NCBI RefSeq assembly: GCF_903644055.1
Contig: NZ_CAHJXD010000025.1
Span: 1 to 35,260 of the forward strand
Direction: 5' to 3'
DNA: 35,260 nucleotides
Source of the DNA: Sphingomonas bacterium
GTDB taxonomy: Bacteria; Pseudomonadota; Alphaproteobacteria; Sphingomonadales; Sphingomonadaceae
Position 1 is the stretch's first letter; each line of letters begins with the position of its first letter. The notes beneath the pieces were generated by a model, which worked only from the letters and a program-made list of their open reading frames with translations, did no database searches and was not told the origin of the DNA. Positions 1-35,260 of this stretch are shown here, piece after piece. The position numbers were made by a program, and so were the translations under genes.

Positions 1-389
1 ATCGGGTAGCGGTCGCGGTGGCGCTGGTCGCGGCCTTTTCGGCGCTGCTGGCGAGCGGGCTCGCCGCGCATGCCGCGCTCGCCGCGCACCGGGCGGCGGC
101 CGATATATTGCATGCGCTGGGGGCGACCGATCGCCAGCTTTCGCGCCTGCTGGAAAGGCGGATCGGCGCCGAAGCGCTGGCAGGCGCGGCGCTGGGGTTC
201 GGGCTGGGCACAAGCGTGATCCTGTTCATTGCGGCGAAGCTCGGCGGGCTCGATAAGGGCGGCATGACCGGAACCGGCCTCCATGCGAGCGACTGGACCG
301 CGCTCGCGGCGATTCCGCTGCTTTTGGCGGGCGCTGCCGTCGCGATGACCCGCGCGGTGGTGCTCGCGCGGCTGGCGAAGGCGCCGTGA
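1..389 (+). CDS. ftsX: Cell division protein FtsX, C-terminal part (truncated by window start)
   Basis: The reading frame is open from the first complete codon at base 3, so the gene begins outside the window. FtsX is the membrane partner of the ATPase FtsE and controls septal peptidoglycan hydrolysis. The visible part is an FtsX/MacB-like permease tail: a hydrophobic helix, then the cytoplasmic segment ILHALGATDRQLSRLLERR, which matches the conserved 'lxxlGATdxfI' coupling region, then two further membrane helices rich in Ala, Gly and Leu. The stop TGA at 387-389 overlaps the next start as TGATG, so the following gene is translationally coupled. The family assignment rests on the GATD motif and topology; another FtsX-fold permease is possible but unlikely. 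Confidence 0.8.
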   Translation, partial: RVAVAVALVAAFSALLASGLAAHAALAAHRAAADILHALGATDRQLSRLLERRIGAEALAGAALGFGLGTSVILFIAAKLGGLDKGGMTGTGLHASDWTALAAIPLLLAGAAVAMTRAVVLARLAKAP

Positions 390-913
390 TGCTGCGCCTG
401 ATCGCGACATTGGCGTTGCTCTGGACGCTGGGATTGGCGCTGTTCGCGACGATCCTGCCGCCACCGGCGGACCTGCGCCGCACCGATGGCATCATCGTGC
501 TCACCGGCGGCCCCGGGCGGCTGGCGCGCGGCTTGCAGGTGCTGAAGGCGGGCAAGGCCGATCGGCTGCTGATCTCGGGGGTCGATCCGCGCGTCGATGC
601 CCAGGCGATCGCGCGCGCCAACCATGTCCCCGATGCGCTGATGCGGCTGGTCGATCTCGGGCGCGGCGCGGTCGATACGCGGACCAACGCGGACGAAGCG
701 GCGGCGTGGATTGCGGCGCATCACTATCGATCGATCCGGCTGGTGACCGCCGACTGGCACATGCGCCGCGCGCGGCTGGAGCTGGCGCGCGTGCTGGGCA
801 AGGATATCGCGATCCTGCCCGATGGCGTGCGCGGCGAGCCCGGTCTGGCGGCCCTGGCGCGCGAATATGACAAATATCTGCTCCGGCGGGCGGCGATGAT
901 CGTCGGATATTGA
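389..913 (+). CDS. DUF218 / YdcF-family membrane-anchored protein
   Basis: This 174-residue protein has one N-terminal membrane helix (about residues 4-24) followed by a DUF218 (YdcF/SanA/ElyC-type) domain. Visible signatures are the first strand DGIIVLTGGPGRLARGL, the strand RLLISGVDP, the segment DTRTNADEAAAWI and the late motif LVTADWHMRRARLEL. Some family members act in envelope carbohydrate or vancomycin-resistance functions, but no enzymatic reaction is established for this branch. ATG at 389 overlaps the ftsX stop by one base; a GTG at 386 in the same frame is an alternative start. Coupling to ftsX suggests an envelope or division-related role, which is inference. Confidence 0.8.
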   Translation: MLRLIATLALLWTLGLALFATILPPPADLRRTDGIIVLTGGPGRLARGLQVLKAGKADRLLISGVDPRVDAQAIARANHVPDALMRLVDLGRGAVDTRTNADEAAAWIAAHHYRSIRLVTADWHMRRARLELARVLGKDIAILPDGVRGEPGLAALAREYDKYLLRRAAMIVGY

Positions 914-977
914 GCGGCCGCTGGAAGGCGGGGCGCCGGCTAGGCAAGGTGCGGCGGCAGCGCTACGCCCCTACGCC

Positions 978-2105
978 ATGCACGCGATCGATCCCGTCGA
1001 CCTCACTGCGCGGCTGATCGCCTGCAACAGCGTCACGCCCGCCGATGGCGGCGCGCAAGGCGTGCTGGCCGAGGCTCTGGAAGGCATCGGCTTCACGGTC
1101 CACCGCCTGCGATCGGGCGAAGCGCCCGATGGCCCGATCGCCAATCTCTTCGCGATCCGGGGAACGCAGGGTCCGCACCTCGCCTTCGCGGGCCATACCG
1201 ATGTCGTGCCGCCCGGCGCGGGCTGGGCAAGCGATCCCTTCACGCCCGCGATCCGCGGCGATCTGCTCCACGGGCGCGGCGCCGTCGACATGAAAGGCGC
1301 GATCGCCGCCTTCGCCGCCGCCGCCTCGCGTACGGGACAGGCGGGAACGCTCAGCCTGATTATCACCGGCGACGAGGAAGGCCCCGCCACTTACGGCACG
1401 CCCGCGCTGATCGACTGGATGGCCGAGCGCGGCGTCCGCCCCGACATGATCCTGGTCGGCGAACCTACTTCCGCGACGCGGCTGGGCGATACGATCAAGA
1501 TCGGCCGGCGCGGATCGGTCAACTTGACGATCATAGTGCCGGGCAGGCAGGGCCATGTCGCTTACCCGCACCTCGCCGAAAATCCGGTGCCCGTGCTCGC
1601 GCGCATCGTCGGCGCGCTGGCGGCGCTGGAGCTCGATCGGGGAACCGGGTGGTTCCAGCCCTCCAACCTCGAAGTCACCGATATCGCCACGGGTAACGTT
1701 GCGGCCAACGTCATTCCCGGCACGGCCCGCGCGCGGATCAACATCCGGTTCAACGATCTCCATAGCGGCGCGGCGTTGGTCGAGCGGGTCAAGCAGACCG
1801 TCGCCGAAATCAGCCCGGCGGCCCAGGTCGAGGCGCGCATCTCGGGCGAGGCTTTCCGTACCGATCCGGGCCCCCTCTCCGATCTGGTGGCGGCGGCGAT
1901 CCGGGACAGGCTCGGGATCACGCCCGAACATTCGACCAGCGGCGGCACATCCGACGCACGTTTCCTCGTGGCGCTGGCGCCGACGATCGAGTTTGGGCTG
2001 GTCAACGCGACGATGCACAAATTGGATGAAGCAGTGGCGGTGGCCGACCTGCACGCGCTGGCCGATACCTACGCCGCGATCATCGAGCGGGCCGTTTCGA
2101 GCTAG
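978..2105 (+). CDS. dapE: Succinyl-diaminopimelate desuccinylase DapE
   Basis: DapE hydrolyses N-succinyl-LL-diaminopimelate to LL-diaminopimelate and succinate, the step before lysine and the peptidoglycan cross-linking amino acid. The 375-residue product has the full M20 metallopeptidase layout. AGHTDVVPPG contains metal ligand H73 and D75. HGRGAVDMKG contains bridging D104. GDEEG contains the general base E133 and ligand E134. EPTS follows near residue 162, and the C-terminal NATMHKLDEAV carries H347. The segment STSGGTSDARF is the usual substrate-binding glycine stretch. The length is normal for the family. The gene stands alone, converging on the smr gene with only 22 bases between the stops. 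Confidence 0.96.
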   Translation: MHAIDPVDLTARLIACNSVTPADGGAQGVLAEALEGIGFTVHRLRSGEAPDGPIANLFAIRGTQGPHLAFAGHTDVVPPGAGWASDPFTPAIRGDLLHGRGAVDMKGAIAAFAAAASRTGQAGTLSLIITGDEEGPATYGTPALIDWMAERGVRPDMILVGEPTSATRLGDTIKIGRRGSVNLTIIVPGRQGHVAYPHLAENPVPVLARIVGALAALELDRGTGWFQPSNLEVTDIATGNVAANVIPGTARARINIRFNDLHSGAALVERVKQTVAEISPAAQVEARISGEAFRTDPGPLSDLVAAAIRDRLGITPEHSTSGGTSDARFLVALAPTIEFGLVNATMHKLDEAVAVADLHALADTYAAIIERAVSS

Positions 2106-2127
2106 ATCGAGCGGCTTGATACAATTG

Positions 2128-2661
2128 TCAGCGTCGCCGCCGCAGCACCACATAGAGCGCCCCGCCTCCGCCATGCCGGGGATGCGCGTTGCGGATCGCC
2201 GCGATCCGCCCCGCATAAGGCGAGGCTGCCAGCCAATCGCCGATCGCCGCGCGGATCAGCCCTCGTCTCGGCTGCGCATCCTGCGGCCTTGCGCGCCCGG
2301 TGATCACCAGCACCAGCCGCGCGTCGTCCGCGATCGCCTGCTCCAGCGCATGATCGAGCGCCGCGTGCGCGGTCGCCAGCGTATGGCCGTGGAGATCGAT
2401 CGTCCGATCGGGCGCGACGACGCCCTGCCGCAAGCGCCGATCCCAGCCCCCGTCCAGCGTGTCTCCGGGCGCCTTCGTCCTCTCCGTTCCCCGGCGCGGG
2501 CCGGGGGCCGGTCGCAACGGTTTCGCGAGAGCAACGCCAGCCTCTGCCTTCGTGCCCTCAATCGGAACGGCCGCCACCGCCACGGGTCGATAGGCATGTA
2601 CCGTCGCAGCCACCCGCGCCCACAGCGCCTCTTCCTCAGCGCTGAGCCGATGCCTCGCCAT
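2128..2661 (-). CDS. Smr-domain protein
   Basis: This 177-residue protein has a low-complexity, basic/proline-rich N-terminal half and a C-terminal Smr (small MutS-related) domain. The domain is marked by DRTIDLHGHT near residue 90, the strand RLVLVITGRA and the closing AHPRHGGGGALYVVLRR, which holds the conserved HGG(x)GALYV element. Smr domains cut or bind branched DNA or RNA; some act in mRNA cleavage at stalled ribosomes. Which substrate applies here cannot be read from the sequence. The start lies inside the 3' end of mltA (26-base overlap), so it is the last gene of a coupled timA-mltA-smr operon, a familiar alphaproteobacterial order. Confidence 0.88.
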   Translation of the reverse strand: MARHRLSAEEEALWARVAATVHAYRPVAVAAVPIEGTKAEAGVALAKPLRPAPGPRRGTERTKAPGDTLDGGWDRRLRQGVVAPDRTIDLHGHTLATAHAALDHALEQAIADDARLVLVITGRARPQDAQPRRGLIRAAIGDWLAASPYAGRIAAIRNAHPRHGGGGALYVVLRRRR

Positions 2662-3907
2662 CGCCCATCGCCCTCAGCCGCGCGACCGTGCCCTTGGGCA
2701 GCAGCAGCAATGCGCGCCCCCGTGCCGACATGCCGCCCGCGATCGTCCGCGCGCTCTGCCCGGCGCCCCAGAAGGTATCGAAGCGGTTGGCGCCCTTGAT
2801 CGCGCCGCCGGTATCCTGCGCCACCCAGATGCCGCTCGCCTCCGCGCGATCCATCGTCAGGAACAGGGGCGCGCCGAGCGGAATGAACTTGGGATCGGCG
2901 GCGACGCTGACGTGGCCCACCACCTGCACCCCCAATGCGCCGAGCGGGCCGGGCCCGACCACCTCCCGAAAGAAGATATAGCTCTTGTCCTCCTCCATGA
3001 TCGCGCGGCCGCCATCGGGCTGCGCGCGCAGCCCCGCCATCACGCCCTGCATCGAAAGCTGGTTGGGGCCGAGCAGGCCGCGATCGCGCATCGACCGTCC
3101 GATCGCGAGATATTCGCGGCCGTTCTGGCCATCATAGCCGATCCGCATCACCGTGCCGTCGGGTTGCAGCAGCCGCCCCGAACCCTGGATCTGGAGGAAG
3201 AAGAATTCGATCGGATCGCGCGCCCAGGCGATCTCCAGTCCCTGCCCCGCCAACGCGCCCGCATCGATCGCGGCGCGGTCGTAATAGGGAACGAGCTGGC
3301 CGTCCTGCATCCGCCCGCGCTGCTTGCGCCCGGTAGGCCCGTTCGGATTGGCGGTGAATTCCGCATCGACGAGATCGGGCGGACGGCGATAGATCGGCGT
3401 GTCGTAGCCGGGATAGGGGGTGCGCGAGCCCATGATCTCGGGTTCGTAATAGCCGGTGGCGAAGCTCGCGCCGTCGCCGATCACCGCCGTCTCGAACCAG
3501 CGCGCGAAGAAATCGGGGCCGTCGACGTCGAGCCGCGTCATCGCGTCGGCGCACACCGCCGTCCAGTCGCCTTGACGCGTCAGCTCGCTGGGGTCGGCAC
3601 GCCGTACCAGCGCCGGGCAGGACAGGCGAAACGCCGCCAGCGCCCCGCGCGCGCTTTCGGCGGTGAGCCCGAGGCTCTCGATCGCCGGCCCGGCGCGTAC
3701 GCCGGCCAGAGCGGCGGTGGTCGGCTTGGGCGGCTGCACCGGGGTCACGGGGGTCGGCCGCAAGGGCGGATGCGCGATGTCGGGCGGGGGGCGTCTCGGC
3801 GTCGAGGCACAAGCCGCCAGGAGAGAGAGTAAGCCTAGGCCCAGCCACCGCGAGATCCTCGCCGGTACTTGGGGAAGCTTCAGACCGCCCACCCTTCCGC
3901 CGATCAC
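2636..3907 (-). CDS. mltA: Membrane-bound lytic murein transglycosylase A (MltA)
   Basis: MltA cleaves the MurNAc-GlcNAc bond of peptidoglycan and leaves a 1,6-anhydro-MurNAc end. The 423-residue product has a lipoprotein signal with lipobox LLAAC (Cys33), then a proline-rich linker (residues about 36-62). The MltA domain shows FATGYYEPEIMGSRTP and FFFLQIQGSGRL. The C-terminal 3D domain shows VGHVSVAADPKFIPLG and AQDTGGAIKGANRFDTFWG, which includes the catalytic Asp region. The start is GTG at 3907 and shares GTGA with the upstream timA stop, so translation is coupled. The product is expected to be anchored on the periplasmic side. AnmK, encoded later in this window, acts on the anhydro-sugar this enzyme class produces. 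Confidence 0.95.
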   Translation of the reverse strand: MIGGRVGGLKLPQVPARISRWLGLGLLSLLAACASTPRRPPPDIAHPPLRPTPVTPVQPPKPTTAALAGVRAGPAIESLGLTAESARGALAAFRLSCPALVRRADPSELTRQGDWTAVCADAMTRLDVDGPDFFARWFETAVIGDGASFATGYYEPEIMGSRTPYPGYDTPIYRRPPDLVDAEFTANPNGPTGRKQRGRMQDGQLVPYYDRAAIDAGALAGQGLEIAWARDPIEFFFLQIQGSGRLLQPDGTVMRIGYDGQNGREYLAIGRSMRDRGLLGPNQLSMQGVMAGLRAQPDGGRAIMEEDKSYIFFREVVGPGPLGALGVQVVGHVSVAADPKFIPLGAPLFLTMDRAEASGIWVAQDTGGAIKGANRFDTFWGAGQSARTIAGGMSARGRALLLLPKGTVARLRAMGDGEASAQR

Positions 3908-4551
3908 GCGGCTTCGTCGGTCTCGGTCAGCGTCCAGTTGGGATCGGCCGCCTTGAGCGCGCGGCTGAAGGTCCAGACGTCGTGCGTCGGCACCGCATCC
4001 TCCAGCGATCCGGCGACGACCTTGCCCTCCGCATCCCGGGTCACGGCCGCGACGTCGGCATCGAACCGCACGCGGATGTGCGCGGTCTGCGCCTCGACGC
4101 TGGCATCCTCGATATGCGCGGCGTCAATCGATACGAGGCGATTGTCGAGCACCAGCCCCTCCGCCTTGCGCTCGGCGATCGCCGCCGAAAAGGCCTCCGC
4201 CACCTCGCCATCGACGAGCTCCTTGAGCCGGCTCTCGTCGCCCGACCAATAAGCTTCGAGGATCATCCGATAGGCGGCCTTGGCGCCCTCCACGAAACGC
4301 GCGAGATCGAAGCTAGAATCCGCCGCCGCGATCGCGCGCAACCCGGCGGTGGCGCCCGGCGCGTTGCCCGGCTGCTCGCTCGTCACCTGCGCGGGCTCGG
4401 CAGCCCCGCGCGACAGCGGCACGCCGCGCATCACGGGCACATGTTCGGGCTTTGCGAGGGGTTGCTCATGGCCCGTGCGGCGACCCAGCACGCTCCACAG
4501 TCGCAACGCGACAAAGACGAAAACCATTGCAAGGATGATGATCGTGGACAC
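3904..4551 (-). CDS. timA: Tim44/TimA-domain membrane protein
   Basis: The 215-residue product begins with a membrane helix (STIIILAMVFVFVALRLWSVL), has a linker, and ends in a Tim44-like domain. Domain features are FVEGAKAAYRMILEAYWSGD, then LKELVDGEVAEAFSAAIAER, and the C-terminal strand DVWTFSRAL followed by PNWTLTET. In mitochondria Tim44 links the import channel to Hsp70; the bacterial TimA role is not settled. I chose GTG at 4551 because AGGAGG lies four bases upstream and the membrane helix starts right after; the frame stays open to an ATG-like start near 4641, which would add 30 basic residues. It heads the mltA-smr operon and is divergent from secB, supporting an envelope or transport context. 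Confidence 0.85.
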   Translation of the reverse strand: MSTIIILAMVFVFVALRLWSVLGRRTGHEQPLAKPEHVPVMRGVPLSRGAAEPAQVTSEQPGNAPGATAGLRAIAAADSSFDLARFVEGAKAAYRMILEAYWSGDESRLKELVDGEVAEAFSAAIAERKAEGLVLDNRLVSIDAAHIEDASVEAQTAHIRVRFDADVAAVTRDAEGKVVAGSLEDAVPTHDVWTFSRALKAADPNWTLTETDEAA

Positions 4552-4798
4552 CCGGCCTCCTGGCGGCCGCCTCTTCCGGAGGCGCCGCGCTAATTCTTCC
4601 ATAGCGAGCGGCGCCCAAGTTTCAAAGCGGCACGCGTGCACGCTATACGCCCCTGCCCGCCGCAGGGTTCCGCCCTATACCAGCGCCCCCCAAGCACAGC
4701 GTTCCGCATTGCCCCCGGCGGGGCACGCTGCTAGCGCTTCGCCCGCCGCCGCGCCCACCCGCGCGGGGCGCAATCATCTTGCGAGGAAATGCCCAGCG

Positions 4799-5308
4799 AT
4801 GGCCGAGAATGATGCGTTGACCCCGGGTTTCGATCCCCAGCCCAATGGCGCCGACACCGGCCCGCAGCTCGGGCTGATCGCGCAATATGCGAAGGACCTG
4901 TCGTTCGAAAACCCCAACGCGCCGGGCGTGTATCAGCTTCAGGGGCAACCCGAGATCGATGTGCAGTTCAATATCGGCACGACGAAGATCGCCGACGACG
5001 TGCACGAGGTGGCGATGAAGATCGAGGTCAAGGCCAAGATCGCGGGCACCACCGCTTTCCAGGTCGAGCTCGTCTATGCCGGCCTGTTCGGCGCGCGCAA
5101 TGTGCCCGACGAGGCGCTGCACCCCTTCCTCTATGCCCAGGCGCCGCAACTGCTGTTTCCCTTCGCGCGCCGCGTCGTGGCCGATACGATTCGCGACGGC
5201 AATTTCCCGCCGCTGATGCTCGATCCGATCGACTTCGGCGCGCTCTATGCGCAGCAGAACGGCCAGGCCGAAGCGCTCGCCGCCGCCGAGCCCGCCGGCC
5301 AGGCGTAA
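4799..5308 (+). CDS. secB: Protein-export chaperone SecB
   Basis: SecB binds unfolded preproteins in the cytosol and hands them to SecA. The 169-residue protein shows the family core: QYAKDLSFENPNAP, then the beta strands IDVQFNIGTTKI and HEVAMKIEVKAK, the segment LVYAGLFGARNVPDEALHP, and YAQAPQLLFPFARRVVADT with the closing NFPPLMLDPIDFGALY. The ATG at 4799 is preceded by GAGGA about ten bases upstream; an overlapping ATG at 4789 is out of frame. An acidic Ala/Glu-rich tail follows the core, as usual in SecB. It is divergent from timA and lies 111 bases upstream of murJ, separated by a repeat-like hairpin. Confidence 0.97.
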   Translation: MAENDALTPGFDPQPNGADTGPQLGLIAQYAKDLSFENPNAPGVYQLQGQPEIDVQFNIGTTKIADDVHEVAMKIEVKAKIAGTTAFQVELVYAGLFGARNVPDEALHPFLYAQAPQLLFPFARRVVADTIRDGNFPPLMLDPIDFGALYAQQNGQAEALAAAEPAGQA

Positions 5309-5387
5309 CTTGCTTCCTTCCCTTTAGGGGGAGGATCGGGGTGGGAGTCCGGCGATGCTGACATTTCCGCTATTGCCCTCCCCCCAG

Positions 5388-5410
5388 CCCTCTTCCCGAT
5401 GGGGAGAGGG
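5388..5410 (+). promoter_or_regulatory. Hairpin covering the likely murJ ribosome binding site
   Basis: CCCTCTTCCC (5388-5397), loop GAT, and GGGGAGAGGG (5401-5410) form a 10-bp stem with one T-G wobble. The right arm holds the only purine-rich Shine-Dalgarno-like stretch before the murJ ATG at 5420, so the hairpin would hide it in the mRNA. The surrounding 5325-5400 is rich in CCCTCCCCCCAGCCCTC-type sequence resembling common bacterial intergenic palindromes, so the structure may be repeat-derived. A regulatory role is inference. Confidence 0.45.
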
Positions 5411-5419
5411 CCCGATCGC

Positions 5420-6985
5420 ATGAGCCTCGTCCGCAACACCGCGACGATCGGCGGGCTGACTCTGGTCAGCCGGGTCGCGGGCTTCGTGCGCGATATGCTG
5501 ATGGCGCAATATGTCGGCGCGGGGCTGGCGAACGACGCCTTCCTGATCGCCTGGCGGCTGCCCAACCTGTTCCGCGCTTTGTTCGCCGAGGGGGCCTTTT
5601 CCTCGGCCTTCGTGCCGGCGTTCAACCGCGAGTTCGGGCGCAAGGGAGGCGGGCTGCGATCGGCGCTAGGCTTCGCCGACGAGGTGCTGGCGATCCTCTT
5701 CCCCGCCGTGCTGATCCTGACGGTCGCGATGATGGTGCTGGCGGGGCCGGTGGTGTGGGCGATGACGGGCGGCTTCCCCGACGGCGGGCCGGACAAGTTC
5801 GATCTCGCGGTCGCGCTGACCCGGATCACCTTTCCCTATCTCGCGCTGATCAGCCTGGTCTCGCTGATGGGCGGCATCCTCAATTCGGTCGATCGCTTCT
5901 GGGTCAACGCGGCGGCGCCGATCCTGCTCAACCTGTGCATGATCGCCGGGCTGCTCTTCTTCCGCGGCGATACCGCGATCGAGACCGCGCATACGCAGGC
6001 GATCGCCGTCACCGTCTCGGGCGTGTTCCAGCTCGGCTGGCTGATCTGGGCATGCGATCGCGCGGGGACCGGGCTGACGCTCCGCCGTCCGCGCCTCAAC
6101 CCCCGGGTGCGCGCGCTGCTCAGGATCATCTGGCCGGCGGCGCTCGGCGCGGGGGCGGTGCAGTTCAACCTGCTGATCTCCACCAGCCTCGCCGCGCGCT
6201 TCCTGCCGCAGGGCTCGGTTTCCTATCTCTATTATGCCGATCGCCTCAATCAATTGCCGTTCGCGCTGATCGGCATCGGCGTCGGAACGGCGATGCTCCC
6301 CGGTCTGTCACGGCAAATCGGCGCGGGCGACGACAAGGGCGCGGGCGTGACGATGAACCGCGCGGTCGAACTCGTGCTGGTTCTCACGCTTCCCGCGACC
6401 GCCGCGCTGATGATCGCCGCCGGCCCGATCATCCGCGCCTTGCTCCAGCACGGCGCCTTCACCGCTTATGACGCGACCGCCAGCGCCGCCGCGCTCGCCG
6501 CTTTTTCGATCGGCCTGCCCGCCAATATCCTGATCAAGGTGCTCGTCCCCGGCTTCTATGCGCGCGCCGACACCCGGACGCCGGTGCGGATCGCGCTCAT
6601 CGCGATGGCCTCGAACCTCGCGATGAACCTCATCCTGATCTGGCCGATGCGGCATGTCGGTCTCGCGCTCTCGACCGCGCTGTCCTGCTGGGTCAACGCC
6701 GGGCTGCTCTGGTGGACGCTGCGCAAGCGCGGCCACTTCACGATCGATGCGCGGCTCAAACGCAGCGCGGGCAAGCTGCTGCTCGCGACGCTGGCGATGG
6801 CGGCGCTGCTGATCGCCGCCAACCCTTTCCTCGCCCCGCACATGACGCGCGACCTGCTCGAACGCGCCTTATGGCTCGGCGCGCTGATGATCGCCGCCGC
6901 CGCCGTCTATTTCGCCGCCGCCTTCCTGCTCGGCGCCTTCCGCCCCGCCGAGTTCAGGGCGCAATTTACGCGACGCCGGGGCTGA
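5420..6985 (+). CDS. murJ: Lipid II flippase MurJ
   Basis: MurJ flips undecaprenyl-linked peptidoglycan precursor across the inner membrane. The 521-residue protein is hydrophobic throughout, with a MATE/MOP-type arrangement of about 14 membrane helices. Family signatures are at the N terminus: SRVAGFVRDMLMAQ, then AFLIAWRLPNLFRALFAEGA and SSAFVPAFNREF, which carry the arginines of the central cavity. Later, SVSYLYYADRLNQLPFALIG and ALLQHGAFTAYDA are also typical. I chose ATG 5420 (MSLVRNTATIGG) rather than the in-frame ATG 5399, because the homologous start is there and GGGGAGAGGG lies just upstream. In related genomes trpS usually follows directly; here small genes intervene. Confidence 0.96.
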   Translation: MSLVRNTATIGGLTLVSRVAGFVRDMLMAQYVGAGLANDAFLIAWRLPNLFRALFAEGAFSSAFVPAFNREFGRKGGGLRSALGFADEVLAILFPAVLILTVAMMVLAGPVVWAMTGGFPDGGPDKFDLAVALTRITFPYLALISLVSLMGGILNSVDRFWVNAAAPILLNLCMIAGLLFFRGDTAIETAHTQAIAVTVSGVFQLGWLIWACDRAGTGLTLRRPRLNPRVRALLRIIWPAALGAGAVQFNLLISTSLAARFLPQGSVSYLYYADRLNQLPFALIGIGVGTAMLPGLSRQIGAGDDKGAGVTMNRAVELVLVLTLPATAALMIAAGPIIRALLQHGAFTAYDATASAAALAAFSIGLPANILIKVLVPGFYARADTRTPVRIALIAMASNLAMNLILIWPMRHVGLALSTALSCWVNAGLLWWTLRKRGHFTIDARLKRSAGKLLLATLAMAALLIAANPFLAPHMTRDLLERALWLGALMIAAAAVYFAAAFLLGAFRPAEFRAQFTRRRG

Positions 6986-7068
6986 TCGCCGACATCGCGC
7001 AATCCTCAATTCGACTCGGGGCCATCGCTGGCTCTACCTTGCGCCGGATTCTTGCGGAGGCGGGGAAC

Positions 7069-7527
7069 GTGCGGGAACAGGGCTTGCAAGAGCTGACCGA
7101 CAGGGAGCGCGATGCTCTTCGCCTGGTGCTCGACCACAGCTTCGACGAGATCGGCCGCACCTTCGGCGTGAGCAAGTCCGCCGTGGCCCAGCGGCTCACC
7201 GCGGCCAAGGCCAAGCTCGGCACGAACAGCGCGCGCGATGCCGCCCGCTTCCTCGGCGAACATGAGGGGTGGCTACACAATCGTACAGGTACGAACGAAC
7301 AGGTTCCCGACACGGCGGCTCCCGGCCTTCTGTCGCTTCGACAGCGCATCATCGGGCTGTTGAAGGGCCGAGGGGAACGCAATGACCTGACGGGGACGCA
7401 GAAGCTGGTGCTGACCTTCGGGGCGGCGCTGATGGTGCTTCTCTTCATCGCGCTTCTGGCAAGCGCGCTCGCCCAACTCGGTACGGTCGGGCAAATCTAT
7501 ATTTCACAGGGGCGAAAGCCTCTTTAG
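7069..7527 (+). CDS. LuxR-type helix-turn-helix protein with C-terminal membrane anchor
   Basis: This 152-residue protein starts at GTG 7069, with GGAGG eight bases upstream. Residues 9-60 form a GerE/LuxR-type DNA-binding domain: LTDRERDALRLVLDHSFDEI, the turn GRTFGVSKSAVAQRL and AAKAKLGTNSARDAARFL. A charged, Pro/Arg/Gly-containing linker follows. A single hydrophobic helix (about residues 112-134, LVLTFGAALMVLLFIALLAS) and a short tail ending SQGRKPL close the protein. There is no receiver or ligand domain. The layout (cytoplasmic HTH, one helix, short outside tail) recalls ToxR/CadC-type one-component regulators, although those use a different HTH family. I recall similar small HTH-membrane proteins in sphingomonads, without known function. 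It probably heads the run of small genes up to 8838. Confidence 0.75.
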   Translation: MREQGLQELTDRERDALRLVLDHSFDEIGRTFGVSKSAVAQRLTAAKAKLGTNSARDAARFLGEHEGWLHNRTGTNEQVPDTAAPGLLSLRQRIIGLLKGRGERNDLTGTQKLVLTFGAALMVLLFIALLASALAQLGTVGQIYISQGRKPL

Positions 7528-7557
7528 CGCGCCCCTCACGGCGCGGGGGATGACGAT

Positions 7558-7920
7558 ATGAACAGCGAAGCGACGATCGCCGCGATGAACGCCGTTGCGG
7601 GCCTCAAGGCCCTGGAGACCAAGGGCATCGCGTTCCTCGAGGAGCATGCGCTCTTCAAGACCAAGCTTCACGCTTTCAAGCGGGCGGGCGGACTTCCCCT
7701 GCTCTACGGTCTCGAAACGCTGAACAGCGCGTCCGAAGCCGAAGCGGCGGTGGTGGACAGCCTCATGCAGCTCGCGCAATGCCATCGCCATCTGGAGCAG
7801 GCGAAGAAGGACCTCGACCTGCGGATCGTCGGCATCGGCGACGAAAGCTGGAGCATGTGCGCCCCGCAGCGCGAGACGGCCGATACGCTCCGCGTGGTCG
7901 GCGGCACCAAGGCCGCTTGA
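7558..7920 (+). CDS. Hypothetical protein, 120 residues, mostly helical
   Basis: I do not recognise a family with a known function. The ATG at 7558 is preceded by GGGGGA about eight bases upstream, and the gene starts 30 bases after the HTH-membrane gene, so the two are probably co-transcribed. The protein appears cytoplasmic: no signal peptide or membrane helix. Its sequence is dominated by amphipathic helices rich in Ala, Leu, Glu and Lys (IAAMNAVAGLKALETKG, SEAEAAVVDSLMQLAQ and HRHLEQAKKDLDLRIVG). A short, less helical C-terminal part contains its second Cys (WSMCAP). Residues 55-90 could form a short coiled coil or bundle. Codon use resembles the neighbours, supporting real coding. Confidence 0.6.
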   Translation: MNSEATIAAMNAVAGLKALETKGIAFLEEHALFKTKLHAFKRAGGLPLLYGLETLNSASEAEAAVVDSLMQLAQCHRHLEQAKKDLDLRIVGIGDESWSMCAPQRETADTLRVVGGTKAA

Positions 7921-7951
7921 CCTCGAAAGGGGCAGGTGATGCGGGAACGCC

Positions 7952-8407
7952 ATGCCCTGGCATGCCTATGTCTATAACGTCCTCCTGCTCTCCTGCTGCC
8001 TGTATGCGGCGGTCAGAGGGGGTGCGCCGGAGCGTGCTGACGCCGCCATCATCCTGCTGGGATCGGCGCTGACCTTTCTGTCCTACTCGCCCCCGGCCGC
8101 CCGTTTTCATGCAGTGGAAGAGTTGGTCTTCATGGTAGACATGGCCGTGCTCGTCGCCTTCGCCGCCGTTTCGCAACTGGCGGATCGTTTCTGGCCGATG
8201 GCCGTGACGGGCGCCCAGCTCGCGGGCATATCCGTTCACGTCATCAAGGCGCTTGCGCCGGACGTCGCGGTGCTGGGATACAGCTTCGCGCTCGCCCTGC
8301 CGGCCTACATCATGCTCGGCTGCATCGCGGCGGGCGTCTATCGCCACCAGCGCAGGCTCGCCGCGACCGGGCGCGATCCGTCCTGGATCAGGCGATGCCG
8401 GTCGTGA
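7952..8407 (+). CDS. Hypothetical integral membrane protein, four helices
   Basis: The 151-residue product has four hydrophobic stretches separated by short loops: residues about 5-22 (YVYNVLLLSCCLYAAV), 29-46 (AAIILLGSALTFLSYS), 58-78 (LVFMVDMAVLVAFAAVSQ) and a last pair around 86-128 (including SFALALPAYIMLGCIAAGVY). The tail is strongly basic (YRHQRRLAATGRD...RRCRS), which predicts a cytoplasmic C terminus. No enzyme or transporter motif is visible. It begins 31 bases after the 120-aa gene and its end overlaps the start of the winged-helix gene by 13 bases, so the four rightward genes look like one transcription unit. The function is unknown. Confidence 0.6.
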   Translation: MPWHAYVYNVLLLSCCLYAAVRGGAPERADAAIILLGSALTFLSYSPPAARFHAVEELVFMVDMAVLVAFAAVSQLADRFWPMAVTGAQLAGISVHVIKALAPDVAVLGYSFALALPAYIMLGCIAAGVYRHQRRLAATGRDPSWIRRCRS

Positions 8408-8838
8408 AGAAAGCCGCGAGCCTCTTGGCGCTGCTGCGATCGTCCGCCGGTGCGCTCGCAAGACGCAGGCGTGTCGTGCGCGGGACGCCGATGGCCGTCC
8501 GGGAAACCGCGATGCACGAGCTTAAGGGCAGACGCAAAATGGAGCATCTCTTCGGCCAGCACCTGTTCGGCGAGCCGTCCCGCGACATTCTTCTCGACCT
8601 GTTCCTGGCGGAAGACCGGGGTAAACCGGTCGCGCTCTCCAGCGGATGGATTGCCAGCGGCGTCTCCGCCGCGACGGCGCTGCGCTTTGTCGCGAATCTC
8701 GAGAAAGCGGGCTTCGTCCAGCGCAAGGAGGATTTCAACGACGGCGACGATATCCACATTTCGCTGACCGCCGAAGGCCGCGACCGCATGATCGCTTACC
8801 TCCGATCCAGCGATACTTCTCCCTCTTCGGCCTCCTGA
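8395..8838 (+). CDS. Winged-helix (MarR-like) DNA-binding protein
   Basis: The 147-residue product carries a winged-helix domain in its C-terminal two thirds. SRDILLDLFLAE begins it. The recognition-helix region is SSGWIASGVSAATALRFVANLEKAGFVQR, which I give here only as residues about 80-110, followed by the wing KEDFNDGDDIHISLTAEGRDRM. This order (helix, 'S..tALR.i..Le..G.v', wing, 'LT..G') is MarR-like. The N-terminal 40 residues are basic (RRRR) and may not be real: ATG 8491 and ATG 8512 are other in-frame starts, the latter with GGGAAA upstream. From ATG 8395 it overlaps the membrane-protein gene by 13 bases. It ends tail-to-tail over the last 43 bases of the opposite-strand small gene. 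Confidence 0.62.
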   Translation: MPVVKKAASLLALLRSSAGALARRRRVVRGTPMAVRETAMHELKGRRKMEHLFGQHLFGEPSRDILLDLFLAEDRGKPVALSSGWIASGVSAATALRFVANLEKAGFVQRKEDFNDGDDIHISLTAEGRDRMIAYLRSSDTSPSSAS

Positions 8839-9029
8839 CCGAGCAGATCGATCGCCCATTGAATGTGCGCGACGGCGTGCATCGCCAGACCTGCGGCATC
8901 GAGCTCGCGGAGGGAAAGCTTCAAAGCCTCTTGGACTTGCCTCAAAGTCTCGCTTTTCTCGGTCATACCTTCTTGTGACGACGCCTCCTCGGTATGAGCA
9001 ATGCTCGTAAGCTCTTGGCGGTCCGTCAT
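8796..9029 (-). CDS. Small hypothetical protein, 77 residues, acidic and helical
   Basis: I do not recognise a characterised family. The product has a polar N-terminal third and a helical core (LRQVQEALKLSLRELDAAGL, then AMHAVAHIQWAIDLLGQ), ending in an acidic tail. Small proteins of this style, with two helices around a short LDAAGL turn, are frequent near HTH genes in sphingomonads as I recall, but I cannot verify that here. The ATG at 9029 lacks a clear ribosome binding site; an internal ATG at 8966 has only AAGG very close. It is divergent from trpS (83 bases) and overlaps the winged-helix gene tail-to-tail by 43 bases. Coding status is probable, not certain. Confidence 0.5.
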   Translation of the reverse strand: MTDRQELTSIAHTEEASSQEGMTEKSETLRQVQEALKLSLRELDAAGLAMHAVAHIQWAIDLLGQEAEEGEVSLDRR

Positions 9030-9112
9030 GAGAAACGCAATTCGGGTGTGATCCTGCGGGACCGAGGTTCCGTCTGCTTGACCAGTCCCGGCGCATGTCG
9101 GAGAGGCTCCGG

Positions 9113-10111
9113 ATGCGCATCGTCTCCGGCATCCAGCCTACCGGCAATCTCCACCTCGGCAATTATCTAGGTGCGATCCGTAACTGGGTGGCGATGCAGG
9201 AGGCGATGGGCCCCGGCGACGACTGCCTGTTCTTCCTGGCCGATCTTCACGCGATCAGCGAGCATCAGGAGCCCATCGCCTTCGCGCGCGGTATTCGCGA
9301 GATGGCCGCGGCGCTGATCGCCTGCGGGATCGATCCCGAGCGCGCGATCCTCTTCCGCCAGCGCGACGTCGCCGCGCATGTCCAGCTCCAGTGGCTGCTC
9401 AACGGCACCGCGCGCGTCGGCTGGCTCGACCGCATGACGCAGTTCAAGAGCAAGTCCGGCAAGAACCGCGAAGGCTCGAGCGTCGCGCTCTATACCTATC
9501 CCGTGCTCCAGGCCGCCGACGTCCTGCTCTACCAGGCGACCCACGTTCCCGTCGGCGAGGATCAGAAGCAGCATCTGGAACTGGCTCGCGACATCGCCGC
9601 CAAGTTCAACACCGATACCGGCACCGACCTGTTCACCTTGCCCGAGCCGATCATCCCGCCGGGTGCTGCGCGGGTGATGTCGTTGCGCGACGGCAGCGCC
9701 AAGATGTCCAAGTCCGACCCGTCGGACATGAGCCGGATCAATCTGATCGACGATGCCGATACGATCGCGCAGAAGCTCCGCAAGGCGCGCACCGATCCCG
9801 AGCCGCTGCCCGACGATCCGGCCTTGCTGGATGCGCGGCCCGAGGCGAAGAATCTGGTCAGCATCTATGCCGCGCTGGCGGGCGAGACCAACGCGCAGGT
9901 GCTGCAACGCTTCGCGGGCCAGGGGTTCGGCGCTTTCAAGCCCGCGCTCGCCGATCTCGCGGTGGCCAGGCTCGCGCCGATCGCCGCGCGGCTCACCGAA
10001 TTGGTGCGCGATACCGCCGAACTCGATCGCCTGCTCGCGCGCGGCGCCGAACGCGCGCGCGCCATCGCCGCGCCGACGCTCGCCAAGGCCTATCAGGCGC
10101 TTGGGCTGTGA
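9113..10111 (+). CDS. trpS: Tryptophanyl-tRNA synthetase
   Basis: TrpS charges tRNA-Trp with tryptophan using ATP. The 332-residue product is a complete class Ic synthetase. [19 protein letters not shown] (residues 7-25) holds the HIGH-type motif, with H14 and the following G16-N17. [16 protein letters not shown] is the typical central motif. KMSKS is at residues 197-201 within [16 protein letters not shown]. The C-terminal helical anticodon-binding region follows. I chose ATG 9113 rather than the in-frame ATG 9095 because GGAGAGG (9099-9105) sits at normal spacing before 9113, and the family normally starts with [12 protein letters not shown]. A single copy of the HIGH and KMSKS motifs, both intact, argues for a functional housekeeping enzyme. 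Confidence 0.97.
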
Positions 10112-10158
10112 GATGCTGTCGCGGCATGCGAGATGCGACGAACCGCGCAACCGGCGGT

Positions 10159-10185
10159 GTTCACCAGACGTTCAATGCCCGTTCA
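10159..10185 (+). promoter_or_regulatory. Three GTTCA direct repeats in exact 11-bp phase upstream of the DUF4136 gene
   Basis: GTTCA occurs at 10159-10163, 10170-10174 and 10181-10185, each exactly 11 bases after the previous one, on the same face of the helix. Tandem half-sites with this period are typical of OmpR/PhoB-family response regulators. The last copy lies where a -35 element would be if CATAAC around 10209 serves as -10, and the gene starts at 10232. The regulator is not identified; the site is inferred from spacing alone. Confidence 0.4.
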
Positions 10186-10231
10186 TTCGCGATGCCGTAG
10201 GCAGGCGCATAACTCGTTGGGATCGTAGAAA

Positions 10232-10939
10232 ATGTCTCTCCGCCGCACACTTCTTTCCTTGACCGCTCCTATCGCGCTGCTCGCGGTCGCGGGTTGCGCC
10301 CCGCTGGCGTTCCGCGCCAATGTCTCGCGCTTTCAGGCGATGCCGGCGCCGCAGGGCCAGACATTCTGGGTCCAGTCGGCCGATCCCGCGTTGCAAGGCG
10401 GGCTCGAATTCTCGATCTACGCGCGTCAGATCGCGGCGCGCCTCGCCGAACAGGGCTATCAGCCCGCACCAAGCCGGCGCGGCGCCACCCTGCTGGTCAA
10501 TGTCGGTTACGGCGTCGACAATGGCCATGAAAAGGTCGTCAGCTACGGCGGTGGCTATGGTCCGTGGGGCGGCTCCTGGGGCTATGGCGGTTTTGGTGGA
10601 TATGGCGGCTTCGGCGGCGGTTTTCGTGGTCGCGGCTGGTACGGCGGCTGGAACGATCCCTATTGGTATCAGCCTTTCGGCGGCACGCAGGTGCAGAGCT
10701 ATACCTATTACGTCAGCCAGCTCGAAATGCGGATTACGGGCGCTGACGGCCGCATGCTCTTCGAAGGGCATGCCAAGGCACGGTCCACCGACGACAGCCT
10801 GCAACACCTCGTCCCCAATCTCATCGAGGCGATGTTCACGGGGTTTCCCGGTCGGTCGGGCGAGGATGTCTTGATCACCGTGCCGCCACCGCCCAGGCCG
10901 GGATCGGTCAACGCACCGATCAATCGCAACGGGGTCTGA
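10232..10939 (+). CDS. DUF4136 lipoprotein with glycine/aromatic-rich insert
   Basis: The 235-residue product has a lipoprotein signal (lipobox VAGC, Cys22), so it should be anchored in the envelope. The following domain is DUF4136-like: SRFQAMPAPQGQTFWV, then EFSIYARQIAARLAEQGYQP and the late YYVSQLEMRITGADGRMLFEG with a helical segment LQHLVPNLIEAMFTGFPG. Between about residues 104 and 150 the domain is interrupted by a low-complexity run of GYGG, GGFG and WYGG units rich in Tyr, Trp and Phe. The C terminus is proline-rich. The molecular function of DUF4136 proteins is not established. It follows trpS after 120 bases that hold phased GTTCA repeats, and ends before a strong inverted repeat. 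Confidence 0.85.
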   Translation: MSLRRTLLSLTAPIALLAVAGCAPLAFRANVSRFQAMPAPQGQTFWVQSADPALQGGLEFSIYARQIAARLAEQGYQPAPSRRGATLLVNVGYGVDNGHEKVVSYGGGYGPWGGSWGYGGFGGYGGFGGGFRGRGWYGGWNDPYWYQPFGGTQVQSYTYYVSQLEMRITGADGRMLFEGHAKARSTDDSLQHLVPNLIEAMFTGFPGRSGEDVLITVPPPPRPGSVNAPINRNGV

Positions 10940-10999
10940 GCAGCCTAGAGAGTGCGATTATCGAGGGGTTTAGAGTCTGCCCTGTTGACGTATAACCCT

Positions 11000-11082
11000 C
11001 GTCACCCCGGCCTTGAGCCGGGGTCCCGCTTCTTCTTCAGCGTTGGCAGGCAGCGGGACCCCGGCTCGAGGCCGGGGTGACG
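11000..11082. repeat. Long inverted repeat (31-bp arms), likely bidirectional terminator
   Basis: Arm 11000-11030 (starting CGTCACCCCGGCCTTGAGCC) and arm 11052-11082 are reverse complements except for one position that would be a G-U pair in RNA; the loop is 21 bases. Each arm also contains a smaller hairpin, CCCCGGC-CTTGA-GCCGGGG. The left arm recurs exactly at 35221-35251, so this is a dispersed repeat. It lies between the convergent DUF4136 and dnaA genes, where it could end transcription from both sides. There is no T-tract. Confidence 0.8.
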
Positions 11083-11104
11083 TTCAGCTTGAACAGGAGA
11101 GCCT

Positions 11105-12535
11105 CTAGCTCTCCAACTGCCGCATCAGCAGGCGCACGTCGGCGTCGATCTCGGCATCGGCGGCGCGTAATTCCTCGATCTTGCGCACGGCGTGGATCAC
11201 CGTCGTGTGATCGCGCCCGCCGAAGCGCCGCCCGATCTCGGGCAGCGAGCGCTGGGTGAGCTGCTTGGCGAGATACATCGCGATCTGGCGCGGCCGCGCG
11301 ACGTCGCGCGCGCGCCGCGCCGATCCCATTTCCGATTGGCGGATACGGAAATGTTCGCAGACCCGGCGCTGGATTTCGTCGATCGTCACGCGCCGCTGGC
11401 TGGCGCGCAGTTGATCGGCGAGCGCCTCCTGGGTGAAATCTAGATCGATCGCGCGATTGGACAAGGTCGCGAAGGCCAGCACGCGATGCAGCGCGCCCTC
11501 CAGCTCGCGGATCGAGGCGCTGATCCGCTTGGCGAGGAACATCACCACCTCGTTGGGCACGATCGCCGACGGCAGCGATTCGAGCTTCTTGAGGATGATA
11601 TTGTACCGCAGCTCGAAATCGGCGGCGTTGACGTCGGCGACCAGCCCCCACGACAGTCGCGAAAGGATGCGATTCTCGATCCCCTCGAGATTCTGAGGAG
11701 AGCGATCCGCGCTGATCACGAGACGGCGCCCCGCCGAGATCAGCTCGTTCATCGTGTGAAAGAATTCCTCCTGCGTCGATTCCTTGCCGGCGATGAACTG
11801 GACGTCGTCGATCATCAGCAGATCGGCGGTGCGCAGCCGCGCCTTGAAGCTGTGCGTATCCTTGGCGCGCATCGCCGCGACGAATTCGTACATGAACTTC
11901 TCGGCGGACATGTAGATGACCTTGGCCGAGGCATGGCGCGCGCGATATTCGTGGCCGATCGCGTGCATCAGGTGCGTCTTGCCGAGCCCGACGCCGCCGT
12001 GGAGGAATAAGGGATTGAAGGCGACGCGCCCGCCCTCGGCCAATGTCCTGCCGGCATTGTAGGCGAGCTCGTTGGCCTTGCCGACGACGAAGGCATCGAA
12101 CGTGTAGCGCGCCTCCAGCGTGCTGCCGTTGATCTCCACGGGCGGCGCCTCGGCAGGGGCGGCCGGCTCCGGGTCCGCGGTGAACGTCATCCGTCCCGTC
12201 GCGTCGGGCTTCGATTCGACCACCACCCGGGCGATCGCTGGCAAGGCGGCGCGCCATGCGGCGGCGAGCTGCTCGGCGAAATGCGTCTGCACCCAGTTGG
12301 CGAGAAAGGCGGAGGGCGCCGCGAGCCGCACCTCGCTTGCGGCCAGGTCGCAGCCGCTTAGGACGAGCGGCTTCAGCCAGCCATCGAACGTGCGCTGGCC
12401 GCAGCTCTGACGCAGGCTCTGGCGGACGGCTTCCCAGGCCGCTTCGGCGGCGCGATCGGCACCATCGTCCTTTCGGTCCCGCTCTCCGGCTTGCGCAAGA
12501 CCGGCATGGGACGTTGTTGCCTGACGCACGCGCAT
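11105..12535 (-). CDS. dnaA: Chromosomal replication initiator DnaA
   Basis: DnaA binds DnaA boxes and melts the replication origin. From ATG 12535 the product is 476 residues. Domain I begins AAWEAVRQSLRQSCGQRTFDGW and is followed by an acidic, Ala/Pro-rich linker. The AAA+ core has Walker A GGVGLGKTHL (K186) and Walker B DLLMIDDVQFIAGKEST. The C-terminal domain IV has RVTIDEIQRRVCEHF and the signature GRDHTTVIHAVRKIEEL. The frame continues upstream to a GTG at 12601, which would add 22 residues; I prefer 12535 because GGGAG is just before it and the extension looks unlike a family N terminus. It lies downstream of rpsT and mutM on the same strand, a common alphaproteobacterial order. Confidence 0.96.
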   Translation of the reverse strand: MRVRQATTSHAGLAQAGERDRKDDGADRAAEAAWEAVRQSLRQSCGQRTFDGWLKPLVLSGCDLAASEVRLAAPSAFLANWVQTHFAEQLAAAWRAALPAIARVVVESKPDATGRMTFTADPEPAAPAEAPPVEINGSTLEARYTFDAFVVGKANELAYNAGRTLAEGGRVAFNPLFLHGGVGLGKTHLMHAIGHEYRARHASAKVIYMSAEKFMYEFVAAMRAKDTHSFKARLRTADLLMIDDVQFIAGKESTQEEFFHTMNELISAGRRLVISADRSPQNLEGIENRILSRLSWGLVADVNAADFELRYNIILKKLESLPSAIVPNEVVMFLAKRISASIRELEGALHRVLAFATLSNRAIDLDFTQEALADQLRASQRRVTIDEIQRRVCEHFRIRQSEMGSARRARDVARPRQIAMYLAKQLTQRSLPEIGRRFGGRDHTTVIHAVRKIEELRAADAEIDADVRLLMRQLES

Positions 12536-12866
12536 CTCTCCCGTTCGCGCCGACAGGAGCTGCCGGCACGGCGATTCACAGTGGAATGTCCTTTGCGCCA
12601 CGGCCCCCCGCGCGCGCTGGCCCGACTAAAACTTTGGTGGCCCCGCCGAAGAATCATCGGCCGGGCGATTCGACTGTAGGGAGATCGGCGCGCATCGATC
12701 AAGCGCTCCAATTGTCATCGAACGGAAATATATCGGGTTGACAGAACCTCTCGCCTCGATCCCCCTTCGGCGATCATATAAACTACTGATTTATCTGCAC
12801 TTTCTGTTTCCCGACAACAAGAATCATGCGTTTTCTGATAGATGTCGGGCACTTCGCGCACGCAGC
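12536..12866 (-). other. Intergenic region between rpsT and dnaA, probable dnaA leader and promoter
   Basis: This stretch has no convincing gene. Around 12720-12860 it is clearly more AT-rich than its surroundings (for example TTTATATG and GCAGATAAATC on the minus strand), as expected of a promoter. A weak minus-strand -35/-10 pair such as TTGTCG and GATAAA with 16 bases between can be read near 12795-12825. I find no DnaA box matching TTATCCACA and no iteron, so nothing shows that the replication origin lies here. Confidence 0.4.
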
Positions 12867-12899
12867 AAAAAGCCCGCCGATCGCAACCGATCGACGGGC
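12867..12899 (-). terminator. Rho-independent terminator of rpsT
   Basis: Read on the minus strand, GCCCGTCGATCG (12899-12888), a four-base loop and CGATCGGCGGGC (12883-12872) form a 12-bp stem with one G-U wobble, followed at once by five T (12871-12867). It begins 28 bases after the rpsT stop. Transcription of rpsT should therefore end here, so dnaA probably depends mostly on its own promoter. Confidence 0.9.
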
Positions 12900-12927
12900 C
12901 TCGAATGCCGTCCGAAATGGAGGAATT

Positions 12928-13191
12928 TCAGCCGAGCGCGGAGACGCGCTTGGTGAGCCGGGCGAACTTGCGGGAGGCGGTATTCTTGTGGAGCACGCCC
13001 TTCGATACGCCGCGCATCAGCTCGGGCTGTGCCGCGGCGAGCGCCTCGGCGGCGGCGGACTTGTCGCCCTCGGTCAGCGCCAGCTCGACCTTCTTGAGGA
13101 AGGTGCGGATGCGGCTGACGCGCGCGCCATTGACGACGGCGCGGCGATCGTTGCGACGGATGCGCTTCTTGGCTTGCGGCGTGTTCGCCAT
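12928..13191 (-). CDS. rpsT: 30S ribosomal protein S20
   Basis: S20 is a primary binding protein of the 16S rRNA body. The 87-residue, strongly basic product starts [18 protein letters not shown], the typical S20 start, and continues with the long helices [19 protein letters not shown] and [18 protein letters not shown] followed by [11 protein letters not shown]. The conserved [11 protein letters not shown](x)SRL-type motif is present with FARL in place of SRL. The length is normal. It lies between mutM and dnaA on the same strand and has its own strong terminator directly downstream. Confidence 0.97.
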
Positions 13192-13309
13192 TCTTCAAAG
13201 ACCTCGACTGGATTGGGACGACTGGTAGATTGGACGACTGAAACGGGAATGCGGCGCCAGGCATGCCCGCGCCGCGTCGCCGGCCCTCTATAGCCAGCCG
13301 TCGAAAAGG

Positions 13310-14125
13310 TCAACGCTGGCAGGCGGGACACCGGAAGGTCGACCGGCCGGCATCGACCTGACGCAGGACAACGCCCTTGCCGCAGGGACAGCGCTCGCCC
13401 TCGCGCCCGTAGACGCGGAACTGCTTCGAAAAATAGCCGAGCTGGCCATCGGGACGCGCATAATCACGCAGCGTCGATCCTCCGGCATCGATCGCCGCTT
13501 CCAGCACCGCGTGGATCGCCGTGACCAGCCGCTTGAGCCTGGCGAGCGACAGCGAACCCGCAGGCGCGCGCGGATCGATCCGCGCGACGTTGAGCGCCTC
13601 GCAGACGTAGATGTTACCAAGCCCCGCGACGATCCGCTGATCGAGCAGCATCGCTTTGATCGGCGCGCTCCGCCCCCCCAGCCGCCCGGCCAGCAGGGCC
13701 GGCGTGAGATCCGGCCCCAGCGGCTCGGGGCCGAGCGCGGCGAAGGCGGGGAAGCTCGCAAGCTCGGCGGTCGCGATCAGATCGAGCGATCCGAAGCGGC
13801 GCGGATCGCACAGCGACAATTGCCGTCCCGCGTCGGTCTCCAGCACGAGATGGTCGTGCTTGCCCAGTTCGTCCGGATCGACGCGCCAGCGCCCCGACAT
13901 GCCGAGGTGAAAGATCAGGGTGTCGCCACGATCGGTATCGATCAGCCCATATTTGGCGCGCCGCGCGAGCCCGATGACGATCGCGCCGGTCAGCCGCTGA
14001 CGCAGATCGACCGGGATCGCCCGCCGCAGATCGGCGCGGCGCGCTTCGACACGCGTCAGCCTGCGCCCTTCCAGCACCGGGCGCAGGCCGCGCACCGTCG
14101 TCTCGACTTCGGGAAGTTCGGGCAT
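13310..14125 (-). CDS. mutM: Formamidopyrimidine-DNA glycosylase MutM (Fpg)
   Basis: MutM removes 8-oxoguanine and formamidopyrimidines from DNA and nicks the site by beta/delta elimination. The 271-residue product begins [16 protein letters not shown], so the catalytic N-terminal Pro2 and Glu3 are intact. FHLGMSGRW follows, then the helix-two-turn-helix region [18 protein letters not shown] and the C-terminal zinc finger. The finger reads CPCGKGVV...[10 protein letters not shown]: its first pair is C-x-C instead of the usual C-x2-C, although first-to-third cysteine spacing is normal (20). RSTFRCP, which inserts into DNA, is intact. It is divergent from ubiE with under 50 bases between the start codons, so the two promoters must overlap. 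Confidence 0.97.
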
Positions 14126-14171
14126 GTCCGCCCGCTAGCCCATCGCGGTGCGCCCCGCTATGGCCCGGCGC

Positions 14172-14903
14172 ATGAGCGAAACCGTCTCCTTCGGCTACAC
14201 CGAGGTCTCCCCCGCCGAGAAGACCGAGAAAGTCGGCGAAGTCTTCGCGCGCGTCGCGCGGCGGTACGACATCATGAACGATGCGATGTCGGCAGGGATG
14301 CACCGGCTGTGGAAGGACCAGTTCTTCGCACGGGTGAAGCCGCGCGCCGGCGAGCGCATCCTCGATATGGCGGGCGGCACCGGCGACATCGCCTTCCGCC
14401 TGCACAGGCGTGGTGCCGCGGTGACCGTGTCGGACATCAATTCGGCAATGCTGGAAGTCGGGCGGAAGCGCGCCGAAACGCGCGGCATCAAGGGGCTCGA
14501 ATGGAGCGAACAGAATGCCGAGACGCTGCGCTTCGAAGATGCGCGCTTCGATGCCTACACGATCGCGTTCGGCGTCCGGAACGTCACGCATATCGACGAA
14601 GCGCTGGCCGAGGCGCACCGCGTGCTGAAGCGCGGCGGGCGCTTCTTCTGCCTCGAATTTTCCACGACGACATGGCCGGGCTTCCGCGAGATCTACGATG
14701 CTTATTCGCACGAGGTCGTGCCCAGGCTCGGCAAAGCGATCGCGCGGGACGAGGACAGCTATCGCTATCTGGTCGAATCGATTCGCCGCTTCCCTGACAT
14801 GGAACGCTTCAAGGCGATGATCGCGGAGGCGGGCTTCGTGCAGGTCAAGGCCGAGCCGATCCTCGGAGGACTGGTCGCGATCCACTCGGGCTGGAAGATA
14901 TGA
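14172..14903 (+). CDS. ubiE: Ubiquinone biosynthesis C-methyltransferase UbiE
   Basis: UbiE uses S-adenosylmethionine to C-methylate the demethoxy-ubiquinol (or demethylmenaquinol) ring. The 243-residue product starts MSETVSFGYTEVSPAEKTEK, the usual family start. It shows VFARVARRYDIMNDAMSAG and HRLWKD. The SAM-binding motif is LDMAGGTGDIAF (residues 64-75). The later signatures are TIAFGVRNVTHIDEAL and GGRFFCLEFS, with SYRYLVESIRRFPD near the end. In-frame ATG 14160 and GTG 14148 lie upstream; I chose 14172 by family length, since no start has a clear Shine-Dalgarno sequence. It precedes ubiB, separated by a repeat. Confidence 0.95.
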   Translation: MSETVSFGYTEVSPAEKTEKVGEVFARVARRYDIMNDAMSAGMHRLWKDQFFARVKPRAGERILDMAGGTGDIAFRLHRRGAAVTVSDINSAMLEVGRKRAETRGIKGLEWSEQNAETLRFEDARFDAYTIAFGVRNVTHIDEALAEAHRVLKRGGRFFCLEFSTTTWPGFREIYDAYSHEVVPRLGKAIARDEDSYRYLVESIRRFPDMERFKAMIAEAGFVQVKAEPILGGLVAIHSGWKI

Positions 14904-14925
14904 TCGCCGCCGCGCTCCTCCCTGG

Positions 14926-15035
14926 CACGGGGAGGGGGACCGCTCGCGGGGCGAGGGATGGAGGGGGCTCACGATCGCGGGCAACGCTGGTGGAGAACCC
15001 CCTCCACCAGCCTGCGGCCAGTCCCCCTCCCCGTC
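14926..15035. repeat. Nested inverted repeat between ubiE and ubiB
   Basis: Outer arms ACGGGGAGGGGGAC (14927-14940) and GTCCCCCTCCCCGT (15021-15034) are exact complements. Inside lies GCTGGTGGAG (14986-14995), a six-base loop and CTCCACCAGC (15002-15011), a perfect 10-bp hairpin. The sequence style (GGAGGGGGACC, GGTGGAG) is that of common alphaproteobacterial intergenic palindromes. The structure fills almost the whole gap and ends a few bases before the ubiB ribosome binding site. Confidence 0.7.
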
Positions 15036-15048
15036 CCGGTGAGGAACC

Positions 15049-16581
15049 TTGACCTCCGCGCTCACCCATGGCTGGCGCCTGCTCCGCTGGGGCCGCATTC
15101 TCGCAAAACATGGCGCGCTGCGGGGGATCGAGCGCGATCCCAACACACCCGCCGCCGTCCGCCGTCTCGTGCGCGTGGCAAGGTTCGGCGCGCGCGTGCC
15201 GGCGGTGCCGCGCTATGCCGATGCGTTTCAGGCGATCGGGCCCGCTGCGATCAAGCTGGGGCAGGCGCTGGCGACGCGCCCCGATCTCGTCGGCGAAGCG
15301 GCGGCGACGGACCTCGCGCGGTTGCAGGATGCCGTGCCGCCGGTGCCCTTCGCGCGCATCCGCGCCGCGGTCGAGACAAGCCTCGAAAAGCCGATCGCGG
15401 CCGTGTTCGCATCGTTCGAGGAGGAGCCGGTCGGCGCCGCATCGATCGCGCAGGTCCACCGCGCGGTCACGACCGAGGGGCGGCGCGTCGCGGTCAAAGT
15501 GCTGCGGCCCGGGATCGAGGAAGACCTGCATCGCGCGATCGAGACCTATGAATGGGCGGCCGCGCAGGCCGAGGCGTTCGGCGGCGAGCTCGCACGGCTG
15601 CGCCCGCGCCTCACCATCGCCACCTTCCGGCAATGGACGCTGCGCGAGCTCGACCTGCGGCGCGAGGCGGCTTCGGCGAGCGAGCTTGCCGAGAATATGG
15701 CCGCCGAGCCGAGCTTCACCGTCCCCGCGATCGACTGGAGCCGCACCACCCGCCGCGTGATGACGCTGGAGTGGATCGACGGCATCAAGCTTTCCGATCG
15801 CCGCGCGCTGATCGCCGCCGGGCATGATATGAACCAGCTCGCCTCGACACTGGTGCGCGGCTTCCTGCGCCAGGCGATCGACGACGGCTTCTTCCACGCC
15901 GATCTCCACCAGGGCAATCTGTTCGCCTTGGCAGACGGGCGCATCTGCGCGATCGATTTCGGCATCATGGGGCGCGTCAACCGGCAGGCGCGGCTGTGGC
16001 TTGCCGAAATCCTCCACGGCCTCGTCACGGGCAATTATCAGCGCGTGGCGGAAATCCATTTCGAGGCAGGCTACGTCCCCCCGCACCACAATCTCGCCGA
16101 GTTCACCACGGCGCTCAGGGCGGTCGGCGAGCCGATTCGCGGGCTGCCGGTCAAGGACGTCTCGGTCGGGCAGATGCTCGACGGGTTGTTCGCGATCACG
16201 CGCGACTTCGACATGGTGACCCAGCCGCACCTGCTGCTGCTCCAGAAGACGATGGTGATGGTCGAGGGCGTCGCCTCGATGCTCGATCCCGACATCAACA
16301 TGTGGGACGTCTCCGGCCCGTTCGTGAAGGAATGGCTGCGTTCCGAGCTCGGACCCGAGGCCTGGCTTGCCGATCGCATCCATCAGGACCTGGGTACGCT
16401 GGCGCGCCTGCCCGAGCTGCTGAGACGGATCGAGGCGCATTATCCCGCGCCGGGCGCCGCCCCTCCCCCGCCCCCGCTGCGGCAGGTGGAGGTCGTGCGG
16501 ATCGGCGGCGGGTGGCGCTACCTGGTCATCGCGCTGGTGGCGCTGATGGCGGGAATGGAGATCGCTCGCCTCTTCTTCTGA
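15049..16581 (+). CDS. ubiB: Ubiquinone biosynthesis accessory kinase-like protein UbiB
   Basis: UbiB is an atypical protein-kinase-like ATPase needed for ubiquinone biosynthesis, anchored at the inner membrane. The 510-residue product has the family-specific GPAAIKLGQALATRPDL (KxGQ motif at K69-Q72). The alanine-rich loop VGAASIAQVHRA replaces the kinase glycine loop. VAVKVLRPG carries Lys150. HADLHQGN starts at His283, and the DFG equivalent AIDFGIMGR follows. Two membrane segments close the C terminus (about 485-508). The start is TTG at 15049, preceded by GGTGAGGA at good spacing; no ATG gives the expected N terminus. In related genomes coaBC often follows; here a catalase gene does. Confidence 0.94.
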   Translation: MTSALTHGWRLLRWGRILAKHGALRGIERDPNTPAAVRRLVRVARFGARVPAVPRYADAFQAIGPAAIKLGQALATRPDLVGEAAATDLARLQDAVPPVPFARIRAAVETSLEKPIAAVFASFEEEPVGAASIAQVHRAVTTEGRRVAVKVLRPGIEEDLHRAIETYEWAAAQAEAFGGELARLRPRLTIATFRQWTLRELDLRREAASASELAENMAAEPSFTVPAIDWSRTTRRVMTLEWIDGIKLSDRRALIAAGHDMNQLASTLVRGFLRQAIDDGFFHADLHQGNLFALADGRICAIDFGIMGRVNRQARLWLAEILHGLVTGNYQRVAEIHFEAGYVPPHHNLAEFTTALRAVGEPIRGLPVKDVSVGQMLDGLFAITRDFDMVTQPHLLLLQKTMVMVEGVASMLDPDINMWDVSGPFVKEWLRSELGPEAWLADRIHQDLGTLARLPELLRRIEAHYPAPGAAPPPPPLRQVEVVRIGGGWRYLVIALVALMAGMEIARLFF

Positions 16582-16671
16582 TCGAGCGCTTGATCGCTCT
16601 GATGGATAAAAGTGCGCGCAGCCAAAGCGCGCGCCGTTTGTTGGTCGGTTTCTTCTAGGAGGATCAGCAAG

Positions 16672-18792
16672 ATGGCGAGCGCACCGGGTTTCGAAACCGA
16701 TCAGGGCAATGGCGGCGAAACCCACCAGCATATTCCGGCCAGTGGGCCGCATGACGACGGCGCTCAGCACCTGACCACCAATCATGGCGTCCGCATCTCC
16801 AACAACCAGAACCAGCTCAAGGCCGGCGCGCGCGGGCCGGTGCTGCTCGAGGATTTCGTCCTCCGCGAGAAGATCTTCCACTTCGATCACGAGCGCATCC
16901 CCGAGCGGATCGTCCACGCGCGTGGTTCGGCCGCGCATGGCACGTTCGAGGCGACCGACGACATTTCCGACATCACCAAGGCCGTGCTGTTCAAGAAGGG
17001 CACCAAGACGCCCGTCTTCACGCGCTTTTCGACCGTCGCGGGTGGCGCCGGATCGGTGGATACGCCGCGCGACGTGCGCGGCTTCGCGGTCAAATTCTAC
17101 ACGACGGAGGGCAATTGGGATCTGGTCGGCAACAATATCCCGGTCTTCTTCATCCAGGACGCGATCAAGTTCCCCGATCTGATCCACTCGGTAAAGATGG
17201 AGGCGCAGAGCGGCTATCCGCAGGCGGCATCGGCGCACGACACCTTCTGGGACTTCATCGGCCTGATGCCCGAATCGACCCACATGATCATGTGGGCGAT
17301 GAGCGACCGCACTTTGCCCGCCTCGTTCGCGACGATGGAGGGCTTCGGCGTCCACACTTTCCAGATGATCAACGAAGCCGGCGAGATCAAATTCGTCAAG
17401 TTTCACTGGAAGCCCAAAGCCGGGCTGCAATCGACGATCTGGGACGAGACGGTGAAGATCGCCGGCGCCGATCCCGACCATCAGCGGCGCGACCTGTTCG
17501 AACGGATCGATCGTGGCGATTTCCCGACGTGGGAGCTCGGCCTCCAGATATTCGACAAGGCGTTCGCCGATGGGCTCGATTATGATGTGCTCGATTCGAC
17601 CAAGCTGATCCCGGAGGAGGTGCTGCCCGTCCGCATCGTCGGCCGGATGGTCCTCGATCGCTATCCCGACAATTTCTTCGCCGAGACCGAGCAGGTCGCG
17701 TTCCTGCCCACCAACATCGTCCCCGGCATCGGCTTCTCCAACGATCCGCTGCTCCAGGGGCGGCTGTTCTCCTATCTCGACACGCAGAACTCGCGGCTGG
17801 GGACGACCAACTTCCACCAGATCCCGATCAACGCCGCGAAATGCCCGGTCATGAACTTCCAGCGCGACGGCAAGATGCAGACGCAGATCCCGAAGGGCCG
17901 CACCAATTACGAGCCCAACGGCCTCCAGGCCGATGGCGAGGTCCGCCCGGGCGACGAGCCGGGTCCGCGTGAATGCCCGGCGACCGGCTACAAGAGCGCG
18001 ACCGCCTTCACCGGTCCGGACGAGGAAGGCGAGAAGCTTCGCGTCCGCGCGGAGAGCTTTGCCGACCATTACAGCCAGGCGCGGATGTTCTTTCGCTCGC
18101 TGGCCGCACCTGAGCAGGCGCATCTCGCCTCGGCTCTGGTGTTCGAGCTTTCGAAAGTGGGACTGGAGCATGTCCGCACGCGGGTGCTGTCGAACCTCGT
18201 CAACGTCGATCCGTCGTTGGCCGAGCGCGTCGCCGACGGTCTCAACATGCCGGTGCCCGCCGCCTCGCCGTCCGCGGCGCCGGTCAGGGACATGGATCCC
18301 TCGCCCGCGTTGCGCATCATCGAAGGGCCGCTGACGCCGAAGACCATCGAGGGCAGGACGATCGCGATCCTGATCGCCGACGGCTCCGACGCCGATCTCG
18401 TCGATACGTTGACGAGCGACATCGGCGACGCCGGCGGCAGGCCGGTGATCGTCGCGCCCAAGATCGGCGGCACGAAAATGTCGGATGGATCGCTGCTCAA
18501 GGCGGATTTCCAGCTCGCCGGCGGACCATCGGTGCTGTTCGATGCGATCGCGGTCGCGCTTTCGGACGACGGCTGCAAGATGCTGCTCAAGGAAGGTGCC
18601 GCGGTTCAGTTCGTCATGGACGCTTTCGGGCATCTCAAGGCGATCGGCCATACCGCCGGGGCCAAGCCCCTGCTCGACAAGGCGGGCGTCGAGCCCGACG
18701 AGGGCGTGATAGCGCTCGACGGCAAAGGCTTCATCGCCGCGGCGGCCAAGCGGGTCTGGGCGCGCGAGCCCAAGGTCCGCACGCTCGCCTGA
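16672..18792 (+). CDS. katE: Large-subunit catalase (HPII/KatE type)
   Basis: This is a haem catalase that dismutates hydrogen peroxide. The 706-residue length and domain order place it in the large-subunit clade. An N-terminal arm comes first, then the catalase core with distal His82 in [15 protein letters not shown], Asn155 in [11 protein letters not shown] and the haem-ligand Tyr368 in [14 protein letters not shown]. From about residue 565 ([20 protein letters not shown]) it has a flavodoxin-like DJ-1/class I glutamine amidotransferase-like domain, as in E. coli HPII. The ATG at 16672 is preceded by AGGAGG nine bases upstream. The gene is monocistronic by layout: 90 bases after ubiB and followed by a GC-rich hairpin. 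Confidence 0.96.
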
Positions 18793-18805
18793 CCCGAAAT
18801 GCCAT

Positions 18806-18835
18806 GACCGCCCGGGCCCTTCGGTTCGGGCGGTC
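18806..18835 (+). terminator. GC-rich stem-loop after katE
   Basis: GACCGCCCG (18806-18814) pairs perfectly with CGGGCGGTC (18827-18835), and the inner GGCC/GGTT bases extend the stem with G-U pairs to a CTTC loop. It starts 13 bases after the katE stop. No T-tract follows, so it may act as a Rho-assisted terminator or as a 3' stabiliser. Confidence 0.6.
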
Positions 18836-18944
18836 GTGCGACGATAGGGCCACTAGCTGCTGTGTCGGGACTCTCATAAAAGCTTCATTCTCCTGACGCC
18901 CAATCGCTTCAAGGGCGTGCCTCGATCATCGGGGGATTGGGGAA

Positions 18945-21317
18945 ATGACGACGAGACGGACCTTTTGGTGCGGACTGCTGGCGGCAACCGCGCTCGGCGC
19001 CGGCATCGCGGGCACACCGGGTTTAGCGGCCGATCCGGCAGTACCGATGACCGGCGCGGCCACCCCCGACTCGCAGGAACTCACCGATATCGTCGTGACG
19101 GCGGAGAAGCGCCCGCAGAGCCTGCAAAAGACGCCGATCTCGATTTCCGTTCTGGATGCCAAGGGTCTTCAGGACCGGCATGTCGTCTCGCTGATAGATC
19201 TCGGCGACGGCACGATCCCCGGACTGAAGGTCGCGCCTTTCTATTCGCGCAACTCGTCCCTGATCGTAAATATTCGCGGCGTCGGCGTGCTTTCCGATGG
19301 CAACCAGCCGGCGCGCGATCAAGGTGTCGGCGTCTACGTCGATGGCGTCTATCTCGGGCGCCCGCAGAGCCTCGGCACGGCGCTGTTCGACGTCCAGAGC
19401 ATCGAGGTACTGAAGGGCCCGCAGGGCACGCTGTTCGGCCGCAACACCGAAGGCGGCGCGGTCAGCATCACCACCAAGCGGCCGTCCGGCGAGTTCCACC
19501 TGAACGCCATCGCCGGCCTGGGCAATTACGGCAGCTACAAGTCCGAAATCCACGCCGACCTCCCGAGCTTCAACGGCATCGCCATCAAGCTGGACGGCGT
19601 CGTCGCGCACCGCGATCCGATCCAGAAAAATCCGCTGGCCGGCGCTCATGGCTTCAACGAATATGACAAGCGCGGCGTTCACGCAGAGGCGCTCTGGACG
19701 ATGAGCCCGAGCTTCTCGGCCGACTATTCGTTCGATACTTCCTACGATGCATCCACCTCGCTCTACCTGCAGTTGATCGCGCCGGGCACCAACAGGCAGG
19801 CGGCCCTCGGCACGCTGCAGCCCTCGCGGGCGACCGTCGCCAACGTCGGCGTGCCGGAGCAGCCGAGCGTCGGCAAGGTGAGCGGCCACCGGCTGACGCT
19901 GGAATATGCCGCCGCCTCGTACCTCACGCTGAAGTCGATCTCGGCCTACCGTTCCCTGTCGCAGAGCCAGTATGACAACGGCTCGGCGGCGACGGCGCTG
20001 TCAAATGCCACGGGCATCTTCACCGGCGCCGGCTTCGGCCGCTACAGCCTCGCGCAGTTCCATCAGAATCAGATAAGCGAGGAAATCCAGGCGATCGGCG
20101 ATCTGCGGCGGCTCAAGTTCGTTGCCGGAGCGCTTTATTATCGTGAGAAGGTCAACGACAACGCCCAGGCGTTCAACACCAACCAGTTCACCAATGCCGC
20201 CGGCTCCGCTTATGCGATCCTTTCGATACCGGATTTCAACGCGATCTCGATAGATCGGGCCAGCCGCGTCAGGACCACCAGCATCGGCGCGTTCGGCCAG
20301 GCGACCTACACGCCCGACCTGTTCGAGGATGCGATCCATCTGACCGGCGGGCTGCGCTGGACGCGCGACAGCAAGCACGGCGAGCTCTTCATCGTCAACG
20401 GAGCGCTGCCGGTCGATCGCAACGGCGTCTCGCGCGTGATCCCGCTCGATATCGCGACATCGCGGGTCGATCCCATGGTCAACCTCGCGGTCGATCTCAC
20501 GCGCGATATCCACGCCTACGGGAAGTGGAGCACCGGCTACAAATCGGGCGGCGCCAACTCGCGCTCGCAGGAATATGACCGGTTCGATCCGGAGACGGTC
20601 TCGATATTCGAGATCGGCGCCAAGACCGAGCTGTTCGATCGCCATGTCCGCCTGAATATCGCCGGCTACATAGGCACCTATAAGGACATCCAGGTCGATT
20701 TCAGCCGGCCTTACGAGACCGGGGGAGTGCGCACGACGCGGACGACCACCTCGACGATCAACGCACCCGGCAAGGGTCGCCTGCGGGGCGTCGAGGCGGA
20801 ACTGACGATCGCGCCGGTACGCGGCCTGACCCTCTCGCTATCCTACGCACATCAATATGTGCGCATTCCAGCGACGGTGAATCCCTATCCCAATGCAGCC
20901 GGCGCGGTCAGCACGGTAGCGGTTCCGATCTACCAGACCAACACGCCCGCCGATTCGGCAAGCGGCTCGATCGACTATGAGCTGCCGATCCGCGGCGCGA
21001 CTCTGCGCGCGCACCTCGACGGCAATTACGATTCGGGCTTCTACAACAATTCGGTCGATCCGCTCTATATCGGGCCGAACAATCCCGCGAACGTCTATCA
21101 GCCGAAGAGCGAGAAGGCCTTCCTCGTCAACGGCAACATCGCTCTGGCCGACATCGCGATAGCGCAGGCGGGCGCGACGCTGACCATGTCGTTCTGGGTG
21201 CGCAACCTCTTCGACGAGCAGCATCTGTTCTACAAGGCGCTCAGTCCCACGAGCGGCCTCAACGGCTTTTTCAACGAACCGCGGACCTTCGGCGTGCAGG
21301 GTCAGGTCAAATTCTGA
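18945..21317 (+). CDS. TonB-dependent outer-membrane receptor
   Basis: The 790-residue protein has a signal peptide (RRTFWCGLLAATALGAGIAG, cut probably near AAD). A TonB-box-like DIVVTAEKRPQSLQKTP follows. The plug domain contains VNIRGVGVLSD, GVYVDGVYLGRP and IEVLKGPQGTLFGRNTEGGA. The rest is a beta-barrel with alternating aromatic strands, ending in RTFGVQGQVKF with the terminal Phe needed for outer-membrane assembly. It has no N-terminal STN signalling domain. The plug matches the broad sphingomonad/caulobacterial receptor group; the substrate cannot be told from the sequence. ATG 18945 follows a GGGGATTGGGGAA stretch. The phosphatase gene starts only 23 bases downstream, so the two are probably one operon. 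Confidence 0.95.
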   Translation: MTTRRTFWCGLLAATALGAGIAGTPGLAADPAVPMTGAATPDSQELTDIVVTAEKRPQSLQKTPISISVLDAKGLQDRHVVSLIDLGDGTIPGLKVAPFYSRNSSLIVNIRGVGVLSDGNQPARDQGVGVYVDGVYLGRPQSLGTALFDVQSIEVLKGPQGTLFGRNTEGGAVSITTKRPSGEFHLNAIAGLGNYGSYKSEIHADLPSFNGIAIKLDGVVAHRDPIQKNPLAGAHGFNEYDKRGVHAEALWTMSPSFSADYSFDTSYDASTSLYLQLIAPGTNRQAALGTLQPSRATVANVGVPEQPSVGKVSGHRLTLEYAAASYLTLKSISAYRSLSQSQYDNGSAATALSNATGIFTGAGFGRYSLAQFHQNQISEEIQAIGDLRRLKFVAGALYYREKVNDNAQAFNTNQFTNAAGSAYAILSIPDFNAISIDRASRVRTTSIGAFGQATYTPDLFEDAIHLTGGLRWTRDSKHGELFIVNGALPVDRNGVSRVIPLDIATSRVDPMVNLAVDLTRDIHAYGKWSTGYKSGGANSRSQEYDRFDPETVSIFEIGAKTELFDRHVRLNIAGYIGTYKDIQVDFSRPYETGGVRTTRTTTSTINAPGKGRLRGVEAELTIAPVRGLTLSLSYAHQYVRIPATVNPYPNAAGAVSTVAVPIYQTNTPADSASGSIDYELPIRGATLRAHLDGNYDSGFYNNSVDPLYIGPNNPANVYQPKSEKAFLVNGNIALADIAIAQAGATLTMSFWVRNLFDEQHLFYKALSPTSGLNGFFNEPRTFGVQGQVKF

Positions 21318-21340
21318 GAAGCAGACTGGGAGAAACTAAG

Positions 21341-22246
21341 ATGCGTAATTCGATCGGCTGGTTCAGGATCGTTCCGGTGGCGCTGGCCCTGCCCGCGCTC
21401 GCGGCGCCGTCTCTCGGCGTTCAGGCGGCGGCGCAGGCGCAGGCTCTCGCGCCGGCTTCCACGTCCCACCAGCGCTTGCTGCCGCTGCAAGGGGGCCGCA
21501 ACTTTCGCGATCTGGGCGGCTATCGCTCGGCCGATGGCCGTATGGTGAAATGGAATATACTCTACCGTTCGGGCTCGATGCACGGGCTTACCGACGCCGA
21601 CTATCGCTATCTCGAGGGACTCGGCATCCGGGTCGTCTGCGATTTCCGGGACAGCAATGAACGTGCCAATGAACCGGTCGTCTGGCCGGCCACGGGTGCA
21701 CCCCGCGTCTTGAGTGATGATTATGAGATGGACCGGCGTTTCATGCCGCGGGGTGATCCGAAAACATGGACGGACACGCAGATTCGCGCCGCGATGACGG
21801 CTTCCTATCCACGGCTGCTGGCCCAGTTCAACAGCCAGTATCGCCGCATGTTCGCCGAGCTGCTCGCCGGCCACGCGCCCCTGGCGTTCAACTGCTCGGC
21901 GGGCAAGGATCGCACCGGCATCGCGGCGGCCTTGCTGCTGACCGCGCTCGGTGTGCCGCGCACGACGGTGATCGAAGATTATCGGCTGACCAATCGCTAC
22001 CTCAACCCGGCGAGCTTCATGGCCAAAAACACAACACCGAACCCGGCCAGCCCGATGGCCGGATTGCCGCCGCAGGCGATGAGGTCGATGCTGGCGGCGG
22101 ACCGAAGCTATATCGAGGCGGCGCTGGCTGTGGTCGATCGACACAAGGATGGCGCGACAGGCTATTTCAGGGACGAGCTCGGCCTCTCGCCAGCGGATCT
22201 GGCCCGGCTGCGGGCCCTCTATCTGACGAACGCGCGATCGGCATAG
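21341..22246 (+). CDS. Exported tyrosine-phosphatase-superfamily protein (Y_phosphatase3 type)
   Basis: The 301-residue product has a signal peptide (VPVALALPALAAPSLGVQAA) and so should act in the periplasm or outside. The mature part begins with the family's GGRNFRDLGGYRSADGR, then ILYRSGSMHGLTDADY and VVCDFRDSNERANEP. The P-loop is NCSAGKDRTG, with nucleophile Cys185 and Arg191, both intact. This is the bacterial 'tyrosine/serine phosphatase' branch, whose members act on phosphoproteins, phosphoinositides or other phosphate esters. The substrate here is unknown. The P-loop lysine (GKDRTG) is also seen in lipid- and inositol-phosphate-directed members, so a non-protein substrate is plausible. 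It shares an operon-like spacing with the receptor. Confidence 0.9.
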   Translation: MRNSIGWFRIVPVALALPALAAPSLGVQAAAQAQALAPASTSHQRLLPLQGGRNFRDLGGYRSADGRMVKWNILYRSGSMHGLTDADYRYLEGLGIRVVCDFRDSNERANEPVVWPATGAPRVLSDDYEMDRRFMPRGDPKTWTDTQIRAAMTASYPRLLAQFNSQYRRMFAELLAGHAPLAFNCSAGKDRTGIAAALLLTALGVPRTTVIEDYRLTNRYLNPASFMAKNTTPNPASPMAGLPPQAMRSMLAADRSYIEAALAVVDRHKDGATGYFRDELGLSPADLARLRALYLTNARSA

Positions 22247-22336
22247 CGCTTGCCGTCCTAAGGGCGCGGCGCGCGGCGTGGCGGGCACCGGTATGGACCT
22301 TTCGATTTGCCAGCCCGTCGCGCGCTTGTAAGGAGT

Positions 22337-22354
22337 GCCTCGATCGATCGAGGC
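22337..22354. promoter_or_regulatory. 18-bp perfect palindrome upstream of the response regulator
   Basis: GCCTCGATCGATCGAGGC is its own reverse complement with no spacer, the form of a dimeric protein-binding site rather than an RNA hairpin. It lies about 100 bases upstream of the response-regulator start in a gap without genes. Its left part with flanking bases, GTGCCTCGATC (22335-22345), recurs exactly at 18917-18927, just before the TonB receptor start. Function is inferred. Confidence 0.35.
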
Positions 22355-22454
22355 TATGCAGGCCGTATGCCCGTCGCCTGGATTAGCGCGCGGACCGATT
22401 TGGGGGGCCTATGCAGCGTTCGATACGAAGTCCTCGTCGGCGAGCGCAACGAAC

Positions 22455-23165
22455 ATGACATCGCCGGCGATCGTGTTGGTCGAAGACGATCCCGCGCTGC
22501 GAACGCTGACCGCGCGGGCCTTGCAGGAGAATGGCTATAGCGTGCGGTCGTGCGCGACGGCACCTGAAATGTGGCGCGCCATGGAGGCCGGGCCGGTCGA
22601 TCTGGTCCTGCTCGATATCATGTTGCCGGGCACGAGCGGGATCGATCTCTGCCGCGCGCTTCGCCGCGAAAGCGAGGTGCCGATCATCTTCATCAGCGCG
22701 AAGGGCAGCGAGACCGATCGCGTCGTCGGCCTCGAGCTGGGTGCCGACGATTATCTGCCGAAGCCCTTCGGCACGCGCGAGCTGATCGCGCGCGTCCGCG
22801 CCGTGCTTCGCCGGGGCGGGGCCGAGGATCGGCGCGCCGATCGCGGCAAGGGGATCGTCGAATTCGATGGCTTCACGCTTTCGCTTCCACGCCGCGAATT
22901 GCTTTCGCCAAGCGGGGGTGTCGTCGACCTGACGGGTGCCGAGTTCGATCTGCTGTCGGCCTTGATCGACAATGCGCAACGGGTGATCGCGCGCGAGCGG
23001 CTGATCGAGCTTTCGCGCGTGCGGATGGGCGACAGCTCGGATCGCTCGGTGGACGTGCTCGTCAGCCGCCTGCGCCGCAAACTCTCCAGCGCGGGCAAGG
23101 AGGCGCCGATCATCACGGTTCGCGGCATCGGCTACATGCTCAACGCGGCTCTGACGCGGCGTTGA
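22455..23165 (+). CDS. OmpR-family response regulator
   Basis: The 236-residue product starts MTSPAIVLVEDDPALRTLT, with the acidic pocket E10-D12. The receiver domain has phospho-acceptor Asp54 in DLVLLDIMLPGTSG, the switch region IIFISAKGS and the Lys of YLPKPFGTREL. After a linker of about 20 residues comes the OmpR/PhoB winged-helix domain: VDLTGAEFDLLSALIDNAQRV, then the recognition helix region RSVDVLVSRLRRKL and the wing ITVRGIGYML. The frame is open for 40 residues upstream, but family proteins begin directly at the receiver, so ATG 22455 is chosen. Its stop overlaps the kinase start (TTGA), indicating coupled expression of the pair. Confidence 0.93.
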   Translation: MTSPAIVLVEDDPALRTLTARALQENGYSVRSCATAPEMWRAMEAGPVDLVLLDIMLPGTSGIDLCRALRRESEVPIIFISAKGSETDRVVGLELGADDYLPKPFGTRELIARVRAVLRRGGAEDRRADRGKGIVEFDGFTLSLPRRELLSPSGGVVDLTGAEFDLLSALIDNAQRVIARERLIELSRVRMGDSSDRSVDVLVSRLRRKLSSAGKEAPIITVRGIGYMLNAALTRR

Positions 23166-24475
23166 AATTTCATGCCCGTCCGATCGGCCTGCTCGGCCGT
23201 CTGCTGGCGATCCTGTTGCTGACGCTGGCGATCGAATTCGTCGCCAGCACCGTCCTCTACGAGCGATCCAGCCGTGCATTGATCCGCGAGGACGAAGCGC
23301 ATCGGCTGGCGGAGCATCTGGTGATCGCGCGCAAGCTGCTTTCGGAACAGCCGATGGCGGCCCGGCCGGCGATGGCCGCGCGGCTGACCACCAATCGGTA
23401 TGACGTTCATTGGACGGGATCGACCCGGATGGCCGCTGCACTCGGCGGCGAGCGCGGCGAGGCCTATGCACGCGTGCTCGAATGGGAGCCGAGCCTCGCC
23501 GGCAGCGATCTGCGCGTTCACCTCGTCGCCGTAGGCCGGCAGCCGCAATTGTTCGGTGCGCTCAAGCTGCCGGACGGCACATGGCTGCGCTTTCGCGCGG
23601 TCGCGCCGATCGACGACGGCCAGCCGGGGTGGCACCGCGTCGTGCTGGCGCTGCTGCCCGCGCTGGCGCTGCTGATCCTTGGCGCCTTGCTGTTCCGTCA
23701 TACGCTGCGCCCGATGAAGATGCTCGCGCGTGCCGCGGAACGGATCGGCAGGACCGGCGGCCTGACCTTGCCCGAAGCGGGGCCGGGCGAGGTACGTCGC
23801 GTGATCCGCGCCTTCAACGCGATGCAGGAGAGGATCCACCAGTTGATAAGCTCGCGAACCCAGGCGCTGGCGGCGGTCGGTCATGATCTCCGCACGCCGT
23901 TGGCGCGGCTGCAATTGCGCGCCGACGGGATCGCCGATCCCATGCTGCGCCGCGCCATTGCCGGGGACGTGAGCGAGATGGAAGGGATGGTGGGATCGCT
24001 GCTCTCCTTTCTCGGTGGCGAGGATGATCCGGAGCCGCAGGTGCTCACGGATCTTGCGGTCATGGCGGCAACCATCGTCGATGATGCCACCGATCGCGGC
24101 GAAGATGCGTCCTACGGCGGCGACGATCATCTCGAGGTGAGGGTGCGGCCGATCGCGCTGAAGCGCGCGGTGGGCAATCTGATCGAAAATGCGCTCCATT
24201 ACGGCCAGCGTGCGCGGGTAAGCGTGCGGCGCGAGGCCGATACGGTCATCCTCCGCGTCGACGACGACGGTCCCGGCATTCCGCCCGATCGGATGGCGGA
24301 GGTGTTGCAGCCCTTCGTCCGGCTCGATACCGCGCGAAGCCGCAATACCAGCGGGCTCGGGCTCGGGCTTGCCATCGTGACGCGGGCGGCAAAGGCGGAA
24401 GGTGGGCTGCTCACGCTCTACAACCGACGCGAAGGCGGCTTGCGCGTTGAGATGCGGTTGCCGCGCGCAAAATAG
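23162..24475 (+). CDS. Sensor histidine kinase, partner of the preceding response regulator
   Basis: The 437-residue product starts at TTG 23162 and shares TTGA with the regulator's stop. Topology: a first membrane helix (residues about 9-31), a periplasmic region of about 125 residues with no recognised sensor domain, a second helix (about 160-178), and a HAMP linker (FRHTLRPMKMLARAAERIG). The dimerisation domain has phospho-acceptor His241 in AAVGHDLRTPLARLQ. The ATPase domain carries N-box NLIENALHYG, G1 DDDGPGIP, and G2 GLGLGLAIV. All catalytic boxes are intact. This EnvZ-like layout suits sensing of an envelope signal, which is not identifiable. The position after the receptor and phosphatase genes suggests, but does not prove, that it controls them. 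Confidence 0.92.
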   Translation: MKFHARPIGLLGRLLAILLLTLAIEFVASTVLYERSSRALIREDEAHRLAEHLVIARKLLSEQPMAARPAMAARLTTNRYDVHWTGSTRMAAALGGERGEAYARVLEWEPSLAGSDLRVHLVAVGRQPQLFGALKLPDGTWLRFRAVAPIDDGQPGWHRVVLALLPALALLILGALLFRHTLRPMKMLARAAERIGRTGGLTLPEAGPGEVRRVIRAFNAMQERIHQLISSRTQALAAVGHDLRTPLARLQLRADGIADPMLRRAIAGDVSEMEGMVGSLLSFLGGEDDPEPQVLTDLAVMAATIVDDATDRGEDASYGGDDHLEVRVRPIALKRAVGNLIENALHYGQRARVSVRREADTVILRVDDDGPGIPPDRMAEVLQPFVRLDTARSRNTSGLGLGLAIVTRAAKAEGGLLTLYNRREGGLRVEMRLPRAK

Positions 24476-24576
24476 CGCCCAGCAAAACTTCGTTACACTC
24501 ACGCGGCAACGCAGCAAAATCCGATCCCTAAGTTGTTCCTAGGCCGCCCCCTGCGGTTTTCAGGAGTCTTTGTGCC

Positions 24577-25272
24577 ATGAACGAGTTGATCGGTCGCGTC
24601 CTGCGCTTCGAGAAGGACGTCTATCCCGCGCGTGCCGAGCTTTACGAAAAATTGGCGAGCCGGGGCCAATCGCCCAAGGCGCTGATGATTTCCTGCGCGG
24701 ATAGCCGGATCGTTCCGGAACATGTCATGCAGGCGGAGCCGGGTGAGCTGTTCGTCTGCCGCAACGCTGGCAATATCGTGCCCCCCTTCGCGCAGATGAA
24801 CGGCGGTGTCTCCTCGACCGTCGAATATGCCGTGCTGGCGCTGGGCGTGCGCGACATCATCGTCTGCGGCCATTCGGACTGCGGCGCGATGAAGGCGGTC
24901 GCCGAGCCGCACCTGGTCGAGAATATGCCCAATGTCGCGGCCTGGCTGCGCCATTCGACGGCGGCGCGGTCGGTCGTGGATCATGCCTATCCCGCCTTGA
25001 CCAATGCCGAGCTGGTCCGCGCGATCAGCCTCGAAAATGTCGTGGCCCAGCTGGCGCACCTGCGCACGCATCCTTGCGTCGCCAGCGGTATCGCGCGCGG
25101 CGAGATTTCGCTGCACGGCTGGTTCGTCGATATCCACGCGGGCGAAGTTCTGGGTCTCGATGGCGACAGCGGCCAGTTCGTTCCCATGCGGGAGGGAATG
25201 CCATGGCCGACGGCGCTCCATCCCGCCCGGCGCGTCGCCGCCAACTTCGATTTCGCCGTGGCAGCCGAATGA
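24577..25272 (+). CDS. Beta-class carbonic anhydrase
   Basis: This enzyme interconverts carbon dioxide and bicarbonate. The 231-residue product has the beta-class zinc site: Cys40 and the Asp42/Arg44 pair in ISCADSRIVPE, then His99 and Cys102 in CGHSDCGAMKA. FVCRNAGNIVPPF and GGVSSTVEYAVLALGVRDI are also family-typical, and GWFVDIHAGEVLGLD lies near the end. The ATG at 24577 has AGGAG upstream at a rather long spacing. Its stop overlaps the start of the SulP transporter gene (ATGA), so the two are translated together, which points to bicarbonate supply or recovery. Confidence 0.96.
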   Translation: MNELIGRVLRFEKDVYPARAELYEKLASRGQSPKALMISCADSRIVPEHVMQAEPGELFVCRNAGNIVPPFAQMNGGVSSTVEYAVLALGVRDIIVCGHSDCGAMKAVAEPHLVENMPNVAAWLRHSTAARSVVDHAYPALTNAELVRAISLENVVAQLAHLRTHPCVASGIARGEISLHGWFVDIHAGEVLGLDGDSGQFVPMREGMPWPTALHPARRVAANFDFAVAAE

Positions 25273-26786
25273 TGCGCGAGGTTCTCGATCGCTTGAGAAG
25301 CGGCGGCGCCACGCGCGACATCACCGCCTCGATCGTCGTCTTCCTCGTCGCGATGCCGCTGTGCATGGGCATCGCGATCGCGTCCGGCGTTCCGCCCGAG
25401 AAAGGCTTGCTCACCGGCATCATCGGCGGCGTGGTCGTCGGTCTGCTGGCCGGTTCGCCGCTTCAGGTCAGCGGCCCCGCTGCGGGCCTCGCGGTGATCG
25501 TGTTCGAGTTGGTGCGCGATCAGGGGCTTTCGGCGCTGGGGCCGATCCTGACGCTGGCCGGAGTGATCCAGTTCATTGCCGGCATGCTCAAGCTCGGCGG
25601 CTGGTTTCGCGCCATATCGCCGGCCGTGGTGCATGGCATGCTTGCCGGTATCGGCGTGCTGATCGTCGTCGGACAGTTCCACATCTTGTTCGATGCCAAG
25701 CCGCTGGCGAGCGGTGTCGATAACCTTGCCGCGATGCCGGGCCGCCTGCTCGGCCTCAACATCGGCAGTATTTCAAGCGTCGAGCTTGCTTTCGCGATCG
25801 GCTTGCTGACCATCGGGGCGATGCTGGCGTGGGAAAAGTTTCGCCCCGCCGCGCTGCGCCTGGTGCCGGGCGCGCTGGTCGGCGTCGCCATCGGGACGCT
25901 CGTCGCGGTGATCGGCGGGCTGGAAGTGACGCGCGTTGTCGTGCCGTCCAACATCTTCAGCGCGGTCGTCGTGCCGGACGGCGGCTTCGTCGGCAGGCTC
26001 CTCGATCCCTCGATCTATGCCACGGCGCTTGCGATCGCCTTCATCGCCAGCGCCGAGACTTTGCTTTCGGCGGCGGCGGTCGACAAGATGCACGATGGGG
26101 TCCGCACCGATTATGACAAGGAACTGCGCGCGCAGGGTATCGGCAATCTGCTGTGCGGCGCCGCCGGCGCGCTGCCGATGACGGGCGTCATCGTCCGCTC
26201 CTCGGCGAACGTGCAGGCGGGCGCCACGAGCCGCCTGTCGACCATCCTCCACGGTACGTGGATTCTCGGCTTCGTCGCCTTGTTGCCCTGGCTGCTCCGC
26301 GAGATCCCGATGGCGGCGCTCGGCGGCATCCTGGTCGTCACCGGCTGGCGGCTGGTCAGCCTTTCGCACGTCACGCATCTCTTCCATCGCTACGGCCCGC
26401 TTCCGGCCCTGATCTGGGTCGCGACTTTGGTGACGGTGGTGGCCGAGGATCTGCTGACCGGTGTCCTCGTCGGGCTGGGCCTGTCGATGCTCGAGCTGTT
26501 GCCGCACCTTCGCAAGCTTGGGCTTGGCGTCCGTGAGGCGCACACCGATCAGGCTAGCCACCTGGCGCTGCACGGCTCGGCGACCTTCGTGACCCTGCCC
26601 AAGCTCAGCCGCACGCTCGATTCGGTGCCGGCCGATAAACCGCTGACCCTCGATCTCGGCAGCCTTTCCAAGATCGATCACACCAGCGCCGAACTGCTCA
26701 ACGATTGGCTACAGCGCCGCCGCGCGGGCGGAATGACGATCGCGCTTGCCGGCGGTGCCGAACGCCTTCGCGGCCTGTCGCGCTGA
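25269..26786 (+). CDS. SulP-family anion transporter with STAS domain, probable bicarbonate carrier
   Basis: The 505-residue protein has about 10-12 membrane helices of the SulP (SLC26-like) fold. DITASIVVFLVAMPLCMGIA and ASGVPPEKGLLTGIIGG open it. GSPLQVSGPAAGLAVIV is the substrate-region motif, and AFIASAETLLSAAAVDKMH follows. The C-terminal STAS domain (about 438-505) is short, with LTLDLGSLSKIDHTSAELL. SulP members carry sulfate, bicarbonate or other anions. Coupling by ATGA overlap to a carbonic anhydrase favours bicarbonate, as in BicA-type and SulP-carbonic anhydrase pairs; this is inference. ATG 25269 and the adjacent ATG 25272 are both possible starts. The gene converges on anmK. Confidence 0.9.
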   Translation: MMREVLDRLRSGGATRDITASIVVFLVAMPLCMGIAIASGVPPEKGLLTGIIGGVVVGLLAGSPLQVSGPAAGLAVIVFELVRDQGLSALGPILTLAGVIQFIAGMLKLGGWFRAISPAVVHGMLAGIGVLIVVGQFHILFDAKPLASGVDNLAAMPGRLLGLNIGSISSVELAFAIGLLTIGAMLAWEKFRPAALRLVPGALVGVAIGTLVAVIGGLEVTRVVVPSNIFSAVVVPDGGFVGRLLDPSIYATALAIAFIASAETLLSAAAVDKMHDGVRTDYDKELRAQGIGNLLCGAAGALPMTGVIVRSSANVQAGATSRLSTILHGTWILGFVALLPWLLREIPMAALGGILVVTGWRLVSLSHVTHLFHRYGPLPALIWVATLVTVVAEDLLTGVLVGLGLSMLELLPHLRKLGLGVREAHTDQASHLALHGSATFVTLPKLSRTLDSVPADKPLTLDLGSLSKIDHTSAELLNDWLQRRRAGGMTIALAGGAERLRGLSR

Positions 26787-26808
26787 ACGGCGTTTCCGAA
26801 GCGTCGCT

Positions 26809-27924
26809 TCAGGCCACCCGTACCGACGCGGGCGGCCGATGCAACGTTCCCCCGGCAAGCGATCTAGGCGCGCCGGTCGTGCCGGGGAAACTGATCGGCA
26901 GGCCCCGCAGGGAGCGCACCGCCATATAGGCGAAGCCCTCCGCCTCGGTGGCGTCGCCGTTCGAGCCGAGCGCCTCGATCGGCTCGGGCGGGAGGCCGCA
27001 CGCCGCGCCGATCATCCGCATCAGCGTCGGATTATGCCGTCCGCCGCCCACGGCGATCAGCCGCCGCGGGGGTGCTGGCAGCAGGCGCAGCCCGAGCGCC
27101 ACCGTCTCGGCGGTAAATCGCGTCAGCGTCGCCGCGCCATCGGCGGGAGACAGGCCGATCGCCGGCTGGATGGTGAAGTCGTGGCGATCGAGCGACTTGG
27201 GCGGCGGCAGATCGAACCACGGATTGTCGAGCATCGCGTCGAGCACGCTAATATGTACCTGGCCCGAAGCGGCGAGCGCGCCCTCGGCATCGAAGGCCGC
27301 CCCGCCGTGCGCCTCGACCCAGCTATTGACCAGCCCGTTGGCGGGCCCGGTGTCGAACGCGATCAGCGCATCGCCCTCGCCGATCCAGGTAAGATTGCCG
27401 ACCCCGCCGAGGTTGAGCATCGCGACGGGCTTGGGCAGGGCCGCGCAGAGCGCGCGATGATAGACCGGCAGCAGCGGCGCCCCCTGCCCGCCCGCCGCGA
27501 CATCGGCGACGCGAAGCCGATCGACCACGGCGATGCCGGTCGCTTCGGCCAGCGCCGCGCCCTCGCCGATCTGCCACGTCCAGCCGCGATCGGGGCGATG
27601 CGCGATCGTCTGACCATGACAGCCGATCACCGCGACGTCGCCGGCGGCGACTCCGGCCTCCGCCAGCAGCGCGCCGACGATCGCGGCGTGGCTCTGGTCG
27701 AGCAACAATTCGGCGGCGCGGATGGCGGGATGCCAGGCGGGCATCGCCATCGTCAGCGCCTGCTCGGCCGCCGCTTGAAGGATCGCGCGCTCCTCGGGCG
27801 AATATGGCCGCGTCACGAACGCCAGCGGCTTCACGGCCGCTTCGCCGTCGGTACGCAGCAGCGCCGCGTCGATCCCGTCGAGCGAGGTGCCTGACATCAG
27901 GCCGATGGCGAGAACGGGTTCCAC
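26809..27924 (-). CDS. anmK: Anhydro-N-acetylmuramic acid kinase AnmK
   Basis: AnmK opens the 1,6-anhydro ring of anhydro-MurNAc and phosphorylates it to MurNAc-6-phosphate, salvaging cell-wall sugar. The 371-residue product starts [32 protein letters not shown] (residues 8-19) is the ATP-binding signature. [28 protein letters not shown] and [14 protein letters not shown], which holds the catalytic Asp, follow in order, with [13 protein letters not shown] near the end. The length is normal. It is divergent from tyrS with 91 bases between starts. In this window MltA makes the anhydro-sugar ends; the other recycling genes are not seen here. Confidence 0.96.
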
Positions 27925-28015
27925 CGCCCCTCACTATCCGTTCGCGTCGGCCAAAGTCGAGAGTGTGACGCTCGGGTGGAACGCATGGGGGCCGCATGCT
28001 AGGCGCGCCCGCACC

Positions 28016-29245
28016 ATGGCCGACCATCAGTCCGAACTGCTCCGTTCGCTACAGGCGCGGGGCTATATCCATCAGATCACCGATGCCGCCGCGCTCGATG
28101 CGCTGGCGGCGCGCCAAATCGTGCCCGCCTACATCGGTTTCGACGCCACCGCGCCCTCGCTCCACATCGGCAGCCTCGTCCAGATCATGATGCTCCGCCG
28201 TCTCCAGCAGGCGGGGCACAAGCCGATCGTCGTGATGGGCGGCGGCACCACCAAGGTCGGCGATCCCTCGGGCAAGGACGAGAGCCGCAAGCTGCTGACC
28301 ACCGAGGCGATCCAGGCCAACATCGCCTCGATCTTCCGCGTCTTCGAACGCTTCCTGAGCTTCGGCGACGGCCCGAGCGATGCGGTGATGATCGACAATG
28401 CCGCTTGGCTCGACAGCCTCGAATATGTCCCCTTCCTGCGCGATGTCGGGCGGCATTTCACGATCAACCGCATGCTGAGCTTCGATTCGGTCAAGCTCCG
28501 GCTCGATCGCGAGCAGCCGCTGACCTTCCTCGAATTCAACTATATGATCCTCCAGGCTTACGATTTCCTGGAGCTTTCGCGCCGCGTCGGCTGCCGCCTG
28601 CAAATGGGTGGATCGGATCAGTGGGGCAACATCGTCAACGGCATCGAGCTCGGCCGGCGGATCGACGGCGCCGAGCTGTTCGGGCTGACGACGCCGCTGA
28701 TCACCACCGCCGACGGCGCCAAGATGGGCAAGACCGCGGCGGGCGCGGTGTGGCTCAACGGCGACCAGCTTCCCGCCTATGAGTATTGGCAATTCTGGCG
28801 GAACAGCGACGACCGCGACGTCGCGCGCTTCCTCCGCCTGTTCACCGATCTGCCGCTCGACGAGATCGCCCGGCTGGAGGCGCTGCAAGGCGCGGAGATC
28901 AACGCAGCCAAGAAATTGCTCGCCGATGCCGCGACCGCGCTGTGCCGCGGCGACGAGGCCGCCCGGGAAGCGTCCCAAACCGCGCAGGCGACCTTCGAGC
29001 AGGGCGGCGCGGGCGAGAATCTGCCGCGCCTGTCGATCGCCGAGGGCGCGATCGGCATCGTCCAGGCGCTCACCGTATTGGGGTTCGCCGCTTCCAACGG
29101 CGAAGCGCGCCGCAAGATCGCCGAGGGCGCGGTCCGCCTCAACGACATAGTGATCAAGGACGAACGCTACGAGATCGTCCTCGATCAGGACGATCCGGTG
29201 AAGATCAGCCTCGGCAAGAAGCGGCACGGGCTGCTGACGCGCTGA
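28016..29245 (+). CDS. tyrS: Tyrosyl-tRNA synthetase
   Basis: TyrS charges tRNA-Tyr. The 409-residue product is a class I synthetase. [11 protein letters not shown] has the HIGH-type motif at His50-Gly52. [19 protein letters not shown] and [19 protein letters not shown] are tyrosine-enzyme signatures. KMGKT (residues 236-240) is the KMSKS equivalent in its usual TyrS form. The C terminus has an S4 RNA-binding domain ([13 protein letters not shown], then EYxxVL-type RYEIVL and GKKRHGLL). I chose ATG 28016 ([20 protein letters not shown]) by family length; the frame is open upstream through the divergent anmK start. It ends 47 bases before the recG stop, with a hairpin between. Confidence 0.97.
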
Positions 29246-29258
29246 TCCCCTCCGCGCA

Positions 29259-29287
29259 CCGTCATCCGAGGGAAAGCTGGATGACGG
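29259..29287. terminator. Hairpin between convergent tyrS and recG
   Basis: CCGTCATCC (29259-29267) and GGATGACGG (29279-29287) form a perfect 9-bp stem with an 11-base loop containing GGGAAAGCT. It lies between two stop codons on opposite strands, so it can end both transcripts. The sequence resembles a shortened version of the common sphingomonad palindrome CGTCATCCCAGC-GAAA-GCTGGGATGACG, from memory. Confidence 0.6.
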
Positions 29288-29292
29288 ATAGT

Positions 29293-31356
29293 TCAGCCCC
29301 CGCGCAGCAACGCCACCGCCGCGTCGCGCTCGAACAGATAGAGCGCCAGCCGCGCCGCCTGCCCGCGCGCGCCCTCAAGTCCGCCGTCGCGATCGACCAG
29401 CAGGCGCGCGTCCTGCGTCGCCGCGTCGATCAGCGTGCCGACCTGCTCGGGCGTGGCGAGCCGGAACGCGGCCTCGCCCGATTGGCGCGTGCCGAGGATC
29501 TCGCCGCTCCCGCGCAGCCGCAAATCCTCTTCGGCGATGCGAAAGCCGTCGTTGCTCTCGCGCAGCAGCGCCAGCCGCGCGCGCGCGGTCTCGCCGAGCG
29601 GCACCGACGAGCGCAACAGCAGGCACACCGATCGCCCCTCGCCCCGCCCGACTCGCCCCCGCAACTGGTGAAGTTGCGCGAGGCCGAAGCGATCGGCATG
29701 CTCGATCACCATCAACGTCGCGTTCGGCACGTCGACGCCGACCTCGATCACCGTCGTCGCGACCAGCAGCGCGATCCGCCCCTGCTGGAAGCCCGCCATC
29801 ACCGCATCCTTCTCGGCGGGCTTCATCCGGCCGTGGACGAGGCCGACCTTGTCCCCGAACCGCGCGCGGAGTTCGGCGGCGCGCGCGTCGGCGGCGGCGA
29901 GATCGGAGACCGCGCTCTCCTCGACCAGCGGGCAGACCCAATAGGCCTGGCCGCCGCCGCCCAGATGCCGCCCGACGCTCTCGATCACCTCGCCCAGCCG
30001 ATCGTCGGCGATCACGCGCGTTTCGATCGGCTGGCGGCCCGGCGGCATCTCGTCGAGGCGGCTGACGTCCATCTCGCCATAATGGCTGAGCGTCAGCGTG
30101 CGCGGGATCGGCGTCGCGGTCATCGCCAGCAGGTGCGGCGGGCGTTCGGCCTTCTCCGCGAGCAGCAGGCGTTGCGCGACGCCGAAGCGATGCTGCTCGT
30201 CGATCACCGCCAGCCCCAGCCGCCGGTAGCGCACCGCCTCCTGGAAGATGGCGTGCGTGCCGACGAGAATGTCGATCGATCCGTCGGCGAGCCCCATCAG
30301 CGTCGATTCGCGCACCCCCCCCTTGTCGCGCCCGGTCAGCACCGCCACCGTCACCGGCACGCCCGCGAGCATCCGCGACAGCGTATCGTAATGCTGGCGT
30401 GCGAGGATCTCGGTCGGCGCCAGCAGCGCGCCCTGCGCGCCCGCCTCCGCCGCGACGAGCAGCGCCATCAGCGCCACCAAGGTCTTGCCCGCGCCGACAT
30501 CGCCCTGCAGCAGCCGCAGCATCGGCGCGGATTGCGCGAGATCGCCCTCGATCTCCCCGATCGCCCGCCGCTGCGCGCCGGTGGGGCTGTAAGGCAGCTT
30601 CAGCGCGTCGCGCAGCCGCCCGTCGCCGGCCAGCGGCTGCCCCCGCCGCCTCCGCGAGGAAGCGCGCACCAATTGTAGCGCGAGTTGGTTGGCGAAGATC
30701 TCGTCATAGGCGAGCCGCTCGCGCGCCTTGGCGTCGGCGGGATCGGCATGGATGCGCGCCAGCGCCTCGCGCCAGCCGGGCCAGCCGCGCGTCTGCTGGA
30801 GGCTGGGCTCGATCCATTCGGGCAGCGGCGGCGCGCGCTCCAGCCCCTGCGCGATCAGCGCCGCGAGCCGCTTGGCGCTCATCCCTTCGGACAGCGGATA
30901 GACCGCCTCGCGCGCCGCCAGCGTATCGGCCTGATCGGGCGCGATCACCTCGGGGTGGACGATCTGCAGCCATTGGTCATACTGCTCGAGCTTGCCCGAA
31001 ATCGTCACGGCCTCGCCTAGCGGCAGCAATTTCCTGGCATAGCCCGATCCGCCGCCGAAGAAGACCAAAGCGACCATATTGCCCTCGGCATCGCTGGCGA
31101 CGACGCGGGAGGGTGCGCGCGGGCTGCGGCCGAAGCGGTGATCGGTCGGCGTCACGCGCGCGATCACCACCTGGCCGACGTCGGCCTGGTCGAGCGCGGC
31201 GACGCGCTTGCGATCGATCCAGCCGCTCGGCAGGTGAAACAGCAGGTCGATCACCCGCGCCAGCCCGAGCCGGGCGAGCGGCTTGGCCAGGGCGGTGCCG
31301 ACGCCCTTCAGCGCCTCGACCTCGGCAAACAGTGGATTGAGAAGCTCGGGGCGCAT
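29293..31356 (-). CDS. recG: ATP-dependent DNA helicase RecG
   Basis: RecG remodels stalled replication forks and branch-migrates Holliday junctions. From ATG 31356 the product is 687 residues (MRPELLNPLFAEVEALKGVG). An N-terminal helical and OB-fold wedge region binds the junction (VIARVTPTDHRFG, then EAVTISGKLEQYDQW). The superfamily-2 motor follows, with Walker A LLQGDVGAGKTLVALMAL (Lys291), box VIDEQHRFG (Asp386) and MTATPIPRTL. HQLRGRVGRGE and the later helical segment complete the TRG region. The frame stays open far upstream across sdhE, but that part is shadow. It is divergent from sdhE-mfd with 69 bases between starts; Mfd shares the same motor type. Confidence 0.96.
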   Translation of the reverse strand: MRPELLNPLFAEVEALKGVGTALAKPLARLGLARVIDLLFHLPSGWIDRKRVAALDQADVGQVVIARVTPTDHRFGRSPRAPSRVVASDAEGNMVALVFFGGGSGYARKLLPLGEAVTISGKLEQYDQWLQIVHPEVIAPDQADTLAAREAVYPLSEGMSAKRLAALIAQGLERAPPLPEWIEPSLQQTRGWPGWREALARIHADPADAKARERLAYDEIFANQLALQLVRASSRRRRGQPLAGDGRLRDALKLPYSPTGAQRRAIGEIEGDLAQSAPMLRLLQGDVGAGKTLVALMALLVAAEAGAQGALLAPTEILARQHYDTLSRMLAGVPVTVAVLTGRDKGGVRESTLMGLADGSIDILVGTHAIFQEAVRYRRLGLAVIDEQHRFGVAQRLLLAEKAERPPHLLAMTATPIPRTLTLSHYGEMDVSRLDEMPPGRQPIETRVIADDRLGEVIESVGRHLGGGGQAYWVCPLVEESAVSDLAAADARAAELRARFGDKVGLVHGRMKPAEKDAVMAGFQQGRIALLVATTVIEVGVDVPNATLMVIEHADRFGLAQLHQLRGRVGRGEGRSVCLLLRSSVPLGETARARLALLRESNDGFRIAEEDLRLRGSGEILGTRQSGEAAFRLATPEQVGTLIDAATQDARLLVDRDGGLEGARGQAARLALYLFERDAAVALLRGG

Positions 31357-31425
31357 GGCTAGAGGGCGATAGCCTTCTCCCACCGGCGCCGCAAAGCGGC
31401 AGCCGGCAATCCCGCATGGAGCCCG

Positions 31426-31692
31426 ATGGACCGCGAAATCCGCCTCAAGCGCCTGCGCTTCCGCGCCTGGCACCGCGGCACCAAAGAAGCCGATCTGATG
31501 ATCGGCGGCTTCTTCGACGCGTTCGCCGAAGGATGGGACGAGGCCGCGACCGACTGGTTCGAGGCGTTCATCGAGGAACAGGACGTCGATATCATGGCCT
31601 GGGCGATCGGCATCCAGCCGGTGCCGCCGCGCTGGCAGGGCCCGATGATGACGCGGATGCAGGTCCTCGATTATGTGCCGATCCCCAAGTGA
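31426..31692 (+). CDS. sdhE: Succinate dehydrogenase assembly factor SdhE
   Basis: SdhE (DUF339) promotes covalent attachment of FAD to the succinate dehydrogenase flavoprotein. The 88-residue length is usual. RLRFRAWHRGTKEADLMIGG carries the conserved RGxxE motif (Arg17, Gly18, Glu21) needed for flavinylation. FFDAFAEGWDEAATDWFEAF and EEQDVDIMAWAIG follow, the second matching the D(x)D(I/L)xxWxxG end of the domain. The mfd gene starts on the last bases of this one (GTGA overlap). The recG / sdhE-mfd arrangement is common in alphaproteobacteria, so context supports the call more than pathway does. Confidence 0.95.
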   Translation: MDREIRLKRLRFRAWHRGTKEADLMIGGFFDAFAEGWDEAATDWFEAFIEEQDVDIMAWAIGIQPVPPRWQGPMMTRMQVLDYVPIPK

Positions 31693-34600
31693 CGGATTTC
31701 GGACGCATCCTGAAGGCCGGCGAGCAACTGACGCTGGCCGGCGCGCCGGCGGGGTTCCTGCCGTGGCTGATGGCCGATCTCGCGCGCGCCGCCAAGGGCC
31801 GCGCGGTGTTCGTGGCGCCCGACGAGACGACGATGCGCGGGCTTGCCGATGCCGCGCTCTATTTCGCGCCCGAGCTGGAGGTGCTGACCTTCCCTTCCTG
31901 GGATTGCCTGCCCTACGATCGCGCCTCGCCCTCGCTGCGCGCGACATCGGAGCGGCTGGCCGGGCTGCACGCATTGCAGAGGAAAGGCGGCAAGCCGCAA
32001 CTGCTCGTCACCACGGTCAACGCCGCCACGCAGCGCACGCTGACGCCGTTCCGCGTCCGCCAGCTTTCCGCGAGCCTCGCGCCCGGCGAGCGGATCGACC
32101 GCGACGCGCTCGCCGAGCTGCTCCAGGCCAATGGCTACGTCCGCGCCGACACCGTCCACGAGGCGGGCGAATATGCGGTGCGCGGCGGGCTGGTCGATCT
32201 GTTCCCCACCGGCGAATTGCTCGCCTTGCGGCTCGATTTCTTCGGCGACGAGATCGAGACGGTGCGCCAGTTCAACGTCGACGACCAGCGTACCATCGCG
32301 CCGCTCAAGGGCTTCACCCTGCTCCCCGCCTCGGAGATGCTGCTCGACGGCGAGGGCATCAAGCGCTTCCGCACGCGCTATCGCGAGAAGTTCGGCGCCA
32401 ACGCCACCGGCGATCCGCTCTATCAGGCGCTGTCCGAAGGCCGCCGCCTCTCCGGCATGGAGCATTGGCTGCCCTTGGTCGAGGAACGGCTGGCGAGCCT
32501 GTTCGATCATCTTTCGCCCGACGACGTCATCGTCCGCGATCCGGGTGCGGACGGCGCTGCGGAGGGACGCTTCGATGCGATCACCGATTATTTCGAGAAT
32601 CGCCAGAACGCGCAGTCGCGCGATCCCGGCAGCTACCGTCCGCTCGGCCCCGAACAGCTCTATCTGACGCGCGCCGAGTGGGACGAGGCGGTCCGGGATC
32701 GCCCCATCCATCTGACCACGCCCTATCACGAGCCCGAGTCCGATCGCGTGATCGACTTCGGCGTCGATGGCGCGCGCGACTTCGCGCCCGAGCGCGCGCA
32801 GAACGCGAACATCTACGACGCGGTGGTCGCGCATATCGGCGATCTCGGCCGATCGAAGCGCAAGGTCGTGCTGGCGAGCTATTCGGGCGGCGCGCGCGAG
32901 CGGCTGAAGGGGCTGCTCGCCGATCATGGCCTCGATAGCGCGATGCTCGCCGACGATTGGCAGGATGCGCTCGGCCGCGCGTTCAAGCCGGGCACGACCG
33001 CGCTCGCGGTGCTGCCGCTCGACCATGGCTTCACCACGCCCGACATCGCGCTGCTCACCGAGCAGGACATGCTGGGCGACCGGCTGATCCGCCGCCACAG
33101 GAAGCGCAAGTCCGCCGACGCCTTCCTCGCCGAGCTGGCGACGCTCTCGCCCGGCGATCTCGTCGTCCATTCGGATCACGGCATCGGCCGCTACGAGGGG
33201 CTCCAGCAGATTCCGGTGAGCAAGGTCGCGCACGATTGCGTCGCGCTGTCCTATTCGGGCGGCGACAAGCTCTACGTGCCGGTGGAAAATCTCGAGGTGC
33301 TGTCGCGCTACGGCTCCGAGGAAGGCGCGGCGCTCGACAAGCTCGGCGGCGAGGCGTGGCAGCGGCGCAAGGCCAGGATGAAGGAGCGCATCCTCGAGAT
33401 CGCGGGCGAGTTGATCGCCACCGCCGCCGAACGCGCGCTTCGCGCCGCCGATATCGCGCAGAGCGACACCGCCTACGCCGCCTTCGCCGATCGCTTCCCC
33501 TATGAGGAGACCGACGATCAGGATCGCGCGATCGGCGAGACGCTTGACGATCTTGCCGCGGGCAAGCCGATGGACCGGCTGATCGTCGGCGACGTCGGCT
33601 TCGGCAAGACCGAGGTCGCGCTCCGCGCCGCGTTCGTCGCGGCGATGGCGGGAATGCAGGTCGCCTTGGTCTGCCCGACCACCCTGCTCGCGCGCCAGCA
33701 TTTCACCAACGTCGCCGAGCGGATGCGAGGCTTCCCGATCGAGGTCGGCCGCCTTTCGCGTCTCGTACCTGCCGCCGAGGCGCGGAAGACCAAGGAGGGG
33801 CTGGCCGACGGCACGATCGACATCGTCGTCGGCACGCACGCGATCCTCGCCAAGGGCATCGAATTCAAGCGGCTCGGGCTCGTCATCGTCGACGAGGAGC
33901 AGCGCTTCGGCGTCACGCACAAGGAACGGCTGAAGGGCCTGAAGACCGACGTCCACGTCCTCACGCTCACCGCGACGCCGATCCCGCGCACGCTTCAGAT
34001 GGCGATGTCGGGGCTGCGCGAGCTCTCGGTGATCCAGACGCCGCCGGTCGATCGCCTCGCGGTGCGCACCTATGTGGCGCCGTGGGACCCGGTGGTGATC
34101 CGCGAGGCGCTGCTGCGCGAACATTATCGCGGCGGACAGAGCTTCTTCGTGGTGCCGCGCATCAAGGACCTCCCCGATATCGAGGAATTCCTCCGCAAGG
34201 ACGTGCCCGAAATCCGCTACGTCATCGCGCACGGCCAGCAGCCGCCGACCGAGGTCGAGGAGCGGATGAGCGCCTTCTACGACCGGACGTTCGACGTGCT
34301 GCTGTCGACCACCATCGTCGAAAGCGGGCTCGATATCCCGGCCGCCAACACGCTGATCGTCCACCGCGCCGATCGCTTCGGGCTGGCGCAGCTCTATCAG
34401 CTCCGGGGCCGCGTCGGCCGCGCCAAGACGCGCGCCTACGCCTATCTCACCACCCCGCCCAACCGGCAGGTCAGCGAGACCGCCGAAAAGCGGCTCCACA
34501 TCCTCCAGAACCTCGATACGCTGGGCGCGGGCTTCCAGCTCGCCAGCCACGATCTCGATATCAGGGGCGCGGGCAACCTGCTCGGCGACGAGCAATCGGG

Positions 34601-35150
34601 GCATATCCGGGAGGTCGGCTTCGAACTCTACCAATCGATGCTCGAAGAGGCGATCATGGAGGCCAAGGCCGGCGGCATCGCCGAGGCCGCGCGCAGCCGC
34701 GACTTCTCACCCCAGATCAGCGTCGACGCGCCGATCATGATCGCCGACGATTACGTCCCCGATCTCGATCTGCGCATGGGGCTCTACCGCCGCATGAACG
34801 AGCTCGAGAACAAGGATCAGATCGAGGCGTTCGCCGCCGAAATGATCGATCGCTTCGGCCCGCTTCCCGACGCCACGCAGAACCTGCTGACGATCATCGA
34901 GACCAAGCTCAACTGCCGCAAGGCCTGCGTCGCCAAGCTGGATGTCGGGCCCAAGGGCGCGTTGGTCAGCTTCTTCCAGGATCAATTCCCCGATCTTCCG
35001 GGGCTGATCGCTTATGTCGAACGGCTCAAGGGCACGGCCAAGCTGCGGCCCGACAGCAAGCTGGTGATCAGCCGCGAATGGGGATCGAGCGAGAAGGCGC
35101 TCAACGGCGCGTTGCAACTGTCGCGCGGGCTGGCGAAGATCGTCGCTTGA
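31689..35150 (+). CDS. mfd: Transcription-repair coupling factor Mfd
   Basis: Mfd removes RNA polymerase stalled at DNA damage and recruits UvrA. From GTG 31689 the product is 1153 residues, the expected size. The N-terminal UvrB-like module spans about residues 1-330 (TFPSWDCLPYDRASPS, then GEYAVRGGLVDLFPTGE). The RNA-polymerase-interacting domain starts near residue 490 (VVHSDHGIGRYEGLQ). The SF2 motor has Walker A GDVGFGKTEVAL (Lys640), DEEQRFGV near residue 734 and TATPIPRTLQMAMSG. The TRG region has LRGRVGRAKTRAYAYL near residue 905. The C-terminal D7 domain holds DLRMGLYRRMN near 1028. The start shares GTGA with the sdhE stop. Confidence 0.97.
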   Translation: MTDFGRILKAGEQLTLAGAPAGFLPWLMADLARAAKGRAVFVAPDETTMRGLADAALYFAPELEVLTFPSWDCLPYDRASPSLRATSERLAGLHALQRKGGKPQLLVTTVNAATQRTLTPFRVRQLSASLAPGERIDRDALAELLQANGYVRADTVHEAGEYAVRGGLVDLFPTGELLALRLDFFGDEIETVRQFNVDDQRTIAPLKGFTLLPASEMLLDGEGIKRFRTRYREKFGANATGDPLYQALSEGRRLSGMEHWLPLVEERLASLFDHLSPDDVIVRDPGADGAAEGRFDAITDYFENRQNAQSRDPGSYRPLGPEQLYLTRAEWDEAVRDRPIHLTTPYHEPESDRVIDFGVDGARDFAPERAQNANIYDAVVAHIGDLGRSKRKVVLASYSGGARERLKGLLADHGLDSAMLADDWQDALGRAFKPGTTALAVLPLDHGFTTPDIALLTEQDMLGDRLIRRHRKRKSADAFLAELATLSPGDLVVHSDHGIGRYEGLQQIPVSKVAHDCVALSYSGGDKLYVPVENLEVLSRYGSEEGAALDKLGGEAWQRRKARMKERILEIAGELIATAAERALRAADIAQSDTAYAAFADRFPYEETDDQDRAIGETLDDLAAGKPMDRLIVGDVGFGKTEVALRAAFVAAMAGMQVALVCPTTLLARQHFTNVAERMRGFPIEVGRLSRLVPAAEARKTKEGLADGTIDIVVGTHAILAKGIEFKRLGLVIVDEEQRFGVTHKERLKGLKTDVHVLTLTATPIPRTLQMAMSGLRELSVIQTPPVDRLAVRTYVAPWDPVVIREALLREHYRGGQSFFVVPRIKDLPDIEEFLRKDVPEIRYVIAHGQQPPTEVEERMSAFYDRTFDVLLSTTIVESGLDIPAANTLIVHRADRFGLAQLYQLRGRVGRAKTRAYAYLTTPPNRQVSETAEKRLHILQNLDTLGAGFQLASHDLDIRGAGNLLGDEQSGHIREVGFELYQSMLEEAIMEAKAGGIAEAARSRDFSPQISVDAPIMIADDYVPDLDLRMGLYRRMNELENKDQIEAFAAEMIDRFGPLPDATQNLLTIIETKLNCRKACVAKLDVGPKGALVSFFQDQFPDLPGLIAYVERLKGTAKLRPDSKLVISREWGSSEKALNGALQLSRGLAKIVA

Positions 35151-35179
35151 ACGATCCTCCCCTGGAAGGGAAGGATCGT
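35151..35179 (+). terminator. Stem-loop directly after the mfd stop codon
   Basis: ACGATCCTCCCC (35151-35162) and GGGAAGGATCGT (35168-35179) form a 12-bp stem with one C-A mismatch and a five-base loop TGGAA. The stem starts at the first base after the mfd TGA. There is no T-tract, so it is a probable but not classical intrinsic terminator. Confidence 0.55.
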
Positions 35180-35220
35180 CTCAGTTCCGCTCTGTCGATC
35201 GCATCCGACTCTAGCCGAAA

Positions 35221-35260
35221 CGTCACCCCGGCCTTGAGCCGGGGTCCCGCTTCTCCTTCA
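35221..35260. repeat. Second copy of the CGTCACCCCGG dispersed repeat, cut by window end
   Basis: Bases 35221-35251 are identical over 31 positions to the left arm at 11000-11030. The next bases (TCTCCTTCA) resemble the start of that copy's loop (TCTTCTTCA). The matching right arm would lie beyond the window. Confidence 0.85.

Follow-up and report, generated by a model that had tools for sequence, protein, structure and literature searches.

The window, a stretch of 35,260 nucleotides from a Sphingomonas bacterium, contains five small open reading frames, designated A to E (7069-9029), between the end of murJ (6985) and the start of trpS (9095), as had been claimed in an earlier note on this DNA. 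A to D all run in one direction, and their operon-like spacing consists of gaps of roughly 30 bases or an overlap. All four were chosen as coding by a codon-score caller, which placed the starts of A and D at 7039 and 8491, respectively. The fifth, E, was not chosen and has weaker coding evidence than A-D. Searches for integrase, transposase and tRNA genes between murJ and trpS were negative, direct or terminal repeats were not convincing, and none of the products of A-E matched an integrase, which agrees with the earlier inspection. A foreign base composition of the interval was considered and rejected, its GC content overlapping that of the flanks save for a dip near 8500-9250. A scan for promoters and terminators yielded 0 and 2 sites, which is about chance.

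The assumption that murJ and trpS are close neighbours in related genomes was borne out. TrpS matches were obtained in 56 of 59 relatives' genomes, and 24 of the 30 best-scoring loci have murJ upstream of trpS at a distance of at most 1.5 kb. The six loci outside this limit comprise the window, G005 and G004, in which other genes lie in between, and three more. In all seven genomes of the window's genus, the two genes are neighbours in the same order, and only the window carries A-D between them. The gap of G005 harbors a 397-aa reverse gene, which we take to be DUF2252, and that of G004 a 636-aa gene (presumably DUF5060) together with a short low-complexity ORF. One gene of approximately 210 aa, which we assume to be PilZ, is present in each of G001 and G003, whereas the gaps of G002 and G006 are shorter than 500 bases and contain doubtful short ORFs. 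The murJ-trpS gap is thus a variable interval. Due to the different genes carried there by other members of the genus, the five ORFs of the window might be regarded as unrelated small insertions that piled up at this site. This explanation is hardly credible, as the order A-B-C-D recurs at unrelated sites (see below), which refutes it for A-D, though it may still hold for E.

Gene A (7069-7527, forward strand) encodes 152 aa if translated from GTG at 7069, the start codon being uncertain between this one and TTG at 7039. The predicted protein comprises a helix-turn-helix (HTH) of the Sigma70_r4/GerE type, a linker, a juxtamembrane stretch and a C-terminal transmembrane helix. It matched Pfam Sigma70_r4_2 with an E value of 3.2e-8 (33.5 bits, cut-off 25.7), and the GerE match was just below the cut-off. 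As regards a possible ECF sigma factor, only the region-4-like HTH was matched, sigma region 2 was not. Hydropathy revealed a single peak (2.79 at residue 113), and the C-terminal hydrophobic stretch is also visible in an alignment of 29 rows. In the same rows, the juxtamembrane stretch is conserved, N105 being invariant and P96 nearly so, and 103 of 146 fitted a loose pattern for this stretch. Beyond the helix, the chain stops after about 20 residues without any domain match, and a sensor domain is absent from A's own chain. With its HTH match and its single C-terminal hydrophobic stretch, A can still be described as the membrane-anchored HTH protein that it had been taken for. Judged from its sequence, it would be a DNA-binding, membrane-anchored protein, two properties that it shares with tethered one-component regulators. 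A search for a shared operator upstream of A revealed no motif that stands out: the top dyads had an excess of 11.7 and 11.3, barely above the shuffled control of 9.3 (126 sequences). Similarly, inverted repeats in 145 upstream sequences were near those of shuffles (mean 4.67 versus 4.10; score of at least 9 in 4 versus 2).

Gene B (7558-7920, forward strand) encodes a soluble helical hairpin of 120 aa. In the AlphaFold2 model (pLDDT 83), two long helices span residues 3-44 and 52-85. Gene C (7952-8407, forward strand) encodes a membrane protein of 151 aa. It had been described as having four helices, but both hydropathy and the AlphaFold2 model (pLDDT 91.4) revealed five hydrophobic ones. G23, D63 and Y110 of C are invariant in 40 rows, and E27, W81, P82 and H96 are kept in at least 90% of them. 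The motif RFWP is invariant in a 48-row alignment, but those rows had been retrieved by a pattern containing RFWP. Neither protein belongs to a known family. B had no match in Pfam or NCBIfam and nothing above chance in PHROGs or PADLOC, and for C nothing above the chance level was obtained in any of the four databases. Foldseek searches with the two models returned no matches at E <= 0.001. The best VIA row for C (Z 9.7, rmsd 3.5 over 110 residues) is within the tool's helical-bundle range, and a fold identity was not adopted because the rows resemble generic helical bundles.

Gene D (8395-8838, forward strand) starts within the end of C and encodes 147 aa, or 115 aa if read from 8491. Its C-terminal half contains a winged helix, for which Pfam gave sub-threshold matches to MarR, IclR and HTH_34. 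The D profile matched 96 of 99 genomes of the family, many of the listed matches lying in open frames of more than 300 aa. Since the domain of D represents such a large family, the presence of a D-type gene says little by itself. Gene E (8796-9029, reverse strand), which encodes a small helical protein of 77 aa, is convergent with D and overlaps its 3' end. ORFs resembling E were found 6 times among 1715 ORFs near modules, the window included, and once among 5045 farther away, the motif having been picked after the data had been viewed. E was rejected as a core gene and is at most a loose associate. Consequently, of the five-gene module originally proposed, an A-B-C core remains, accompanied here by D, and E lies outside it. 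For B, C and E, nothing beyond the chance level was obtained from known families, including the toxin and antitoxin families in Pfam, NCBIfam and PADLOC.

The first indication that B does not stand alone was a search of 59 genomes, in which matches were found in two, the window's own included. The other one (G011, 29% identity, E 5.6e-4) is preceded by an HTH-anchor protein and followed by a C-like protein and then a RadC-like gene. To determine the composition of such loci, 96 of them (the window, L019-L039 and L046-L119) were compared, the neighbours being scored with iterated profiles. The loci comprise the 30 best C matches and others picked by hand among the matches listed, for genus spread and for the window's genus. 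A is located upstream of C on the same strand in all 96 loci and B upstream of C in 94; the order A-B-C is fixed, and only L113 and L114 really lack B. Within 2.2 kb, the gene sets, R denoting a RadC/JAMM gene, were ABCR (29), ABCD (26), ABCRD (21), ABC (18), ACD (1) and ACRD (1). All six copies from the window's genus are A-B-C-D. A D-type gene lies no more than 2.2 kb from C in 49 of the 96 loci, strictly downstream in 48. A second set of 53 loci from named organisms, eight of which were already among the 96, gave ABC 23 times, ABCRD 14 times, ABCR 8 times and ABCD 5 times; the three incomplete loci are all at contig ends. When stretches of A, B, C, R and D were compared in ten locus pairs, dN/dS ranged from 0 to 0.39, with few changes in some stretches and with the D of the L131 pairs being a D-like gene about 3 kb past the module. 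The compared genes are under purifying selection.

It is therefore nearly certain that A-B-C is a real conserved module with a fixed gene order. The earlier suggestion of a self-contained module was confirmed by the recurrence of this order in 94 of 96 loci and by 99 flank contexts among 125 loci. Co-occurrence at varied sites had been named as an observation in favour of a module and was found; the genes were neither at the same place in all close relatives nor unconserved. Strict co-occurrence of the three genes is confined to the family, since at five places in another family (f70), examined with 1.5 kb of flank, A was called at two and B at four (B-B-C-C, B-B-C, A-B-C, B-C and A-C).

The earlier note had also stated that no enzyme belongs to the cluster. 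This applies to the window, where C and D overlap and a RadC gene is missing, but not to other copies, since a RadC/JAMM gene lies no farther than 2.2 kb from C in 51 of the 96 loci and strictly downstream in 50. All 22 aligned R proteins matched PF04002, and 71 of 75 R matches showed the JAMM-site pattern E / HxH / S / D. Among the four exceptions are two ORFs, one each in L046 and L050, that represent a second R-like gene of the locus. The R proteins thus share the PF04002 match and the JAMM pattern with RadC-type JAMM/JAB proteins, from which they differ by their position in an A-B-C operon. In a paper on a Sphingomonas genome, radC is named as one of the DNA-repair genes tied to radiation resistance and is reported in genomic islands (PMC9611098). 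For some extra radC genes of sphingomonads, which tend to be taken for DNA-repair genes, the module described here provides a context.

C is widespread in the family of the window. A two-sequence profile detected it in at least 176 of 298 genomes, a lower bound because no more than 13 candidates per genome were scored, and up to five C genes were present in a genome, four of them in one tandem array. With a 40-sequence profile, C was found in 54 of 99 genomes of the family. In the order, 83 of 196 genomes were positive, 82 of them in the family and one weakly (E 3.5e-4) in another family, and in the class 7 of 385, four in the family and three in f70; these genome samples overlap. In addition, C-like genes are present on 25 plasmid records, all from Sphingomonadaceae genera or so named, of which 8 were typed conjugative. 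In the four plasmid records whose annotation was inspected, the core genes are labelled HTH or sigma-70 / hypothetical / hypothetical, and the next gene is RadC or JAB, a winged helix or another hypothetical protein. One plasmid module is situated directly ahead of repC. The identification of the family as Sphingomonadaceae is based on these plasmid records and on the loci of named organisms, several of which coincide with loci of the coded set.

The 125 loci fell into 99 flank contexts if both flanks had to match, an upper bound as the flanks are the longest ORFs, some of them perhaps spurious; four of the loci are double entries inside shared contexts. The largest contexts comprise 9, 7, 4 and 3 loci, and if one shared flank is sufficient, clusters of 27, 13, 9 and 6 loci are formed. 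This sharing of sites by clades would be expected from an ancient regulatory operon that is inherited vertically, shifted by ordinary genome rearrangement and often lost, without being mobile itself, and it is in line with such a history that no integrase or element ends were found. A tree of C was constructed from 142 proteins (136 different, four loci entered twice), with few columns and many open forks. On this tree, genus labels (77 rows, 25 genera) change 44 times, while shuffles required at least 60 and the least possible number is 24. Because the value lies between these two limits, inheritance is partly vertical and partly not: the distance from the shuffles speaks for descent, the excess over the minimum against descent alone. 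The states of R and D change at least 18 and 24 times, respectively, compared to a minimum of 38 each in 100 shuffles, which indicates that gains and losses of the two genes followed an order. Several further observations are difficult to reconcile with a purely vertical operon. Besides the plasmid copies, records of Novosphingobium panipatense (L131) and Sphingobium scionense (L134) share a module-bearing segment of 10.4 kb at 95% identity. The C protein of the window is 45 and 44% identical to copies from other genera but 35, 28 and 25% to the three copies of its own genus in the alignment, although its position in the tree has no support. Moreover, all members of the genus examined retain the murJ-trpS order, but just one of the seven genomes has the module at this site. 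A non-mobile vertical operon is for these reasons quite unlikely, and the operon, which occupies many sites and also occurs on plasmids, is best read as moving horizontally within the Sphingomonadaceae.

The operon is patchily distributed, carried by plasmids, found at varied sites and in some genomes represented by several C genes, all of which are also properties of cassettes by which mobile DNA engages in conflict, be it defence, exclusion or addiction. C could then be a membrane effector with B as partner or antidote, while A and D would be autoregulators and RadC a helper in nucleic acid processing. The latter role is compatible with a 2017 survey that assigns RadC domains to multi-domain proteins encoded by conjugative elements and proposes a function on nucleic acids or nucleotides (PMC5512222). 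Furthermore, one full module is located behind an AbiEii-type toxin gene. On the other hand, A-E did not match any family of the PADLOC models. To characterize the surroundings, 142 flank proteins from 91 loci were analyzed (the nearest gene called on each side, those above 650 aa left out). PADLOC matched 43 families with one protein each, and a defence-island setting was rejected in view of these single matches. In Pfam, 179 families were matched, the commonest by 7 proteins; the commonest ones are ordinary, such as histidine kinase and SpoU methylase, but they include three proteins with a PIN domain. Among the 25 flank families listed per database, no transposase was found, and PHROGs gave one integrase family with 2 proteins. 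A phage origin was rejected as well, matches being confined to a single record among 50,697 of phages, a faecal scaffold that is unverified, and to 2 loci among viral contigs. It also has to be considered that tethering to the membrane is unusual for the HTH of an autoregulator. A conflict cassette is an unlikely explanation.

The operon itself is real, widespread and unnamed, and we infer its mechanism. A signalling or regulatory role would fit with two predicted DNA-binding proteins, one of which is probably membrane-tethered. In the reading we prefer, A-B-C, here with D, belongs to a conserved operon that moves horizontally in the Sphingomonadaceae, of which the window has one copy, and it most likely acts as a membrane-linked transcription switch; its chances as a whole are a little short of even. 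The simplest arrangement would consist of a tethered regulator A, a separate sensor protein C and B in between. A would be an inner-membrane protein whose HTH faces the cytoplasm and of which hardly anything is exposed on the outer side, which is why it should be unable to sense by itself. Sensing could be the task of C with its five helices and conserved polar residues. The helical hairpin B may link C to A or keep A in check until a signal frees or alters A, which would then set the transcription of the operon and perhaps of other genes. D may be a second, exchangeable regulator and the RadC/JAMM protein an exchangeable enzymatic add-on that is missing from the window copy.

Parts of a two-component system are absent, as none of A-E matched HisKA, HATPase or a receiver domain. 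It is conceivable that A-B-C constitutes a new kind of membrane signalling unit that is neither a one-component nor a two-component nor a sigma/anti-sigma system. Such a unit would combine a sensor-less tethered HTH, a hairpin coupler and a five-helix receptor from undescribed families in a cassette that has reached the majority of the species sampled in a single family, with exchangeable RadC and winged-helix modules. This further step is tentative and somewhat unlikely. Tethered one-component regulators of the ToxR/CadC type have a cytoplasmic DNA-binding domain connected by one helix to the membrane. A differs from them by another HTH class, the lack of a periplasmic sensor and the additional membrane partner C. 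An HTH related to that of A (39% over 63 residues, E 9e-4) was found in WP_212599210.1, encoded by the Sphingopyxis granuli plasmid pRW412b. Like A, this protein and others of its kind have an N-terminal GerE/Sigma70_r4 HTH followed, by reading, by a hydrophobic helix. Past the helix, they carry a DUF4019 domain, while A ends about 20 residues after it and has B and C as partners. The plasmid protein suggests that tethered HTHs of A's type with a further domain occur in the same bacteria.

A literature search, judged by titles, retrieved no paper on the A-B-C operon, and in the records read, its core is annotated as HTH / hypothetical / hypothetical. It is nevertheless present, in one or more copies and under purifying selection, in more than half of the sampled Sphingomonadaceae species. 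With its three-gene core and natural variants of the add-on genes, its function is directly testable in culturable strains, for instance in Sphingomonas sp. AAP5, which carries a plasmid copy (E2E30_RS20450-20465). The winged helix of D is also the C-terminal domain of a core protein of the Sphingomonadaceae of about 280-360 aa (five such loci), which, unlike D, has a long N-terminal part and is located outside the module, near genes that by reading resemble purA or lysA.

The profile of D, the winged-helix add-on gene of the module, matches 96 of the 99 Sphingomonadaceae genomes, many of the matches lying in a longer protein of ~280-360 amino acids with a D-like winged helix at its C-terminus. 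This longer protein looks like an undescribed core regulator of the Sphingomonadaceae. The five of its loci that were read (L239 and L246-L249) are located near genes that, by reading, we take to be purA- or lysA-like.

The murJ-trpS gap resembles a hot spot for small insertions, because its genes differ between members of the window's genus (L040:3211-4404, L041:3117-3755, L042:3188-3808 and L043:3170-5080). The assembly of the window genome comprises 2.41 Mb, with a completeness rating of 92%, compared to 3.3-5.3 Mb for the six other genomes of the genus.

Module genes also occur in other arrangements. At L057:6008-8251, one A (the membrane-anchored HTH gene) and one B (helical hairpin) are followed by a tandem run of four genes of type C (five-helix membrane protein), an expansion of C alone; the genes on either side of the array are, as judged by reading their sequences, GreA-like and Lon-like. 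In f70, another alphaproteobacterial family, B and C occur together and doubled, as B-B-C-C at L192:4440-6219 and as B-B-C at L193:5020-6342, and neither A nor RadC was called within 1.5 kb.

A human faecal scaffold labelled 'Bacteriophage sp.' and unverified (MT835592.1), which could be host DNA, carries B-C-D type genes close to one end (L123:232-1491). On a Sphingomonas parapaucimobilis plasmid (L255:816-4839), a module is annotated as HTH, hypothetical, hypothetical, RadC and winged helix, and is preceded by an AbiEii-type toxin gene. Plasmid pRW412b (L254:1-2645) carries another tethered HTH on mobile DNA, a protein whose HTH, related to that of A, is followed by a transmembrane helix and DUF4019. 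Its gene comes directly after one for a recombinase, with a Tn3-family transposase nearby; a small hypothetical gene comes next.
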